A stretch of 64,000 nucleotides of DNA from Desulfovibrio gilichinskyi (GTDB taxonomy: Bacteria > Desulfobacterota > Desulfovibrionia > Desulfovibrionales > Desulfovibrionaceae): contig NZ_FWZU01000002.1 of NCBI RefSeq assembly GCF_900177375.1, positions 248,001-312,000 of the forward strand, read 5' to 3'. The number at the start of each line of letters is the position of its first letter. Position 1 is the stretch's first letter. A program made the position numbers and the translations under genes. The notes below the pieces were generated by a model. It saw only the letters and a list, made by a program, of their open reading frames with translations. It was not told the origin of the DNA and did no database searches. Of this stretch, positions 1 through 64,000 are shown one piece after another.

Positions 1-288
1 TATCGCAGTGGAAATCCCAACTGCCACAAATCCTACCCAGAGTGAGACCCTTCCTCCATACAGAATACGGGCGAAAACGTCGCGGCCCAGTGCATCTGTC
101 CCGAATAGGTGCGTACCGCTCGGAGCTTGCAGCAGATTATCAATATTCAGGGCAAAAGGGTCATAGTGTGTTAACAGAGGGGCACATATAGCCGCGATTG
201 AAATGGTTCCCACAAGGGTAAGCCCAAGAATGAGCATGCCGTATTTTTGAAAGCGGGTAGGTGGAGTTAAAGGCTTTTTATTTAGCAT
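1..288 (-). CDS. Peptide/nickel ABC transporter permease (DppC/OppC type), 5' part only
   Basis: The first 96 residues are readable before the gene leaves the window. They hold a short cytoplasmic lead ([16 protein letters not shown]), one strong membrane segment (residues about 17-40), and the characteristic LFGTDALGRDVFARILYGGRVSL stretch, read here as GTDALGRD followed by RILYGGR, which marks the second permease of Dpp/Opp/Nik-type importers. The start ATG overlaps the stop of the upstream permease as TAATG, so the two are translationally coupled in one minus-strand operon. ATPase subunits presumably follow beyond the left edge. The substrate (di/oligopeptide, nickel or similar) cannot be told from this part. 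Confidence 0.93.
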   Translation of the reverse strand, partial: MLNKKPLTPPTRFQKYGMLILGLTLVGTISIAAICAPLLTHYDPFALNIDNLLQAPSGTHLFGTDALGRDVFARILYGGRVSLWVGFVAVGISTAI

Positions 289-1280
289 TAGTCCTTCCCT
301 CCAGCACGGATGCGAGGATCGGCAAACCCGTATGCCACATCTGCCAGCAGGTTTCCGGCAAGGGTGAGTAATGCTCCAAGTACAAGGCTGCCCATAATCA
401 GTGAGTAATCGCGGGACATAACCCCGTTATAAAAAAGTTGCCCCAGTCCGGGCAGGGCGAAAATAGATTCAATGATAACACTGCCGCCGATAAGCCCGGG
501 GATGGAAAGTCCCAGCAGAGTGATTACAGGCAGTAATCCGTTGCGAAAGGCATGCTTGAACAGCACCGTCCGCATGGGAAGACCTTTGGCCTTAGCGGTG
601 GTGATGTAATCCTGCCGGAGCACTTCCAGCATTGAAGAGCGCATGAAACGGGACATCCCAGCCAGACTTCCGAATGTATAAATAAATATGGGAAGTGTCA
701 GGTGGCGTGCTAAATCGAAAAATTTACCCATCGGTGAGAGCAGAGCATAATCAAGAGAAGTCAGGCCGGATATGGGCAGAATGGGGTAGTAAATGCCAAG
801 CAGCAGCATCAGCAAAAGAGCGAGCCAGAAGCCCGGTATTGCAAAGCCTATGAAGACAAATACCGTCATTCCGCGGTCAAACCAGCCGCCTTGTTTCCAT
901 GCCGAGTACAGCCCTATGGGGATAGCTATTAAAAGAGTCAGAAACAGTGAAGCCACATTCATACCGAAGGTAAGAGGCAACCGTTCTTTTATACGTTCCC
1001 ACACAGGACGATGGTCTCCGGACATCGATAATCCGAAATCGAAGCGGACCATACGGGAGACCCATTGCCCATATTGAATATACAGAGGCTTATCCAGACC
1101 ATAAAGCTTTTCAAGCTTCTGGCGGGTCTCTATTGTTGCCTTAGGGTTCAGGGTGGTCTGCATATCGGTAGGTGAGCCGGGGGCAAGATGAATTACCCAG
1201 AAGCTGATAACAGTGATGCCGATGAAGACAACGCCGACCCAAGCTATTTTTGAAGCTATTTTAAAGGCAATATCCAGCAT
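288..1280 (-). CDS. Peptide/nickel ABC transporter permease (DppB/OppB type)
   Basis: The 330-residue protein has the usual length and layout of the DppB/OppB family. An N-terminal membrane segment (about 14-36) is followed by the HLAPGSPTD motif, a periplasmic region with [14 protein letters not shown], and five more membrane segments. The cytoplasmic EAA-like loop reads [11 protein letters not shown] at about residues 225-235, where the ATPase docks. ATG with GAGG six bases upstream supports the start. It is the first gene seen of an operon that continues leftwards with the DppC-type permease. No substrate-binding protein gene lies on this side; it is either beyond the window edge or elsewhere. 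Confidence 0.95.
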
Positions 1281-1494
1281 GATACCTCGTGAAAAAGTAG
1301 AGAGTTAGACTCTTAGAAAAACTTTATTAAGATAGTCTAAGTCCGCTGGCTAATCAACAGCTGAATGAATGAGTGGTCAAGTTGGCAATCAGATAAATAT
1401 TCAGCGAAACAGGTCAGCTCGCGGTGGATCAGCAGAAAACGGGTAAATACCGCAATAAGTTCAGAATAAAATTGAAATTAAATAGAGGAGAGTA

Positions 1495-1523
1495 TTGACA
1501 GTATGGGTAGGAATCTGTAAATA
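1495..1523 (+). promoter_or_regulatory. Sigma-70 type promoter of the tRNA-Ala gene
   Basis: A perfect -35 box TTGACA (1495-1500) and a -10 box TAAATA (1518-1523) are separated by 17 bases. They end 16 bases before the first tRNA nucleotide, a normal arrangement for a stable-RNA promoter. Confidence 0.7.
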
Positions 1524-1539
1524 CTCTTCCACAACGAGT

Positions 1540-1829
<290 letters not shown>

Positions 1830-1842
<13 letters not shown>

Positions 1843-1865
1843 TAAAAGCTTAGTCGGTTTTTTTG
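1830..1865 (+). terminator. Strong rho-independent terminator
   Basis: AACCGATTAAG (1830-1840) pairs with CTTAGTCGGTT (1849-1859) around an 8-base loop and is followed by seven T. The 277-bp repeat ends inside the loop at 1842, so the right copy has only the left arm of this hairpin. Confidence 0.75.
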
Positions 1866-1928
1866 ATGCGGATGATCGAGTGGATAACATTATGAAATTT
1901 TGGACAACTGATAATGACAATCAAATTC

Positions 1929-1957
1929 TTGACATTTGCGATTAAGTATGTTATAAT
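1929..1957 (+). promoter_or_regulatory. Consensus sigma-70 promoter for the small ORF at 2014
   Basis: TTGACA (1929-1934) and TATAAT (1952-1957) are both perfect consensus boxes with an ideal 17-base spacer. The first ORF downstream with a ribosome binding site starts at 2014. Confidence 0.8.
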
Positions 1958-2013
1958 TGTTATTATTGTGTGGAAGTGCGTTTGTTTCTTAAAATTTTTA
2001 CTGGAGTAAGTTT

Positions 2014-2193
2014 ATGGAAGTAGAAAAAAGTTTGTGCCCGGTGGCAGGAAAGTATGTTTTAATTACGAAAAAATATTGGATTCATAAAAGTAGTGGAACA
2101 AAACATGTCACTGCGGTGTATTGTGAAGACAGTTTTTTTTGTTCAGAATATGCTAATCAACCGTCGAAGTGTATAGTTAGAAATAATTATTAA
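2014..2193 (+). CDS. Small Cys-containing hypothetical protein (59 aa)
   Basis: A 59-codon frame starts at an ATG with GGAG eight bases upstream and lies behind a consensus promoter (1929-1957), so it is very probably expressed. Four cysteines are seen: one in LCPVAG near the N terminus, two spaced CEDSFFC near residue 40, and one near the C terminus. They could bind a metal or form disulfides. There is no signal peptide or membrane segment. It is the first gene inside the tRNA-Ala element and may be co-transcribed with the membrane protein 86 bases downstream. I do not recognise its family; a small anti-phage, toxin or antitoxin component is possible but unproven. Confidence 0.6.
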   Translation: MEVEKSLCPVAGKYVLITKKYWIHKSSGTKHVTAVYCEDSFFCSEYANQPSKCIVRNNY

Positions 2194-2279
2194 GGTTAAT
2201 ATTTTTCTATTATGTAAATGAGTATGTTAAATTTTGATATTCAACGTATAATGTCATAGCCTGACAAGGTGGATAATGT

Positions 2280-2963
2280 ATGGAATCAGATTGTGCAGCA
2301 AACTCAGCTAAATATGTGATTATTTTTGGTGGGCTTGTAGGTTTCGCTCTCCTTGTTTTTTTATATTTTCAAGGGTTCGTTTTTCAAATAGCTCCATTAG
2401 ATTTAAACGTTTCTTCTCAGATAGGTACTCTTTTTGTGGGTACGGTTGGTGTTCTGTGGTCACTAGGAGGGGTACTTTTATTATACTCTACTTTACAATC
2501 TCAAAGAAAGTCTGTTGATGTTCAATCTGTTTCAATGCAGGTTGAAAATTATGTTAAGGCAATAACCTCTATTCGTTCAAATCCGACATATGCGGAAGAT
2601 GTGAAATTTTATGAGCACTTAATAGGAGTTCATAGGGATGATCGTAAGGCGTCTTCCTATGAAGGGGTTGATCGCTTGGCAGATGCCAGTTGTTTTACAG
2701 AAATAGTGTATCTTTTTAAAGCAGCACATATAAGAAATGATGCTAGTAAAATTCAAATGGATGTTATGAACTTTGTTTTTATGTCGCTAACGATCGCAGA
2801 AAAAGTAGTGTTGACGTATGTCTTGTTGGAAAGAGAAGTCTTAAATTCTGTTTTGCAAGGTATGGATTTAGATGTGATATGTGCAGATCGATTCTTTTTA
2901 AAAAAGGATGGGGTTAAATTGTTGCGGGTGAAGCAAGAAAGGTTAAAGAAGCTTAAGGAATAA
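2280..2963 (+). CDS. Two-pass membrane protein, possible phage abortive infection (putAbiC-like) protein
   Basis: The 227-residue protein begins with two membrane segments (about 12-32 and 45-68) separated by a short polar loop. The second segment, GTVGVLWSLGGVLLLYSTL followed by QSQRK, resembles the N-terminal architecture I know from putative AbiC-type abortive-infection proteins, in which two helices lead into a cytoplasmic helical domain. The remaining 150 residues are soluble, helical and end in a basic Lys-rich tail. The start has AAGGTGG seven bases upstream. Its place inside a tRNA-borne element fits a defence role, but that role is inferred. It could equally be an unrelated island membrane protein; the family match is from memory and covers only the N-terminal third. 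Confidence 0.7.
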   Translation: MESDCAANSAKYVIIFGGLVGFALLVFLYFQGFVFQIAPLDLNVSSQIGTLFVGTVGVLWSLGGVLLLYSTLQSQRKSVDVQSVSMQVENYVKAITSIRSNPTYAEDVKFYEHLIGVHRDDRKASSYEGVDRLADASCFTEIVYLFKAAHIRNDASKIQMDVMNFVFMSLTIAEKVVLTYVLLEREVLNSVLQGMDLDVICADRFFLKKDGVKLLRVKQERLKKLKE

Positions 2964-2975
2964 ATATCACATAAA

Positions 2976-3012
2976 AAGGCCAGCCCAATAACAGGACTGG
3001 CCTTCTTTAATT
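2976..3012 (+). terminator. Rho-independent terminator after the island membrane protein
   Basis: AAGGCCAG (2976-2983) pairs with CTGGCCTT (2997-3004) and is followed by a T-rich tail. It separates the rightward genes from the leftward recombinase fragment. Confidence 0.75.
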
Positions 3013-3039
3013 TAAAGCTAATCGATCAATCAGAATACG

Positions 3040-3240
3040 TTACAATTCCGGCAACAAACTCACTGCACGTTTCTTCTCACTCTTCTGGGAGTGACAGTAT
3101 ACATCTGCTGTCATCTTCGTTGATGAATGCCCTAAGAGCGCACTTACGCTACTCAGATCCGCATTGTTCGACAAAAGATAAGTTGCATATAAAGGGTCGA
3201 CACCAAAGAAAGGGGCGCAAGCCTGATTGATCAAATTCCC
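3040..3240 (-). pseudogene. C-terminal fragment of a tyrosine recombinase (phage-type integrase)
   Basis: The frame ending at 3040 encodes the catalytic tail of an integrase: LYATYLLSNNADLSSVSALL, then LGHSS carrying the catalytic His, then the TADVYCH segment with the nucleophilic Tyr. The expected upstream HxLR box is missing: the residues before ATYLL read GVDPLY. No N-terminal DNA-binding or catalytic core is present in any frame upstream, so only about 60 residues of recombinase remain. An open frame continues to 3315 but the added residues do not look like integrase. It is presumably what is left of the enzyme that put this element at the tRNA-Ala gene. Confidence 0.8.
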
Positions 3241-3473
3241 AACCGTTATCAAGCAATCCGAAAATATATTTTTTACAACTACGACCGTTCTGGGTGCTGA
3301 TTCTGAGCAGATCATTCAACTCATGGCAAAAATGATGTATAATTTTTATGCTTGGTTGAGCTTCAAATTTGGTTTACTTTGTGGCTTTGTTTTTGCGGCA
3401 CTTTGTGGTCCAACGAAATGGGGTTGGAGCTGAACTAACTGGTAAGGCAAAAGTCTAATAGGGAGAGTAGGCG

Positions 3474-3881
3474 ATGGTACATAAGGGAACATGTCTATGC
3501 GGCAAAGTGGCTTTTGAGGTTGAAGGCGATTTTGAGAATTTCTATCTGTGTCATTGTGAGCGCTGTAGGAAGGATTCTGGCTCTGCACATGCTGCCAATT
3601 TATTTTCTTCGACGGCTGATTTGAGGTGGTTATCAGGAGAAAAATATGTCCGTGTATTTGATTTGGAAGGACATATCAAAAGTTTTTGTATCAATTGCGG
3701 CTCCGCTCTCCCGAATATTCAGATGGATGAAACTTTGCTAGTCGTTCCAGCGGGAAGCCTCGATAGTGATGTCCCGGTCAGGCCCGATGGCCACATCTTT
3801 CACGCAAACAGGGCTAATTGGGATGCAGGATTAGAGAACATCACTATTTTTGACAGTCTTCCTGAAGAGAGTCATGATTGA
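3474..3881 (+). CDS. GFA family protein (glutathione-dependent formaldehyde-activating enzyme-like)
   Basis: The 135-residue protein starts CLCGKVAFEVEG and continues with CHCERCRKDSG and CINCGSALPN, the zinc-binding Cys pattern of the GFA (Mss4-like beta-tent) fold. The family is named after a Paracoccus protein that speeds the reaction of glutathione with formaldehyde, but most members have unknown substrates. GGAGAG lies about eight bases before the ATG. The gene sits between the recombinase fragment and the right repeat, so it is probably cargo of the element. It is full length, and no partner gene is evident. Confidence 0.88.
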   Translation: MVHKGTCLCGKVAFEVEGDFENFYLCHCERCRKDSGSAHAANLFSSTADLRWLSGEKYVRVFDLEGHIKSFCINCGSALPNIQMDETLLVVPAGSLDSDVPVRPDGHIFHANRANWDAGLENITIFDSLPEESHD

Positions 3882-3951
3882 ATGAGAGAATAAGGCATGT
3901 CTATCGTTTCCATAAATGTATCAATTATTTCAGCCGACATAAAGTCCACCT

Positions 3952-4228
3952 CTTGAATTTCATTCACGAAGCCAAGAGTTCAATTCTCTTCAGCCCAACC
4001 ATCAAATTTTACAAGAAAAATATATAGTTAGACTAATATCTAGCTGTCCCTTTTTTCATGCGTGGTCAACCGAGTGGTGAACCTTGGGTTGACAGCAGTG
4101 TTTAAGATAACTGTTTAAGTAATTGTAATAACGGTGTTTGATGGTGTTTGAGCTGTCAACATTTTACACGGTGTTAGCTGAGCAACTTTACAGCTAGAAT
4201 TGATGAGTTGAAACTAATCGATTAGGTG
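3952..4228. repeat. Right copy of 277-bp direct repeat, with a degenerate tRNA-Ala 3' half
   Basis: This is the partner of 1566-1842 at a constant offset of 2386 bases. The tRNA part starts at the anticodon arm. The anticodon GGC has become TTC, the anticodon stem is broken, and the acceptor end reads CAGCCCAACCA, so it cannot be a working tRNA. The homology stops at 4228, inside what would be a terminator loop. This copy probably marks the distal attachment site or the junction with a second, older element. Confidence 0.9.
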
Positions 4229-4302
4229 GGGTTTAAAATATTTGACTTCCCATGTTATGGTAAGCTGTATATTATAAACATATTTTCTTAAGGATATCAG
4301 AA

Positions 4303-4407
4303 GTGCCAATAGACCAAAATGATATCCCAATTATTCGGCCGGATCAGGATGTGTTTGGGGTAGCCCCTTTTGCAGAAGGAATAGCTTGCAGATCTATTAA
4401 GATTTGA
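4303..4407 (+). pseudogene. N-terminal stub of a KAP-family P-loop NTPase
   Basis: A 34-codon frame beginning at a GTG (AGGA about 8 bases upstream) reads IIRPDQDVFGVAPFAEGIA. In KAP NTPases this segment comes just before the Walker A motif (DxLGRAPFAxxLA, then the GPWGSGKT loop). Here the frame ends at a TGA right after it and no Walker A follows in any frame. KAP proteins include phage-exclusion factors such as PifA. The stub is therefore probably the leftover of a defence or membrane-associated NTPase carried by an element at this tRNA locus. The match is short, so moderate confidence. No clear gene is seen in 4408-4675. Confidence 0.5.
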
Positions 4408-4675
4408 TCCATAAATAGATCTCCTTTCTTTGGTAGGAAATTTGATCAATTGATAGGGCATATCGAGTTGTTTCGGTATGCCTTTCTTTTTACCAGGGTT
4501 CTTCACTGCCCCTTTCTTTGAGGTCTACACCCCAAAAAAAGTGCGCCTGCTATTTGAGTAGTAATTCATGATATATGTAGTTAACATCTGCTCTCGCCAA
4601 TTTGGTCCTAGTTAACTAATTTTACGATAAAATTTGATGTTACAATATTAATTTTGAAAAGAGAGATAGGTTTCT

Positions 4676-6058
4676 GTGAAGTCATTTACCGATATTTATA
4701 ATGCAGGAAAAAACACAGAATCAAAGGAAGTGTCTCGTCGCGATTTTATGAAATTTAGTGCAACAACGGCTGCCGTGCTAGGTCTAGCTCCAGCTTGTCT
4801 GCTTACTTCATGCTATCAAACCGATGAAGGACCTGACCCCTTTAATAATGGTACTGACGAAAGAAATTTGATCGTTGTTATTAGTGATCTTCACATGGGG
4901 GCAGATTTAACCTATGCGGAAATCAACACAAATTTAGTTCCCCTTAAGCATTTTCTAGAACGGATCGAAACATCCTCTAACGTCAAGGAGCTTGTTGTTA
5001 ATGGCGACTTGCTTGATGAATGGTTTGTTCCTGCAACGGTAGATACTTATGAGGGGTATAATCAGTTTGATTTTGTTGAACGTATAGCGGCAGCTAATAA
5101 AGATGTAATTGCGGTATTTAATAGGATTATTTTTGCCGGAAAAATAACAGTAACTTACGTGCCCGGAAATCATGACTTAACTATTACCGCTGCAAATGTT
5201 GAAAACATTCTACCCGGTATAGTTCAGGCTCGTGATGCTGGGCTGTTGGGTCTAGGAACATATTCGCCAACTGGTTGTCCTCAAGTTGCGATTGAACACG
5301 GTCATCGCTATAATTTCTTTTGTGCTCCTGATTCTATTTCGAATCAAGTTGCCGCGCCAGGAACTATAATGCCTCCAGGATATTTCTTTACAAGAATTGC
5401 GGCATTGCACGTAGTTCAGAAATGCACGAATGGAGCTGATGTTGTACCAACTGTCACAGATCCGCTAACTACTGTAAGCCAAAATTTATTATATAAATAT
5501 TGGCAGCAGTGGAAATGGGCGTTAGGCGTATTTTCTATAAAAAACCTTTTTAGCGATAGTATTATCGTGACAAACGTTAATGGTTTCACCGCGACATATT
5601 CTGTTAATGATCTGCTTCCTTCTCAACCTGGTGGGGTAGGGCCAATTTCGGTGAATCTTTATAATGGAATTCAGGATAACTGGGCTGCAAGGTGTGTTCT
5701 AAATAATGTTCCTGTGCCGCTTGATGCTGGTAACGCAATTGATAAAAGTGCTTCGGCGGCTGAAACAGATCGTATGTCAAGCGTTCAGTATTTTATGAAT
5801 GCCGGTTCTGATAAAAGAATTGTTGTTTTTGGGCATAGCCATGTTCCTACATTATTTTCATCTAAAAACTATAAAGACGAAAAGACAATTTATGTGAATT
5901 CAGGGACATGGATTGATCATAATCCAAACAGAACAACTACAAACTTTGTTGTAATAACTCCTCAGAGTTCTGAAGAGTCTTCACAAACTAGTGTCGTTCT
6001 ATATAATTTTGAAAATGAATATGTAACTGAAATGGCTAGAGAGTCAGTGCGTGTTTAG
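4676..6058 (+). CDS. Tat-exported lipoprotein metallophosphoesterase
   Basis: The 460-residue protein starts at GTG. It carries a twin-arginine motif SRRDFMKF at about residue 20, a hydrophobic stretch and a lipobox LLTSC, so it should be exported folded and then lipid-anchored. The metal-binding motifs of calcineurin-like phosphoesterases are all present: VISDLHMGAD, VVNGDLLDEW, VPGNHDLT and FGHSHVP near the C terminus, with a conserved VNSGTW after it. These bind a di-metal centre, fitting Tat export after cytoplasmic metal loading. The insertion between the NHD and GHSH motifs is long (about 200 residues). The physiological phosphoester is unknown. A 50-bp degraded copy of part of this gene lies at 16279-16328. 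Confidence 0.9.
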   Translation: MKSFTDIYNAGKNTESKEVSRRDFMKFSATTAAVLGLAPACLLTSCYQTDEGPDPFNNGTDERNLIVVISDLHMGADLTYAEINTNLVPLKHFLERIETSSNVKELVVNGDLLDEWFVPATVDTYEGYNQFDFVERIAAANKDVIAVFNRIIFAGKITVTYVPGNHDLTITAANVENILPGIVQARDAGLLGLGTYSPTGCPQVAIEHGHRYNFFCAPDSISNQVAAPGTIMPPGYFFTRIAALHVVQKCTNGADVVPTVTDPLTTVSQNLLYKYWQQWKWALGVFSIKNLFSDSIIVTNVNGFTATYSVNDLLPSQPGGVGPISVNLYNGIQDNWAARCVLNNVPVPLDAGNAIDKSASAAETDRMSSVQYFMNAGSDKRIVVFGHSHVPTLFSSKNYKDEKTIYVNSGTWIDHNPNRTTTNFVVITPQSSEESSQTSVVLYNFENEYVTEMARESVRV

Positions 6059-6221
6059 TTCAGAACATTAAAGCTAATTATTCAGTTAAATGTTTATGTT
6101 CGAATATGAATAATTAAAGTCTAGCCCTATAACTGGCGGGACTTTAATTGTTAAACCTTTCCATCTGATCAATATGACAAAAATGCCGAAAACAAACTCA
6201 CCGCAAGCCCCTAATAACTCT

Positions 6222-6320
6222 CTAACTATATACTTCAACACGATTTCTGCCATTTTGTTTGGCTGTGTATAAAGCTTTGTCCGCAGCAGCGATTAGTCCC
6301 GCGGCAGAGGTTATGGTTTG
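6222..6320 (-). pseudogene. C-terminal remnant of a GGDEF diguanylate cyclase
   Basis: Thirty-two codons ending at a TAG (6222-6224) read LIAAADKALYTAKQNGRNRV, the typical last segment of a GGDEF domain (AxxALYxAKxxGRNxV). Nothing upstream continues the domain, and the next recognisable sequence is the end of the PotD-like gene at 6346. It is the tail of a deleted cyclase gene. A complete diguanylate cyclase lies at 57333-58715. Confidence 0.8.
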
Positions 6321-6345
6321 TATATATTGGTGCTGATAAGCAAGT

Positions 6346-7422
6346 CTATTTTTTTAGCTGTACCCATGCCTCAATCATTTTTCTTTTGATGCGTGGGCTG
6401 ATGTTTTTAATAACTTCACTGTTTTTGAGTTTTTTTTCTGTTGGGTAAATGATCTCGTTTTCCAGCATAGTCTTGGGAATAAGTTTACGGTCTTCAGCAT
6501 TTGGAGTTGCAAATTCAAGTTCAAATGCGGCTTTTGCACTGTTTTGTGCTTCAGAAAGATAATTTATAAAGTCGTACGCCAGCTCAGGATATTTTGTATG
6601 AGAGGAAACAACCATGTAGTCTACCCATATTTCACCGCCCTCTTTGGGGAGGACGTAGCGTATGTCCGGGTTTCTTTTTTGGAGTAATAGGGCGTCTCCG
6701 TTCCACGCTTGTCCCATCCATGTCTCACCTGAGACAATCCCGGAATCTGCATTGGTTTTGAAGTATCCATAAGTTTGCACATATGGTTCTTGTTTTTTTT
6801 AAATGTCGATTGCAGCATCCATAGCTTCAGGGTTTTCAGAGTTAATTGAGTATCCAAGACCTTTCAGAGCCAGTCCGATACCCAGACGATGGATATCTAA
6901 AACCATAATTTTACCGCGCCATGCTTCTTTCGGCTGGTAAAACTGCATCCAGCTGGAAATATCTTCACCTATTAAATCTGAACGGTAAACAATGCCTACT
7001 GTTCCCCATAAATATGGAACAGCATATTGTTTAGTGTCGGGCCATGCTTCAACCCATCTTTTATCCATGTGTACAAGGCTTGGAACTTTATTTGTTCCGA
7101 TCGGGCGAATCCAGTTTTGGCGTGAGTAGGGGGTAACATCATTGCCGTTTATCATGATTATATCGTAGCCTTTGCCCCCTTTACGCATAACGTTTTCATC
7201 ACGTTCATCAGATGACTGAAAATATTCCTGACGAATTGTGCAATTGCGGGTCTTTTCAAAATTTTCAACAATCCCTTCGCCTACGTATGCAGTCCAATTA
7301 TAAAATACCAGTTCCGGTTTTTCGTCTGCTGACGCAGGTACAAATCCGATAAATGTATAGGCGGCAGTAAATATGATAAGCAGTGTAAAAAAAAAGTTGA
7401 GTCGTTTTTTCTGGCTGAACAT
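6346..7422 (-). pseudogene. Spermidine/putrescine-binding protein (PotD-like), interrupted by an in-frame stop
   Basis: Reading leftwards from 7422, a signal peptide (TLLIIFTAAYTFIGFVPASA) precedes a PotD-type periplasmic binding protein: ELVFYNWTAYVGEGIVENF, then YDIIMINGNDV, then YAVPYLWGTVGIVYRSDLI. After IDI a TAA codon (6799-6801) interrupts the frame. The same frame then continues with KKQEPYVQTYGYF, SGETWMGQAWNGDAL, VDYMVVSSHTKYPELAYDFINYL and a normal C terminus. The halves together give the usual length of about 358 residues, so one base change explains the break. An 8-A run directly follows the T run, but slippage within the A run would not remove the stop. No permease or ATPase genes are adjacent. 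A complete potDABC system lies at 49952-53881. Confidence 0.85.
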
Positions 7423-7734
7423 AAATATTTATCCTTATGAATTAAAGCATTCTCAGCTATAAAAAAAACTTTTTATTAAATTAAAAACAACAGGCTTCTC
7501 CCAGAGTAAGGCAGATGAAGGCGATAAGCTTGGTGCACCAGCAAAGGACGCGTCAAGGATGTCGGTATTTGCAGAGTGAATTGAAAAGAGTCTTGAGAAA
7601 GATAAAATCTCTGATTAAAGCTTGATCTCTTTTTGGTTTAAACTTAAAACAATTTTGTTGCCAACAATTATGTTGCCACTTGTTTTGTTGTCAGCGTAGC
7701 GACTATTAAAAGTAAACCTCATGAAGGAAATGTT
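7423..7734. other. Intergenic region upstream of the ATPase pair
   Basis: This divergent gap holds no recognisable complete gene. A short open tail ending at a TGA near 7579 (…GDKLGAPAKDASRMSVFAE) could be the end of a lost gene, but I cannot assign it. The stretch 7655-7700 repeats short TTGTTGCCA-like words and probably includes the promoter of the gene at 7735; no clear consensus boxes are visible. Confidence 0.4.
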
Positions 7735-8961
7735 ATGGAAGATGAACTTGTAGGAGAAATCGGAAACTACGTTACCGGCGATAGGTTCTGGGGGCGAGAA
7801 GACGAGCTTGAGCTTTTACAAAATTATCTTGTAGAAGGTGCAAATGTATCTATTCTTGCCCAGCGGCGCATAGGTAAGACGAGCCTTATGCATGAGACTG
7901 CAAAAAGACTTCCCGATGAGTTCATTCCACTTCATATAGATTTGCAAGCATGTAATACTGCCGCAGATTTGGTTAAGAAGGTGGCAGTTGCTACTAAGCC
8001 TTACGACAAATTATGGCGTAAAATACTTTCGCCTTTTAAAAACATGCTTGCTTCCACCAAGGACAATTTAGATTCCATAAGTGTAGATTCTTTCAAAATA
8101 AAATTTAAGGAAGGGGTCTCTGAAGACAACTGGCAGGATAAAGGAACCCAAGTTCTAGAAATTTTAGCCGATCATGAGAAAAGAGTGGTGCTTTTTATTG
8201 ATGAGCTGCCTATTATGATTTCTCGTATGCTGGATGAATCTCCTGATCGTGGTAAAAATGAGGTGCATATCTTTTTATCTTGGCTTCGAGAGAAATCACA
8301 AAAGTATAAAGGTAAAATATCGATGGTGTTTGCCGGTTCCATAGGTCTTGAGCCCGTGCTGAACAGAGCGAAAATCAGTGCAGACATGAATCATTTGACC
8401 ACTTTTAGATTGGAACCATGGCGCGATTCCGTAGCGTTGAGCTGTTTGCATGCTCTTGCAGCCCATCGTCAACTTAATTTGCCTGATGAATCTGCACGAA
8501 GGATGATTGAGTTACTAGGGTGCAATATCCCCTATCACGTGCAGCTCTTTTTTGCCAATGTCAGAGAACATATTCTGCTTACGAAACCCTCAGCACTTAA
8601 ACCCGGCGTCATAAATGAAATTTTCCAAGAAAAAATGATTTCTTCGCGAGGGCATGCCGAATTGGTTCATATGGAAGAGCGTCTTGATAAAGAGCTTGAT
8701 AAGGCGGAGTTGCAGCTGGCTAAAAGTATTTTGACACAAGCTGCTGTAATAGGATTTGTAGAATCAGGCGGGATGTGTAAACTGTTCGATCGTCACGCGT
8801 TTTCTAAAGAGGATCGAGTTAATATTTTGCCTAGACTGTGCGAGATTCTTGTTAGCGACGGATATTTAAAGAAGAATGAAGCCGGTAAATATGTATTTGT
8901 ATCAAATCTGCTGCATAAGTGGTGGGAGAATAAGTATAAAGATTTTTTTGAGACGGTATAG
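7735..8961 (+). CDS. AAA/STAND-type P-loop ATPase with C-terminal winged-helix-like region (first of a pair)
   Basis: The 408-residue protein has a GREDEL element (about 20-25), a Walker A of the form AQRRIGKTS (42-50), a Walker B VVLFIDE (151-157) and a sensor-like VFAGSIGLEPVL (198-209). This order is that of archaeal-ATPase/AAA_16 members of the STAND and AAA groups. The first Gly of the Walker A is replaced by Ala. The last 60 residues resemble a winged helix ending KWWENKYKDFF. It has no signal peptide or membrane segment. AAGGA precedes the ATG. It is followed after 9 bases by a second, larger ATPase, so the two are almost certainly co-expressed. Its function is unknown; a nucleotide-driven switch in stress or phage defence is a guess from the architecture. 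Confidence 0.85.
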   Translation: MEDELVGEIGNYVTGDRFWGREDELELLQNYLVEGANVSILAQRRIGKTSLMHETAKRLPDEFIPLHIDLQACNTAADLVKKVAVATKPYDKLWRKILSPFKNMLASTKDNLDSISVDSFKIKFKEGVSEDNWQDKGTQVLEILADHEKRVVLFIDELPIMISRMLDESPDRGKNEVHIFLSWLREKSQKYKGKISMVFAGSIGLEPVLNRAKISADMNHLTTFRLEPWRDSVALSCLHALAAHRQLNLPDESARRMIELLGCNIPYHVQLFFANVREHILLTKPSALKPGVINEIFQEKMISSRGHAELVHMEERLDKELDKAELQLAKSILTQAAVIGFVESGGMCKLFDRHAFSKEDRVNILPRLCEILVSDGYLKKNEAGKYVFVSNLLHKWWENKYKDFFETV

Positions 8962-8970
8962 GGGAATATT

Positions 8971-11202
8971 ATGAGCGGTAAAATTGTTAAATACAATCCA
9001 TCTTTTTTGAATGACCAAGAGCTGATAGATTCATTTGTTGTACGGCATGGTTTTCTTGAACTTCTTTTGGAAGTTATCCGCGAGAACACGCACCAAAATA
9101 ACCAACATGTAATTGCAATCGGTCCTCGCGGCAGTGGAAAAACAACTTTACTTCGTCGTGTGATTGCGGAAATCCGCCAGCAAAAAGAGCTAAGCGACCT
9201 CTGGTATCCTTTACCTTTTGGTGAAGAAAGCTATGAAATCGCCTCTGCCGGAGAATTCTGGCTGGAGGCTCTTCACCATCTCGGTGGGCTTACCGGTGAT
9301 CCCAGCTGGGGTAAGGCTTATGACGAATTGCTTGGAGAACATGACGAAAAAAGGCTGCAAGAACGTTGCCTGTCTAGGCTACTTGACTTTGCGGATAAAT
9401 GCGGCAAGCGGTTATTGCTTGTAGTTGAGAATCTCAACCTTATGCTTGGTGAACAGCTTGAAGATATAGACGCATGGGCATTACGAGAGACTCTGATGCA
9501 CGAGCCGCGAATAATGTTACTAGGATCAGCCACCGCCAGTTTTGCGGCTATTACGGATCAGAATCAGGCTATGTTCGAGCTTTTTCGCGTATTTCATATG
9601 TCGCGACTTACAGTCGAAGAATGCCAAAAGGTCTGGAGCCAAGTGGCAGGGCAAGACATAACAGAAAAGCAGGCTAGAGCTGTACAAATTCTTACAGGTG
9701 GAAATCCCCGTCTATTAACAATTCTATCTTTATTCGGGTCGACTCGCTCATTTCGCTCATTAATGGATGATTTATCCTTGCTGGTAGATGAACACACTGA
9801 TTATTTTAAGTCCAATTTTGAAAGCCTTCCCCCAAAAGAACGCAAAGTCTTCGCGTGCTTGGCATCGCTTTGGGAAGACAGCCTCTCCAGTGAAATTGCC
9901 AGAGCCGCCCGCATGACAACAAGTCAGGTCAGTGCACAGCTGAAACGTTTGGAAAGTCGCGGATGTGTACGGGTTGTGAGTAATGAAAAAGGCAAAAAAA
10001 GATATCAACTGGCTGAACGGTTATACAATATTTATTATTTAATGAGACGAAGCCAAAACGATGGCAGAGTTAAAGCTGTAGTATACTTTATGCGTCAATT
10101 TTACGGGCAGGAGCGTTTGCACGAAGCCATGAGTATTATCGCCAGCGAAGCCTGCCAAATGAAAGATGGAGAACGACAGGATCATTACCGTGCCTTTCAA
10201 ATTTTTTGTAATTATCCAGAAGCAAAAGATAAATTACAGCTTTTCCGAGAGGCCATATCTCCAGCCTTCCGAGAACTTCCGGATCTTCCAGATAGTGTAA
10301 AGAAATTGCTCAAGCCGGATGTTAAAAATGAAGAACTTTTTAAAATAGCTAAGGATATCAACAAGAGTCTCAATGCTGCTAACTGGAATGATGCCGAAGA
10401 AAAATTACGCCGGTATGTTGAATTAGATTCTAATGAGGCTAAAGGGTGGGGGGTTTTAGGAGAGAGACTCGTCCAAATAGGCCAGTCAGATGAAGGGATT
10501 AAATGCTTACGCAAGGCTATTGAATTAGCTCCTAATTTAGTAGCAGCTTGGTTTGCTCTTGGGGGCACCCTTATCTTTGACTTAAATAGACAAAGTGAAG
10601 GATATGAGTGTCTCAAAAAAGCTGCAGCCATTGAGCAAAATATATTTTGTAATAATCCATACCTCCTCAATAAAATACGAAGCACTGATGTTTCAATGGA
10701 AACTCTTGAAAATATTTTAAATTCTACGAATAGGCCGGGCGATTTATTAAATAATATTGCTTGCGCCGTGATGGATAAAATGAACAAAAGCGACTATGAG
10801 GATATGGCTACAATTGTCGCTTGGGCGAGAGAGAGTGTAGAAAAAACAGATGGGGAAAAATATACGCATGGCACTCTTGCTAGAGCTTTAGCCCTACAGG
10901 GTAATATCCTTGAAGCACTCCCACATGTTCAAACTGTTCTTGCTGACATTGAACTGGTTAACAACAATATTCAAGAGATGACGGACATACTCACTCTTGC
11001 CGCTGCCTTCGGTCACGGGCAAGAAGCTTTAGACCTGTTAGTCGCGTCACCCAGTTTAAATGCACTGGAACCTGTCGCCGTGGGGCTTAAGCAGTACTTA
11101 GGGCTTGACGTACAAGCTCCTCAAGAAGTTAAAGAAATTGGTGAAGATATCGTTAAAAATATTGAAATGTGGAAAGAGAAACGAGTCCTGCGTATAAGGT
11201 AG
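8971..11202 (+). CDS. P-loop ATPase with winged-helix and TPR regions (second of a pair)
   Basis: The 743-residue protein has a Walker A GPRGSGKTT (51-59) and a Walker B-like LLLVVEN (148-154), in which the usual Asp-Glu has become Glu-Asn. A sensor-like stretch MLLGSATASF (182-191) follows. A MarR-like winged helix lies at about 287-350 (SSEIARAARMTTSQVSAQLK, then KKRYQLAERLYNIYY). Tetratricopeptide-type helical repeats begin at about 455 (ANWNDAEEKL, LGERLVQIGQSDEGIKCLRK, ALGGTLIFDLNRQSEGYECL). ATPase, winged helix and TPR in one chain is the plan of STAND-type signalling proteins, where TPRs sense and the ATPase switches. The altered Walker B suggests weak hydrolysis. It is coupled to the ATPase upstream and lies 38 bases before a deaminase gene. 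I know no named system with exactly this trio. Confidence 0.85.
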   Translation: MSGKIVKYNPSFLNDQELIDSFVVRHGFLELLLEVIRENTHQNNQHVIAIGPRGSGKTTLLRRVIAEIRQQKELSDLWYPLPFGEESYEIASAGEFWLEALHHLGGLTGDPSWGKAYDELLGEHDEKRLQERCLSRLLDFADKCGKRLLLVVENLNLMLGEQLEDIDAWALRETLMHEPRIMLLGSATASFAAITDQNQAMFELFRVFHMSRLTVEECQKVWSQVAGQDITEKQARAVQILTGGNPRLLTILSLFGSTRSFRSLMDDLSLLVDEHTDYFKSNFESLPPKERKVFACLASLWEDSLSSEIARAARMTTSQVSAQLKRLESRGCVRVVSNEKGKKRYQLAERLYNIYYLMRRSQNDGRVKAVVYFMRQFYGQERLHEAMSIIASEACQMKDGERQDHYRAFQIFCNYPEAKDKLQLFREAISPAFRELPDLPDSVKKLLKPDVKNEELFKIAKDINKSLNAANWNDAEEKLRRYVELDSNEAKGWGVLGERLVQIGQSDEGIKCLRKAIELAPNLVAAWFALGGTLIFDLNRQSEGYECLKKAAAIEQNIFCNNPYLLNKIRSTDVSMETLENILNSTNRPGDLLNNIACAVMDKMNKSDYEDMATIVAWARESVEKTDGEKYTHGTLARALALQGNILEALPHVQTVLADIELVNNNIQEMTDILTLAAAFGHGQEALDLLVASPSLNALEPVAVGLKQYLGLDVQAPQEVKEIGEDIVKNIEMWKEKRVLRIR

Positions 11203-11240
11203 ACCTGTCACCGATAGAAGATACAAACAAAAGGATTATA

Positions 11241-11684
11241 ATGATGAATAATAAATTTATGCAGGCCGCTTTAGAACAAGCAAGAGTCGGAATGAACGAA
11301 GGCGGTATTCCCATCGGTTCCGTCTTGGTCCATAACGGGAAAATAATCGGCGAAGGGAGAAACAGACGAATCCAAGAAGGTAGTGTCATCAAACATGGAG
11401 AAATGGATGCTCTGGAAAACGCGGGAAGGCAACCCGCCAGCATTTACCGGGAATCAATACTCTACACCACATTATCCCCATGCCCCATGTGTACCGGTGC
11501 TATTTTGTTATACGGGATAAAAAAAGTCATTATCGGTGAGAATGTGAACTACCTCGGAGCTGAAAAAACTTTACTGGAAAATGGTGTTGAAATTAATGTT
11601 TTACAAAATGAAGATTGCATTAATTTAATGAGAACTTTTATTGAAAATAATCCAACTCTCTGGAATGAAGACATCGGAGAATAA
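11241..11684 (+). CDS. Cytosine deaminase of the yeast Fcy1 type (CDA fold nucleobase/nucleoside deaminase)
   Basis: The 147-residue protein has the zinc signature of the deaminase superfamily: HGEMDALENAG (His ligand and catalytic Glu) and TLSPCPMCTGAI (two Cys ligands). Beyond that it closely tracks yeast cytosine deaminase as I remember it: an EGGIPIGSVLV start, LYTTLSPC, YGIKKVIIGENVNYLG, and the end FIENNPTLWNEDIGE. The expected reaction is hydrolytic deamination of cytosine to uracil. Two ATG codons (11241, 11244) follow AAGGA; the first is chosen. An upstream open stretch overlaps the ATPase gene and is not needed. It could be salvage only, or an effector linked to the ATPase pair 38 bases upstream. 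Confidence 0.88.
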   Translation: MMNNKFMQAALEQARVGMNEGGIPIGSVLVHNGKIIGEGRNRRIQEGSVIKHGEMDALENAGRQPASIYRESILYTTLSPCPMCTGAILLYGIKKVIIGENVNYLGAEKTLLENGVEINVLQNEDCINLMRTFIENNPTLWNEDIGE

Positions 11685-11716
11685 ATAGTTGCTGAACTCT
11701 TGATTGTGCCGATGTA

Positions 11717-13405
11717 CTAAAGCTTTGTATCAGTTTCTTCTTCCAAGTTTTTAATAATCGCTTTGGCTCGCTCTATCGCGCCCGGATAGTCCGGCAGGAT
11801 GTTTTCCATGCCGATAAGACGCTTGGTTCCCATGGAACTGAGTATCTTGTGGGTGCCGGTTGTAAGCTCTGCCAGAATGACCACAATGCCGCGCTGGTTT
11901 GCTTTCAGGATCACACATTCCAGAGCTTCGATTGCGGTGGCGTCGATATGATACACATGTCCCAGCCGAATGATCAGTACTGAAGGGACTCCGCGGGTGA
12001 ACTGCATAGTGTCGATAAATTTCTGTGCCGTGCCGAAAAAGAACGGGCCGTCAACCTCGTACACCGATATTTTGTCATGCCATCCCAGCATTCGACCATT
12101 GATTGATTCGTCTTCAAGAGACAGTTCACAGACACCGCTTACCTCGCTCATACGTTTCATGAACAGCAATGCTGACAGCACAACTCCAACTTGAACGGCA
12201 ACTGTAAGGTCCACCAAAACAGTCAGGCTGAAGGTGAGGAGCAGGACCGCGGAATCGATCTTTGGAGCGTGCAGCAAACGTTTGAAACGATGCAGTTCGC
12301 TCATGTCCCAAGAAACGACAATCAGCACGGCGGCTAAGCTTGCAAGCGGAATATGATACAACAATCCGGAGCAGATCATAAGAAAGGCGGCCAGCGTGGC
12401 CACATGAATCAAACCGGAAACAGGAGAGTAAGCACCTGCGCGGATATTGGTGGCGGTGCGGGCTATTGCGCCCGTAGCCGGAATACCTCCAAAAAAAGCG
12501 GAAGCGATGTTTGCCAGTCCCTGCGCCATCAGCTCAACGGTTGAATTGTGGCGGCTTCCGGTCATACCATCGGCCACAACTGCGCTCAGGAGTGATTCAA
12601 TACCGGCCAGCAGGGCGATGGTGAGTGCATCAGGAAGTTCCGACCGCACTAAGGCCATGCTGAAAACGGGCATGTGCGCATGCGGCAGCACTGCAGGAAT
12701 GTTCCCGAAGCGGGAACCGATTGTTTCAACCGGTAAGCCCATGATCCAGACTGCGGCTGTGGCAAAGAATATGCCGACAATGTGCGCCGGAACCCGGGGG
12801 ACGAAACGACGTATAAGAAGCATAACTACCAACGTCCCGACACTTAGAGCCAACGCCTCGCTGTTAAAAGTCGGTAACGCATTATAGCAGGCCACTATCC
12901 GGTCGTAAAAAGCTGCAGGAACATGCTGCAAGTCGAGTCCGAAAAAATCCTTGATCTGGGTGGTAACAATTAATAAGGCGATACCTGTCGTGAATCCGGC
13001 GGTGACTGGGTAGGGAATAAACTTCAGGAATTGCCCGAAATTGAATAGGCCCATGAGAAAAAGTAATATCCCCGCCAGAATCATGGCCATCACAAGCCCG
13101 TCGTAGCCGTGGCGGGCAAGGATTGTGCCCACAATAACAACGAATGCTCCGGTCGGGCCTCCAATTTGAAAACGCGAGCCTCCGAGCCCTGAAATGATAA
13201 ACCCGGCAACAAGGGCGGTGAACAGTCCTTGCTGGGGCGATGCTCCTGCTGCAATGGCGAAAGCCATGGCCAGCGGCAGGGCGACAATTCCAACCGTAAC
13301 GCCGGACCCGATATCGCTGGCGAACAGTTTAAAAGAATAACCGCGCTTCAGGACGCGGATAATAGCTGGTTGATAATTCTGACTCAAAGTTTTAAGGTAA
13401 GACAT
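11717..13405 (-). CDS. SulP-family anion transporter with STAS domain
   Basis: The protein has the SulP core of many membrane helices. The sulfate-permease signature region reads GVTVGIVALPLAMAFAIAAG, followed by GGSRFQIGGPTGAF and a GIESLLSAVVADGM segment typical of the family. A cytoplasmic STAS domain fills about the last 120 residues (VYEVDGPFFFGTA, IIRLGHVYHIDATAIEAL). The family moves sulfate, bicarbonate or other anions, often with sodium or protons; the substrate is not decided by sequence alone. A start at 13405 (MSYLK) has GGA seven bases upstream, whereas a GTG 24 bases earlier has no ribosome site. It converges with the deaminase gene, 32 bases apart. Confidence 0.93.
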   Translation of the reverse strand: MSYLKTLSQNYQPAIIRVLKRGYSFKLFASDIGSGVTVGIVALPLAMAFAIAAGASPQQGLFTALVAGFIISGLGGSRFQIGGPTGAFVVIVGTILARHGYDGLVMAMILAGILLFLMGLFNFGQFLKFIPYPVTAGFTTGIALLIVTTQIKDFFGLDLQHVPAAFYDRIVACYNALPTFNSEALALSVGTLVVMLLIRRFVPRVPAHIVGIFFATAAVWIMGLPVETIGSRFGNIPAVLPHAHMPVFSMALVRSELPDALTIALLAGIESLLSAVVADGMTGSRHNSTVELMAQGLANIASAFFGGIPATGAIARTATNIRAGAYSPVSGLIHVATLAAFLMICSGLLYHIPLASLAAVLIVVSWDMSELHRFKRLLHAPKIDSAVLLLTFSLTVLVDLTVAVQVGVVLSALLFMKRMSEVSGVCELSLEDESINGRMLGWHDKISVYEVDGPFFFGTAQKFIDTMQFTRGVPSVLIIRLGHVYHIDATAIEALECVILKANQRGIVVILAELTTGTHKILSSMGTKRLIGMENILPDYPGAIERAKAIIKNLEEETDTKL

Positions 13406-13686
13406 GGAAATTCCAGAGGTTATTATCACAAATGGTGCACAGACGGGTACAGCCTGATTAAACGGTCAGGTCATATCTGGAGGCTCACAGGAAAATGGTT
13501 AATGTATTTATAAATATGAACGCCTTCATCTGATCTTTGTCAAGCTCCTGTCGATACATTTTTGCCTTTAAAAATAACAAAAAAATATTGGATGCAGGGC
13601 AAAACTACATAATTATAGTGTATTAAATCTTGAAGCGTAGAATTGACCGCTTCTAATAGATGGTCAGAAATTGTCTAAGCTGCTTT

Positions 13687-14099
13687 TCAGCACGCAGTGC
13701 GTCCTTTTGGGTAAGGTAGATAGGCTGTAACAGTTGTCCAGTTGTCAGGATGGCTTTTAAATTGAACAGTTCCATTGTGAAGTTCGATAATCCTTTTCAC
13801 TATAGCAAGTCCAAGACCGGATCCGCCGTGGCGCTAGTGACAGTTGCTTCAATTTCAAGGGATGAAAGATCCAGCAGACTCTTCACCAGCCGTTCCATGC
13901 GTAGTACCTGAGTGGTAATGTGTTCCTGACTTTTTGCCTGTTTGTTTATTTCTCGGACGGGCTTCAGGATGAAGCCTGCTACGAAATAACTTATTCCCGC
14001 CAGAACGAGGACGGAGAAAGCGAGCCCTACGACACTCCGACTACTGTGTCTTCAAGTTCTTCTTTCAGGTTCTCTATGGTTCGGCCGATGCAAACCATA
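13687..14099 (-). pseudogene. Decayed sensor histidine kinase
   Basis: Read on the minus strand, pieces of one kinase survive. A linker VCIGRTIENLKEELEDTVVG is followed by a frameshift. A membrane segment LAFSVLVLAGISYFVAGF runs into a HAMP-like ILKPVREINKQA. The dimerisation-domain end RMERLVKSLLDLSSLEIEA survives, and then, in another frame, the ATPase G2 box SGLGLAIVKRIIELHNG to a stop at 13687. The phospho-acceptor His region and the N and G1 boxes are missing. At least one frameshift and two deletions are therefore needed, and the gene is dead. The rest of 13406-14324 has no other recognisable gene. Confidence 0.85.
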
Positions 14100-14324
14100 T
14101 ATTTATTCCTGTTTATAGAAAGTTGGACAGTTCGTACTCGGACTTAGATGGTACGAGGATGGTGCCTGCTTTATCCGCTTTGAGACAACAATAGACGGTC
14201 AACATGAAGAAAGAATGAAGAAGATCCCTTTCATCTTTAGCAACTTAACTACTTGACTTTTAGGTGATTTTTGTTTCTATATTCCATTGTGTTATAAAGT
14301 AAATATTTAAAATAAATATCATTT

Positions 14325-16049
14325 ATGGCTGACAATAAAAGTAAGATAAGTACCAGTCCTTATTTCCACCTCATTACTGCGGTTCTCAGCCTGCAGCATA
14401 TTATCATTGTTTTTGTCGGGATTATGATTGTGCCGGCCATGGTGGCTCAGCTCTACAGATTAAGTCCTGAAGAAACTCACTATCTTATCTTTATGACGAC
14501 CCTCGGGGCTGGAATATCTACACTGCTCCAGCCATATAAATTCAAACAGTTCGGACTGGGAATGCCCATGTATATGGGGACATCAGGTGCGTTCATGGCC
14601 TGCGCCTCTGCGTCCTTAAATTTGGGAGGACTATCTCTCTTTTCAACATTGTCACTTATGTCCGCTCCGTTTCAGATTCTGTTTAGTTACGGCATAAGAT
14701 TTATGCGGCACATCCTTACTCCCACTGTAGGCGGGGTAATAATCATGCTCGCTATAGCAGGACTTTTGAAAGATTCTGTAAATATCTGGATAGAGGCAGG
14801 CTCCGCAGGGCAGGCTGGTCTTTTGAATGTTATGATAGGGATGATAACCATTTTAATAATGATTCTTGTAGAATGGTTTGGAAAAGAGAAGCTAAGACCT
14901 TGGGGTCTTTTTATGGGGCTTACTGCTGGAATTATTGTCGAAGCTTTAATAGGCGGTGTCGATTTTTCCTCGGTTCAGAACGCGCCGTGGATTGGTCTTC
15001 CCCCTATGCATTGGCCTGAGTTCTGTTTTGATATTACCAACCTCGGGCACTGGACAGCGTATTTTACATTTATAGTTTCGGTTCAGGTCGCCAGCATTAA
15101 ATATGTGGGTGATGCCATGGCCTTGCAAAGAGTGGTCAACCCCGGGCAGAAAAGAACTGATTTTGATGCAATTCAAGGCGGCCTTTATTCAAGCAGCGTG
15201 GGAATGGCTGTAACTTCCATCCTCGGCGGTATGCCTTCCACGTCACATTCAGCGAATATTCCGCTGATGGAGATGACCGGCATCGCAAGCAGAAAGGTTG
15301 CTGTAGTTGCTGCGCTGATGCTTATGGCCGTAATTTTTTCTCCCAAAACAGCCTACCTTTTTGATTCAATACCCGGTGAAGTTATCGGGGCGGTGGGCGT
15401 TGTGCTTGTGGCGCATCTTTTTGCCACAGGAGTGCGCATACTTGCCACAGAGCTTGACTACCGTAATGCTGTAATTGCCGGATTATCATTATGTTTCGGG
15501 ATTATAGCTGAAAATAATTCGTTTTATCCCGACGCATTTCCTTTGTTTCTACAGCCGCTGACAACTAATGGTTTTGCCGTGGGAGGGCTGATTGCGGTTG
15601 GATTAACTATACTTACGCGCTTTAGCGTTAAGCATTCCATCCTTTTTTTTGTTAAGCCTGTAGCGGAAGAAATTGTGACCATACGCAATAAAGTTTCCTC
15701 CTTTTCCGCTCAATCAGGGATGAGTCTCAAAAGTTCCAATTATCTTGAGATAGCTTGTGAGGAAATTTTTGTTCACGCTCTTTCAGAACTTGAACAGGCG
15801 CAGAACCAAGGGATGGTCAGATATAAAATGCATATGTTGGATAACAAAATAAAAGTAGAAATTTCTTTCGGTGCACGGCTGAATAGTGATGTCGGGCATG
15901 TGTCGGAATCTGCTTGCAGCGTTTATAAAATGAGTGAAGAGGAACTTAAAAGCCTCGGGCTTATTCTTCTTACCAAAATAGTAAACGATATCACTCATCA
16001 GGACATGGGCCATTATACATACATCTGTTTCAATGTTCCGCTGAAATAG
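14325..16049 (+). CDS. NCS2-type nucleobase permease fused to a histidine-kinase-like ATPase domain
   Basis: Residues 1 to about 440 form a xanthine/uracil-permease family transporter with about 12-14 membrane helices. Family-like segments include QHIIIVFVGIMIVPAM, MYMGTSGAFM, TPTVGGVIIMLAIAGL and GGMPSTSHSANI. Residues about 450-574 are a soluble domain resembling RsbW/HATPase_c_2 anti-sigma kinases: LEIACEEIFVHALSEL in the position of the N box (with His where Asn is usual) and LGLILLTKIVNDITHQDMG like the G2 region. The fusion suggests that transport or substrate binding is coupled to nucleotide-dependent signalling, or that the ATPase domain regulates the carrier. No strong ribosome site is seen before the ATG. 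The C-terminal assignment rests on motif resemblance. Confidence 0.85.
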   Translation: MADNKSKISTSPYFHLITAVLSLQHIIIVFVGIMIVPAMVAQLYRLSPEETHYLIFMTTLGAGISTLLQPYKFKQFGLGMPMYMGTSGAFMACASASLNLGGLSLFSTLSLMSAPFQILFSYGIRFMRHILTPTVGGVIIMLAIAGLLKDSVNIWIEAGSAGQAGLLNVMIGMITILIMILVEWFGKEKLRPWGLFMGLTAGIIVEALIGGVDFSSVQNAPWIGLPPMHWPEFCFDITNLGHWTAYFTFIVSVQVASIKYVGDAMALQRVVNPGQKRTDFDAIQGGLYSSSVGMAVTSILGGMPSTSHSANIPLMEMTGIASRKVAVVAALMLMAVIFSPKTAYLFDSIPGEVIGAVGVVLVAHLFATGVRILATELDYRNAVIAGLSLCFGIIAENNSFYPDAFPLFLQPLTTNGFAVGGLIAVGLTILTRFSVKHSILFFVKPVAEEIVTIRNKVSSFSAQSGMSLKSSNYLEIACEEIFVHALSELEQAQNQGMVRYKMHMLDNKIKVEISFGARLNSDVGHVSESACSVYKMSEEELKSLGLILLTKIVNDITHQDMGHYTYICFNVPLK

Positions 16050-16278
16050 ATTGAAATTTTCATGTGCATTATGTTGGTGATAAAATCTAAAAGATGATGA
16101 AGGCCGGCCAGACACTACTAGCTGACCGATGTCGAAGATAAGCATATGGGCCTAGCGACCCCACAACACTCGGAACACAGTACCATGTTTACTTGTGATT
16201 AAAGACAACATCAAGCAGCAGCAACGGCTGTAAGAAATAATTATAAAGCCCCATTCCCAAGCTGCTCACCAAGGAGAA

Positions 16279-16410
16279 ATTTCGGTAAATCTTTATATCG
16301 GAATTTAGGATAACTGGGCGGCAAGATGAAGTTGTCGACTCAATTGAAATGAATATTAAAACAGGAAAATTTAAGCTTATTATACCCCTCGGTGCTTAGC
16401 TTGATCTAAA
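16279..16410 (+). pseudogene. Two fused gene scraps: metallophosphoesterase fragment and ATPase-domain tail
   Basis: Bases 16279-16328 match 5645-5694 of the metallophosphoesterase gene with about 6 mismatches in 50. The peptide ISVNLY-GI-DNWAAR recurs with two stop codons. Directly after it, 16329-16410 encodes SIEMNIKTGKFKLIIPLGA, a stop, then LDLKG. This resembles the end of the kinase-like domain in the neighbouring permease fusion (MHMLDNKIKVEISFGARLN). The rest of 16050-16426 shows nothing recognisable. Confidence 0.6.
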
Positions 16411-16426
16411 AGGAATAATTAGCTTT

Positions 16427-17917
16427 ATGAAGATCTTTGAAAAATCTGAATGCTTTAGGTTAATTTTTTTAAATATTTTGTTGATTTTCTTTTTGTCAGG
16501 ATGTTGGGAAGGTTCTTCTACTAGTGACAGTCCACTGAGCACTGCCGATATCAACCTGATTTTTGTGGTAAGTTCAGATTTAGTTTACAACGCTCCCGGT
16601 GATATTCATGCAGATACTGCAAACCTTACCAGTCAGGGATTGCAGCGCGCGCTCCGCATGGGCTCGTACCTGAAAAACAACGTGCTGGGAAAAGAAAACG
16701 TAACCAGCATTTACGCGCTCTCGCCGATGACTCATTTGCAAACTGCAAATAACTACCCGGACATGGCCGCCATAGGGTCAATACAACAGTTTGCCCTTCT
16801 TAATAGACATACTGTCGCCATCCCTGCTGCTGCCGGATATTCTTCCTATACTGCTAACAGTTATCCCGTTAATGCCGCATATGGAGACGGTTCTGTACCT
16901 GGCGGTGTTGCTGTTCCCGCTAAATATTGTCCTGACTGCATCGGGCTTGATTTCAACGACATGAACGATAATAACGTTAGTATTGCAACCAAAATTATTT
17001 ATAATAATAACCCCGGATTTTATGTTTTTTCTGCTCCATGGGAGATTGTCAGTACACTGATGGATAAGATTAATCGGTATCATTCATTTGATCTAAATTT
17101 ACCGATAACTTATATCAGTCCAAACCTTGTGTATGTAATATCCATCTCACCAAGTGGAAATGCGCGTCTGATAACTTACGATAGTAAATTTGACCCTCCT
17201 TCCGCATATCCGGAACTTCCAGAGTCGGTTGTAAAAGCTCCATGTTCATACTCACAGCAAGCTCATTCTATAATTTCACTGAATGCCGGGGATCCTGGTA
17301 TTACTATTCCTGCTGGTATCAATAAAAGTGAGACTGTTTATCTTGTCCGGCATGCAGAAGCACATCCAGATTCGAAGCATATTTTTGAAAACGGCAACTT
17401 TGTCGGGGCAGGGCAATGGCGTGCGCTTGATCTCTCCGATGCTTTATCCGGTAAAATAAGTCCCGATATGGTTTACTCATGCGACCCTGCACAGTGGTAT
17501 TCAACAAAGAGTATCAATCCATCAAATTATATTAATGTATCGTACATTAGGCCATCATTAACAGTGTGGCCTTATGTTGTGGCCCACAATTTGCCTTATT
17601 ATTTGGTTTCCAGTTTCTCACTTTTAGCTTCGAATCAGGGAACGTTAGCCAGCAATTTTTTGTTTACAGGAGGTAAATTATCCAATCATAATATATTGTT
17701 CGCGTGGGAATCTTCAAGGATTAAGCCGATAATAAATGCGCTTCTAAGCAGCTACGGCGCAAGCGGTGCCACCCTTCTCGATGAGAGTTGGCCAAGTTCA
17801 GATTACAATACCATCTGGACTGTGACGATTGATGCAAGCGGTAATCTCACAGTGGAAAATGCGCAGTGTGAAGGTATTGATTCCGATAAGCTGCCGGAAC
17901 AGGCTCCTCAATTTTAA
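16427..17917 (+). CDS. Lipoprotein with histidine-phosphatase (phosphoglycerate mutase-like) fold, two halves
   Basis: The 496-residue protein has a short basic start, a hydrophobic stretch and a lipobox FFLSGC, so it is probably a membrane-anchored periplasmic lipoprotein. The C-terminal half contains VYLVRHAEAHPD, the phospho-acceptor RHAE motif of histidine phosphatases, followed by AGQWRALDLSDAL and MVYSCDPAQWYSTK as in the family. The N-terminal half has a matching plan (INLIFVVSSDLVYN, LTSQGLQRALRMGSYLK, SIYALSPMTH) but with the RH pair replaced by SS, so that half looks catalytically dead. The protein seems to be an internal duplication with one active copy. Substrate unknown. Confidence 0.75.
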   Translation: MKIFEKSECFRLIFLNILLIFFLSGCWEGSSTSDSPLSTADINLIFVVSSDLVYNAPGDIHADTANLTSQGLQRALRMGSYLKNNVLGKENVTSIYALSPMTHLQTANNYPDMAAIGSIQQFALLNRHTVAIPAAAGYSSYTANSYPVNAAYGDGSVPGGVAVPAKYCPDCIGLDFNDMNDNNVSIATKIIYNNNPGFYVFSAPWEIVSTLMDKINRYHSFDLNLPITYISPNLVYVISISPSGNARLITYDSKFDPPSAYPELPESVVKAPCSYSQQAHSIISLNAGDPGITIPAGINKSETVYLVRHAEAHPDSKHIFENGNFVGAGQWRALDLSDALSGKISPDMVYSCDPAQWYSTKSINPSNYINVSYIRPSLTVWPYVVAHNLPYYLVSSFSLLASNQGTLASNFLFTGGKLSNHNILFAWESSRIKPIINALLSSYGASGATLLDESWPSSDYNTIWTVTIDASGNLTVENAQCEGIDSDKLPEQAPQF

Positions 17918-18088
17918 CTTTTAAAATTTAATGACAGTAATGATGTCTGTGTGTTTCCACTGTCCCGATAAGACTGACGAGCATCGTCAATAAAAGGTCG
18001 GCGGTGAAACTATGTCATTCTTTTCCTCATGGACCTTCGCCTGCTCCACATGTATAAGATAGATTCATCTAACGCTTGGAGAACTCAT

Positions 18089-19477
18089 ATGACGGAATTT
18101 CGCATCGAGAGTGACAGCATGGGCGAGGTCAAAGTTCCAAATGATAAGCTCTGGGGGGCACAGACTCAGCGCAGTCTTGAATATTTCAGTATAAGCAGCG
18201 AGCTCATTCCTTGTGAAATGATTAATGCCTACGCCATTCTTAAAAAAAGTTCGGCTCTGGTTAATTTCGAGGCAGGGCAGCTTTCCGGTGAGATCAAAAA
18301 TCTGATCGTCACAGTTTGCGATGAGATTCTGGCTGGAGGTCACGCCGACATGTTTCCCTTACATGTTTGGATGACAGGCAGCGGCACTCAGTTCAACATG
18401 AATGTCAATGAAGTTATTTCCAACCGCTGCTCACAGCTTGCCGGAGAACCACTTGGTTCGAAGAAACCTGCCCATCCCAACGATCATGTGAATATGTCCC
18501 AGTCGTCCAACGATTCTTTCCCTGCGGCTATGTGTATCGCCGCGGCTATAGGCTCGGCGCACAGTTTACTGCCGGCCTTGGAAAATCTTCGTCAGGGACT
18601 GGATTCCAAAGCCGAGGACTGGAAAGAGATCGTCAAAATCGGCCGCACCCACCTTCAGGACGCCACTCCTTTAACTCTCGGACAAGAATTTTCCGGTTAC
18701 GCGGCTATGCTGGAAGATGACGCTACGCGCATTTATCCAGCCTTGGAAGGTGTTTACAGACTGGCTCTAGGCGGCACGGCCGTGGGAACAGGCATCAATG
18801 CCGCTCCGGGGTTCGATACAGAGGCCGCAGCCAAGATCGCGGAACTTACGGGGTTGCCTTTTGTCACAGCTCCAAACAAATTTGCCGTTCAGGGCAGTCA
18901 TGATGACCTTGTCCATCTTTCCGGAGCTCTTCGTACTCTGGCGGTATCGCTCTACAAGATCGCCAACGATATAAGGCTTCTCTCCTGCGGTCCGCGCGCC
19001 GGATTTTACGAGCTGATCATCCCCTCCAACGAACCCGGCTCATCCATCATGCCAGGCAAAGTCAACCCGACTCAGTGCGAGGCAATGGCAATGGCAGCCG
19101 TGCAGGTCATGGCTAATGACGTGGCTGTAGGCATGGGAGGGGCGGGCGGTTATCTGGAAATGAATGTCTATAAACCGCTCATGATTCACAACATTATGCA
19201 ATCGATAAGAATCATGTCTGATTGCATGAATAATTTCCGCAAATATCTTGTGGACGGCATGGTCCCCAACAAAAAGAAAATCGCCGATTATGTGGAATGC
19301 TCGCTTATGCTGGTAACTGCTCTCAGTCCGGTCATAGGGTATGACAAAGCTTCAAACATAGCCCATCACGCCATGGAGAAAGACCTTTCGCTAAGGCAGG
19401 CAGCTCTTGAACTGGGGTATGTCAGCGAGGCCGAATTCGACCGCATCGTCGATCCTGTGAAAATGACGCATTCATGA
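18089..19477 (+). CDS. fumC: Class II fumarate hydratase
   Basis: The 462-residue protein has the full fumarase/aspartase fold with all hallmark regions. These are [12 protein letters not shown] near the N terminus, [51 protein letters not shown], and the signature [13 protein letters not shown] that carries the catalytic Ser loop. It interconverts fumarate and malate in the cytoplasm. [13 protein letters not shown] and overall spacing fit fumarase better than aspartase or argininosuccinate lyase. The ATG at 18089 has GGAGA eight bases upstream; an earlier in-frame ATG at 18029 has none and is not chosen. It stands alone between a lipoprotein and a DJ-1 gene. Confidence 0.95.
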
Positions 19478-19519
19478 GTTGTCAAGGCTTGTAGATGGCT
19501 CTTATGCTACTCGGCTTCC

Positions 19520-20203
19520 TTATTTTACGCGAAGCTTTTTAATAATTTCATTCGCTACCGCTTCAGATGATGCAGGGTTCTGTCCAGTCACAAGGTTACC
19601 GTCAATTTCAACATAGCTGGCCCAATCCTCTCCTTTATTATACAAGCCCTGATTTGCCTTGAGCATATCTTCCAGCAAAAACGGAACAATATTTGTAAGT
19701 TGTACAGCTGCTTCTTCACTATTGCTAAAGCCTGTTACTCTTTTACCTTTCACCAGCGGAGATCCGTCTTCCTGCTTTGTATGCCGTAGAACTCCTGGAG
19801 CATGGCAGACAAGTCCTAACGGTTTATCTTGTCTGGAAAAAGTCTCTATAAGCGAGATTGAAGTTATATCTTCGGCAAGATCCCAGAGGGGGCCGTGACC
19901 ACCCGCATAAAAAACGGCATCGAAATCCGAAGGTTTGATGGAACCGAGCAAGTGAGTGTTTGCGAGTTGCGTTTGTGCTTCAATGTCTTTACGAAATCGT
20001 TTTGTGGATGCTGTCTGAGAATCAGGTTCGTCGCTTTTAGGGTCCAAAGGAGGTTTTCCACCTTTAGGAGAAGCGATGGTGACTTCCATGTTATTGTCTT
20101 TGAAGATGTAATACGGGGCAGCAAATTCTTCCAGCCAGAAACCTGTTTTAAGTCCAGTGTCTCCAAGTTTGTCGTGGGATGTAAGGACCATCAAAATTTT
20201 CAT
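19520..20203 (-). CDS. DJ-1/PfpI superfamily protein, Hsp31-like glutamine amidotransferase-like
   Basis: The 227-residue protein has the Hsp31/YDR533C-type plan. GFWLEEFAAPYY contains the conserved Glu, followed by VFYAGGHGPLWDLAED. The nucleophile elbow LVCHAPGVL holds the Cys and His. It also has GKRVTGFSNSEEAAVQL and an end with LVTGQNPASSEAVANEI. Relatives act as glyoxalase III, holdase chaperones or deglycases; the exact activity is not decided here. AAGGAGC precedes the ATG. The gene is monocistronic and divergent from the ATPase-GNAT gene at 20416. Confidence 0.92.
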   Translation of the reverse strand: MKILMVLTSHDKLGDTGLKTGFWLEEFAAPYYIFKDNNMEVTIASPKGGKPPLDPKSDEPDSQTASTKRFRKDIEAQTQLANTHLLGSIKPSDFDAVFYAGGHGPLWDLAEDITSISLIETFSRQDKPLGLVCHAPGVLRHTKQEDGSPLVKGKRVTGFSNSEEAAVQLTNIVPFLLEDMLKANQGLYNKGEDWASYVEIDGNLVTGQNPASSEAVANEIIKKLRVK

Positions 20204-20415
20204 ATTAAGCTCCTTTTTTGAGCATTATTTAGTGGTTTTTCGCTATATACTTTTTTTGTACTATATCTACAAAAAAAACTATACATGGTTTCCGCTTAGA
20301 TTTATATACTACGCGTGACTTTTGGTGAATGTTTTGAAACATAAATAATCCATAAATTACAACATTGATTTGAATATTTTGAGTGCATCGGACATGAATC
20401 TGGGAAGATTTGTTA

Positions 20416-21951
20416 ATGCAGACCGAAAAAGGATGTAACAGTTTTATGACAACGAATGATAACACTGATATGGTGAATTTTGAATTTTCTGTGGGCATGG
20501 AAATACCATATGAGATTAGATTTTTAGGTCTTGCCTTGGAGTGTATGACTGAATTCTTCGTAGGAGCAGGCTGTGTTTCGAAGGAGTCAAAAGAGTTGCG
20601 TCTGGCTCTCGAAGAAACTTTGGCGTTTTTAATTCGTTCGTATCCGGGGTCAGAGTCTTGGGAGCGAATACGTATGGAGTTTCAGCTCCAGACTGACAGC
20701 ATAGCCGAAATATCCATAACTAATGCTGGACCACCAGTGCATCTGGACCGGATACCTAAGCATAATCCTGAAAATCCAGAGGACTCGGACGGCCTGTGGT
20801 ACTTTTTGGCCAGCAAGGTCGTTGATGAACTCTCGTTTAAGAATCAAGGCAAAAACGGGTGGCTGGTAATCATCCGTAAATCTTTGTCCGAGGTGTTATT
20901 TGAAAATAGGACTCCTGCCAATGATTCCGGAGATATTTCCGCGCCGAAACGATCATTTACGACTAGATTGGCCGTTCCGGATGATGCCGCCGCGCTTGTA
21001 GACCTGACCTATGACACGTATCGGTATTCCTATCCGTCTGACGATTTTTACCACGTTTCCAAGCTGCGTCAGGCATTGGAAAATCGTGAAATTATATCCA
21101 TTGTGGTTGAGTCGGAAGGTGCTCTGGTTGGAAACTCTTCTTTGGCCTTCTTCCCGGAAACGCCTCGTTGCGGGTATTCCGGCTCTTTAATGGTCAAGCG
21201 GTCTTTTCGGCAATCGCGGGCAATTCTCTATCTATTGAAAGAAGTTAAAAAATATATTTCCAATAGTTCCGAAGAGATAGATCTTTACTATGCGACGACA
21301 GTCACAACTCACACAGGCTCTCAGAAAGCGGGGGTTAAAACTGGATTTTCACCACTAGCTCTGCTTTTTTCAATATGCACGGAGGTTGATCTCCGCGGCA
21401 TGAAAGTCTCAAGCAACGATCGAATAACTTTTCTCCTTTGTGTCTGTTTCACCTCAAGTCCGAAAATGCCGGTGGTGTACTTGCCGGAACGGCATCATGC
21501 TGTCATGTCAGGCTTGCTCGCTCAGGCCGGATACAATTCCATCTTGTCGTGTGAAGAGGTTGCACCTGTTGATGCGCATTCTGGGTTAGCCGTAACGGAA
21601 GATGACGGGGAAAGCTGTGCTTATATTGAGTTAAGCAGGCTGGGGCTTGATTTTGTGGAACGGATACAAAAAAGGATATTCGGATTGAAAGCTAAGGGTA
21701 TGCAGGCTGTTATTGTTCTCATTCCTGCTTGGCGCCCAATACCGCCCGCTCTCGATCAAGAGATGGCTCGTCTCAATGCTTTTTTTGGAGGCATAAAGCC
21801 TGTGTCCGCCGAAGAATGTTATCTTGTTTATTGTACACTCTCCAGAACAGTTGATTTTGATAAAATACGCATCGTGGATCCGCTGGCCGAGAATCTTAAG
21901 GAACATTGCCGTATTCTTTATCAAGAGGTCTTGGTCGAAGATCCTGAGTAA
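20416..21951 (+). CDS. RsbW-like ATPase domain fused to a GNAT acetyltransferase domain
   Basis: The 511-residue protein opens with a histidine-kinase-like ATPase domain at about 20-150. KELRLALEETLAFLIRSY lies in the N-box position, and DGLWYFLASKVVDEL with QGKNGWLVIIRK lies in the G2 and final strand positions. At about 180-330 it has a GNAT fold: TRLAVPDDAAALVDLTYDTY, VESEGALVGNSSLAFF, and YSGSLMVKRSFRQSRAILYLLK, the last in the CoA-binding position. The rest is a further alpha/beta region of unknown type. An ATP-binding switch linked to an acetyltransferase suggests regulated acetylation of a partner. It is not in an operon. The ATG at 20416 is preceded by GGGAAG; TTG at 20410 and ATG at 20446 are alternatives. 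Confidence 0.75.
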   Translation: MQTEKGCNSFMTTNDNTDMVNFEFSVGMEIPYEIRFLGLALECMTEFFVGAGCVSKESKELRLALEETLAFLIRSYPGSESWERIRMEFQLQTDSIAEISITNAGPPVHLDRIPKHNPENPEDSDGLWYFLASKVVDELSFKNQGKNGWLVIIRKSLSEVLFENRTPANDSGDISAPKRSFTTRLAVPDDAAALVDLTYDTYRYSYPSDDFYHVSKLRQALENREIISIVVESEGALVGNSSLAFFPETPRCGYSGSLMVKRSFRQSRAILYLLKEVKKYISNSSEEIDLYYATTVTTHTGSQKAGVKTGFSPLALLFSICTEVDLRGMKVSSNDRITFLLCVCFTSSPKMPVVYLPERHHAVMSGLLAQAGYNSILSCEEVAPVDAHSGLAVTEDDGESCAYIELSRLGLDFVERIQKRIFGLKAKGMQAVIVLIPAWRPIPPALDQEMARLNAFFGGIKPVSAEECYLVYCTLSRTVDFDKIRIVDPLAENLKEHCRILYQEVLVEDPE

Positions 21952-21997
21952 TTGTTTAACAGAATCGTTTGCAACAGATACGCTGCTTGAAACATGA

Positions 21998-23350
21998 TTA
22001 AAGAAGACATTGGAGCCCGCCCATAGCCCAAGGACAGTGTCCGCATGGAACCTGCGCACCCAGACAGTCTGTTTCAAAATCATAGGATTTTCCGGTGATA
22101 TCATCACAAGGAACAATCGGGCAGTTTGAGCAGTAGGGGTAGGCGTAATCAAGCACTTCACTGCGGAATTCAGAATACTTGGCTGATCTCCATATTTCTG
22201 CAAAATCATCCTCAGCAAGATTGCCGAACACCCATGGCTTGACCAGTTTTGCACTTCCGTCCATTCTGCAGGAATAACCGTGCCATAGGAATTGGCAGGG
22301 GCTTACATCTCCTTTCGATGTAACAAACGCCGCGCCGTCTTCCATAAAATGGCAACTCAGATCGTCTCTTGCCATCATATCCGGCATGCGCAGTTCGATA
22401 CCCAGTTCGTCCGCCTGTAATTTTGCCTGTGCGCAAATTTTATTTAAATTAATTGCTGTGGAATTATACTTGTTTTTGCTCCATTCGAGCAAACTGCTTA
22501 GATTAATCCATATGTTATTTTTCTGGGCTTCCAGTTTCATTTTTTTAACCATGTCGACAAGCTGTTTGTCCGCGGCAGATTTTAAAAATTTCATGGAAAT
22601 ATTGTTGTAGTTATAGATATCAAGGCCCATCTCAAGAATTCTGTTTTGCCATTTCTCAAAAAGCGTAGTGGCACTTAGCGTATTGTTATTAAAAAGAGAT
22701 TGCTCTTGCATTGTTTCTCCATGGGCTAGAACATGTGAGCAAACCATGAAATTTGCGCCCTGCTGCGCTGCCCAGCGGACGACATTCGGCAACTGATCAA
22801 CAGAATCCTTCATAAGAACAAATTCGACGCCGAGATTTAGTTCGCGCTTATATTTTATACCGGAATTTTTAAGAAGTGCAAAACTGCTGGCAAGTCTGTC
22901 TACGCTTGATTGCCCGTGAATTTCAACAGACTTACCATTTTCGCTTTCAAGCGAATCAACTGAAATGCAAAAAGTATCCGCCCCTGCATTGACTAATGAA
23001 TCAGCAAGATTTTCCGTAAGCAGCAAACCGTTTGTCTGGAACCCTATCCAACTTTTCTCGGGCATGTTTTCCCGTGCATATGCTACCATTTCAGATAACT
23101 GAGGATGGAGCAAAGGTTCACCTATTCCATTAAGAACCAGTCCTTCGCAATGTTCAAAGGCGGGTTTCAATCTCTTGAAAGTTTCAAAATCAAGGTCTGC
23201 TTCAATGATATCACTTTCCGGTGCATATTTAACACACATGGAGCAATGCATATTGCAGCGGGTGGTAACTTCGATCTGCATTTTTGAAGGAAAGGGTCTT
23301 AGTGCTTTGATATCTGTTGTCTTTGCAACTTCAAAATCAATTGTTGTCAT
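21998..23350 (-). CDS. Radical SAM/SPASM domain protein, putative metalloenzyme or peptide maturase
   Basis: The 450-residue protein has the radical SAM cluster motif CNMHCSMC at residues 32-39, GEPLLHPQL and QTNGLLL in the barrel, and a C-terminal SPASM region rich in Cys. That region includes SPCQFLWHG, PYCSNCPIVPC, DCLGAQVPCGHCPW and a final LQCLL. SPASM proteins bind extra iron-sulfur clusters and modify peptides or protein side chains. The spacing suggests the family annotated as putative metalloenzyme maturases, which is from memory. It is divergent from a DUF6506 gene 229 bases away. No short Cys-rich precursor peptide is visible next to it, so the target may be a protein. Confidence 0.85.
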   Translation of the reverse strand: MTTIDFEVAKTTDIKALRPFPSKMQIEVTTRCNMHCSMCVKYAPESDIIEADLDFETFKRLKPAFEHCEGLVLNGIGEPLLHPQLSEMVAYARENMPEKSWIGFQTNGLLLTENLADSLVNAGADTFCISVDSLESENGKSVEIHGQSSVDRLASSFALLKNSGIKYKRELNLGVEFVLMKDSVDQLPNVVRWAAQQGANFMVCSHVLAHGETMQEQSLFNNNTLSATTLFEKWQNRILEMGLDIYNYNNISMKFLKSAADKQLVDMVKKMKLEAQKNNIWINLSSLLEWSKNKYNSTAINLNKICAQAKLQADELGIELRMPDMMARDDLSCHFMEDGAAFVTSKGDVSPCQFLWHGYSCRMDGSAKLVKPWVFGNLAEDDFAEIWRSAKYSEFRSEVLDYAYPYCSNCPIVPCDDITGKSYDFETDCLGAQVPCGHCPWAMGGLQCLL

Positions 23351-23579
23351 TCTAAGCTCCGAAGAAGGGATAGTTGTTCAGATTGGGGCTATGTATATGC
23401 AATTGTAGACATGTTAGACTACTGACAAAACAGAGTCGAGGATATTATGCTTAAAGGATCTTCCATGCCTTCCCGTTAGGTCCGTGCTCCATTTTTTATT
23501 GCGCTTTATATTGTTCAGTATAATAATTACCATCATGTATTATAACTAATTAATTTAACTGTAATAAAAAGGAGATGTT

Positions 23580-23888
23580 ATGAGTACGCCACTTAAAGCC
23601 GCTTTTATTTTTGTCGCTCCCGGCGGTGATCCTGAAAAGCACAGAAACTGGGTTGTCACAGAAGGAGTAGAGCTTCTTGCGATTGCCGTCAGCAATTATG
23701 AGCAGGCCGAAATTTTAGCTCCTGAACTTGTAGAAAAAGAAGGCATTGTCGCTATTGAGCTTTGCGGCGGGTTTGGATCAGTCGGCACTGCGCGTGTCGC
23801 GGCTGCAGTAAATGTGCCTGTAGGCGTGGTCCGTTTTGATATTCATCCCGGCTTAAATAATGTCAGCGGGGATAAAATTTTTAAATAA
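23580..23888 (+). CDS. DUF6506 family small protein
   Basis: The 102-residue protein reads LKAAFIFVAPGGDPEKHR at the start, then IVAIELCGGFGSVGTARVAA and VPVGVVRFDIHPGLN near the end. That pattern is what I remember for DUF6506, a small alpha/beta family of unknown function common in anaerobes. A good AAGGAG lies seven bases before the ATG. One conserved Cys sits in ELCGGFG. Upstream it is divergent from the radical SAM/SPASM gene; downstream a terminator hairpin separates it from the thioesterase. A link to the radical SAM enzyme is possible but only positional. Confidence 0.8.
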   Translation: MSTPLKAAFIFVAPGGDPEKHRNWVVTEGVELLAIAVSNYEQAEILAPELVEKEGIVAIELCGGFGSVGTARVAAAVNVPVGVVRFDIHPGLNNVSGDKIFK

Positions 23889-23898
23889 TAAATTTCAT

Positions 23899-23950
23899 AC
23901 GCGCAAGAGTCAGTCCGCAATGTCCGGCTCTTGCGCGTGTGGAAATTTTT
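23899..23950. terminator. Bidirectional terminator-like hairpin between convergent genes
   Basis: ACGCGCAAGAG (23899-23909) pairs perfectly with CTCTTGCGCGT (23928-23938), followed by a T-rich stretch. It lies between the DUF6506 gene and the oppositely oriented thioesterase gene. Confidence 0.65.
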
Positions 23951-23954
23951 TCAG

Positions 23955-24347
23955 TTAAGCGTTTGCCAGCACATGCTGTTTAGTGACAAAGCAAGTGAAC
24001 ATGCCTGTAAATACAAGTTCATCTTTACAAAAAACTTCCACTTGCACGAGATGTTTGCGTTCCGCAGGAGTTGTGTCGTGAGCTTTGGCAATAAGTTCAT
24101 CCGTGACACGGGTGGGTTTTAAGAACTGAGTTTCCGCCGATGCTAAAACGACATTAGGCTCATTGACTGCAAGCATTGCCGCATAATCCGCCATCCCGAA
24201 TATGAATCCGCCGTGAACCAGACCGCTTGTGTCTGCTTCCATGTTTTTAGTGCATATTAAGCGAACTTCACATCGTCCTTGCTCTAGCAAGACAGGTTCG
24301 CCGCATAACGATTGATCAATCTTACCGTGTGTTTTTATTTCCAGCAT
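23955..24347 (-). CDS. PaaI-type hotdog-fold thioesterase
   Basis: The 130-residue protein has the hotdog-fold core: TSGLVHGGFIFGMADYAAMLAV, in which HGG followed by an acidic Asp six residues on is the catalytic region of PaaI-like thioesterases. VVLASAETQFLKPTRV and VQVEVFCKDELVFTGMFTCFV form the remaining strands. It should hydrolyse acyl-CoA or a similar thioester in the cytoplasm. AAGGAAT precedes the ATG. It is a single gene without metabolic neighbours, so the substrate is open. Confidence 0.85.
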   Translation of the reverse strand: MLEIKTHGKIDQSLCGEPVLLEQGRCEVRLICTKNMEADTSGLVHGGFIFGMADYAAMLAVNEPNVVLASAETQFLKPTRVTDELIAKAHDTTPAERKHLVQVEVFCKDELVFTGMFTCFVTKQHVLANA

Positions 24348-24545
24348 TTTATATTCCTTTTTATCAGATTAGTTAACGTTCTCAGCCTGTTTAATGATCT
24401 TGGCTAAACTAAGTATCGGCTGCAATTTTTAAAGTTTACACGAAAACTGAGATTAGGGTTTTTATAATAATATATTTCAGTTTTAAAGTTTGAAAGTTGT
24501 TTTTATTCTATTGTTTCTCTACAGTTGCAGGAGTTAATTTACGCC

Positions 24546-24599
24546 ATGAAAAACGAAATCAAAGTATTGTTGGTGGATGTTTTTGCCCGCTCCCGCTAA
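24546..24599 (+). pseudogene. Start of a truncated response regulator gene
   Basis: GCAGGAG followed by ATG opens a frame MKNEIKVLLVD, the exact beginning expected of a receiver domain. The second Asp of the VDD motif is already lost and the frame stops after 17 residues. The downstream DNA is the end of the aldo/keto reductase gene on the other strand (stop at 24596), so the rest of the regulator was deleted. Confidence 0.6.
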
Positions 24600-25441
24600 A
24601 ATTCCTCATGCAACGCAGGATGCCGATCCTGCCTGCGTCCGTCAGGTTTTGCCAGCGAGCAGATTGCGGCTATGTCCTCAGGTGTTAGTTCAAAGTCAAA
24701 AATTGATAGATTTTCAATCTGCCGATCATAGGAAGTTGATTTTGGAAGCGGAACAGCATCCAGTTGTGTATGCCAGCGCAGGATTACCTGTGGTACAGTT
24801 TTTCCGTATTTTTCACTTATTTCTTTGATGACAGGTTCTTGCAAAACCTTGCTTGCTCTTCCCAGTGGACTCCATGACTGGGTGACAATGCCATGCTCCT
24901 TATGCCAATCTCGCAATTTTTGCTGCGGGAAATATGGGTGCAATTCCACCTGATTGGTGACTGGCGTTACTCCAGTTTCATCAATTAGTTTTTGCAGATG
25001 TTCCGGCAAAAAATTGCAGACCCCGATACTGCGGATAAGACCACGTTTTTTTGCCTCTATAAGAGCCTGCCATGCCTCGACGTATAATCCCAGCCGCGGG
25101 ATAGGCCAGTGGATCAGATACAGATCGAAATAATCAAGCCGCATCCGGTAGAGCGACTCTTCTATAGTATATAAAGCTTCAGCATACCGATGATGGCGAC
25201 CGGGAAGTTTTGAAATGATATACAGTTCTTCGCGGCTCACTCCGCTTTCTACAATTGATTTCCCAAGTGTTCCTTCATTTTCATATTTGAAAGCAGAATC
25301 AAGCATTCTGTATCCTGCTTTGATTGCACTTACTATGGAAGCAACTCCCGCGGAACCGTTCAGCATATATGTTCCAAACCCTAAAGCCGGCATAGTTGAT
25401 TGATCATTTAAGACAATATTCGGAATGAAAGAGTTTTTCAT
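24596..25441 (-). CDS. Aldo/keto reductase
   Basis: The 281-residue protein is a complete AKR barrel: MPALGFGTYML, GYRMLDSAFKYENE with the catalytic Asp and Tyr, YIISKLPG with the Lys, and YLIHWPIP with the His. SIGVCNFLPEHLQKLI and VTNQVELHPYFPQ follow, and the NADPH-binding end reads PLPKSTSYDRQIENLSIFDF. It reduces aldehydes or ketones, probably including reactive 2-oxoaldehydes, using NADPH. The start is a normal ATG at 25441 in a minus-strand single-gene unit. Its last codons overlap the dead response regulator start on the other strand. Confidence 0.94.
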   Translation of the reverse strand: MKNSFIPNIVLNDQSTMPALGFGTYMLNGSAGVASIVSAIKAGYRMLDSAFKYENEGTLGKSIVESGVSREELYIISKLPGRHHRYAEALYTIEESLYRMRLDYFDLYLIHWPIPRLGLYVEAWQALIEAKKRGLIRSIGVCNFLPEHLQKLIDETGVTPVTNQVELHPYFPQQKLRDWHKEHGIVTQSWSPLGRASKVLQEPVIKEISEKYGKTVPQVILRWHTQLDAVPLPKSTSYDRQIENLSIFDFELTPEDIAAICSLAKPDGRRQDRHPALHEEF

Positions 25442-25776
25442 AATATTTTTATCCCGTTCTATATGGTTTAAAATTAATCATCAAATAACGAAGCTTTAAT
25501 GCCCATCATAGGGCACCTTTGCGCTCACATCAAGTCAATGGGAATTATATACACCATACAATTAAATCTCGCGGTAAATAATAAAATTATCCTGAATCTG
25601 CCGATGTTAGGGTCGTAACATAGTTGAAAATCAGGCTTGAGCAGTTTTAGTTCTTGATACCATTTCAGGGTGGAGTTATCAGGTAGCTTGTTCACTTTAA
25701 GCAATAAAACTTATTAAAAATTGTGAAATATTCTAACGGGAAAATATTTAAATATTGCATGGATGCGGAGTTTTGA

Positions 25777-26119
25777 ATGAGTGTTGAAATGTGGTTGATG
25801 TTTTTTCTTGCATACTTAGTGACTACTTTATCACCGGGACCGAATGTTTTGCTCGTTCTGAAAAACAGCATACAGCTCGGCTGGAGATCAGCGTTTACCA
25901 CAGTTTCTTGATTTAAATCATCCAGCTTATGAACAGTTTTCGATAATGTTTGTAACGATTTGCTGTATAGTAGCAGTTGTTCATCTCGGTTATTCTTTCT
26001 TAATCGCTTACTTTGGCAAGCGTTTCTCGCTTAAAGATTTTGAACATAGAGTGAATAAGGTCACCGACGGTCTTTTTGTGGCTATGGGTGGCGGAATACT
26101 TTTGAGCAACCGGGCATAA
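25777..26119 (+). pseudogene. LysE/RhtB-family exporter with internal deletion
   Basis: A GGAG and ATG open MSVEMWLMFFLAYLVTTLSP followed by GPNVLLVLKNSIQLGWRSA, the usual start of LysE/RhtB amino-acid exporters. The frame then stops. In the next frame the family's last two segments follow at once: FSIMFVTICCIVAVVHLGYS and VNKVTDGLFVAMGGGILLS, to a TAA at 26117. About 110 residues of the middle are missing, so an internal deletion with frameshift killed the gene. The 335-base gap before it (25442-25776) shows no other gene. Confidence 0.85.
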
Positions 26120-26180
26120 AAATATAGTTGATAACGTGTATGTTCGATTAATCGGACTGAATTAAATAGTTAAAAAAAAA

Positions 26181-26227
26181 GAGTTCCCGATCAGAAGATT
26201 ATTCTTATGATCGGGAACTCTTTTTTT
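26181..26227. terminator. Bidirectional rho-independent terminator
   Basis: GAGTTCCCGATCA (26181-26193) pairs perfectly with TGATCGGGAACTC (26208-26220), flanked by A9 on the left and T7 on the right. It can end both the dead LysE gene and the chemoreceptor gene on the other strand. Confidence 0.85.
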
Positions 26228-26285
26228 ATTGCAATAGTAATAATGCTTTAATTGTCAGAATCTTGTACATAATGATTAGTTGAAT

Positions 26286-28265
26286 CTAAAAATGATCGAA
26301 CTCGTTTTCGCTCATGTCTATTCCAATATTTCCGCTTCGCGAGGTGAGCACGTCTGCCACGGTATTAGATGCATAGTGGCTATGCTGTTCGTTCATGCGG
26401 AAATAATTTACATTATCTGCTAATTGAGCAGCCTGTGCATACAGTTGTTCTGATGTAGAAGCCATTTCTTCCGCGGCAGAAGTATTGGCTTGGATCACTT
26501 TATCCAGTTCTGAAACAGCTACTGCAACTTGGTCCGCGGTATTGGAAAGCTCATTGTTTGTTGCTGCTATTTCCTGAATCATTTCTGAAGTTTGTTTAAT
26601 ATCCGGGAGTATATCGCTAAGCAAAGTTCCGGCACGTTCTGCCACTTGTACGCTGGAAATCGAAAACTCATGAATTTCTTGTGCTGCCGATCCGCTTCGT
26701 TCAGCCAGTTTGCGAACTTCAGAGGCTACCACCGCAAATCCTTTTCCATGCTCTCCGGCGCGGGCTGCTTCGATAGCAGCATTAAGAGCGAGTAGGTTGG
26801 TTTGCCGTGCTATCTCTTCGATGATTTTGATTTTATCAGCGATTTCTTTCATCGCTATTGCGGTCTGGTGGACAGCACTGCCGCCTTCTTCCGCTTTAAC
26901 GGCTGTGCGCGCCGCAATCTGGCTTGTCTGCTGTGCGCTGTCGGAGTTATTTCTGATAGATTCGACCATTTCTTCAATGGAGGCTGTAACTTGTTCTGCA
27001 GAAGCGGCCTGTTCCACGGCACCCTGCGAAACTGATTCTGATGTGGCGGATAGCTCTTCACTTCCGGCGGAAACGCCTGAGGCTCCGTCTTGAACTCCGC
27101 CTACGATTTCACGCAGTTTGTCTTTCATAAAATTAAGCTGCCGGGCGAGATGGCCTGTCTCGTCGTTTGCAGTGATATTTATGGATGCGTCGAGATTACC
27201 ATGAGCTATTTTTTCGGCAAAGGTTACACTTGCTGTAAGAGCGTTGGTTATCAGCTTTGTGATCAGATAACCAATGGTTGTTGATAAGATAATTACGCAA
27301 GCCAGCAAACCGAGAACTATGATTCTGGCATCGGAATAAGCTGTATGTGCATTATCTTCAGATATTTTTTTATTAGGATCAATGGTTGTGTCCATGATCT
27401 TCGTCAGTGTCAGGAGCAGATCAGAAGTTTCAGCTTCAACGGTGGTGTCTATTTCTTTAATTTCTCTTAAATGCTCTGTTAATTTTTCACCCTCTTTGGT
27501 GTATTCGACTAGGTCAGACTCAATTTTGTCAGCAGCTTTTTCCATTTCAGGTAATCCGGAAATGGTTTCACGCCATTTTAAAAGACCTTTTTCAGCTTTC
27601 GCCAGAGCATTGACATAATCTGTCAGTGACTTTTTTGTACCAGCTGCAATATAGTCATGTGAGGCCGATTTGAGTGCTAATACATTTGTAATAACATCCT
27701 CGTTCATAACCATGTCCACTGACGACCAGTGAATCATTTCCCCTATATCTGCTGATTGTTCTGCTTTGGCTTTATGCGGGTCGATGATGTCGGCCATAGT
27801 CGTTTTCAGAAAAGATAAAATATCGTTCACAAGGCCATCCCATTTAGTCTGGATGTCTATCACTTCTTTTTTGACTGTTGCTAACTGTGTAGACACGTCA
27901 TTAATTTTTTTAATGTTTTCCTTAACTGACGCGGATCCTTTAATCAGGTCCGGTTGTCCGGTAATGGTCCGGTCCCATTTATTAAGACCTTTTTCGATGT
28001 TGTAAAAAGTTTTTGCTAGATTCTCCGCATCAGCCTTATTTCCTCTGAGGGACATAACAGTCATGGCTTTATTTAAAACTAAAGCGTTTTCCACTACAGC
28101 TTCATTCATGACCATATCAACATTACTCACAACCATGAAGTTCTGCATGGCAGAGTATACAGTGTTTATGGAATTTATTCCGACGTATCCGACGATTGCG
28201 GCGAGTAAAGTAACTATAAAAAAGCCACTTCCTATTTTCCGACCGACAGTCATTTTAATTTGCAT
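26286..28265 (-). CDS. Methyl-accepting chemotaxis protein with a tandem-duplicated sensor region
   Basis: The 659-residue receptor has an N-terminal membrane helix (about 11-31), a periplasmic domain of about 280 residues, a second helix (about 313-335), HAMP, and a cytoplasmic hairpin. The hairpin tip reads [31 protein letters not shown], shown here in part, which is where CheA and CheW bind. The sensor seems to be two copies of one module. VDMVMNE, EKGLxKWxxTIxGxP and IDPxK each occur twice, about 155 residues apart. No C-terminal pentapeptide for CheR tethering is seen. GGGGAGGGG lies before the ATG. It is single and separated from the next receptor by 235 bases. Confidence 0.93.
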   Translation of the reverse strand: MQIKMTVGRKIGSGFFIVTLLAAIVGYVGINSINTVYSAMQNFMVVSNVDMVMNEAVVENALVLNKAMTVMSLRGNKADAENLAKTFYNIEKGLNKWDRTITGQPDLIKGSASVKENIKKINDVSTQLATVKKEVIDIQTKWDGLVNDILSFLKTTMADIIDPHKAKAEQSADIGEMIHWSSVDMVMNEDVITNVLALKSASHDYIAAGTKKSLTDYVNALAKAEKGLLKWRETISGLPEMEKAADKIESDLVEYTKEGEKLTEHLREIKEIDTTVEAETSDLLLTLTKIMDTTIDPNKKISEDNAHTAYSDARIIVLGLLACVIILSTTIGYLITKLITNALTASVTFAEKIAHGNLDASINITANDETGHLARQLNFMKDKLREIVGGVQDGASGVSAGSEELSATSESVSQGAVEQAASAEQVTASIEEMVESIRNNSDSAQQTSQIAARTAVKAEEGGSAVHQTAIAMKEIADKIKIIEEIARQTNLLALNAAIEAARAGEHGKGFAVVASEVRKLAERSGSAAQEIHEFSISSVQVAERAGTLLSDILPDIKQTSEMIQEIAATNNELSNTADQVAVAVSELDKVIQANTSAAEEMASTSEQLYAQAAQLADNVNYFRMNEQHSHYASNTVADVLTSRSGNIGIDMSENEFDHF

Positions 28266-28404
28266 TGTATCCCCTCCCCGAGGCTATGCGTATGGTTAAG
28301 TAACTATCTGAATGTTATGTATCTTAATTTATAATTAGTAGTTTTTGCAATAAAATTGTATGTCACATAATTGTCATGTGATTTTTATTTGACTGTTATA
28401 TATA

Positions 28405-28439
28405 AATGCCCTTTTCAATATAACATTGAAAAGGGCATT
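28405..28439. terminator. Inverted repeat between the two chemoreceptor genes
   Basis: AATGCCCTTTTCAAT (28405-28419) and ATTGAAAAGGGCATT (28425-28439) form a perfect 15-bp stem with a 5-base loop. It follows the stop of the second receptor on the minus strand. No clear T run follows on that strand, so it could instead protect the mRNA end. Confidence 0.5.
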
Positions 28440-28500
28440 CATGCGTGATCCTTGTGAATATTTATATATAGAAATATTCGATATTATATTGTGAATTGCA

Positions 28501-30813
28501 TCATTTTTTCATGTCAGTAACGAGATCTTCTAATTCTTTAGTCAATCCTGCAAGTTCCTTAATGTCTTGAGATGCTTCATGCATAGCGGATGCTGTTTCC
28601 AGAGAGGTTGCGTTAACGCTTTCAATAGCACGGGAGATTTCCTCTGTAGTGCTGGCTTGTTCTTCCGAAGCTGTTGCAATGTTTTGAGCCTGAGAAAAAT
28701 TTCTGTCCGAAATTTCCAAAATGATTTTAAGAACATTTCGAGCTTCGTTAGCCATCGTGGTTGAGCTTTCCACTTCTACTCTGGTTGTTTGCATGTGGCT
28801 GATATTATTCTGTGTTGCTGTCGTAATGGCAGAAACAGCCCGTGTAACTTCATCAGTTGCCGACATGGTCTTTTCGGCAAGTTTGCGGACTTCGTCAGCA
28901 ACTACTGCGAAACCTCGTCCTGCTTCACCGGCCCGTGCTGCTTCAATGGCTGCGTTAAGTGCCAGCAGGTTGGTCTGGTCGGCAATATCTGAAATTACGT
29001 TCATAATTGAATGGATGTCCCCGACTTTGTCACTAAGGCCGTCAAGTTCCTTTTCAAGTATCTTGAACTGATCATCGATGGAGCCGATAACTTTCTCAAC
29101 ATCTGACATAGCTTTGTTTCCTGAAACAGCCTGCTCGCGGGCGTTTTCAGCATCTGATGCTGCAATTGCAGCATTTTGAGCAACTTCGGCGACAGTTGCA
29201 TTCATTTCGGTCATAGCCGTGCTGGTTTCTGTCGCCAGCTGTTGTTGTACTTTTGAACCTTTAGATACTTCGTTTATCTGGCTGTTCAGGTTTTGAGCGG
29301 CGAGTGCGACTCTCGTGACAATTTTTTCCATTGTGTTGGCCGCTGCGAGCATGCCTTCTTTCTTGGCATTTTCTGCTTCATGCCGAGCCTCATCTGCTTC
29401 AAGCTTAGCTTGCTGGGCCATTTTCGCACGTTCATGAGCTTCATGCTGTTCATGCTTCATGCCTGCAAATGTTTCTCTAAGCGTATGATGCATTTTTATG
29501 ATTGCCAGATAAATACCTTTGGCTGTTTTTTCATCCGGGAAAGAAATATTCTCATCACTTTTGGATATTCTGGAAGCAATATCGGCGATATCGTTAGGAT
29601 CCCCACCAATCTGGTTGGCGATGATTTTTCTGTTATACATTATTATAAACAGGCTGAGACCCGCGAGGAGCAGGATGCCCATCAACATCATTATTTTGAT
29701 GTTTTCTAAGGATGCGTCCATCCTCTTCTGTTCTTGAGCGCGTTTTAGTTTTAAGTCTGTAACAAATGTTGCAAGCTGAGTCTGAGCATTATCCAGAATC
29801 TTTTTACCGACACCTGAATCCAGACGTTTGATAATCTTAGACCACATCAGATTTACGTTGCCTATGGCTGACTGGCTGTTGGCTATCAGCTGGAGGAAAT
29901 TGGCCGCACTGTCGACCTGTTCGCGCGGTAATACAGGAACTTCTGCCACCGCTTTTCTCATCTCTATGCGGTCGATGCCGAGTTCCTCAGCTATTTTATC
30001 AAAGTTGTCGTAATCCGGCGGGCTGGTAAGTATTTGTCCGCCAAGCCATGATCCTATCTGTACACCGTCAACAATGATAGGAACTCCGAAATCAACCAGT
30101 CCGGCATGGCAGGAATAAACGTATGGATTACCGGTTTCTTTAGCCACTTCACCGCCCTTGGCATCATTGGCTGCACACCTGAGAGCTCCTTCTTTGTTCG
30201 GTCTGATCAGGCCGAAGCAGAAACTGCTGAACTCTTCAAAACTCTGTTGTTTAAGCGGAGTTCCGTCTTTTTCAACAATAAGGTTGGCGATGCCTGTCAT
30301 TTTTGAAAAAAGGTGCTGAAATTCTCTAAGCATTTTGGGAGAAAGAACTTCCTCTACTTTGACTATTGAATCTTTCGCTTTTGGATCGATGTTTTTTGCG
30401 CGTTCTTCCGGTGTCATGTCCAGACGTTTGCGGTCTGCTATGGAAGGTTCCGCTTCCTGAGCGTACCAGTCCTGCATTAATTTTTGGGATTCGGCGAGTG
30501 GTACTGAGTCCAGCCCGACTTTAGAACTTAATGCGACAGCTTGCGTGGTCAAAGTTTCGAATTTGGCCTGTAATTTTTTGTACGGTTCAAGGTATGTCTG
30601 TTTTCCTGTCAGCATGTAGTTTCGTACACCTGCTTCAATTGCATACATTGAACTTTTTATTTCACCGGTGACTTGGATGAGTTCTATTGTTGTCGCTTGT
30701 TTTTCATTTTCATTCAAATAGGAACTCATGACATTCAAAATGTAGCCACTTCCAATTAGAACTAAAAAAAGAATCGTGACGTTGCCGACAAGTAGTTGCG
30801 TTTTGAATTTCAT
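28501..30813 (-). CDS. Methyl-accepting chemotaxis protein with CHASE3-like and PocR sensory domains
   Basis: The 770-residue receptor begins with a membrane helix (about 8-28) and a CHASE3-like helical region ([36 protein letters not shown]). A PocR-type domain follows at about 180-300: [19 protein letters not shown], then [18 protein letters not shown], then WLGGQI. A second membrane helix (about 373-393) leads into a coiled coil and the signalling hairpin ([20 protein letters not shown]). PocR domains are known to bind small metabolites, and the three conserved Cys may sense redox or a metal. The domain appears to lie between the two membrane helices, in the periplasm, which is less usual for PocR. 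The gene lies 10 bases after a leftward membrane-protein gene's end but is probably its own unit. Confidence 0.93.
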
Positions 30814-30822
30814 TCTCCACTC

Positions 30823-31449
30823 CTAATAAACAAGATACTGTTTTAAAAAAAGAAATGAGACACCCCGATATATAAAAAAACAACCTGTGCAAATGCACGC
30901 CACCCGTGCGAGTTGTTTTAAAAAAAAGGGATTGAGCCGTATGGCTGCTAAAGAAAACGGTAATACATAAACGGACGTGGCCAGAAAGAAGAAGAAAAAA
31001 AACATAAGCCCCTGTAGTGGACTCCCTTTTTCCATAGCCACGCTTACAGCAAGTAAAATAGGAGGGCACAGCACAAGGCTGTTTAAAAAACCTGCAATAA
31101 AGATTGTTTTTTTTGTACCAAATAACATTTTTTTTCCCGGACACTTTTTTTTCGTACAGCTGTAAAAAGTCTGGGCGATGAGCAGGACTCCTAATGCTAT
31201 TTGAGAAATGGAAAATACCGCATTACTTTGTGCGAAACTGTCATGACCTATGCGACCTGCAAGCCCTGCCAGCGTGCCGAGTGTTCCGTAAGCAAGAAAT
31301 CTACCCGCCAAAAAAGTTCCTACTTGCCGCAGTCCTGATTGTATGCCTTTTTGCGGTGATGCAAGGATTAAAGGAGCTAAGGTCGGTCCGCATGTGACCA
31401 TGCAGTATAGTCCGGCAGAGGCCCCGAGGGATAGAGCTTGAATTATCAC
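30823..31449 (-). CDS. DsbD/UreH-type membrane protein, partner of an exported MIP18 protein
   Basis: The 208-residue protein has six predicted membrane helices. The first carries YCMVTCGPTLAPL, matching the C-x3-C-G-P motif of DsbD-like/UreH-like families that pass electrons or move metals. Other helices contain FLNSLVLCPPILLAV and ATSVYVLPFSL. A Cys- and Lys-rich cytoplasmic loop (TKKKCPGKK) and another Cys pair (CICTGC) follow. It starts at GTG, overlapping the stop of the MIP18 gene as GTGA, so the two are translationally coupled. Electron transfer across the membrane to the exported partner, or metal handling, are the two readings. The family is called from motif and topology only. Confidence 0.8.
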   Translation of the reverse strand: MIIQALSLGASAGLYCMVTCGPTLAPLILASPQKGIQSGLRQVGTFLAGRFLAYGTLGTLAGLAGRIGHDSFAQSNAVFSISQIALGVLLIAQTFYSCTKKKCPGKKMLFGTKKTIFIAGFLNSLVLCPPILLAVSVAMEKGSPLQGLMFFFFFFLATSVYVLPFSLAAIRLNPFFLKQLARVACICTGCFFIYRGVSFLFLKQYLVY

Positions 31450-31937
31450 TCACTTCCCCAAAGTTGTTTGCGGCCTTCTTTTGTCATACGCGAAGGTTTC
31501 CATCTTGTTTTGGTATCTACAATAACCGTGTTTTTTTTATTGGGAGCTGTTTCACTTACTGTTTTGCGAATATCCGCAATAAGATCTTTTATGTAAGGGC
31601 AAAACGGAGAGGTCAAAATGATAGTAATAGACAGCGTCTCGGTTTCATCAGGACACTTGATTTCTTTTATTAATCCTAAATCAACAATGTTAATATTAAG
31701 CTCCGGATCGTTAATCTTTTTTAGAGCTTGAAATATGTTTTTTTCGCATTCAGTTGCTGTAAGCTGAGAAGTGGATAAATGATGTTTTATAGTTTGATTT
31801 GTTGAATTTTGCTTAAAATCATCAGCAGTGGCAGATGTATATGAAGTAACGAGAAAAGAAATTGCTAATGTAAAAATAACAATAAATACTAATGTGTTAT
31901 GACTGGTTATAATGGGCTTGTAGTTACATGAATGCAT
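31446..31937 (-). CDS. Exported MIP18/DUF59 (SufT-like) domain protein
   Basis: The 163-residue protein begins with a signal peptide or membrane anchor (LVFIVIFTLAISFLVTSYTS, then ATADD). Residues about 65-160 form a MIP18/DUF59 domain: IFQALKKINDPELNINIVDL, GLIKEIKCPD, ITIILTSPFCPYIKDLIADI with the conserved Cys, and the end WKPSRMTKEGRKQLWGS. In the cytoplasm this family helps mature iron-sulfur proteins (SufT, PaaD, CIA2). An exported version is unusual. It is coupled to the DsbD-like membrane protein by a 4-base overlap. The start at 31937 has only a weak ribosome site, but no later Met leaves the signal intact. The upstream 250 bases are AT-rich and probably carry the promoter. Confidence 0.82.
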   Translation of the reverse strand: MHSCNYKPIITSHNTLVFIVIFTLAISFLVTSYTSATADDFKQNSTNQTIKHHLSTSQLTATECEKNIFQALKKINDPELNINIVDLGLIKEIKCPDETETLSITIILTSPFCPYIKDLIADIRKTVSETAPNKKNTVIVDTKTRWKPSRMTKEGRKQLWGSE

Positions 31938-32188
31938 TTAAAAAGTCCGTTGTCATATATTTTTAAATTAAATTTATTTAAGAAACGATGTTATTGGTTT
32001 AATAAGATTTTATTATAAATTTATCAAACAATAATTTACTTTGCAGTAATTGAAAAAGATAAATTAATGATGACATACAGAACAGATTGCAACGATTTCA
32101 AGTTTATTTTTTGTAAGTGAAGTTGTGCTTTATAAGTTGTAACGATAGATGCGAACGAATTGTTCGTTTCAATAATGGGAGACTTACA

Positions 32189-32923
32189 ATGGATAGTGAA
32201 AAGTTAAAAAAAGGAAATATCGATAATCTGACAACACTTTGGAAAAAAATGGGGGCGAAGGCACAAGTAACTACAGCGCAAGTAGTTTATTACTTAGCTT
32301 CAAGGTGGCCTAACCGATGTTGGTTTGACTGGGATACAGATTTTATTAGTGGCATTAACAGTGTGTTGGATGTTCTCAGACCAGATCAAATAGTGCCTGT
32401 ATGGGATAAATCTGGAAATAAAATAGGTAAACGTGAGCAGGATCTGATAGATAACGGGTTTGGCATAATGCTTGAGCAGACTGCCATGGTTTTGAGCGCA
32501 AATGATTTTCCAAAACAGGATTCATCGGTAAATAATATTAAATTGGTCAGTTCCACTGAGGATATCGAAAGTTGGGTGAGTGTTGGCAGTAAAGCTTTCG
32601 GATATCAGATTGACCCGCATGTTATAAGTAAACTTGTTTCTGATGATGATATAAAACTATTCATATATTATTGTGAGAACACACCCGCCGGCACTGCATT
32701 GCTCTGCAAAACATCCGAAGTCATCGGAGTTCATCAAGTTGGCGTGGCACCTGCGTTTCAGGGGAAAAGAATTGGTTCTTCTTTAATGAAGTATCTGATT
32801 CCAGTGTGCAAGGAATGGCAGGGGGAATTTATCACCCTGCAAGCTTCAGCCGCGGGTAAAGGACTTTACGAACGTCTCGGTTTTAAACCTCAATTTATGA
32901 TTAGAAGCTACCGCCGTAAGTAA
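32189..32923 (+). CDS. GNAT family N-acetyltransferase
   Basis: The 244-residue protein has a C-terminal GNAT domain (about 115-244). The acceptor side reads SWVSVGSKAFGYQIDPHVIS, and the CoA loop VIGVHQVGVAPAFQGKRIGS carries the Q-x-x-G-x-G/A pattern. The end AAGKGLYERLGFKPQ is typical. The first 110 residues hold an unassigned helical part (LTTLWKKMGAKAQVTTAQVV and a Trp-rich WPNRCWFDWDTDF). It probably acetylates a small molecule; substrate unknown. GGAGA lies seven bases before the ATG at 32189; an upstream in-frame ATG (32117) lacks a site. Confidence 0.85.
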   Translation: MDSEKLKKGNIDNLTTLWKKMGAKAQVTTAQVVYYLASRWPNRCWFDWDTDFISGINSVLDVLRPDQIVPVWDKSGNKIGKREQDLIDNGFGIMLEQTAMVLSANDFPKQDSSVNNIKLVSSTEDIESWVSVGSKAFGYQIDPHVISKLVSDDDIKLFIYYCENTPAGTALLCKTSEVIGVHQVGVAPAFQGKRIGSSLMKYLIPVCKEWQGEFITLQASAAGKGLYERLGFKPQFMIRSYRRK

Positions 32924-32975
32924 TATAAAATTTTAGAATGTTTCCTGTAGGAGTTTTATTTTTTAAAAGTTGCCG

Positions 32976-33032
32976 TTGACAATTTTAAAAATGAACTATA
33001 AATTCATTTTTATAAATGAATTATATATTCAT
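32976..33032 (+). promoter_or_regulatory. Promoter with two TetR-type palindromic operators
   Basis: TTGACA (32976-32981) with a TAAATT -10 region 17 bases on lies before the TetR gene. Two 17-bp palindromes with ATGAA/TTCAT ends follow, at 32991-33007 and 33016-33032. They are 25 bases apart from start to start, and the first overlaps the -10 box. This fits autorepression by the TetR protein encoded at 33059. Confidence 0.7.
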
Positions 33033-33058
33033 TTTTAAACAAGGAGGAGGACATAGTT

Positions 33059-33691
33059 ATGGTTCAAGTTTTGAAAGACAGTGTTCGTGAGCAAATCTTC
33101 ATTGCAGCCGAAGAACAGTTTGCAAAAGTCGGATTCAAGAAAGCTACTATGGGTGCAATCGCTCAGGCAGCAGGCGTCGCAACGGGAACTATCTATAAAT
33201 ATTTCAAAACTAAAAAAGAATTATTTCAATTAATAATTACAGATGATTTTGTAGAAGAGTTTTCATCTTTGACTCGTAACAGAGTCGCAGCCTTTGCGCA
33301 GTCGGAAGGGCTTAGCTTAGGTCAATCTGCAATGACTGGAGAGGCAGGTGAACTGTTTCGATTTTGGATTCGCAATCGACGTAAAGTTATAATAATTTTG
33401 GCGCGGGCAGAAGGCTCTAAGCATGAAAAGTTTGCGCAAAAATACATTCTGAATATGACAGCACAGACGATAGAACAGGCTCGGCAGCAGTTTCCTGAGA
33501 TGAATATAACTAATACATTTCGTTTTATGGTGAATAAAATTCTCACTGAGTCTGTAAGAGGAATTGTTGCAATTTTAGACAACTTTGAAGACGAAAAAGC
33601 AATTTGCGAAGCATTTGCAGCCAGTACTACCTATCAGCTTGCCGGCATAAACGCTTTTATTGCGTGGAGTCAGCATCCCGGGAGGTTCTAA
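33059..33691 (+). CDS. TetR/AcrR family transcriptional regulator
   Basis: The 210-residue protein has the standard N-terminal helix-turn-helix: QIFIAAEEQFAKVGFKKATM, AIAQAAGVATGTIYKYFKTK, then KELFQLII. The helical C-terminal ligand and dimer domain is diverged, as usual. A strong AAGGAGGAGG precedes the ATG. Its stop overlaps the start of the next gene (TAATG). Two palindromes in its promoter are the probable operator. The likely target is its own operon and perhaps the molybdopterin oxidoreductase downstream. Confidence 0.93.
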   Translation: MVQVLKDSVREQIFIAAEEQFAKVGFKKATMGAIAQAAGVATGTIYKYFKTKKELFQLIITDDFVEEFSSLTRNRVAAFAQSEGLSLGQSAMTGEAGELFRFWIRNRRKVIIILARAEGSKHEKFAQKYILNMTAQTIEQARQQFPEMNITNTFRFMVNKILTESVRGIVAILDNFEDEKAICEAFAASTTYQLAGINAFIAWSQHPGRF

Positions 33692-34011
33692 TGAATGGTT
33701 TTGATATGATGGCTGAGGCAAAAATGCGTCAGTGGGAGAAAGATAAGAAAGATGGATGTAAATCAGCATCCGTAAAAGATACTGTTTCAGTCAGCTCTGG
33801 AGAGTCGCTGGAAAAGCAGCTTTATGCGGATATAAAGAGACTCATAAAACAGTCGTTTCAGGCAGGCCCGGTAGAGCAGAAGCAAATGCTGAAGGAAGCT
33901 GAAAAATTGCAGATACAGTTGTCAGCAAGGCTTGAACGCAGTGGTTACAACAATATATCCAAATATTTTTCTGACGAGATTAAGAAGTTAAAAGCAGGTA
34001 ATTCAGAATAG
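33691..34011 (+). CDS. Hypothetical helical protein in operon with TetR
   Basis: The 106-residue protein is translationally coupled to the TetR gene by TAATG, with GGGAGG upstream. It is charged, helical and soluble: MNGFDMMAEAKMRQWEKDKK at the start, then LEKQLYADIKRLIKQSF and MLKEAEKLQIQLSARLERSG. No metal motif, membrane segment or enzyme signature is seen. I do not recognise the family. Its tight coupling suggests that it works with or modulates the regulator. Confidence 0.75.
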   Translation: MNGFDMMAEAKMRQWEKDKKDGCKSASVKDTVSVSSGESLEKQLYADIKRLIKQSFQAGPVEQKQMLKEAEKLQIQLSARLERSGYNNISKYFSDEIKKLKAGNSE

Positions 34012-34143
34012 TATTTTTCAAATTAAAATTCAGAATAAAAAACAATTGCAACAATTAAATATCTGGGTGAAAACTTTTGTGCGATTGGGGCCTGATTTGT
34101 GGAACCAATTGTCATATAATATAAATTAATCCGGATTTGAAGA

Positions 34144-36150
34144 ATGAAAATATACAAGACAATTTGCCCCTATGATTGCCCTACCTCTTGCGGTCTTTTA
34201 GCTGAAAGCGATGGTGAGCGAATATTAAAAGTTAAAGGAGATCCTGCTGACCCTGTCTCGCGCGGCCTGATCTGCCGTAAGATGCAGCGTTACGAAAAAT
34301 CCATACATTCACCTGATAGAATCGTTACCCCGCTTAAGCGCACTGGCGATAAAGGATCTGGGCAATTTTCTCCCATTTCCTGGGATGAAGCGATCAGTAC
34401 AATCACGGAACGCTGGAAACTGGCTTTGGAAGAGTCCGGGCCGGATTCGATTCTGCCGTTTTATTATTCCGGTGTTATGAGCCTTATCCACCGTAATTGC
34501 GGTGATGCTCTGTTTAATAAAATGGGAGCCTGTGCACTGATAAAGACGCTTTGTTCATCGGCTAAAAGTGCTGGGTATGCAGCCGTTGCCGGAAAGACGG
34601 GGTGTCTTGACCCGCGTGAGCTGGCTGACAGTGATTATTATATTGTATGGGGCAGCAACATGAAAGCCACACGGCTTCAAAGTATGCCTGATATTGTCAA
34701 AGCGCGTAAGCTTGGAAAGCGTGTCGTGCTCATTGAATCATATGCTAAGGAAATGGAATCTTATTGTGACCAGGTTGTTTTGGTAACTCCGGGGACAGAC
34801 GGAGCGTTAGCTTTGGCTATGATACATGTGCTGGTAGATGAAGGACTGGCTGATTTAGATTTTCTGCAAAGAGAAGCAGAAGGATTTGAAGAATTCAAAG
34901 AGACTCTTGGAGTATACACCCCGGTTTGGGCCGAAGATATTACCGGTGTACCTGCCAAGGTTATAGTTGATCTTGCACGGGAGTACGCAGCGGCATCAGC
35001 CCCGGTTATTATTCTGGGCAGCGGTAATTCCCGCCACGGAAATGGCGGCATGACCGTACGGCTTATCACAATTTTATCATTTTTTACCGGCGCATGGTCC
35101 CGCGCAGGCGGCGGGATGTGTGGATGCAATACAGGCAGCGGGCCTTATGTTGATTCAGACCGCATTGCTCGGCCGGATTTGCGTACTAATACAGCCCGTA
35201 AAGTTAATATCAATATGCTCGGGGCAGCACTGAACGGTGAAGATGGCAAATCTCCCATACGCTGTCTGCACGTATACGGTAGCAATCCTGTTGGTTCTGT
35301 TGCCGATCAGCAGGGGATTCAAAAAGGATTACTTAATCCTGAAATTTTTACTGTGGTGCATGAACGTTTTATGACAGATACCGCTCGTTATGCAGATATT
35401 ATTCTGCCTGCTACATTTTCAGTTGAGCAGTCCGACTGTCATAGTGCATACGGGTATTGCTCATTTGGAACGGCATATAAAATCATACCGGCTCCGGGAG
35501 AATGTAAAAGTAACTGGGATATCTTTTGCCTGCTTGCCAAGGCAATGGGGTATAACGAAGACCATTTCAACAGGACCGAAGAAGATCTTCTGGGTGAATT
35601 GCTTGCGCATCCTTTGTCCGGTTTGCAGAATATTTCAGACGATGAGTGGAAAATATTGAAAAACGGCGGAGTGATCTCTACACCTTTTGCTGACCACACA
35701 GACTGGAAAACTCAGTCCGGAAAAATTCAGATCATCAATAATAAGCTTGAATCACCTATGCCTGAATATCAGGAAAATTACGGGAAGAGTCATCCTCTCC
35801 GTTTAATAGCAGCACCAAGCTCCGAAACCTTGAATTCAATTTTTCTGGAACGTGATGAACTTATAGACCGCCGCGGCCCGATGACTTTGTCAATGCATAC
35901 TGATGATGCAGCAGCACGCGGGATTGTAGATAAAGATTCTGTTCTTGCATTTAATGATATGGGAGAAGTCGTTTTCACCGCCATTGTGACTCCTTTGATT
36001 GCCAAAGGAACCGTTGCAGCTACAGGTATATTTAAAACGAAACAGTCTGCAAACGGGAATCTTGTAAACACTCTGCATCATGAGAGGCTCTCTGACATTG
36101 GTGAAGCTACTACTTTGAACGATAATACTGTTGATGTCCGCAAGGTTTGA
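34144..36150 (+). CDS. Molybdopterin oxidoreductase (DMSO reductase superfamily), cytoplasmic
   Basis: The 668-residue protein has the N-terminal 4Fe-4S motif with Cys at 8, 12, 16 and 44 (CPYDCPTSC, then LICRK). The family core follows: PISWDEAISTITERWK, YYSGVMSLIHRNCGDALFNK, YIVWGSNMKATRLQSMPDIV, VYGSNPVGSVADQQGIQKG, and a C-terminal molybdopterin dinucleotide-binding domain (MTLSMHTDDAAARGI, FNDMGEV). The possible Mo/W ligand region is IKTLCSSAKSAGY. There is no Tat signal, so it should act in the cytoplasm. No electron-transfer subunits are adjacent. The substrate is unknown. It follows the TetR pair by 132 bases and may be under its control. Confidence 0.9.
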   Translation: MKIYKTICPYDCPTSCGLLAESDGERILKVKGDPADPVSRGLICRKMQRYEKSIHSPDRIVTPLKRTGDKGSGQFSPISWDEAISTITERWKLALEESGPDSILPFYYSGVMSLIHRNCGDALFNKMGACALIKTLCSSAKSAGYAAVAGKTGCLDPRELADSDYYIVWGSNMKATRLQSMPDIVKARKLGKRVVLIESYAKEMESYCDQVVLVTPGTDGALALAMIHVLVDEGLADLDFLQREAEGFEEFKETLGVYTPVWAEDITGVPAKVIVDLAREYAAASAPVIILGSGNSRHGNGGMTVRLITILSFFTGAWSRAGGGMCGCNTGSGPYVDSDRIARPDLRTNTARKVNINMLGAALNGEDGKSPIRCLHVYGSNPVGSVADQQGIQKGLLNPEIFTVVHERFMTDTARYADIILPATFSVEQSDCHSAYGYCSFGTAYKIIPAPGECKSNWDIFCLLAKAMGYNEDHFNRTEEDLLGELLAHPLSGLQNISDDEWKILKNGGVISTPFADHTDWKTQSGKIQIINNKLESPMPEYQENYGKSHPLRLIAAPSSETLNSIFLERDELIDRRGPMTLSMHTDDAAARGIVDKDSVLAFNDMGEVVFTAIVTPLIAKGTVAATGIFKTKQSANGNLVNTLHHERLSDIGEATTLNDNTVDVRKV

Positions 36151-36210
36151 ATTGCTTCAGGTCTGTCAAAAGTAGAAGGGCTTATTAATTAAAGTTAAAT
36201 GTGCAGACTG

Positions 36211-38403
36211 TCAGGATTGTTTTTTAATCCCTTGGATAGGAAGTATGATTGTAAATTTGGCTCCGTTGCCCGGTGTTGATTCCACTGTAAATGTTCCACC
36301 GTGATTCTGGGTTATGATGAAGTAGGAAACAGAAAGACCGAGTCCTGTTCCCGCTTCTGAAGTTTTGGTCGTGAAAAAGGGGTCAAAAACTCTTTTTCGA
36401 ATTTCTGGGTGTATGCCTGGGCCGTTGTCTTCAACTTCAATGGCAATATCTGAACCATGTGTTCTGGTTCTGATTGTGATACAAGGACCAGTACCTGAAA
36501 AACCGTGTATGGTCATGGCTTGCGCCGCATTTTTTAAAAGATTGAACAGAACCTGTTCAATCTCCGTTCTGGAACACATAACGTCAGGAATGTTGTTGTC
36601 GAAATCTTTAACGATCTTAATATGAAGGAAATCATATTTCTTTTTAAGATCGTAATCTTTTGCTGCAAGTTTGAGTGATGCTTCAATTAGGTTTTTGATA
36701 TTAACTGTTGTGAGTTGTTCCTTACCTGGTTTGCTGAATTCCAGCATATTCGAGACTATCCCCGCAGCCCTTGCTCCGGAATCTCTGATTCCTGTGATTA
36801 TTCCATTGATTTTTCTGACCGTTAGGTATTTCTGCAAACTTTCCAGCGTGCATCCAGCTTCGTTTGCTGCTTTAACATTAGCCTGTATCTTAGTGGAAAA
36901 TCTGCGTTCTAAATTTTGTGCCCCCTGCATAATACTTCCAAGCGGATTATTTATTTCATGAGCCATCCCGGCTGCCAATCCGCCTACAGACATCATCTTT
37001 TCAGTTTGAACCATAATTTCTTCCATGCGGACGCGTGAAGTTACATCATCCATGCGCACAACAACTCCTTTCATCTCCGATCCAAGCAAAGGGAATATTG
37101 TAATGGTGTATAAATTGGGGGATTTTATGGAGACTCGTCTTCCTTCTAATGTGTGAGATTTTTTGTTTTTCAGGGATTCATTGATGGCATTGTATATTTC
37201 TTCATGACCGGAGAAAAAGATTTCGACTTTTTTACACGCAATTTCTGTTGCTCCTTCTCCGAAAATTTCAAGAGCTTTTTTGTTATATTCGCAGGCCATC
37301 ATGTTTTCATCGACCCAGATTACTGCCGAGGGCATTGAATCTATTATGTTTTGGAAAAAAGTTTTTGATATCTGAAGCTCCTGTTCACGGGCTTTAACTT
37401 TTTCAGACATTGCATCAAAAACTTCTCCAAGCTCATTTAATTCTAAAAATTCACTTTCTTGTGAACTGTCAGTAGGATACTGCCCCTTGGCGACATCAGA
37501 CAGCTTGTTAATGTAGTCTGTCATCGGCGAGATTATTCTGGTTTTGAATTCATTTCGCAGGGCAATCATAAGCACTAGGAAAAAGCAGATTATAAGTATG
37601 GAGACTAATAAGCCCAGCACCATGACAGGTTCTAATATGTATGCTGCAGGGCAGGCTACAAGGATTTTCCAACCTGTCCTCGGTATATGCGAAACTGTTC
37701 CATAATAAAATTCCCCGTCAGTTTTATAAAATTGTCCTTTGCCGGAATTGTCCACGTTTTTAAAAATATTAAGCGAGCCTACATTGGATTGAGTGCGAAC
37801 TTTTTCTCTATCAGGGTGGACTATAAGATTGCCGTAGGAGTCAGTTAAAATAATGATTCTATTGGTTGAGAAGAAACCGTAAATAAACTTTTGGAGCGCA
37901 TCTAGACTGAGCTCAGCAACAATTTTGCCTCCGTTGTCAACGGGGAGACTTATATAAACAACAAGTTTTCCGGAATTCGGGGAAATTATAGGTGAAGTAA
38001 GGACATGTTTATCATGCTCAATATTATTAAAACGAATAGGAAAATCGACACCTTCGATACCCTTGGGAGCAACCGCAATAATGTTTTCATTACGATCGAG
38101 CAGTATAAGACGTTCAAATCTGCTGAATTTTTTGTGAATTCCTTCAAAAAAACTCCGTTTTTTCGAAATGTCTTCATTATCGCTGATTATTGCAGCGGAC
38201 TGTAAAACATCCTCTGCACCGTCAATATAAAAGTTTACGTTTTGTGATAGCGACTTTGAAAGTTGCATGATTTCACGTTCCATTACCTTTATTTGATTAA
38301 TCCCGATAATGTAGACAATAAGCATACTCGTGAGCAACCCAGGAACAAGAATCCATATTATAAGTTTTTTTTGGAAGATTTTTGTAAGAGAAGCTTTGCT
38401 CAT
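36211..38403 (-). CDS. Sensor histidine kinase: Cache, HAMP, PAS, HisKA, HATPase
   Basis: The 730-residue kinase has a membrane helix (about 13-33) and a periplasmic double-Cache-like domain (NVNFYIDGAEDVLQSAAIIS, ILTDSYGNLIVHPDRE). A second helix (about 257-280), HAMP, and PAS at about 345-455 (IIDSMPSAVIWVDENMMACE) follow. The phospho-acceptor GMAHEINNPLGSI is preceded by MSVGGLAA. The ATPase boxes are VLFNLLKNAAQAM, VEDNGPGIHPEIRKRVFDPF and TGLGLSVSYFII. Its ATG overlaps the stop of the binding-protein gene upstream (ATGA), so the two proteins are made together. No response regulator gene is adjacent. Confidence 0.94.
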   Translation of the reverse strand: MSKASLTKIFQKKLIIWILVPGLLTSMLIVYIIGINQIKVMEREIMQLSKSLSQNVNFYIDGAEDVLQSAAIISDNEDISKKRSFFEGIHKKFSRFERLILLDRNENIIAVAPKGIEGVDFPIRFNNIEHDKHVLTSPIISPNSGKLVVYISLPVDNGGKIVAELSLDALQKFIYGFFSTNRIIILTDSYGNLIVHPDREKVRTQSNVGSLNIFKNVDNSGKGQFYKTDGEFYYGTVSHIPRTGWKILVACPAAYILEPVMVLGLLVSILIICFFLVLMIALRNEFKTRIISPMTDYINKLSDVAKGQYPTDSSQESEFLELNELGEVFDAMSEKVKAREQELQISKTFFQNIIDSMPSAVIWVDENMMACEYNKKALEIFGEGATEIACKKVEIFFSGHEEIYNAINESLKNKKSHTLEGRRVSIKSPNLYTITIFPLLGSEMKGVVVRMDDVTSRVRMEEIMVQTEKMMSVGGLAAGMAHEINNPLGSIMQGAQNLERRFSTKIQANVKAANEAGCTLESLQKYLTVRKINGIITGIRDSGARAAGIVSNMLEFSKPGKEQLTTVNIKNLIEASLKLAAKDYDLKKKYDFLHIKIVKDFDNNIPDVMCSRTEIEQVLFNLLKNAAQAMTIHGFSGTGPCITIRTRTHGSDIAIEVEDNGPGIHPEIRKRVFDPFFTTKTSEAGTGLGLSVSYFIITQNHGGTFTVESTPGNGAKFTIILPIQGIKKQS

Positions 38404-39542
38404 TTTTTGCCTCTGGAAACACTGACAAATGTACCATTTCTAACTTCTACAATATGCTTTGTTCCTTCAACATCTCCAAATTCATCAATCCTGAATGGGC
38501 CGACTATACTTTTTTTAAAAGTTATGCTGGGGAGAACTTTGGCTAATCCTTTAGTACTGCCGTCGTTTCTTTTGACGGCTTCTGCAAAAACCATAACTGA
38601 TTCGTAACCGAACGCAGCCGCAAAATTTGGAGGCCAGCCGAATCTTGCTATAAAGCTCTGTTTAAAATTTTCATAGTCATGGTTGCTAATATCTTCAGCA
38701 AAATGAACTGAAAAAATAACTCCTTCTACACTTTTTCCACCTGTCTGGATAAGTTCTTTAGTGTAACCCCACATGCTGCTGAGAATTGTCCATCCTGTCT
38801 TATCTAGTTTTGAGTGCTGAGCAAAAACGGCTAAATCTCGGGCAGCAGTTACTGCTATAATAGAATCCGGGTTTAGCTTTTTCAGCTTATCCATTATTGT
38901 TTTCCAGTCTACAGGGCCGCTATATGAACTGAAATCTACTTCCCCTACAATTTTGCCTCCATTTTTAGTAAAAAATTCGACAAAAGTATCCTTATAAGGT
39001 TCAGCAAAAGGTTTGTTTGAGCGGTCCCAGAGAACGGCTACTCTTTTTTTACCAAGTGTTTTAACAGCGTATTCAGCAAGACTCTGGGATAAATTAGTGA
39101 GAGTCGGGATTACTCTGAAAAAATTATCGTTTATACCTTGTATTAGGTTGGTAGAGGTAGTGGGCGAAATAAATATAACTTCATTTTCTTTGATTTCTTT
39201 AATGGCGGCTAAGGATTGACTACTGGTCATGTGACCGAAAATTACTGAAACTCCGGCTTTGATGAGCTCGCGGTCCGCTTTAACAGCACCTTCGCTGGTG
39301 TTTTCATCATCTCGGATAAGGAGTTCCAGTTTACGTCCGTTAATTCCTCCGTTTCTATTAATATCTTCAACGGCAAGAGTTACACCGTTTCTACCTTGAA
39401 CGCCCAAATCGGAGTATTTTCCTTTTAAAGAGCCGGAAAAACCTATTCGGATAGGATCTTCCGAGCATGAACATAAGAATAGGCAAAGAAAAATCAAAAT
39501 AAAGAGAACTCTTGGCAACTTCATATTGCTAAAACTGTCCAT
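38400..39542 (-). CDS. Leu/Ile/Val-type periplasmic binding lipoprotein, paired with a sensor kinase
   Basis: The 380-residue protein has a lipoprotein signal ending in the lipobox CLFLCSC. Its body is the type I periplasmic binding fold of branched-chain amino-acid and amide receptors: IRIGFSGSLKGKYSDLGVQG, then NGVTLAVEDINRNGGINGRK, then VSVIFGHMTSSQSLAAI and IVEVRNGTF at the end. GGAG lies eight bases before the ATG. It overlaps the sensor kinase gene by 4 bases, and no permease or ATPase genes are near. The simplest reading is a ligand-binding sensor subunit for the kinase rather than a transport protein. Confidence 0.92.
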   Translation of the reverse strand: MDSFSNMKLPRVLFILIFLCLFLCSCSEDPIRIGFSGSLKGKYSDLGVQGRNGVTLAVEDINRNGGINGRKLELLIRDDENTSEGAVKADRELIKAGVSVIFGHMTSSQSLAAIKEIKENEVIFISPTTSTNLIQGINDNFFRVIPTLTNLSQSLAEYAVKTLGKKRVAVLWDRSNKPFAEPYKDTFVEFFTKNGGKIVGEVDFSSYSGPVDWKTIMDKLKKLNPDSIIAVTAARDLAVFAQHSKLDKTGWTILSSMWGYTKELIQTGGKSVEGVIFSVHFAEDISNHDYENFKQSFIARFGWPPNFAAAFGYESVMVFAEAVKRNDGSTKGLAKVLPSITFKKSIVGPFRIDEFGDVEGTKHIVEVRNGTFVSVSRGKK

Positions 39543-39823
39543 TGAATTTCTCCGGCTGTGTTGATTTGTGCTTATGGTTATAAATATATACTAAAATATA
39601 TGAAAACACCAAGCACGAAGATAGTTTTTGAATAACGGATACAGTCGTAAAATTCAGGATGGAGCGATAACTTTTTTGAATATTGAATTTTAAGTAAGCT
39701 GTTGATGGTTTAGTCCTTTCAAAAAAAGATTTGTAAGTTTGTATTAAATTGAAATTTAAAATATAGATAAAGTATAAGTGAAAATCTGATATTTATTAAA
39801 GTATTGTAATCAGGAGGAACATT

Positions 39824-40672
39824 ATGGGTAAATTGATCAAAGAAGATGAAGAAAAAGGGCGTTTGCACATAGAAACAAGTTTGCTGGGCGAATCCTTGGT
39901 AGGTAAGGGATGTATGCGGCGGACTGAGAGTGATGAGTATTTTCGTATGCAGCCGGAGGTTAATATCCTGAAAATCGGCGGGCAGTCCATTATGGACCGC
40001 GGTGCAAAAGCTTTGCTGCCTATTCTTGATGAATTAGTTAAGGCAAAGGAAGAGCATAAGATTTTGCTTATGACCGGAGGCGGAACCAGGGCCAGACATG
40101 TATATAATATAGGTATTGATTTGGGGATGCCTACAGGTGTGCTCTCAAAACTCGGTGATAAAGTCTCTTGGCAGAATGCAGAGATGCTTTCTGTTTTGCT
40201 TGCTAAACATGGCGGGGTTAAAATCGGTCACGGCGATCACCTTGAGCAGCTGAACATGTTTTGCCAGCTTGGATATTTACCGATTACCACAGGTATTCCT
40301 CCATATGGTTTCTTTGAACATCCTGCAGAAGTAGGGTCTATTCCGCCGCATCGGACTGATTCCGGAGCCTTTTTGCTCGGTGAAAATATCGGTGCTAAGT
40401 CTGTAATTTATCTGAAAGATGAAAAGGGGTTATATGAGGATGATCCTAAGAAGGCGAAAGACCGCGAAACCCTCAAGTTTTATGATAGAATTCATGTAGA
40501 TGAATTGATCGCAATGGATCTTGATGATTTGATTGTCGAGAGGGCGGTTCTGACGTTTCTTAAAAATGCTAAAACTTTGAAACAATTTCAGGTCATTGAT
40601 GTGCTCCGTCATCCAGAAGATATTCACGCAGCTCTTCGCGGTGAGCATGTGGGAACAATTGTTTACAAATAA
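39824..40672 (+). CDS. Molybdenum storage protein-like (MosA/MosB), amino-acid-kinase fold
   Basis: The 282-residue protein has the UMP-kinase/amino-acid-kinase fold. It tracks Azotobacter molybdenum storage protein subunits as I remember them: VNILKIGGQSIMDRGAKALL, KILLMTGGGTRARHVYNIGI, GVLSKLGDKVSWQNAEMLSV, GSIPPHRTDSGAFLLGE, VIYLKDEKGLYEDDPK and an end EHVGTIV. MoSto uses ATP to pack polyoxomolybdate or tungstate clusters inside a cage. One gene is seen here, while Azotobacter uses two related subunits. AGGAGG precedes the ATG. The nearby molybdopterin oxidoreductase (34144) makes a Mo/W-supply role plausible. Confidence 0.85.
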   Translation: MGKLIKEDEEKGRLHIETSLLGESLVGKGCMRRTESDEYFRMQPEVNILKIGGQSIMDRGAKALLPILDELVKAKEEHKILLMTGGGTRARHVYNIGIDLGMPTGVLSKLGDKVSWQNAEMLSVLLAKHGGVKIGHGDHLEQLNMFCQLGYLPITTGIPPYGFFEHPAEVGSIPPHRTDSGAFLLGENIGAKSVIYLKDEKGLYEDDPKKAKDRETLKFYDRIHVDELIAMDLDDLIVERAVLTFLKNAKTLKQFQVIDVLRHPEDIHAALRGEHVGTIVYK

Positions 40673-40702
40673 ACAGTTATAAAGATATTTTTCCCAATAA
40701 AA

Positions 40703-40732
40703 AAGTGCCGGAAGATGAAACTTCCGGCACTT
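40703..40732. terminator. Hairpin terminator between convergent genes
   Basis: AAGTGCCGGAAG (40703-40714) pairs perfectly with CTTCCGGCACTT (40721-40732) around a 6-base loop, with A-rich DNA before it. It serves the MoSto-like gene and the leftward small gene. Confidence 0.75.
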
Positions 40733-40765
40733 CTATGGTCTTTTAGTAGATCGATTCAGAATCTG

Positions 40766-40978
40766 TTATGCAGCTTCGCGCTTGCCTTCGTTTCCCTCAC
40801 CATCGCGGGTCAGGTAAACAATTTCTGCGCCGGTGTGTTCAGCCAGTTGTTTTAGTTCACACTTACGAATCCTCTTAACCTTTATGGTAAGTTCTCCGCC
40901 TGTGACTCCTACAACACGAAATCTCGGACTCTTGTCGCCGTCGGTTGCCTTTACGCGTTCTCTTACGAAAATTTTCAT
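40766..40978 (-). CDS. Small basic hypothetical protein (70 aa), divergent from PadR
   Basis: The protein starts at an ATG with AAGGAGGG immediately upstream, so it is well translated. The sequence MKIFVRERVKATDGDKSPRF, then FRVVGVTGGELTIKVKRIRK, then CELKQLAEHTGAEIVYLTRD looks like a small beta-rich single domain with a basic middle. The Cys in RKCELK is the only one. No family is recognised. It is divergent from the PadR gene 97 bases away and may be controlled from the same operator region. Confidence 0.78.
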   Translation of the reverse strand: MKIFVRERVKATDGDKSPRFRVVGVTGGELTIKVKRIRKCELKQLAEHTGAEIVYLTRDGEGNEGKREAA

Positions 40979-41022
40979 GAAGCCCTCCTTTTGATGTGGT
41001 TGTATCTTTATGTGTCTTGGTC

Positions 41023-41053
41023 TATAATAGATATATATCCTTTAAGGACATAT
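41023..41053 (+). promoter_or_regulatory. -10 box and PadR-type operator upstream of the PadR gene
   Basis: TATAAT (41023-41028) lies just before a near-perfect palindrome centred at 41043 (TCCTT-T-AAGGA, with matching ATAT/ATAT flanks; 41033-41053). Its place between the -10 box and the ribosome site suggests autorepression by PadR. No convincing -35 box is seen. Confidence 0.6.
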
Positions 41054-41075
41054 AGTCAAGGAGGACATTGTAAAA

Positions 41076-41420
41076 ATGTCAAAAAAAGTTGGCGGGGAAA
41101 AACCCCAGCGTTATGTGCAGCCGTCGTTACTTATGGCTCTAAAGTCAGGATCTTCGTACGGATATCAGTTAATTCAGACTATTGGCGAGTACGGGTTTAT
41201 GCGTGAAGACGTGCCGCCCGGAATGATTTATCGGCATTTGCGGCAAATGGATGAGGAAGGCGTTGTTGAATCTAAATGGGATTCACAAGGTGATGGCCCG
41301 GCCAAAAGAATTTATTCCATAACCGCAGAAGGTCTGGAGATACTAGAAGCCTGGATTCTTCATATGGAACGTCAGCGCAATGCGCTGGACAGTTTTATCC
41401 AGCGCTATAAGGGGCAGTAG
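41076..41420 (+). CDS. PadR family transcriptional regulator
   Basis: The 114-residue protein has a winged helix with the PadR pattern: LLMALKSGSSYGYQLIQTIG, DVPPGMIYRHLRQMDEEGVV, SKWDSQGDGPAKRIYSITAE, and a short dimerisation helix GLEILEAWILHMERQ. AAGGAGG lies before the ATG. A palindrome in its promoter is the likely operator. Its last 26 bases overlap the end of the convergent TiaS-like gene. Confidence 0.93.
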   Translation: MSKKVGGEKPQRYVQPSLLMALKSGSSYGYQLIQTIGEYGFMREDVPPGMIYRHLRQMDEEGVVESKWDSQGDGPAKRIYSITAEGLEILEAWILHMERQRNALDSFIQRYKGQ

Positions 41421-42168
41421 TTGAAGGGGATACCGGCTGTGGCTTGTAATTATGTGTTTTTTTACGTTTGCCGTGTGCTGGTTCCCATATTCCCTGATCG
41501 ATGTGTGTTACTTGCAGTACCGGTTTACCCGCCCATAGCGAAGGGCGGATCCAGATTGCATTTTGAATTAAATCATGTGGAAGTGGTACAAGCGGGTCTC
41601 GGTCGGTAGACACAACCTCAATTCCTACATTGTTCAGGTCCTGTACGTGGAGAGGGGTAGAAAGATCGCGCAGTTTTCCATATTCAATGAAACGTCCACA
41701 CCAGCCGAATTTGGTAAGACCTATTGCGGCTGTTGCTCCGATTATTCCGTCATTTGTTCCGCCAAGTCCGAACAGTTCTACTGAATGAGCCGCTTTCATG
41801 GCATCTTTTTGGGAGACCTGTTTACCTGTAACAAGCTTGGCGAATTCAACTATCTCATCTCCGACTTCGCTTTCACGTGCAATGCACAGCCCCGGGTCAC
41901 TGCCGGGAGCGCTGTAATTTTCTATATGTTTAATAGCTAGCTTTTGGATATGCTCAAGCGACATGTCAGGATTGACATCGATAATAGCGCATGCTGAACT
42001 GTTGTTTGATGTAAATGGAATTTCGCTCAGTTTAGGCAATTGATGGCGAATAACTCCGATAAGTTGATAGTCGCTGTCCAGTCCGTAGACAAAATCACGA
42101 ACCAGTCGTCCTGTGCCTATCGGGGCATCTTTGTCGTCTGTATCATCAAATCCAAGGTAAATGCGCAT
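41395..42168 (-). CDS. TiaS-like (tRNA-Ile2 agmatinylcytidine synthetase-related) domain protein
   Basis: The 257-residue protein starts MRIYLGFDDTDDKDAPIGTG, matching the catalytic start of archaeal TiaS (GIDDTDS with a following GT/MCTT segment). It continues with HQLPKLSEIPFTSNNSSACA, then SDPGLCIARESEVGDEIVEF and AAHSVELFGLGGTNDGIIGA. It is shorter than archaeal TiaS and lacks the OB-fold and zinc-ribbon C terminus, so it corresponds to the catalytic and ferredoxin-like part only. Bacteria use TilS to modify tRNA-Ile2, so the substrate here is unclear. GGAG sits eight bases before the ATG at 42168. It ends overlapping the PadR gene. Confidence 0.75.
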   Translation of the reverse strand: MRIYLGFDDTDDKDAPIGTGRLVRDFVYGLDSDYQLIGVIRHQLPKLSEIPFTSNNSSACAIIDVNPDMSLEHIQKLAIKHIENYSAPGSDPGLCIARESEVGDEIVEFAKLVTGKQVSQKDAMKAAHSVELFGLGGTNDGIIGATAAIGLTKFGWCGRFIEYGKLRDLSTPLHVQDLNNVGIEVVSTDRDPLVPLPHDLIQNAIWIRPSLWAGKPVLQVTHIDQGIWEPAHGKRKKTHNYKPQPVSPSTTAPYSAG

Positions 42169-43048
42169 TAGGAGTCTCCTTGTATGAGTCAGCGATGACA
42201 TTTCATCCTAATTCGTTTCAAGTCAACTCTAAAGATTGTGCTGCCAAGTTAAGCGTATTTTACTTATTCTTGTTAATATCATTTGTAGTAGGTTTGTTTA
42301 AAATATTTTTCTTTATATCTAAATTTTTACAGGTGTATCTTTAAAAATAACAAAATTGTTTATTCTGTTTAAATTAATATCAACCATGGAAACTGTACTG
42401 TTTCTGGATGAATTAATAAAAAATTGATCGAGCGGACCTTAATTGACTGGTAATGAAGTTTGATACCGTGAATCAAATGTTCTGAGTATCGTGGGTTTGT
42501 TAATGATAATATGTTGATAAACAGGTAGATGCAGCAAAATTTTTTCGGGATACATGAAATCATATTTTGCTTTTAGATAATTGGCCTTTTACATTTTGCT
42601 AAATGTCTTACACCGCTTTAGGCTTTTTGATTTTTTGATCGTATTCTTGTTATTTGTAATCTATCTTCAAAATCGACCTGAATTATACTTTCCGTATTCA
42701 CATTAATGTAGATTAATATTTCGGAAAATATGTATTTTTGAAAATTTTATACAAAAAATGTGGATAAAAAGAATAGTTTTTTCGGCTACTAAATTTGCGC
42801 ATACGTGTAACTATTTGAAATCAAAGTTTTTTACTCCCTTAATAGAATGGCAAACCACGTTGGCGGGGGGCTGGACAATAGTGGCATGTAAATGGATAAA
42901 TCACATCCTACCTACAGGTTATCAGAAATCTCCATACAAGCTGAAAGTTGTTAGGGATAACATGACCCGGGAGATACTCTGAAATTTTTGTAGAATTAAG
43001 TGAGAATATTTCACAGCCACAACATAATTATCATGGGAGTAATTAACA
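42169..43048. other. Long AT-rich intergenic region without a recognisable gene
   Basis: About 880 bases lie between the divergent TiaS-like and DgcN-like genes. A 74-codon frame (42758-42982) lacks a ribosome site and resembles nothing I know. The region must contain promoters for both sides, but no clear consensus boxes or large hairpins are seen. Confidence 0.5.
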
Positions 43049-44044
43049 ATGTTTGAAGCACCTTATTTACTTTTTCTCGGAGAGGCTCCTGACGGACTGA
43101 CTGCAAAAATGGCGCAGGGGATTTATGACTGGAGACCTGAATCTGTTGCCGGACAGTTTCGCATGGAAGGCTGCAAAGCAGATCTTGGAATTAAAGATTT
43201 AACAATTAAAGATGCTGTTGCCGCCGGAGTAAAAACTCTTGTTGTCGGAGTTGTAAATCGCGGCGGAATTATTTCCGAAAGCTGGAAATCTGTTCTCATA
43301 GAAGCTCTTGAAGCGGGAATGGATATTGCCTGTGGTTTGCACAATCTGCTTCGTGATGAACCTGATCTTGCCAAGGCCGCTGCCGATAACGGCAGAACAT
43401 TATATGATGTACGTATTCCTACAGTTAAATACCCTGTAGCAAACGGAAAAAAACGTACCGGTAAAAGATGCCTTGCTGTCGGAACTGACTGTTCTGTCGG
43501 TAAAATGTACACAGCTCTTGCTATGGACCGCGAAATGAAAAAACGCGGCCTTAGGTCAACTTTTCGCGCTACAGGCCAGACCGGTATTCTTATTGAAGGC
43601 AGCGGCGTTCCTCTTGATGCAGTTGTTGCCGACTTTATGGCAGGCGCAGTTGAATGGCTCACTCCTGACAACGATGCCGACCACTGGGATATGATTGAAG
43701 GACAGGGCAGCTTGTTCCACGCTTCTTATTCCGGAGTAACCATGGCTCTTGTTCATGGCGGACAGCCTGATGCTTTGATTCTTTGTCATGAACCTACCCG
43801 TAAACATATGCGCGGCCTGCCTGATTATCAGCAGCCTTCACTTGAAGATCTTCGCGATGTTGCACTTAGACTTGCTCAGGTTGTTAACCCAGCATGTAAA
43901 GTTGCTGCTATTTCAATAAATACTCAGCATATGGATGAAGCTTCCGCTCTCAAATATTTGGAAGAAGTCGAAAAGAGAATGGGAATCCCTACTGTTGATC
44001 CTTTCCGTCAGGGTGCAGCTCGTCTTGTCGAGGCTCTTGTATGA
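43049..44044 (+). CDS. dgcN: DUF1611 protein, D-glutamate N-acetyltransferase-like (DgcN)
   Basis: The 331-residue protein is a DUF1611 member. An N-terminal Rossmann-like domain (TLVVGVVNRGGIISESWKSV) leads to a P-loop GTDCSVGKMY at about 145-154 and a C-terminal NTPase-like domain (GVPLDAVVADFMAGAVEWLT, MIEGQGSLFHASYSG). In marine bacteria DgcN, of this family, acetylates D-glutamate, and DgcA racemises the product. The next gene here is a DgcA-type enzyme overlapping by 4 bases (ATGA), and a D-amino acid aminotransferase follows, which strongly supports this role. GGGAG lies before the ATG. Confidence 0.85.
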   Translation: MFEAPYLLFLGEAPDGLTAKMAQGIYDWRPESVAGQFRMEGCKADLGIKDLTIKDAVAAGVKTLVVGVVNRGGIISESWKSVLIEALEAGMDIACGLHNLLRDEPDLAKAAADNGRTLYDVRIPTVKYPVANGKKRTGKRCLAVGTDCSVGKMYTALAMDREMKKRGLRSTFRATGQTGILIEGSGVPLDAVVADFMAGAVEWLTPDNDADHWDMIEGQGSLFHASYSGVTMALVHGGQPDALILCHEPTRKHMRGLPDYQQPSLEDLRDVALRLAQVVNPACKVAAISINTQHMDEASALKYLEEVEKRMGIPTVDPFRQGAARLVEALV

Positions 44045-45006
44045 TAATCTCGGCTAAGAGAGAAGTCTTTCCACTGGCGAAGGTGTTTACCATTTCCCGT
44101 GGTTCGCGCACTGAGGCTGTGGTCGTCCGTGTTGAGATTGAGCAGGACGGCTATAAAGGGCAGGGGGAATGCGTTCCTTATGCCCGTTATGACGAAACTG
44201 TTGAAAGTGTGATCGGACAGATTGAAAGTCTGGAACTGCCTGTCACCCGTGAAGCTCTGCAACATGCTCTGCCTGCCGGTGCTGCACGCAATGCGGTTGA
44301 CTGTGCCCTTTGGGATCTCGAAGCCAAGATGAAAAATACAGCTGTCTGGCAACTTGCCGGACTTGATGTTCCCGGTCCCGAAATCACAGCTTACACTTTG
44401 TCTCTTGATACACCGGATAATATGCAGGATCAGGCCGCTGAGAACGCACATCGCCCGCTTTTGAAAGTGAAGCTCGGCGGTAAAGGCGATATCGCACGCA
44501 TTGAAGCCGTGCGTAGAGGTGCTCCTGATTCCCGTATCATTATTGATGCAAATGAAGGCTGGACTCCTGAAATCTACGCTGAAATGGCCCCTGTTCTTGT
44601 CCGTCTCGGGGTCGAGATGGTCGAGCAGCCTTTGCCTGCCGGTGATGATGATGCTTTGCTTCATATGGACCGTGTACTCCCGGTCTGCGCTGACGAATCG
44701 TGCCATGAACGCAGTTCTTTGTCCGGCCTTAAGGGCAAGTATGACATGATCAATATTAAGCTGGACAAAACCGGCGGACTTACCGAAGCTCTCGCCCTGA
44801 GAAAACAGGCCGCAGACGAAGGGTATCAAGTTATGGTCGGTTGCATGGTCGGATCATCGCTTGCGATGGCTCCTGCAATGCTGGTCGCTCAAGGTGCGGC
44901 TGTAGTTGATCTTGACGGTCCATTGCTGCTTGCTGAAGATCGTGAGTATGGATTGCTTTATGATGAAAAAGGTGCACATCCCCCAGTCAGTGATTTGTGG
45001 GGATAG
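44041..45006 (+). CDS. dgcA: Enolase-superfamily dipeptide epimerase-like, N-acetyl-D-glutamate racemase (DgcA)
   Basis: The 321-residue protein has the muconate-lactonising/dipeptide-epimerase plan. The capping domain includes GQGECVPYARYDETVESV. The general-base pair KVK is at 142-144, and the metal ligands are Asp169 (IIIDANEGW), Glu195 (VEQPLP) and Asp218 (CADES). A second base Lys240 lies in INIKLDKTGG. Such enzymes invert an alpha carbon next to a carboxylate. Operon context with dgcN, and overlap of start and stop, points to N-acetyl-D-glutamate rather than L-Ala-D/L-Glu, but dipeptide epimerisation cannot be excluded from sequence. Confidence 0.86.
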   Translation: MIISAKREVFPLAKVFTISRGSRTEAVVVRVEIEQDGYKGQGECVPYARYDETVESVIGQIESLELPVTREALQHALPAGAARNAVDCALWDLEAKMKNTAVWQLAGLDVPGPEITAYTLSLDTPDNMQDQAAENAHRPLLKVKLGGKGDIARIEAVRRGAPDSRIIIDANEGWTPEIYAEMAPVLVRLGVEMVEQPLPAGDDDALLHMDRVLPVCADESCHERSSLSGLKGKYDMINIKLDKTGGLTEALALRKQAADEGYQVMVGCMVGSSLAMAPAMLVAQGAAVVDLDGPLLLAEDREYGLLYDEKGAHPPVSDLWG

Positions 45007-45060
45007 TCCTGAAAGAATTTTATTACCTCCCTATCTAAGGGACTTATATAAGGTGTTGAT

Positions 45061-45906
45061 ATGAGTCGTATTGTTTATGTTAATGGTGCTTATGTTCCTG
45101 AAGAAGAAGCAACCGTTTCTATTTTTGACCGTGGATTTCTTTTTGCAGATGCTGTTTACGAAGTGTGTGCAATTCTTGATGGTAAAATTTGTGAATTTGA
45201 AGGTCATGTTGAAAGATTGATTCGCTCTCTCGGGGAATTAGATATGGGAATGCCTGTAAGCAAAGAAGAATTGCTTGAGATTCACCGTGAACTTATCAAG
45301 AGAAACAACGTTGAACAGGGCGCGATCTATCTTCAGATTACTCGCGGTACTGCCGACCGTGATTTTGTCTACAAGAAAGATATGAAGCAGACTTTGGTAA
45401 TGTTTACTCAGGCAAAAGGCCTGACTGAAGAGAAAGCCGGAATCCGTGTAGTTTCCGCTCCTGATATCCGCTGGGGTAGAAGGGACATTAAAACTGTACA
45501 GCTTCTAGCTTCATCCATGTGTAAAACCATGGCAAAGGCTGCCGGCAAAGATGACGCTTGGTTGGTTCAGGACGGTTTCGTTACTGAAGGATCTTCAAGT
45601 AATGCTTACATTGTCACCAAAGACGGTAAAATCGTTACTCGTAATCTCTCCACCTCTATTCTGCACGGAATTACCCGCAAGGCCATTCTCAGACTTGCGG
45701 CTGAACTTGATATGGAAATTGAAGAACGTCCGTTCACTATTGCTGAAGCTCAGGACGCAGCAGAAGCTTTCTTCACTGCGGCAACAGCTTTTGTTTACCC
45801 CGTCATCGAAATTGACGGTGTTGAACTTAACGGTGGTAAACCTGGTCCTGTCGCAAAACGTTTAAATGAAGTTTATATCGAAGAAAGCAGAAAATCTTAT
45901 ATCTAA
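45061..45906 (+). CDS. dat: D-amino acid aminotransferase (branched-chain aminotransferase fold)
   Basis: The 281-residue protein is a fold-type IV PLP enzyme: VNGAYVPEEEATVSIFDRGF, LFADAVYEVCAI, GAIYLQITRGTADRDF, the PLP Lys at about residue 144 in RRDIKTVQLLASSM, VTEGSSSNAYIV, and the phosphate-binding LSTSILHGITRKAIL. YEVCAI and the RGTADRDF segment fit D-amino acid aminotransferase better than branched-chain enzymes. It would pass amino groups from D-amino acids to 2-oxoglutarate, giving D-glutamate, the substrate of DgcN. It follows dgcA by 54 bases and ends at a strong terminator. Confidence 0.9.
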   Translation: MSRIVYVNGAYVPEEEATVSIFDRGFLFADAVYEVCAILDGKICEFEGHVERLIRSLGELDMGMPVSKEELLEIHRELIKRNNVEQGAIYLQITRGTADRDFVYKKDMKQTLVMFTQAKGLTEEKAGIRVVSAPDIRWGRRDIKTVQLLASSMCKTMAKAAGKDDAWLVQDGFVTEGSSSNAYIVTKDGKIVTRNLSTSILHGITRKAILRLAAELDMEIEERPFTIAEAQDAAEAFFTAATAFVYPVIEIDGVELNGGKPGPVAKRLNEVYIEESRKSYI

Positions 45907-45970
45907 TAGTTTGAATGAGTATTGACCGCGTTTAGCGGAAAACTGCAGATTCAATCTGACGAATAAATGA

Positions 45971-46002
45971 AAGGCCGGTTAATAATTAACCGGCCTTTTT
46001 GC
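45971..46002 (+). terminator. Rho-independent terminator of the dgcN-dgcA-dat operon
   Basis: AAGGCCGGTTAA (45971-45982) pairs perfectly with TTAACCGGCCTT (45986-45997) around a 3-base loop, followed by a T run. Confidence 0.9.
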
Positions 46003-46142
46003 TTTTTTGCTTTTTTGTTTTTATTATTTTTTATTACGAAAGGCTCAGTTCTCTACTTTAAAACAGCGTTGTTGGTATTATTTAGAATAGATACAGTTAT
46101 TTTTGGTAGCAAAATAAAATTCTCAGAACTCAGAGTCAATGT

Positions 46143-46203
46143 TTGACATATGCTTTTGAGAGTATTATTTATTCACTCTCAGTACTGACCAGTCAGTTCT
46201 GAG
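46143..46203 (+). promoter_or_regulatory. Promoter and 26-bp operator of the TetR-efflux operon
   Basis: TTGACA (46143-46148) and TATTTA (46166-46171) with a 17-base spacer are followed by a 26-bp palindrome (46178-46203: CTCAG-T-ACTGAC, two bases, GTCAGT-T-CTGAG) with one mismatched pair. The palindrome covers the expected start of transcription, as in TetR-repressed efflux operons. Confidence 0.8.
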
Positions 46204-46256
46204 CTGTGCAAAAATTAGTAAAAAATAAAATTTCATTTTTATACATGGAGCGGATC

Positions 46257-46826
46257 GTGAAGGAATATTCCGAAAAAGAAACGCGAATTCTTAATGCAGC
46301 AGCAGAAATGTTTACGTCCCACCCTTTTCACAAAGTGTTGTTAAGTGATGTTGCCGGAGCTGCGTCAGTAGGCAAAGGAACTCTATATTTATATTTCAAA
46401 AATAAGGAAGAGCTTTATTTTGCTGTTATATTCAGAGAATTTTCAATTCTTGTTGAAAAACTTACTAAAAAAATTAAACAGGGAAATTTAAGTCCTGTTG
46501 AACAGTTAACTACGATTATTAAATGCTTGACGAAACGCTTGTTTGCCAAGGCCACCAATGTTGAACTTTTGGGGACTTTTGTTTCATGTCCTAAGAACGA
46601 GGAGTGGCAGGAAAAGAGAGTTGAACTTTGGACACTAATTGAATCGGTTATTGTACAGGGAGTTGAGCAGGGCGAGTTCGAAGATTCAAATCCAAGACTT
46701 ACGGCTCAATATATTCCGGGTTTCATTCGTTCAGTAAGTCTTTTCCGTCCTGAAAATATAGATTGCGAAACAATTCAAAAACATGCGTGTGAGTTTGTTC
46801 TTAAAGGTATCAAAAAAGGAAAGTAA
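46257..46826 (+). CDS. TetR/AcrR family regulator of the efflux operon
   Basis: The protein has the TetR helix-turn-helix (TRILNAAAEMFTSHPFHKVL, DVAGAASVGKGTLYLYFKNK, EELYFAVIF) and a helical C-terminal domain. The start is set at GTG 46257, which has GGAGCGG six bases upstream. An ATG at 46245 within that ribosome site and an upstream codon at 46206 have none. It precedes emrA- and emrB-like genes by 70 bases on the same strand, and a long palindrome lies in its promoter. It should repress the pump operon and release it on binding a drug or lipid-like inducer. Confidence 0.92.
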   Translation: MKEYSEKETRILNAAAEMFTSHPFHKVLLSDVAGAASVGKGTLYLYFKNKEELYFAVIFREFSILVEKLTKKIKQGNLSPVEQLTTIIKCLTKRLFAKATNVELLGTFVSCPKNEEWQEKRVELWTLIESVIVQGVEQGEFEDSNPRLTAQYIPGFIRSVSLFRPENIDCETIQKHACEFVLKGIKKGK

Positions 46827-46896
46827 CATCAGTATTATTAATACTTTTCTGCTCTTTTTGGACCGACAGTTTAAATTAAAATAGGCGTAAGTAAAA

Positions 46897-48114
46897 ATGA
46901 ATAAAGATATAATAGAATCACCAGATGAAAAAAAGACCCGTAAAAAAGGGTTTAAAGGAAATATTCGCAAAACCGCTCTGATCAGTATCGTGATGCTCAT
47001 TCTTTCAGGGGTAGTAATCTATCCGTTTTATAAGCATGCAATGACTCATGAATCCACTGATGATGCGTTTGTTGAAACTCATGTTGTCGCTATCAGTCCT
47101 AGAGTTTCAGGACATGTTGCCAAGGTACTTGTTTCTGACAATCAGCAGATAAAAAAAGGTGCTGTTATCGCGGAGATTGATCCCAGAGATTATCAGGTCG
47201 CATTGGATATTGCCACTGCCCGTTTGGAATCAGCCAAAGCTTCACTGAATGAGTCCGATGCTCTTGTTATTTCGGCTCAGCAGGAACTGGCACAGAAAAA
47301 AGCTGAGTTGATTTCACAGACCGCAGGGCTTTCAAAAACTAAATCCGAAGTTGCCGAGGCTAAAGCCGGATATTCCCGTGATGAGAGTGATTTAGGAAGG
47401 ATGCAGACAATAGCTAAAGCCGGAGCTGTCAGTCTTCAGGAATTCGATCATGCAAAAGCTCAGGAAAGAATGTCCCGCGCAAATCTTAACTCGGCCAAGT
47501 TCAGTATCGCTACTCAGTCGGCTAAAGTTTTACAGGCCAAAGCTGTTATAGAAGCCGCTCAGGGAAAATTGCAGCAGGCTTACGCACAGATAGATATGCG
47601 CAAAGCTAAACTTCGCGAGGCTCAGGCCGCTGTTGAGCAGGCTAAACTTAATTTGTCATATACAAACGTAGTCGCTCCTTGTTCCGGTTACATAACCAAG
47701 AAAGCTATTGAGGCAGGAAACTATGTTATGGCAGGTCAAAATATACTCAGCATAGTCAGTCCTGAAGTTTGGATCATAGCAAACTTTAAAGAAACACAAA
47801 TTATGAATATGCGCGCGGGGCAGGATGTTGATATTGAAGTTGATTCATACCCCGGGATTGAATTTAAAGGCCATGTTGATTCAATTCAGCGCGGAACAGG
47901 ATCTCGCTTCACGCTTCTGCCGGCTGAGAATGCAGTAGGTAACTTTATTAAAGTTGTTCAGCGTGTCCCTGTAAAAATCACACTTGATTCTTCCGCTTTT
48001 GAAGCAGGGTATAACCTCGCGCCGGGTATGTCTGTAGTTCCAAGTGTTAATGTTTCTTCTGACGGTTCTGATAAAAAAGTATCTGTTGCCTTATCAGATA
48101 AGCTGGAGCAGTAA
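46897..48114 (+). CDS. HlyD/EmrA-type membrane fusion protein of an efflux pump
   Basis: The 405-residue protein has one N-terminal membrane helix (about 27-47: TALISIVMLILSGVVIYPFY) and a periplasmic part. A lipoyl-like half motif THVVAISPRVSGHVAKVLVS, with DNQQIKKGAVIAEIDPRDYQ, marks the family. A long alpha-helical coiled coil (about 95-250) and the second half VVAPCSGYITKKAIEAGNYV follow, then a beta-barrel domain. It links the inner-membrane carrier to an outer-membrane channel. It lies between the TetR regulator and the EmrB-type carrier. No TolC-like gene is in the operon. Confidence 0.94.
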   Translation: MNKDIIESPDEKKTRKKGFKGNIRKTALISIVMLILSGVVIYPFYKHAMTHESTDDAFVETHVVAISPRVSGHVAKVLVSDNQQIKKGAVIAEIDPRDYQVALDIATARLESAKASLNESDALVISAQQELAQKKAELISQTAGLSKTKSEVAEAKAGYSRDESDLGRMQTIAKAGAVSLQEFDHAKAQERMSRANLNSAKFSIATQSAKVLQAKAVIEAAQGKLQQAYAQIDMRKAKLREAQAAVEQAKLNLSYTNVVAPCSGYITKKAIEAGNYVMAGQNILSIVSPEVWIIANFKETQIMNMRAGQDVDIEVDSYPGIEFKGHVDSIQRGTGSRFTLLPAENAVGNFIKVVQRVPVKITLDSSAFEAGYNLAPGMSVVPSVNVSSDGSDKKVSVALSDKLEQ

Positions 48115-48115
48115 A

Positions 48116-49705
48116 TTGGCCGCTTTTAAAGAACCTGAGGATATGTCTCCGGCAGAACGGTGGACGATTGCTGTTACGGTAATGTTCGGTGCTTTTATCG
48201 CTGTAATGGATACAAGCGTTGTTAACGTGTCTTTATCCCATATGATGGGTAGTTTCGGTACAAGTCTTTCGTCAATTACATGGGTGGCAACAAGTTACAG
48301 TATTGCCGAGATCATAATGGTTACCATGTCCGGATGGTGGAGTGCTGTTCTCGGTCGCAAAACTCTTTATCTCGGTTCATTTGTTCTGTTCACTGTAGGA
48401 TCTATTCTTTGCGGTACAGCTACAAGTTTTACTCAGATTATTATTTATCGTGTCATACAGGGAATCGGCGGCGGAGCCTTGATTCCTGTCTCTCAGGCGA
48501 TACTTCGTGAAACTTTTCCGCCTTCCCAGCAGGGAATGGCTATGGCCGTTTACGGCATGGGTGTTGTGCTTGCCCCTGCTCTAGGGCCTATCTGCGGAGG
48601 GTGGCTGACGGATATGTGGGGCTGGCCGTGGATTTTTTACGTGAATATCCCAATTTGTATTATCGGTATATTCATGACCTTTAAATTTGTTCATGATCCG
48701 CCGTATCTGCGCCGTGGAGTCAAATCGGTTGACTGGCTAGGAATCGGACTGCTCACCGTCTTTTTAACAGGAATGCAGGTAGTGCTTGAGCGCGGACAGG
48801 AAGATCAATGGTTCGATTCAGATTTTATTACTATATTGACCATACTGACTCTAGTTTCACTTTTGGTAATGATTTTCTGGGAACTTCGCACTAAAGAGCC
48901 GATTATAAACTTCCGTGTGCTGAAAGATCTGAATTTAACTCTTGGCTCAATTATGGGGCTTATTTTCGGCATAGCACTTTTCGGAACAACGTTTGTCCTT
49001 CCTCAGTTCACGCAGCAGTTACTGGGTTATCCAGCGTTCGAAGCCGGTCTGGCTCTTGCTCCGAGGGCAGTCACCTTGCTGTTGTTTATGCCCGTGGCAG
49101 GCTGGTTGTATCAAAAAATAGGACCGCGAGCCTTAATGCTGATGGGGGTCGCAGTTATTGTCTGGTCTTACTATGATCTTATGCAACTTAATACTCAGGC
49201 CGGGATGGCTGATATGATAATGCCTTTGCTTGTTATGGGAATAGGTATGCCGTTTATGTTTATCCCGCAAAGCGCAGTTGCATTATGCACTACAGCCAAA
49301 GCTGATATGACTGACGCTTCGAGTATTTTTACGCTTGCACGCAGAATCGGCGGTAACCTAGGGTATGCTGTTGTCGCTGTTCTGCTGGACAGAGGGACCA
49401 GAATTCATCTTGCGTACCTTTCCGAAAACGTAAGTGAACTCAGGCCGTTTTCCCATAATTATCTTCTTCAGATAGGGCAGAAACTTCATGAACTCGGAGT
49501 CAGTTCTGTTGCTTCCTCCAAGATTGCAATCGGGATGCTTGAGCAGACTCTTGTCCGGCAGGCAAAAATGCTTGCATACAATGAAATATCGTTTATTTTC
49601 GGCTGTCTTTTCTTTTTACTTATTCCATTGATATTTTTATGCCCCAGCAAGGCCAAAATACTTTCGCTGAATAAAGTCCCTAAGAAAAAGGCTGCTCAGG
49701 AATAA
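48116..49705 (+). CDS. DHA2-family (EmrB-type) multidrug MFS transporter
   Basis: The protein of about 529 residues has 14 membrane helices. DHA2 marker motifs are present: FGAFIAVMDTSVVNVSLSHM in helix 1, WVATSYSIAEIIMVTMSGWW, motif A-like SAVLGRKTLYLGSF, and motif C GMGVVLAPALGPICGGWLTD in helix 5. It exports hydrophobic drugs with protons together with the EmrA-type protein. The start is taken as TTG 48116, one base after the emrA stop, with GGAG eight bases upstream; ATG 48143 is an alternative with a poor site. It ends at a terminator. Confidence 0.94.
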   Translation: MAAFKEPEDMSPAERWTIAVTVMFGAFIAVMDTSVVNVSLSHMMGSFGTSLSSITWVATSYSIAEIIMVTMSGWWSAVLGRKTLYLGSFVLFTVGSILCGTATSFTQIIIYRVIQGIGGGALIPVSQAILRETFPPSQQGMAMAVYGMGVVLAPALGPICGGWLTDMWGWPWIFYVNIPICIIGIFMTFKFVHDPPYLRRGVKSVDWLGIGLLTVFLTGMQVVLERGQEDQWFDSDFITILTILTLVSLLVMIFWELRTKEPIINFRVLKDLNLTLGSIMGLIFGIALFGTTFVLPQFTQQLLGYPAFEAGLALAPRAVTLLLFMPVAGWLYQKIGPRALMLMGVAVIVWSYYDLMQLNTQAGMADMIMPLLVMGIGMPFMFIPQSAVALCTTAKADMTDASSIFTLARRIGGNLGYAVVAVLLDRGTRIHLAYLSENVSELRPFSHNYLLQIGQKLHELGVSSVASSKIAIGMLEQTLVRQAKMLAYNEISFIFGCLFFLLIPLIFLCPSKAKILSLNKVPKKKAAQE

Positions 49706-49720
49706 TTTGTTTTATACAAT

Positions 49721-49758
49721 AAAGACCATCTTTTCGTTAGAAGAGGTGGTCTTTTTTT
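49721..49758 (+). terminator. Rho-independent terminator of the efflux operon
   Basis: AAAGACCATCTTTT (49721-49734) pairs with AAGAGGTGGTCTTT (49741-49754) with small mismatches, followed by a run of T. Confidence 0.8.
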
Positions 49759-49951
49759 TGGTTTGCTCCTCTGAGTGAAGTAATTCAGTGGATATACGGT
49801 TGCAGTATCTTTTTACAATTAACGCAATGATGCTGAACAATAATGTGATGTAGCATAGTTGTAACAATTCTCTATTGCGCTAAATTGTATCTGACTGTAA
49901 TAATTTGGAAGCTTATCCACATTCATCGATGTTTTTAAATGGAGTTTGATT

Positions 49952-51010
49952 ATGAAGAAAATTTTAGTACTCGTTTTAATGGCTATGTTTGCCTTTGCCG
50001 GAGCAGCGCATGCGGAAACTTTGAAGCTGCTGACTTGGAAAGGGTATGCTCCTCAAAAACTGATTGATACCTTTGAAAAGGAAACCGGAATCAAGGTTGA
50101 AGTAACTTTTTCTAACAATGAAGAAATGATCGCTAAATTGCGTGCTACCCGCGGAGCAGGATTCGACCTGGCTCAGCCTTCTCAGGACCGTATTTCTTCT
50201 GTTCAGGAAAAATATAAAATTTATAAGGCTCTGGACTATTCAAAGATCAAATCCGATCTCTTCATTCCTTCCATGCTTGCAGCTGTGAAAAAGAATACCT
50301 TGGTCAAAGGAAAATCCTTTGCAGTGCCCTTTTGCTGGGGAACATCCGGCCTTATTGTAAACAGTGACAAGGCTCCTGAAGCTGATTCATGGAAAGCTCT
50401 GCTGGACTCTAAGTACGCAGGACGTGTTAGCTACCGTCTTAAAAGACCTATCTTGATTGCAACCGCGTTTGCCCTCGGTTATGACCCCTTTGCGCTTTAC
50501 AGTGATATTCCTGCTTACAAAGCAATGCTCGACAAAGTCGCCGATGCTTTAATCAAAGCTAAGCCTGTCGTTAAAAATTACTGGGCTAACGGCGACTCTT
50601 TGCTTGAGTCCATGCGTTCGGAAGAAGTCTTTGTTGCAATGGCTTGGGATGCAGGCGGATGGAAACTGCACGGCGACAACAAAGCAATCGATTTTAAAGC
50701 ACCTAAAGAAGGAGCGCTCGGCTGGATTGATACTTTTGCAATCCCTGCCAAAGCGGAAAATATTGATGCCGCATACAAATGGATCAATTTCGTAATGAAA
50801 CCTGAGAATGCAGGTTATTTCTCTTCACAGGAAAAATACGCTACTGCATCCAAAGATGCTCTCAAGTTCACCGATGCTGCTGTAGCAGCTAATTTTGCAC
50901 GTTCTTTCCCTCAGGAAACCATTGATAACATTAAATGGTATCCTCCGGTTCCTGCTAAACTTGAAAGTCTTGAAGGCAAGATTCTTGATAAAGTTAAAGC
51001 CGCAAACTAG
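49952..51010 (+). CDS. potD: Spermidine/putrescine-binding periplasmic protein
   Basis: The 352-residue protein has a cleavable signal peptide (KILVLVLMAMFAFAGAAHA) and the PotD-type fold: ETLKLLTWKGYAPQKLIDTF, FDLAQPSQDRISSVQ, FAVPFCWGTSGLIVNSDKAP, SLLESMRSEEVFVAMAWDAG and a C-terminal IKWYPPVP region. It captures polyamines or a similar cation for the ABC transporter that follows. The ATG at 49952 has GGAG seven bases upstream. It is first of a four-gene operon, the gene order being binding protein, ATPase, two permeases. The substrate could also be another small cation or amino-acid derivative. Confidence 0.9.
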   Translation: MKKILVLVLMAMFAFAGAAHAETLKLLTWKGYAPQKLIDTFEKETGIKVEVTFSNNEEMIAKLRATRGAGFDLAQPSQDRISSVQEKYKIYKALDYSKIKSDLFIPSMLAAVKKNTLVKGKSFAVPFCWGTSGLIVNSDKAPEADSWKALLDSKYAGRVSYRLKRPILIATAFALGYDPFALYSDIPAYKAMLDKVADALIKAKPVVKNYWANGDSLLESMRSEEVFVAMAWDAGGWKLHGDNKAIDFKAPKEGALGWIDTFAIPAKAENIDAAYKWINFVMKPENAGYFSSQEKYATASKDALKFTDAAVAANFARSFPQETIDNIKWYPPVPAKLESLEGKILDKVKAAN

Positions 51011-51091
51011 TGTTAATTAGCACATTATAAACAAAATGGCGGGGGTCTTAACCGGATTTCCCGCCATATTCATTAAAATAAGAAGATATAT

Positions 51092-52174
51092 ATGCCTAAT
51101 GACCTTTCAGTTCATAATATATTAAAGAAGTTCGACAAGTTTACAGCTGTCGATAATGTCAGTTTCGACGTTCCCGAGGGATCATTTTTTTCTATTCTGG
51201 GTCCGTCCGGTTGTGGCAAGACCACGCTTCTGCGCATGATTGCAGGGTTTGAAGAGCCCACTTCCGGTATACTTGAGATCCGCGGTAAAAATATGCTCGG
51301 CGTTCCTCCAAACCGTCGTCCTGTTAATCTGGTTTTTCAGCACCTAGCTTTGTTTCCTATGATGGATGTTGCTGAGAACATTGCATTCGGTCTTAAACGC
51401 CGCGGAGTCAGTGGATCTGAAATTAAAAAGAAAACAGAGGCCATGCTAGAAAGGGTAGGACTTCCGGGATACGGCATAAAACAAGTCAATCAACTTTCCG
51501 GTGGGCAGAAACAGCGCGTAGCAATTGCCCGTTGTCTTGTACTGGAGCCTTCTGTTCTTTTGCTTGATGAACCGCTCGGCGCACTTGATCTCAAGTTACG
51601 CGAACAGATGAAGGTTGAGCTTAAAAAGCTTCAGGCCAAGGTCGGGACCACCTTCATATATATCACTCACGATCAGTCCGAAGCTCTTGTTATGTCCGAT
51701 AAGGTTGCTGTAATGAACCGCGGGCGGTTTGAGCAGGTTGATACTCCCCAAAATCTTTACGGTAATCCGGCAACTCCTTTTGTAGCTCAGTTTGTGGGTG
51801 ATAATAATAAATGGAGAGGAAAAGTAACTCAAAGCAATTCAGATGAAGTGCTGCTTGAAACGGATGAAGGATATTCATTCCGTACAAAAGCTAACTCCTC
51901 ATGCCCGGCCGGAAGTACTGTAGATCTGTTTCTGCGTCCTGAAGCGATGCGTATTGAGCCGCAGCAGACTGAAGGTCTTAACGTGTTTGATGTGACAGTT
52001 AAGGCTATTCTTTTTGACGGGGCCAACAGTCGCCTTCTGACCGTGACTAAAGAAGATCATGAACTTGTTGTGACTCTTCCTCAAAACCGTAAATTTGATC
52101 ATATCGTGGCAGGGGATGCCATTTCAGTCGGCTGGCATCCTGATTCCGGAATCTGTTTCGAGGCGGAGGGATAA
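51092..52174 (+). CDS. potA: Polyamine ABC transporter ATPase
   Basis: The 360-residue protein is a typical PotA. It has Walker A GPSGCGKTTLLRMIAG, a Q loop in VFQHLALFPMMDVAENIAFG, the signature LSGGQKQRVAIARCL, Walker B VLLLDEPLGALDLKLR, an H loop in YITHDQSEALVM, and a C-terminal TOBE regulatory domain (FLRPEAMRIE, SVGWHP). It drives uptake with the two permeases that follow. The next gene starts one base after its stop. Confidence 0.96.
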   Translation: MPNDLSVHNILKKFDKFTAVDNVSFDVPEGSFFSILGPSGCGKTTLLRMIAGFEEPTSGILEIRGKNMLGVPPNRRPVNLVFQHLALFPMMDVAENIAFGLKRRGVSGSEIKKKTEAMLERVGLPGYGIKQVNQLSGGQKQRVAIARCLVLEPSVLLLDEPLGALDLKLREQMKVELKKLQAKVGTTFIYITHDQSEALVMSDKVAVMNRGRFEQVDTPQNLYGNPATPFVAQFVGDNNKWRGKVTQSNSDEVLLETDEGYSFRTKANSSCPAGSTVDLFLRPEAMRIEPQQTEGLNVFDVTVKAILFDGANSRLLTVTKEDHELVVTLPQNRKFDHIVAGDAISVGWHPDSGICFEAEG

Positions 52175-52175
52175 C

Positions 52176-53030
52176 ATGAAACGTTCCCGTCTTGCCTTTT
52201 GGATTTTTTTTGCCCCGGTTTTCATGTGGTTGTTCCTTTTGATTGTATTGCCGCATCTTGATCTTTTGACCATGAGTTTCATGGGTGAAAATGATTATGG
52301 CGATACCGTCTGGACCATTAAGAACTATATGAATTTCTTCAATGAACCGGTGTACTGGTATACTTTCGTGCGCACGGCCATGTTTGCAATTCTTACAACG
52401 TTCATCACTTTTCTGCTTGCCATGCCGGTCTCTTTTTATATTGCCAAGCTGGCCCGGACCAAAGTGCAGGGTGCGCTTATGATTATGTTGCTGCTACCTT
52501 TCTGGGTCAGCGAACTGGTTCGTATTTACGGCTGGATGATACTTTTGCGTGAGTCAGGTGTTCTTAACTATTTTATGCTTAAGCTCGGCATTATCGATAA
52601 ACCGATTGAGATGCTTTACAATGATGCCAGCATGATCATGGGACTGGTTTACACTTCCATGTTGTTCATGATTGTTCCGCTCGTTTCGGTCATGGAAAGT
52701 TTGGATGACAGCCTTATCGAAGCTGCTCACGATCTCGGTGCAGGGTCGTTTGCAATCTGGCGCACAATAATCCTTCCGCATTGCAAACCGGGCATCACGT
52801 CCGGATCAATAGTCGTATTCATGCTTGCGCTTGGTAACTATCTTACTCCTAATCTTATGGGTGGTAAAAATTCGCTTTGGTTTACCGAGCAGATTTATAA
52901 CCAGTTTATCGCAAGCTTTAACTGGAATCAGGGAGCAGCGTTCGGGTTCTTACTTCTGCTTCTAAGTTCTCTTATTATTTGGGTCGGCCTAAAGCTTACC
53001 GGTCAAAAACTCGGGGAGGTGGCATCATGA
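52176..53030 (+). CDS. potB: Polyamine ABC transporter permease (PotB type)
   Basis: The 284-residue permease has six membrane helices. They include APVFMWLFLLIVLPHLDLLT at the start and a core with LLLPFWVSELVRIYGWMILL. The EAA-like loop SLIEAAHDLGAGSFAIWRTI-ILPHCKPG contacts the ATPase. The ATG at 52176 has GGAGGG six bases upstream and lies one base after potA. Its stop overlaps the potC start (ATGA). Confidence 0.95.
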   Translation: MKRSRLAFWIFFAPVFMWLFLLIVLPHLDLLTMSFMGENDYGDTVWTIKNYMNFFNEPVYWYTFVRTAMFAILTTFITFLLAMPVSFYIAKLARTKVQGALMIMLLLPFWVSELVRIYGWMILLRESGVLNYFMLKLGIIDKPIEMLYNDASMIMGLVYTSMLFMIVPLVSVMESLDDSLIEAAHDLGAGSFAIWRTIILPHCKPGITSGSIVVFMLALGNYLTPNLMGGKNSLWFTEQIYNQFIASFNWNQGAAFGFLLLLLSSLIIWVGLKLTGQKLGEVAS

Positions 53031-53881
53031 TCCGTTCTCTGCCGAGAAGTAAAAAATATGATTGGTCTTTTAATATCTTCATTTTACTTTATTTCACATT
53101 CCTGTTTGCTCCTTTGCTGGTCACCTGTGTACTGGCTTTTAATAATTCCAATTATCCATCGCTGCCGTGGCAGGGATTCAGTCTTGACTGGTTTTTTGCC
53201 GATGGTCCAGACAGGATAGGTTTGTTTCACGACAGCCAGAATTTACGTTCTATTGTGACCAGTTTTCAAACAGCGTTTTTCGTTTCTATCTTAAGCGTTG
53301 TCGTTGGAACCTGTGCGAGTTTTCTTTTTGAGAAAGAAAATTTTCGTTTCAAGGGTGCTCTATATTTATTGATGCTCGCTCCGCTGGTTATTCCGGGAGT
53401 TATTTTAGGTATTTCCCTGCTTTTGGCAGCGAATTATGCGGGCACTTTCTTTGATAATACAATGGGAATAGATTTGGATGTATTCAGACCGAGCTTCTGG
53501 CTTGTTGTGCTGGGGCAGTTCTCTTTTATTACAACATTTGTCACCTTGGTTGTTTCGGCGCGACTGCGTAAGTTTGATATTTCTCTTGAGGAAGCCGCGT
53601 TGAACCTCGGCGCTACACCGCTTGGAGTTATATGGCATGTCACGCTGAAATTTTTGCGTCCGTCTCTGATAGGAGCCGGAGCCGTTGCCTTTTTGATGAG
53701 CTTTGAGAACTTTAATACGACTTTGTTTTTAGTCGGTTCCGAGCCGACCTTACCTATTAATCTTTATCTTCAGGTACGAGACGGCAGTACTCCGGTTATC
53801 AATGCTGTTTCTCTTATGCTGATTGTCGGTACATCTCTGCTTGCTTTGGCTAATCTCTATTTTACCAAGAAAGAAGTTTAA
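53027..53881 (+). CDS. potC: Polyamine ABC transporter permease (PotC type)
   Basis: The 284-residue permease has six membrane helices (YFTFLFAPLLVTCVLAFNNS, LMLAPLVIPGVILGISLLLA, FITTFVTLVVSARL). The EAA-like loop reads SLEEAALNLGATPLGVIWHV, and the end is VSLMLIVGTSLLALANLYF. Its ATG overlaps the potB stop, with GGGGAGG upstream. It ends the operon, followed by a perfect terminator. Confidence 0.95.
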   Translation: MIRSLPRSKKYDWSFNIFILLYFTFLFAPLLVTCVLAFNNSNYPSLPWQGFSLDWFFADGPDRIGLFHDSQNLRSIVTSFQTAFFVSILSVVVGTCASFLFEKENFRFKGALYLLMLAPLVIPGVILGISLLLAANYAGTFFDNTMGIDLDVFRPSFWLVVLGQFSFITTFVTLVVSARLRKFDISLEEAALNLGATPLGVIWHVTLKFLRPSLIGAGAVAFLMSFENFNTTLFLVGSEPTLPINLYLQVRDGSTPVINAVSLMLIVGTSLLALANLYFTKKEV

Positions 53882-53902
53882 GTTTATTTGCATGATAAAT
53901 AT

Positions 53903-53937
53903 AAAAAATCCTGCTTTGTAATAAAGCAGGATTTTTT
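53903..53937. terminator. Bidirectional rho-independent terminator after potDABC
   Basis: A 15-bp perfect stem (AAAAAATCCTGCTTT at 53903-53917 with its complement at 53923-53937) encloses a 5-base loop. A- and T-runs in the stem ends let it work for the operon and for the leftward gene at 53967. Confidence 0.9.
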
Positions 53938-53966
53938 ATATTCACACTTTTATAAACCGGTATTTT

Positions 53967-54962
53967 TTAAGTATCGTGAAGCACCAAATAGACCAATGTC
54001 TGATTTAGAAGCTGGTAAGCAATTTCCCCGAAAGTAATCGGTCCCACAAAAGGATCTGTTTTTTTACCGTCCAGTTCAGAATACAGATAGTTCAAAATGC
54101 AGTTACATGAAAATGATATCGTTTGCCCTGCAACTTTGTTTTCTTTCAGCTGTTTGGTGAATTCTGTTGCATAATTTTCAATTGATTTTGCATGCCTATA
54201 GCGTATTCCGGTGAAAACAGGCGCGTAAAAATGAACTTCTCCGCCGGGATCCACACTCTGGAAACTGGTATTAACTAAGGCTCCATAGTAATCGGCTACC
54301 AGAGGAAGTTTGGTATCCAGATCATTTTTAATGATATAGTCAGCAAAGTTTTCTTTAACTCCGTTGACCATAACATCTGTACATGAAAATCCGTCTGATG
54401 CGAAAGTTAAATTGTCTCCGTCCCCTTGCTCGAAGCTGTTGATAATGCCTACATCAACAACTTTGCCTGCGATCAGTTCAATATGCATAACCATGGCTTT
54501 GTCTTCATATACTTCTCCGGTTTTCCCGTTGAAAACTTTTGGAGTAATTTTGCCAAGGTCGTCTAAATGAACACCGGAAATCCATCCGATAAGAGGCTGG
54601 CTGCCGAAATCTTTGTAGTTTGGAGCATTAAGGGCAAAGGCTACATGAGCCTCACTTAAGGCTGGAATGATGATAAAACTGAAACCGCCGTCTCCTGCAT
54701 CAGTATATACAGTCCCAAGAGTATTCGGTTCATATGCTTTGAGTGAAATAGATTTTGTTACATCAGATATGTCGGTAACAAAAATTTTGTCGTGTGAAAC
54801 AACGCCTCCATTCTCTGGAGACATAAAATATGGGATGGTTCCGCCTATCCACTGCCCTTTTGGTAACTGTTTAAGGAGATTTTCATCTCCGGCAATGAGT
54901 AGGGTCTTTCCTGCAGCTATCTGTTTTTCAACTTCGTTGAGACTAATCAACTCCTGTTGCAT
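53967..54962 (-). CDS. Hypothetical protein with FIST-like C-terminal region
   Basis: The 331-residue protein is soluble, with no signal or membrane segment. An N-terminal part reads AAGKTLLIAGDENLLKQLPK and WIGGTIPYFMSPENGGVVSH. A middle region contains SFIIIPALSEAHVAFALNAP. The C-terminal part reads VAGQTISFSCNCILNYLYSE and GPITFGEIAYQLLNQTLVYL. The last two resemble FIST_C sensory domains, where a Cys-containing strand and a FGEI motif are typical. I recall a DUF6976 label for such proteins but am not certain. GGAGG lies before the ATG. It is probably co-transcribed with the 75-residue gene 8 bases upstream. Confidence 0.8.
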   Translation of the reverse strand: MQQELISLNEVEKQIAAGKTLLIAGDENLLKQLPKGQWIGGTIPYFMSPENGGVVSHDKIFVTDISDVTKSISLKAYEPNTLGTVYTDAGDGGFSFIIIPALSEAHVAFALNAPNYKDFGSQPLIGWISGVHLDDLGKITPKVFNGKTGEVYEDKAMVMHIELIAGKVVDVGIINSFEQGDGDNLTFASDGFSCTDVMVNGVKENFADYIIKNDLDTKLPLVADYYGALVNTSFQSVDPGGEVHFYAPVFTGIRYRHAKSIENYATEFTKQLKENKVAGQTISFSCNCILNYLYSELDGKKTDPFVGPITFGEIAYQLLNQTLVYLVLHDT

Positions 54963-54970
54963 ACTTCCTC

Positions 54971-55198
54971 CTAGCTAAAAATAGTTTCCAGATCTTGCTT
55001 AACGGACGGGTTGTCTGCATTCTTAGTAAACATAGCATGCAGTTCATCAATTGCCGCAGGAATACTTCCGGGGTCGGCAGTTGCACCTCTTATCAGACGG
55101 GCAAGCAGTATTTTACCTGCCAGAAACTTTAGAGTGCATGTTTTTTTACCTGTAACAATCTCTTTCCATCTAGCATTGTTTTTTGGGGGGATGCCCAT
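54971..55198 (-). CDS. Small hypothetical protein (75 aa) in operon with the FIST-like gene
   Basis: The protein starts MGIPPKNNARWKEIVTGKKT and ends PSVKQDLETIFS; it is helical and basic at the start, with one Cys (KTCTLKFLAGK). GGAGGAAC lies before the ATG, and its stop is 8 bases before the ATG of the FIST-like gene, so both are probably one transcript. No family recognised. It may bind or present a partner to the FIST-like protein. Confidence 0.75.
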   Translation of the reverse strand: MGIPPKNNARWKEIVTGKKTCTLKFLAGKILLARLIRGATADPGSIPAAIDELHAMFTKNADNPSVKQDLETIFS

Positions 55199-55557
55199 AT
55201 TTACGTTCCTCCTTTTACAGTTAACAGACTAAGAATTTGATATTTCCTATGTCTGCACGGTTTAAGATCTTTTTATCTGGCTACGGAAAATTTCAAAACA
55301 TTGTGCATCCTCTCAAGTGGTTTAAATAATTGAATTTTATTCTTATGAGTAGCATAACAAAAAATTCATTATATGTCCGCAATTAGTTCTAAAAAATACG
55401 GATATAGAAGTGATTTTTCTAAATTGATCATTTGTTTTAGGTAGATAGGTGATTATTTTTATAATGTTGTAGTCTTGACGTAACAAGATATATGACTATT
55501 AAAATAGTTCATAAATAAATTACATCATTCTTTTTGAATGTTATTGGAGATATTGTA
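55199..55557. other. Divergent intergenic region
   Basis: This AT-rich gap lies between the leftward small gene (54971) and the rightward small gene (55558). TTGACG near 55474 with an AT-rich hexamer about 17 bases on is a weak candidate promoter for the latter. No other gene or structure is evident. Confidence 0.4.
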
Positions 55558-55749
55558 ATGAAAGTAGATATTGAAATTGAAAAATTGCTTAAAGATAAAA
55601 ATGCAGATTTATATGAATTCTGCGCTAAGCGTTACGATGGTACATATACTGACGGGGTAACCCTCTCTAGAGAGTTCGACGGTAATATTGAAAATTATGT
55701 TCAAGGTGAAGGATGGGTTGCAGACTACAACATTCTGCCGGATCTCTAG
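55558..55749 (+). CDS. Small acidic hypothetical protein (63 aa)
   Basis: The 63-residue protein begins MKVDIEIEKLLKDKNADLYE and has YDGTYTDGVTLSREFDGNIE in the middle. It is acidic, soluble and lacks a membrane segment. The ATG at 55558 has GGAG eight bases upstream, and a terminator follows closely, so it is a real single-gene unit. No family recognised. Confidence 0.7.
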   Translation: MKVDIEIEKLLKDKNADLYEFCAKRYDGTYTDGVTLSREFDGNIENYVQGEGWVADYNILPDL

Positions 55750-55776
55750 GCAAAATGCTTTTTTATATAAGCAGAT

Positions 55777-55811
55777 AAAGCCAGTCTCTGTTTAAAGGGG
55801 CTGGCTTTTTT
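55777..55811 (+). terminator. Rho-independent terminator after the 63-aa gene
   Basis: AAAGCCAG (55777-55784) pairs with CTGGCTTT (55801-55808), followed by a T run. Confidence 0.7.
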
Positions 55812-55868
55812 ATTAAAATTTACGCAAAAAGTTTAGAACGGATCGGTGACTGACAGCAGATCGATCTG

Positions 55869-56369
55869 CTATTTTTTAAGATATGCGTCCCGTGTCAGCC
55901 ATAGTTCTTCCATCCGGTACATATGCCAGTAATCGTGCATGAAAATGTGCCGGGCAAATATATGTAAGCCGTATTGTCTGTATTCGGGGTGCACTGCAAG
56001 CCGCTTCCAGTCCTCAGGTATCGCTTCGGTGAGTCTTTCAACGATGGCCGTACGACCCTTTTTAAAGTCTGCTAAGGACTGCGTAATCGTCGGGAGTTTT
56101 TTTTGCCCTTGCTCTTCGTCTTCGGTTGGGAAGAAGGGTACGAATTCAGGGGTATCCTCATCAAGAATTCTGGTTATCCTTTCCAGCCCCATTGGCTGCA
56201 CATCCGCAAGATGAGCCAGGTGTTCAGCAATGGACCAGAAGTTTTCACCGCGTTTGATGTATAAATCTTTTTCAGGGATTGCTGCCACGAATGCTGAAAG
56301 AATAGTGTGGCTGTCGCTAAGTCCTCGCAGTATGGCTTCAATATCTGGACGGTGCTGAGACTCTATCAT
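55869..56369 (-). CDS. DinB-like (DUF664-type) metal-binding protein
   Basis: The 166-residue protein has the DinB four-helix pattern with three His: WSIAEHLAHLADVQPMGLER in the middle and FARHIFMHDYWHMYRMEELW near the end, which together form a metal site. Relatives include bacillithiol- or mycothiol-dependent transferases and DNA-damage-induced proteins; a transferase role is only a guess. GGAGGC lies eight bases before the ATG at 56369, and a longer frame upstream has no site. It is a single gene. Confidence 0.85.
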   Translation of the reverse strand: MIESQHRPDIEAILRGLSDSHTILSAFVAAIPEKDLYIKRGENFWSIAEHLAHLADVQPMGLERITRILDEDTPEFVPFFPTEDEEQGQKKLPTITQSLADFKKGRTAIVERLTEAIPEDWKRLAVHPEYRQYGLHIFARHIFMHDYWHMYRMEELWLTRDAYLKK

Positions 56370-56559
56370 GTTCGCCTCCGTAATGATGTGATTGTACAAT
56401 GCGGCAATTTAATATCTTTCTTCTTTATTAGATATGCTGAAATTCTAGTCAATTAATTTGTTATTTGTCTATTAAATAAATTGTCGTTTTGCGCATGGTT
56501 GCGAACCTTGTGTGTCTAGAGTACTTCAAAATTTATTAATTAAATATATAGGAGTTTTC

Positions 56560-57216
56560 ATGAATAATATTGTTTCCGAATCATTAATAGTTAAGCCTAT
56601 TAAGCGTAAAGACGGCACATATGTTTTGCGTCTGTGCGTTAATCAAGGTCAGCTCACTGTAGGTATGCTTAAAACTGTCATGGAAACCATGACCAAGTTT
56701 AATTTAACTTCACTTAGAGCCACAACCGGCCAGCGCATGAATCTTGAGGGTATTCCGGATGATAAACTGGATGAAGTTATTGCAAGTATTGGCGTAGCTG
56801 TTGAAAAGCCGCTTCCTGAAATAACTGTTTGCCCCGGAGCTGGAATCTGTGTGTACGGCGTTCAGGAAACACGCTCTATGGGTGACAAAATATTATCCCT
56901 GATACAAGAAAACGGTCCTTATCCTTATAAAATAAAAACCGGAGTTTCCGGTTGTAAAATGTCATGCGGTTTAAGTTATGTGCGTGATATCGGATTAATC
57001 GGCGGCCCCAAAGGATGGGATGTCTCCTTCGGCGGAGCTGCGACAAGAAACGCCGGAGTCGGAATTCCGCTTGGTAAGGCTGTAAGTTCAGAAGATGCTT
57101 TAAATTTGATTGCTAAGGCTCTCGTGTTTTATCGTGAAAATGGTAAGAAACGTGAACGTACATCCGGCATGATTAACCGCTTAGGGGCAGAAGAAGTGCT
57201 TGCCGCCCTGAAATAA
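56560..57216 (+). CDS. Small assimilatory-type sulfite reductase (sirohaem, 4Fe-4S)
   Basis: The 218-residue protein has the nitrite/sulfite reductase ferredoxin-like half domain (YVLRLCVNQGQLTVGMLKTV, LRATTGQRMNLEGI). The cluster ligands are CPGAGIC (C-x5-C) and GCKMSC (C-x3-C), which coordinate the 4Fe-4S coupled to sirohaem. Length and layout fit the small low-spin sulfite reductase of Desulfovibrio vulgaris. It reduces sulfite to sulfide or acts as a redox protein; its exact role in cells is not settled. AGGAG lies before the ATG at 56560. It is a single gene with its own terminator. Confidence 0.9.
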   Translation: MNNIVSESLIVKPIKRKDGTYVLRLCVNQGQLTVGMLKTVMETMTKFNLTSLRATTGQRMNLEGIPDDKLDEVIASIGVAVEKPLPEITVCPGAGICVYGVQETRSMGDKILSLIQENGPYPYKIKTGVSGCKMSCGLSYVRDIGLIGGPKGWDVSFGGAATRNAGVGIPLGKAVSSEDALNLIAKALVFYRENGKKRERTSGMINRLGAEEVLAALK

Positions 57217-57247
57217 CATTCTTAATCAGTTTAATCGGTATAAATTA

Positions 57248-57285
57248 AAAAGCTTAGAAGAGAAATTCTTCTAAGCTTTTTTTTT
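57248..57285 (+). terminator. Rho-independent terminator after the sulfite reductase gene
   Basis: AAAAGCTTAGAAG (57248-57260) and its perfect complement at 57268-57280 form a 13-bp stem with a 7-base loop, followed by T5. It also faces the leftward cyclase gene. Confidence 0.88.
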
Positions 57286-57332
57286 AAAGTCTGATCTGTT
57301 TATAGTTGTTTAACTTGTCTACACCCATATCA

Positions 57333-58715
57333 TTAATATTTGACTGTGTTTCGCCCTGCGTCTTTGGCCTCATACAACTTCATATCAACACGGCGCAGTA
57401 GCGATTCCATTGATTCTTCAGTTATGTATTCAGCAATACCTATAGACAGGCTGAGGTTGATATTTGCTGCATCTAATTTGCAGGTATGGTTTTTAATATA
57501 TTGATTCATATTTTGAATAACTAATGCGCAATCATTAAGATTCGTCTGAGGGAAAATAATTAAAAATTCATCTCCGCCAAGCCTGAAAATGGAGTTACTT
57601 TTTCTAAGTGAAGTCTTGAGGCTTGATGATAGATGCCTTAGCACGGAGTCCCCGGCGGCGTGACCATGCTCATCGTTCACCCGCTTAAAGTAGTCGATAT
57701 CTATCATAGCAATGGAGAGCTTTTGTTTATATCTTTTAGATTGTTTAATTTGATAATCAAGAAGCTGCATTCCTGCTCTTCTGTTTCCTGAGTCGGTAAG
57801 CTCATCTTTCATCGACAGCTCAGTCAGTTTCTCATTAAGTAGAAGTATTTCTTTTTGCTTCTTTTGTAATAAAAATTGCTGAATAAAAATATAAATAGAA
57901 ATGGTCAGGGCAACAAAAAAAACAGTCTTTCTAAAAGGATCATAATACTTATTGTGAACCGGGGCGTGTTCAAGCTTTAAAGTCCATTGCCCGTTTGGAA
58001 CGTCTACAGGCATGCTGATACCGTTTTTATTTTTCCAGTTGTCGGAAATATACAGCAATGGTTTTTTTGTACTATCCGGGTCATCCCCTTCAAGTTTTAT
58101 TAAATATCCCTGTTTCTCAATATTGTGTATTTCCGGTGGTAGTATGTCTTCTACAAGCATAAGGGCTATTGTGAATCCCCAAAATTTTTCTTCACCGTTA
58201 ATAACTCTGAAGACAGGCTTCCGCGCGATTACTGCATACTTACCGTTTTGGATAAGTTTTATCGGACCGACAAAAGTGATTTCTCTGGTTTGAACGGCTT
58301 TGAGTGCTCCATCGTCGCGTCTTTTATCTTTGAGCAGGTTGTGGCCCATGGCCCCTTCATTTCCTTTGAGCGGGAAAATATATGATACGATTCCATTCGG
58401 GGCAAGCTGTACAGCACTTGCAGCGGAATCGTTTACGACAATCTGGCGGCCCCAATCGTTAAAATTATCTGTCTGATAGTTGCTGGATTTTAAAAGTGCT
58501 TCAAGAGTTTCTGTTACGAATATCCCATGTGTTATATCTTTCAGTATGTTTTGAGATATCATGGCGCCACTGTTTAACAATATGTCATGTTGAATGGATT
58601 CTTCATGTTCAGTATCCAGCCGGATAACTAATTCACCGAGGCCGGTTAAAATAATTGTAAGAAATAAGCAAAATGCTAATGTTCCTAATAAATAAAGTTT
58701 TGCATTTTTTTGCAT
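57333..58715 (-). CDS. Diguanylate cyclase with CHASE sensor domain
   Basis: The 460-residue protein has a membrane helix (about 9-30), a CHASE periplasmic domain (VNDSAASAVQLAPNGIVSYI, ALKAVQTREITFVGPIKLIQ, FWGFTIALMLVEDIL) and a second helix (about 268-285). The GGDEF domain reads DELTDSGNRRAGMQLLDY, IDIDYFKRVNDEHGHAAGD, the intact active site FRLGGDEFLIIF, and VDMKLYEAKDAGRNTV. It makes c-di-GMP. The inhibitory RxxD site is changed to RKSN, so product feedback is probably weak. It is 11 bases from the CorA gene upstream on the same strand and could be co-transcribed with it. Confidence 0.93.
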   Translation of the reverse strand: MQKNAKLYLLGTLAFCLFLTIILTGLGELVIRLDTEHEESIQHDILLNSGAMISQNILKDITHGIFVTETLEALLKSSNYQTDNFNDWGRQIVVNDSAASAVQLAPNGIVSYIFPLKGNEGAMGHNLLKDKRRDDGALKAVQTREITFVGPIKLIQNGKYAVIARKPVFRVINGEEKFWGFTIALMLVEDILPPEIHNIEKQGYLIKLEGDDPDSTKKPLLYISDNWKNKNGISMPVDVPNGQWTLKLEHAPVHNKYYDPFRKTVFFVALTISIYIFIQQFLLQKKQKEILLLNEKLTELSMKDELTDSGNRRAGMQLLDYQIKQSKRYKQKLSIAMIDIDYFKRVNDEHGHAAGDSVLRHLSSSLKTSLRKSNSIFRLGGDEFLIIFPQTNLNDCALVIQNMNQYIKNHTCKLDAANINLSLSIGIAEYITEESMESLLRRVDMKLYEAKDAGRNTVKY

Positions 58716-58726
58716 GTATTACCTGT

Positions 58727-59791
58727 CTAAATCCATTTTCTCTTCTTGAAGTAGAGTAGCATTCCTACTGCCACAGCACTCATTGCTCCAAGTAAAATAT
58801 AATAACCGTATTTATAGTGAAGTTCAGGCATCGATTCAAAATTCATACCGTATATTCCGGCAAGAAAAGTCAGCGGAATAAAAATTGTGGCAAAAATAGT
58901 CAGAAATTTCATGATGTCATTAAGTTTGCTGCCTATTGCCATATTATATGTACTAAACAGGTCTGCGAGCATTTCTTTGTAAATTTCGGTAGAATCAACA
59001 GCTTGTTCTTCCAGACTTACAAGATCGCGCAAGTATGGCATAGTTTCATGGACTATCACCTCTGAATCCAGATTTTTAAGTTTAGATAAAATTTCTCTTA
59101 CAGGTCGGACCGCTTTGCGTACATATGCAATCTCCCGTCTGTATAAGTTTATTTCTTCTAAAAGATCCGGTTCAGGGTTTTCCAGAACTTCGTCTTCAAT
59201 TTCTTCAATGCGTTCGCCCATTTTTTCAATAACTTTCAAGTAATTTTCTACAACGCAGTCTAAGAGAGTATATAATAAATAGTCACATCCCCGTACTCTC
59301 ATTTTGCCGTTTGGATTATCAATTCTGTTTCTGACCGGTTCAAAAACATCGCCCGGACGCTCTTGAAAAGTAATCAGATAATTTTCAGTAAGAACTGCGC
59401 TCAGTTGTTCAGACCATACTTCGCTTTGATCTTCATTTAAAAAAAGCATTTTCATGGTAATGAAGACATGGTCAGGATATTCTTCAACCTTGGGACGTTG
59501 TCCGGTGTCTTGAATGTCTTCAAGCATTAATGCGGGAAGGTCAAATTCTTCACCGATCCGTTTAATTAAATCTGAATCATGCAAACCGTCTATATTGAGC
59601 CAACTTGTTGTCGCAGTGGTTTTAATAGGGCCGGCTGCCTCAAGTGACGGGATGAATTCTTTCCGTAGTGTTTGCGGATTAAAGTCAATAATCCGTAAAC
59701 GGGGCTCATCCATTCGCTGTTGTCCGATAAAGATCAGTGATCCCGGCGGTAGTCCTGCTTTTTTGTCTATATTTTTAAGAAATCTTGCCAT
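58727..59791 (-). CDS. corA: CorA-type magnesium/cobalt transporter
   Basis: The 354-residue protein has a large N-terminal cytoplasmic domain (SWLNIDGLHDSDLIKRIGEE, LPALMLEDIQDTGQRPKVEE), the long stalk helix, and two C-terminal membrane helices. The signature YGMN follows the first helix (FIPLTFLAGIYGMNFESMPE), and the last helix and basic tail KKRKW follow. It takes up Mg2+ (also Co2+ or Ni2+) as a pentamer. It lies between the cyclase and a DUF389 gene on the same strand, 31 bases after the latter. Confidence 0.96.
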   Translation of the reverse strand: MARFLKNIDKKAGLPPGSLIFIGQQRMDEPRLRIIDFNPQTLRKEFIPSLEAAGPIKTTATTSWLNIDGLHDSDLIKRIGEEFDLPALMLEDIQDTGQRPKVEEYPDHVFITMKMLFLNEDQSEVWSEQLSAVLTENYLITFQERPGDVFEPVRNRIDNPNGKMRVRGCDYLLYTLLDCVVENYLKVIEKMGERIEEIEDEVLENPEPDLLEEINLYRREIAYVRKAVRPVREILSKLKNLDSEVIVHETMPYLRDLVSLEEQAVDSTEIYKEMLADLFSTYNMAIGSKLNDIMKFLTIFATIFIPLTFLAGIYGMNFESMPELHYKYGYYILLGAMSAVAVGMLLYFKKRKWI

Positions 59792-59822
59792 GGTGTTTCG
59801 CCCTTATTTTATCGTGTTATAA

Positions 59823-60851
59823 CTAACTGATAATTCCAAAATATAAGAATAGGATAAGAATCGCGAGCATTATCCCCCAGAGGAAAGCCATGCGAATTGC
59901 TGTGACTTTGGCTCGCTCACGGTCCCACCATGTTAACGGCTGTATCCCTTGGAGTAAAAAAGTCACCACTCCGGCTAAGTTCAAACATATAATATTGGTG
60001 AGAAAAAGTAGACCTGCTCCGGCGGCATGTCCGGTTTCTCCTGCCCCCAGAAAAATTCCGCAGGCACTGAGAGGCGGTAAAATGGATAATGCAACCATCA
60101 CTCCGACAAGTGAAGTCGGCACTCCGAGTGTGAATGAGATTATGCCTGCAGCGCCGGAAACAATGGCTAAAATAATATCTGAAAAGCTGGTAGTGCTTCT
60201 TAGTAAAAGTTCTGAGGAAATCTTCGGCAACCCCAGTAATAAGCCCGCTCCGAGTGATACTAAAAAGGCCAGCGCAACTCCGACAGCAAGCGTTTTGGAT
60301 GATTCTAAAGCAAGTTTTTTGTCACCGAGTGTTGTGGCAAGTGAAAAACCTACGTTCGGTCCTAAAAGGGGAGCAAGAACCATGGCTCCGATTATGATAG
60401 CGACGTTGCCGCGCATAAGTCCTATTACCGCAACCAGAGCAGAAAAAATAACAAGCATCACATAGCTTTTTGACATAACGGACGTGTCTAGAACATCGGA
60501 ATACAGTTCTTCACGGCTTATTCTGTTTTTTATTGTTACTTCTGCGTTTTTATCGTTTTGTGTAACTTCAGGTTCTTCTTTTTCTGGAATTTTTAAGCGT
60601 GGAATTGTTGCTTCTGCTGCGAACACAATAATTCGATATTTTTCATTCCATGAAAAAAGGTTTTCAAGCTTATCAAGTACATTCTCAGATTCCTGAACAT
60701 CAAGTATTACTCTGAAGGACAGAGCGGAGTCATCGTCCAGCGGAGATGCCCAGAACACGTAGCCTTCATCAGGTCTATGTTCTTCAAGAGATTTAATAAC
60801 CTCCTCTTTGTCTTCACGCGGTGTAACTATTTCTATTACTCGCAAAGGCAT
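59823..60851 (-). CDS. DUF389 (TIGR00341-type) membrane protein
   Basis: The 342-residue protein has an ACT-like N-terminal part (LRVIEIVTPREDKEEVIKSL, ALSFRVILDVQESENVLDKL). The DUF389 core follows, with about six helices: IFSALVAVIGLMRGNVAIII, GAMVLAPLLGPNVGFSLATT, and FTLGVPTSLVGVMVALSILP. The function of the family is not settled; transport or membrane signalling is proposed. It is upstream of corA on the same strand with a 31-base gap, so it is probably in one operon with corA and the cyclase. Confidence 0.93.
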   Translation of the reverse strand: MPLRVIEIVTPREDKEEVIKSLEEHRPDEGYVFWASPLDDDSALSFRVILDVQESENVLDKLENLFSWNEKYRIIVFAAEATIPRLKIPEKEEPEVTQNDKNAEVTIKNRISREELYSDVLDTSVMSKSYVMLVIFSALVAVIGLMRGNVAIIIGAMVLAPLLGPNVGFSLATTLGDKKLALESSKTLAVGVALAFLVSLGAGLLLGLPKISSELLLRSTTSFSDIILAIVSGAAGIISFTLGVPTSLVGVMVALSILPPLSACGIFLGAGETGHAAGAGLLFLTNIICLNLAGVVTFLLQGIQPLTWWDRERAKVTAIRMAFLWGIMLAILILFLYFGIIS

Positions 60852-60943
60852 TGTATTACTCCCCGAATGATTTTTCTAAACATTATAGCATGCCGGATCT
60901 GCTAAAGTATAGAGTAAAGCTTTTTTACAACTTATATAGAGAA

Positions 60944-63274
60944 TTAGGAAAGATTGCCTCCGGCATCTTTGTTTTGGCCGAGCATATCCACTGTGAGAGG
61001 GCTGTCTTTGAAGTGAATATCCATTTGCGGGAAAGCAATTTCAATATTGTCGCGCCGGAAATATTTGTCGATTGCAAAGCGGAGCTCTGAGAGCGTTTTG
61101 ATAGTGTTATCAATATCATCTATCCACACGCGCAGTATAAAGTCGAGACTGCTTGCACCGAAATCATTAAAATGAACATACGGTTCCGGTTTATCAAGAA
61201 TATGAACATGTTCCTTTGCAACTTCCAGCAATGTTTTACGTACTAATTCTGTGTCAGAACCGTATGCTACTCCGACTAATATATCACGGCGGAGTATAGA
61301 ATTATTCTTTGTCCAGTTCGTAACCTGATTAGTCACGAGATCTGAGTTAGGGATCATTATTACGGCATTTTCAAAAGTTTCAACGAGAGTGGTGCGGATG
61401 TGAATGTTTTTTACTGTGCACCAAAGAGAGTTTAATTCAATGACATCGCCCTGCTGAATTGATCTTCCGAAGAGCAGAATAAGGCCGCTGATGAAGTTGT
61501 TAACAATATTCTGAAGGCCGAAACCGATACCGACACTAAGTCCACCTGCGATAACAGCTATGCTTGTGAGGTTCAGGCCCAGAATACGCATAGCTAAAAG
61601 TGCGAAAAGTGACCAGACTGCATATGAAAACAGTGTCTGCATTGAAGGGACAGCTCCCCGCTTACCGCGAGGCCATTTTCGCCCTAAAAGTTCTATGGAA
61701 ACCTTGAATGCTGAAACGCTGTTTTGGGTTATGAAGAAAAGAACAAGTACAGAGACAACACTACCGACAGAGATTGAATATCCCTCCCAGCCTGTGTTCA
61801 TAGCCAGAACATTCCATACAGTGCTCTGCCCGAAAAATCCGACCAGCCAGAAATAAGCAACACTGAATGCAATTGTCCATCCCAGCGGAACTGCCAAGTT
61901 GCGAATCAGCCCGTTAAGCAGTTTTACATTTTTTTCAGTACTTAAAAACAGTACTTGCCCCCAGAGCATTCCGAATGAGCGGATAAATATGCTAAGGGAC
62001 CAGAGAATAGCCAGAAAGCATGCCAGCCTGCCAAATCCAAAAAAAGATATAATGACGAGCGGACTGAGAAAACTGCTTTTTCTGGTAGAATCAAGCACTC
62101 CTTTGAATCTTGTTTTTTTCCATGCCGGGATAGAACTTAAAAGCCAAGAGGTTATAAGAAAACCTAGGAAAATCAGTGTAACCCATTTGCCCGGAACATG
62201 CAGAGCAAGTAAAAAAGAACTGAGTGTAAACAGGACCGCTGTTCGCGTGCGTCCTCTGGCCACCTTATGATCATCAGTGCAAACATATTTAGCAATTTTT
62301 AACACCGAAATCAGGAAAAGACCGAAGGAGAGTATTTCAAGAGGTTCCATGGTAGATGGAAATGTTATTCTGGTTGCTGCATAGAGGGCAAAGCCAACCA
62401 GAGAGATACTGAAAAGAGATTTAATTTTAAGATGGTTCTCGCCAAGTAAGTCCTTCCAGTCTACCTGCCGCTCCAGAAAACTCTTTAGAGCTACGCCTGC
62501 CAATATGATTATTGCAAAGATAGATAGGTGCATTAGAGCGTTTTCATCATAGCTTTCGAAAGCACTTTTAAGTTCAGAACTTTTAATCGACCACCAGTTG
62601 TTGTTTTGAAAAGAGGTCGTCCAGAAATTGATGCTGAAAACAGGATTTTTCCCAGCTAATAAATAGGAGCTCCATAACTGCAGAAGGTTGTGTTTTTCAC
62701 CCTGTTCCAGTTTTTCCAGACGTGCTAGAACTCGCTCCCCTTCTTTCAATTGTAATTCAATTTTTGCAAGCTGACTTTTAGATTTGTACCGTAAGTTAGC
62801 TATGGAGGTAAGATTGCTTCGATATAGAATTTTAAGCGGTTCCGGTATATCCGAAGGTATGGAAATGTTTTCGAATGAGTTGATAACATCAATTCTGGAA
62901 ACGCATTCTTCCTGTGCATCTTCGAGTTTGTTTAGTGAATTCTTAATTTTTTCCCGCAGTTGATTTAGATCGTTTTTAACCTGCTTGCGGTCAATAGGAG
63001 AACCCGTTGAGGCCCGCTCGGAAATAAGGATGTACTGAAATTGTTGCAGTGCCTGAGCGTAATTCTTCCGCATAGCCAAAAGCAAAGCATCAATTTGCGC
63101 ATAGGTCGCCATTTCTTCCACTTCAAAGGCTTGAAAGCTGTGCACTCTGCTTCTAAGCATATCAAGATTTTGATCTGATTCAGCAAACGAACCGGAGGCA
63201 GATACAACTGACAGGGTAAAAGCTATAATTGTGCAAAACAAAAATGATTTAATTCTAGTTGCGGTCCAAAGCAT
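60944..63274 (-). CDS. Large MscS-family mechanosensitive channel with periplasmic coiled-coil domain
   Basis: The 776-residue protein has a signal peptide (FCTIIAFTLSVVSASGSFAE) and a periplasmic helical domain of about 220 residues with coiled-coil pattern. About eight to ten membrane helices follow, then the MscS pore and beta domain: IAVIAGGLSVGIGFGLQNIV, NNFISGLILLFGRSIQQGDV, NIHIRTTLVETFENAVIMIP, then NWTKNNSILRRDILVGVAYG and the C-terminal alpha/beta domain. It resembles the large MscK/YbdG-type channels that open under membrane tension. It is upstream of the DUF389 gene by 92 bases on the same strand. The C terminus past residue 765 is short and has no extra domain. Confidence 0.94.
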   Translation of the reverse strand: MLWTATRIKSFLFCTIIAFTLSVVSASGSFAESDQNLDMLRSRVHSFQAFEVEEMATYAQIDALLLAMRKNYAQALQQFQYILISERASTGSPIDRKQVKNDLNQLREKIKNSLNKLEDAQEECVSRIDVINSFENISIPSDIPEPLKILYRSNLTSIANLRYKSKSQLAKIELQLKEGERVLARLEKLEQGEKHNLLQLWSSYLLAGKNPVFSINFWTTSFQNNNWWSIKSSELKSAFESYDENALMHLSIFAIIILAGVALKSFLERQVDWKDLLGENHLKIKSLFSISLVGFALYAATRITFPSTMEPLEILSFGLFLISVLKIAKYVCTDDHKVARGRTRTAVLFTLSSFLLALHVPGKWVTLIFLGFLITSWLLSSIPAWKKTRFKGVLDSTRKSSFLSPLVIISFFGFGRLACFLAILWSLSIFIRSFGMLWGQVLFLSTEKNVKLLNGLIRNLAVPLGWTIAFSVAYFWLVGFFGQSTVWNVLAMNTGWEGYSISVGSVVSVLVLFFITQNSVSAFKVSIELLGRKWPRGKRGAVPSMQTLFSYAVWSLFALLAMRILGLNLTSIAVIAGGLSVGIGFGLQNIVNNFISGLILLFGRSIQQGDVIELNSLWCTVKNIHIRTTLVETFENAVIMIPNSDLVTNQVTNWTKNNSILRRDILVGVAYGSDTELVRKTLLEVAKEHVHILDKPEPYVHFNDFGASSLDFILRVWIDDIDNTIKTLSELRFAIDKYFRRDNIEIAFPQMDIHFKDSPLTVDMLGQNKDAGGNLS

Positions 63275-63576
63275 ATATTTCTCCAGCTAAGATCAAGTCT
63301 ATGCGGCTATTTTTTTAAAATTCAGTAGTTCAAATAATACGATCTGGTTGCGCGAATGTATAGGAGTAATTATGTTGTATAAATATTTAGAAATTTATTG
63401 TTGTATGATATGCTGTTTTATCATAGTTCGTTAAATTAGCAGCTTATATTTTATGTCCTGTTTTAAATGATATTTTAGGGATATTTTGAGTAGTCTTTTA
63501 ATGTTTGGAAGCATATTAGTCCTTATGATTTGCTGCTTAAACTGATTAGGATTTAATTGTAACTGAGGAAATTTTA
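63275..63576. other. Divergent intergenic region between MscS-type gene and NtrC-like gene
   Basis: Some 300 AT-rich bases hold no gene. They must carry the promoters for both sides. No clear consensus -35/-10 pair or sigma-54 motif is seen. Confidence 0.4.
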
Positions 63577-64000
63577 ATGCGTAATTATATGATTGTAACA
63601 CCTGATGCTCAGGCACAAGCGACATTGGATGCTATTTTGTCTTCTTCCGGCGAAGGTGTTTCTCTGTACGATATTGCGGCTGTCAGATCTGCCCTTGTTG
63701 CGCATCCTGCTGATGTTATATTTGTAGATTATAATCTTCTCATGGAAAATTGTTCAGTATATAGCGATGGTATGAGTGCTATCTGGCAAGGGCATACCGA
63801 AGTTGAGGTTGTTGTTCTCGTACAGCCGGAAGGTGTGCGGCGTGCTGTGGATGCGATGAAGTCCGGAGCTGCTGACTATTTAACCTATCCTGTAAGTCCT
63901 GGCGAAGTTCAGGTTGTTCTTGAAAGTCTGGATAAGACTTTGATGCTCCATAGTAAATTGGACTATTTACGCGACCAGTTCTGGAATGAAGATGCCTTAC
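63577..64000 (+). CDS. NtrC-like response regulator, N-terminal receiver part (runs off the window)
   Basis: The 141 residues in the window read as a receiver domain with unusual edges: MIVTPDAQAQATLDAILSSS, then ADVIFVDYNLLMENC with the phospho-acceptor Asp in VDY, then VEVVVLVQPEGVRRAVDAMK and SGAADYLTYPVSPGEVQVVL. A linker helix follows (LDYLRDQFWNEDAL) that in Desulfovibrio sigma-54 activators leads into the AAA+ domain. GAGGA lies nine bases before the ATG at 63577. The AAA+ and Fis parts would lie beyond the right edge, so that assignment is an inference. Confidence 0.8.
   Translation, partial: MRNYMIVTPDAQAQATLDAILSSSGEGVSLYDIAAVRSALVAHPADVIFVDYNLLMENCSVYSDGMSAIWQGHTEVEVVVLVQPEGVRRAVDAMKSGAADYLTYPVSPGEVQVVLESLDKTLMLHSKLDYLRDQFWNEDAL

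Follow-up and report, generated by a model that had tools for sequence, protein, structure and literature searches.

STAND switches are usually built as a single protein, and Avs proteins are likewise single and large, with an N-terminal effector. In ORC, different subunits work together with unequal ATPase activity. We know of no fixed partner for the archaeal ATPases of the type of 2qen (PABY2304) and 2fna (SSO1545). Yeast-type cytosine deaminases use free cytosine as substrate, not dCTP or dCMP. STAND proteins are described in PMC6468293 as undergoing ligand-triggered, ATP-dependent multimerisation. Here we analyzed a locus in a window of 64,000 nucleotides of Desulfovibrio gilichinskyi DNA (the window being the whole stretch analyzed), where two ATPase genes are followed on the same strand by a deaminase gene. 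The ORF list placed 9 bases between the ATPase genes and 38 bases between the second ATPase gene and the deaminase, which confirmed the layout given in an earlier note on this DNA. The features are as follows.

7735-8961, + strand: ATPase1, 408 aa, AAA+/STAND-type ATPase with a C-terminal helical and winged-helix part (ORF list, Pfam, structure model, Foldseek)
7864..7884, + strand: Walker A of ATPase1, RRIGKTS, residues 44-50 (alignment)
8200..8205, + strand: Walker B acidic pair of ATPase1, Asp156-Glu157 (alignment)
8971-11202, + strand: ATPase2, 743 aa, ATPase, winged helix and TPR tail (ORF list, Pfam, model)
9121..9147, + strand: Walker A of ATPase2, GPRGSGKTT, residues 51-59 (alignment)
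9427..9432, + strand: altered Walker B of ATPase2, Glu153-Asn154 in VVENL (alignment)
9832..10011, + strand: winged helix of ATPase2, about residues 288-347 (MarR_2 match; helices and hairpin in the model)
10321..11196, + strand: helical-repeat (TPR) tail of ATPase2, presumed sensor, about residues 451-742 (TPR models, model helices)
11241 (ATG) to 11684, + strand: yeast-type cytosine deaminase, judged to lie outside the ATPase system (yeast enzyme match, Pfam)
11394..11402, + strand: His-Gly-Glu of the deaminase, its Glu being residue 54, aligned with yeast His62 and Glu64
11481..11492, + strand: Cys-x-x-Cys of the deaminase, aligned with yeast Cys91 and Cys94

The closest proteins to ATPase1 in both sequence and fold were 2qen and 2fna, the top Foldseek matches of its model (pLDDT 91.8), at an identity of only about 15%. 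Its motifs are invariant features of the family. In the alignment of relatives, Gly47 and Lys48 of Walker A were kept in 80 and 79 of the 81 rows, and the Walker B Asp-Glu pair in 80, the remaining row (L106) being a gap.

ATPase2 reads as a P-loop ATPase followed by a winged helix and TPR repeats, which Pfam, the model and the Foldseek matches all bore out, so the STAND-like domain order proposed earlier was upheld. The model (pLDDT 90.4, pTM 0.69) displayed the ATPase, the winged helix and the helical-repeat tail; the MarR_2 match near residues 306-343 (E 6.1e-5) fell under its Pfam cut-off, and a Pfam TPR match lay near 490-531. The same domain order is found in the STAND-TPR ATPases PH0952 (PDB 6mfv) and MalT, and 6mfv was the best Foldseek match, with a low whole-model TM-score of 0.20. 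ATPase2 differs from these proteins in its Walker B Asn, in having no recognised effector domain, and in the obligatory second ATPase gene beside it. Gly56 and Lys57 were present in 67 of the 72 aligned rows, the other five being gaps, while the Asn stood in place of the Walker B Glu in 72 of 72, preceded by Asp in 45 and by Glu in 27. The altered Walker B noticed earlier is thus real and a family trait. Arg172 and Arg247 of ATPase2 are invariant as well. ATPase2 relatives without a detected ATPase1, on Agrobacterium and Sphingobium plasmids, also carry the Asn, indicating that pairing alone does not account for it.

Avs3 and EfAvs5 were among the structural matches of ATPase2, but the N-terminal effector of Avs proteins is not seen in the pair. 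The ATPase of ATPase2 begins near residue 7, and Pfam, which may miss novel types, recognised no effector domain in this protein; no enzymatic effector domain was recognised in either ATPase. Both ATPases matched ORC/Cdc6 initiators in fold, and ATPase2 passed the cut-off of the Pfam ORC-CDC6-like model (PF24389; 32.5 bits against 27), though only over residues 7-63 of 743. The pair is set apart from these initiators by its TPR tail and its patchy distribution. As the earlier note would lead one to expect, PADLOC and NCBIfam models matched the ATPases in short, weak stretches only. Neither ATPase corresponded to a known defence model, the best PADLOC score being 27.8 bits (mad8) over the P-loop only.

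The two ATPases form a real conserved unit, as had been suspected from their closeness, and their genes are neighbours in many distantly related bacteria. An ATPase2-type gene lay directly 3' of ATPase1 in 79 of 80 related loci, and the 80th ended with its contig. A scan of 375 genomes of the phylum, which was not conditioned on pairing (380 rows, which also include further, weaker matches that are unpaired), returned the same seven genomes as strong matches to both ATPases, the two genes being adjacent in all seven. These two results take the pairing beyond chance. The proteins share their descent, with correlated divergence (r 0.955, 65 rows). No third gene recurred beside the pair in the related loci compared; in Moraxella plasmids the next gene was a dUTP diphosphatase in two and a 1248-aa gene in one, and these differing genes give no ground for reading a nucleotide theme into the pair. 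A literature search covering few subscription journals found no description of the two ATPases together.

The TPR tail of ATPase2 changes rapidly between close relatives. As dS rose along with dN in four of the six pairs compared, recombination or misaligned repeats, rather than selection, may underlie this change.

The genomic surroundings of the pair were compared with control stretches in two matched tests of 15 genomes each. PADLOC families near the pair numbered 31 against 10 in the controls in the first test (109 + 109 proteins), and 79 against 155 in the second, with 15 other genomes (112 + 112 proteins); these are family counts, and as only the 25 most frequent families are itemised, protein numbers are not exact. 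The controls came from whichever contig numbers were available, so they do not represent random sampling: in the first test four of 20 were nonexistent and one was too short, in the second five of 20 were too short and were left out, and the controls of the second test hold CRISPR type I-E and Gabija-like genes. Taken over both tests, there was no consistent defence enrichment around the pair. Among 57 ATPase1 relatives, no PADLOC family was matched by more than five at 1e-5. In several genomes the pair is set among housekeeping genes. When an empty site was sought in the genus, the best sulphate-permease match (G012, 78-79%) shared no synteny with the window in its flanks. None of the 16 other genomes of the genus matched the interrupted solute-binding gene at 1e-30, and the comparison gave no date for the insertion.

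The housekeeping neighborhoods and the inconsistent defence signal would suit a regulator or metabolic switch like MalT, in which the TPR tail senses a ligand and the winged helix contacts DNA. The structural relatives also include MalT and PH0952, a predicted transcription factor. However, the pair has no fixed neighbor to control, its occurrence is patchy (the seven phylum genomes above, and two of 147 relatives besides the window), the tail is fast-changing, and Pfam recognised no separate DNA-binding effector domain. We regard this explanation as unlikely, while giving it real weight. Considerably less probable is a part in transposition or partition of a mobile element, for which TnsC or ORC-like ATPases would be the models: the pair has no recurring neighbor that encodes a transposase or a replication protein, an integrase lay near it in only one (G007) of the genomes tested, and there were no relatives in the viral contigs searched and none of ATPase2 in the phage records searched.

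The deaminase matched yeast cytosine deaminase (FCY1) over residues 4-147 of 147 (E 1.1e-42) and the Pfam family dCMP_cyt_deam_1 (E 1.8e-23). This full-length similarity, together with the His, Glu, Cys and Cys aligned with yeast His62, Glu64, Cys91 and Cys94, which we take to be the catalytic and zinc residues, identifies it as yeast-type; compared with FCY1, its host is bacterial and its cytosine activity is a prediction. The anti-phage dCTP deaminase model NF041025 gave 37.9 bits against a cut-off of 400, over residues 40-97 only, and the PADLOC dCTPase model matched residues 43-97 only. The longest ORF of the frame begins at GTG 11169, within ATPase2. By eye, ribosome-binding-like sequences precede ATPase1 (AAGGAAA) and the deaminase (AAAAGGA).

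The earlier note had taken the deaminase as the third member of an undescribed system, with anti-phage defence as the model. On this reading, the ATPases would detect phage and activate the deaminase, which would drain cytosine nucleotides. Such a system could draw on the shared strand, the 38-base gap and the apparently intact active site, and ATPase-plus-deaminase defences do exist. Across the stretch, neither terminator-like nor promoter-like sites were more numerous than in shuffles, and no terminator was convincing; given the short gap as well, the genes may be co-transcribed in this one strain. RADAR (RdrA ATPase, RdrB adenosine deaminase) likewise has neighboring genes for an ATPase and a deaminase, but the deaminase here belongs to another family, the association does not recur, and no RADAR model matched the locus up to E 1. 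Among the loci examined, the deaminase adjoins the pair in this genome only. Eight of 36 pair-carrying genomes have such a deaminase (E < 1e-40), and the two are linked only in L124, where they lie 3.3 kb apart with a HEPN/nucleotidyltransferase pair on the other strand between them. Weaker matches at L137 (47-48 bits) and L122 (27-28 bits) were discarded as other deaminase-fold proteins on score and ORF length. A six-frame scan of 19 deaminase loci found neither ATPase in any. The search for the trio in other genomes thus went against the earlier proposal: relatives of the deaminase lie elsewhere, some beside an orotidine decarboxylase or a dihydroorotase-like gene, and its lineage is separate from the copies in seven sister species. 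With the pair lacking the deaminase in all other loci examined and no third gene recurring, the three-gene system is unsupported; the free-cytosine substrate of yeast-type enzymes also speaks against it. We rejected it as highly improbable. The deaminase has the look of a common enzyme of metabolism whose gene arrived separately.

We consider it reasonably probable that the pair is a two-gene split STAND/ORC-type switch, possibly in phage defence, and that the deaminase is independent, a horizontally acquired gene that would serve pyrimidine salvage. A single message with translational coupling would encode ATPase1 and ATPase2, and the two would act jointly. ATPase1, with its complete active site, would be the hydrolysing subunit. 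Because Asn replaces the catalytic Walker B Glu, ATPase2 would be expected to bind ATP and to hydrolyse it slowly or not at all, as a hydrolysis-impaired sensor. A ligand that is foreign or linked to stress, bound through the TPR tail, might cause ATPase2 to open and to enter a mixed assembly with ATPase1, which would act on the cell or the invader. A bolder proposal, offered only tentatively, is a previously undescribed two-piece bacterial immune receptor, in which a STAND ATPase that hydrolyses ATP shares one mixed ring with a partner locked against hydrolysis. The TPR sensor of this partner would diversify through repeat gain, loss and exchange while the switch stays near-constant, as in plant and animal NLRs.

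The negative result for the deaminase matters, since adjacency in one genome would have hinted at a false defence system. If the split switch is true, the family would be a unit that divides a STAND switch between an active ATPase and an Asn partner, always co-encoded, and would show how subunits that are not equal can make up a STAND ring, in the manner of ORC. The combination of a constant switch with a fast-changing repeat sensor would make ligand recognition testable by swapping tails between near-identical relatives, such as those behind L121 and L127.

The window carries three genes on the same strand, at the place where they were first noted, as open reading frames (ORFs):

7735-8961 (+), ATPase1
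8971-11202 (+), ATPase2
11241-11684 (+), deaminase of the yeast cytosine deaminase type

The window spans 248001-312000 of contig C2 in a genome of 3.96 Mb. AAA-type ATPase domains were identified by Pfam in both ATPases. ATPase2 additionally gave matches to TPRs and to a MarR-like winged helix, and most of the ATPase and TPR matches fell below the curated cut-offs. The deaminase was dCMP/cytidine-type by Pfam. Its residues 4-147 aligned with yeast cytosine deaminase (E 1.1e-42), and the residues aligned to His62, Glu64, Cys91, and Cys94 of the yeast enzyme were kept. Upstream, a solute-binding gene (6346-7422, -) looks interrupted, since two ORFs (6346-6780 and 6799-7422) match successive parts of one profile, positions 176-262 and 2-158 of SBP_bac_8.

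The two ATPases form one unit. In the 80 loci from named genomes, which were the best 80 of 178 encoding ATPase1 relatives, a gene of the ATPase2 type started -200 to +700 bases from the ATPase1 match in 79; at the remaining locus, the contig end falls inside ATPase1. This set was selected by likeness to ATPase1, and a phylum scan was therefore added, in which the ATPase1 and ATPase2 profiles were run separately on 375 genomes. Strong ATPase2 matches (at least 289 bits) occurred in seven genomes, and strong ATPase1 matches (at least 251 bits) in the same seven, adjoining every time; two of the seven ATPase1 matches contained stop codons (G250 and G394). Weaker unpaired matches were found for ATPase2 in two genomes (G219 and G454) and for ATPase1 in G229, G343, and G457 and as second copies in G216 and G250. 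Counted from the most upstream ATG, the two reading frames overlapped in 45 of the 57 loci with an ATG found, by exactly 4 bases in 24 of these 57. Moreover, the ATPase1 and ATPase2 distances of 65 sequences were correlated at 0.955, while the best of 2000 permutations reached 0.13.

No third gene belongs to the pair. In 65 loci the sequence extends 700 bases or more past ATPase2. The next ORF lay on the same strand within 150 bases in 22 of them, and the proteins of these 22 gave no mutual matches at 1e-4; in the other 43 it was on the opposite strand or further off. The three-gene system including the deaminase, which the earlier note had proposed, is not supported. When the 80 ATPase1 loci and 16 others were translated in six frames and searched with a rebuilt deaminase profile, one true relative was found near a pair, in L124, 3.3 kb beyond it and with an opposite-strand HEPN/nucleotidyltransferase pair in between; two further matches were weak. 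Conversely, a six-frame scan of 19 deaminase loci recovered the deaminase in all 19 and neither ATPase in any. Eight of the 36 pair-carrying genomes hold such a deaminase (E < 1e-40); the genome of L124 is the only one in which it adjoins the pair or lies close to it.

Elsewhere in the genus, 7 of 16 genomes contain a deaminase relative (E < 1e-40), and five of these seven copies directly adjoin what seems to be the same transporter gene (MFS_1 in the one tested). In two Pseudoalteromonas loci, a gene for orotidine decarboxylase (tested at one of them) is found close to the deaminase, and at one locus the deaminase is followed by an amidohydrolase resembling dihydroorotase. The window deaminase was probably acquired, because in the tree it groups with eight sequences of other lineages (support 98/96) and is separate from the group formed by the seven copies of the genus (support 98/97). 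An NCS2 nucleobase permease gene follows 2.6 kb past it on the same strand, with an opposite-strand sulphate-permease-type gene in between. The genomic settings, the lineage, and the nearby permease are compatible with pyrimidine salvage, on a substrate that we infer. The NCS2-type permease (14325-16049, +) has a long C-terminal extension with a weak match to a histidine-kinase-like ATPase domain (18.1 bits, cut-off 27.4).

The presumed sensor part of ATPase2 changes fast. Tandem DNA repeats with a period of 105 to 210 were detected in the tail of 18 of 72 ATPase2 genes and in none of 80 ATPase1 genes. Between L121 and L127, L142 and L154, and L094 and L095, identity was 96-98% in ATPase1 and 98-99% over the N-terminal 430 residues of ATPase2, but only 81, 71, and 83%, respectively, over the C-terminal 200. 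In all six pairs compared, dN was higher in the tail. The dS was higher too, 2.8- to 5.4-fold in four pairs and 1.05- and 1.5-fold in the other two, which points to recombination or repeat exchange; misalignment of repeats may add to this rise, and for these reasons no selection is claimed. The near-identical pairs of L121 and L127 differ in TPR repeat number (4.4 and 8.4 copies by TRF); measured from the start of the profile, the proteins are 894 and 1042 aa long. In five loci of gut-type Bacteroidota and one Bacillota (L137, L143, L148, L156, and L157), ATPase1 is followed by a short ATPase2 of about 310-345 aa, in which the TPR tail would not fit.

The pair is rare among relatives of the host: beyond the window, it was found in two (G007 and G046) of 147. 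Within the genus, the nearest carrier bears the label Desulfovibrio sp. The G007 pair, which shares 59 and 67% identity with that of the window, is the closest (L058, 8613-12845); it is flanked by a NifA-like regulator gene on one side and nifB-, nifE-, and nifN-like genes on the other (labelled by eye), with a phage-type integrase upstream. Phyla were intermixed in the ATPase1 tree (21 changes for 14 groups, minimum possible 13) and still clustered (shuffled mean 35.8). Three pair loci (L072, L073, and L076) are on Moraxella osloensis plasmids. On one of these, a 1248-aa gene comes after the pair; on the other two, the pair precedes a cluster with the same gene order, running from dUTP diphosphatase to N-6 DNA methylase.

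A role of the pair in defence is about an even call. The STAND architecture, the patchy spread, and the variable tail were counted in its favor, as were the Moraxella plasmid copies beside Qat-annotated genes and the ATPase2 relatives found without ATPase1, beside TIR, E1/E2-Mov34, and Pycsar genes in Sphingobium and beside cyclase and ThiF genes in Agrobacterium. Against it, two matched neighbourhood tests contradict each other, and several pair copies are among housekeeping genes. On a Sphingobium baderi plasmid (L185 and L078), the solo relative is flanked by TIR/Mov34/E1/E2 genes and a Pycsar pair. The solo relatives carry the Walker B Asn (VEN) too, and this residue therefore characterizes the ATPase2 family and not the pairing.

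PADLOC gave only short or weak matches to either ATPase. With NCBIfam, ATPase1 had no match and the matches of ATPase2 were all weak and below cut-off, and PHROGs had no match for the ATPases. No description of the pair was found in literature searches of an open-licence library. We rated the ATPase pair as a novel version of the STAND switch, which is a known class.
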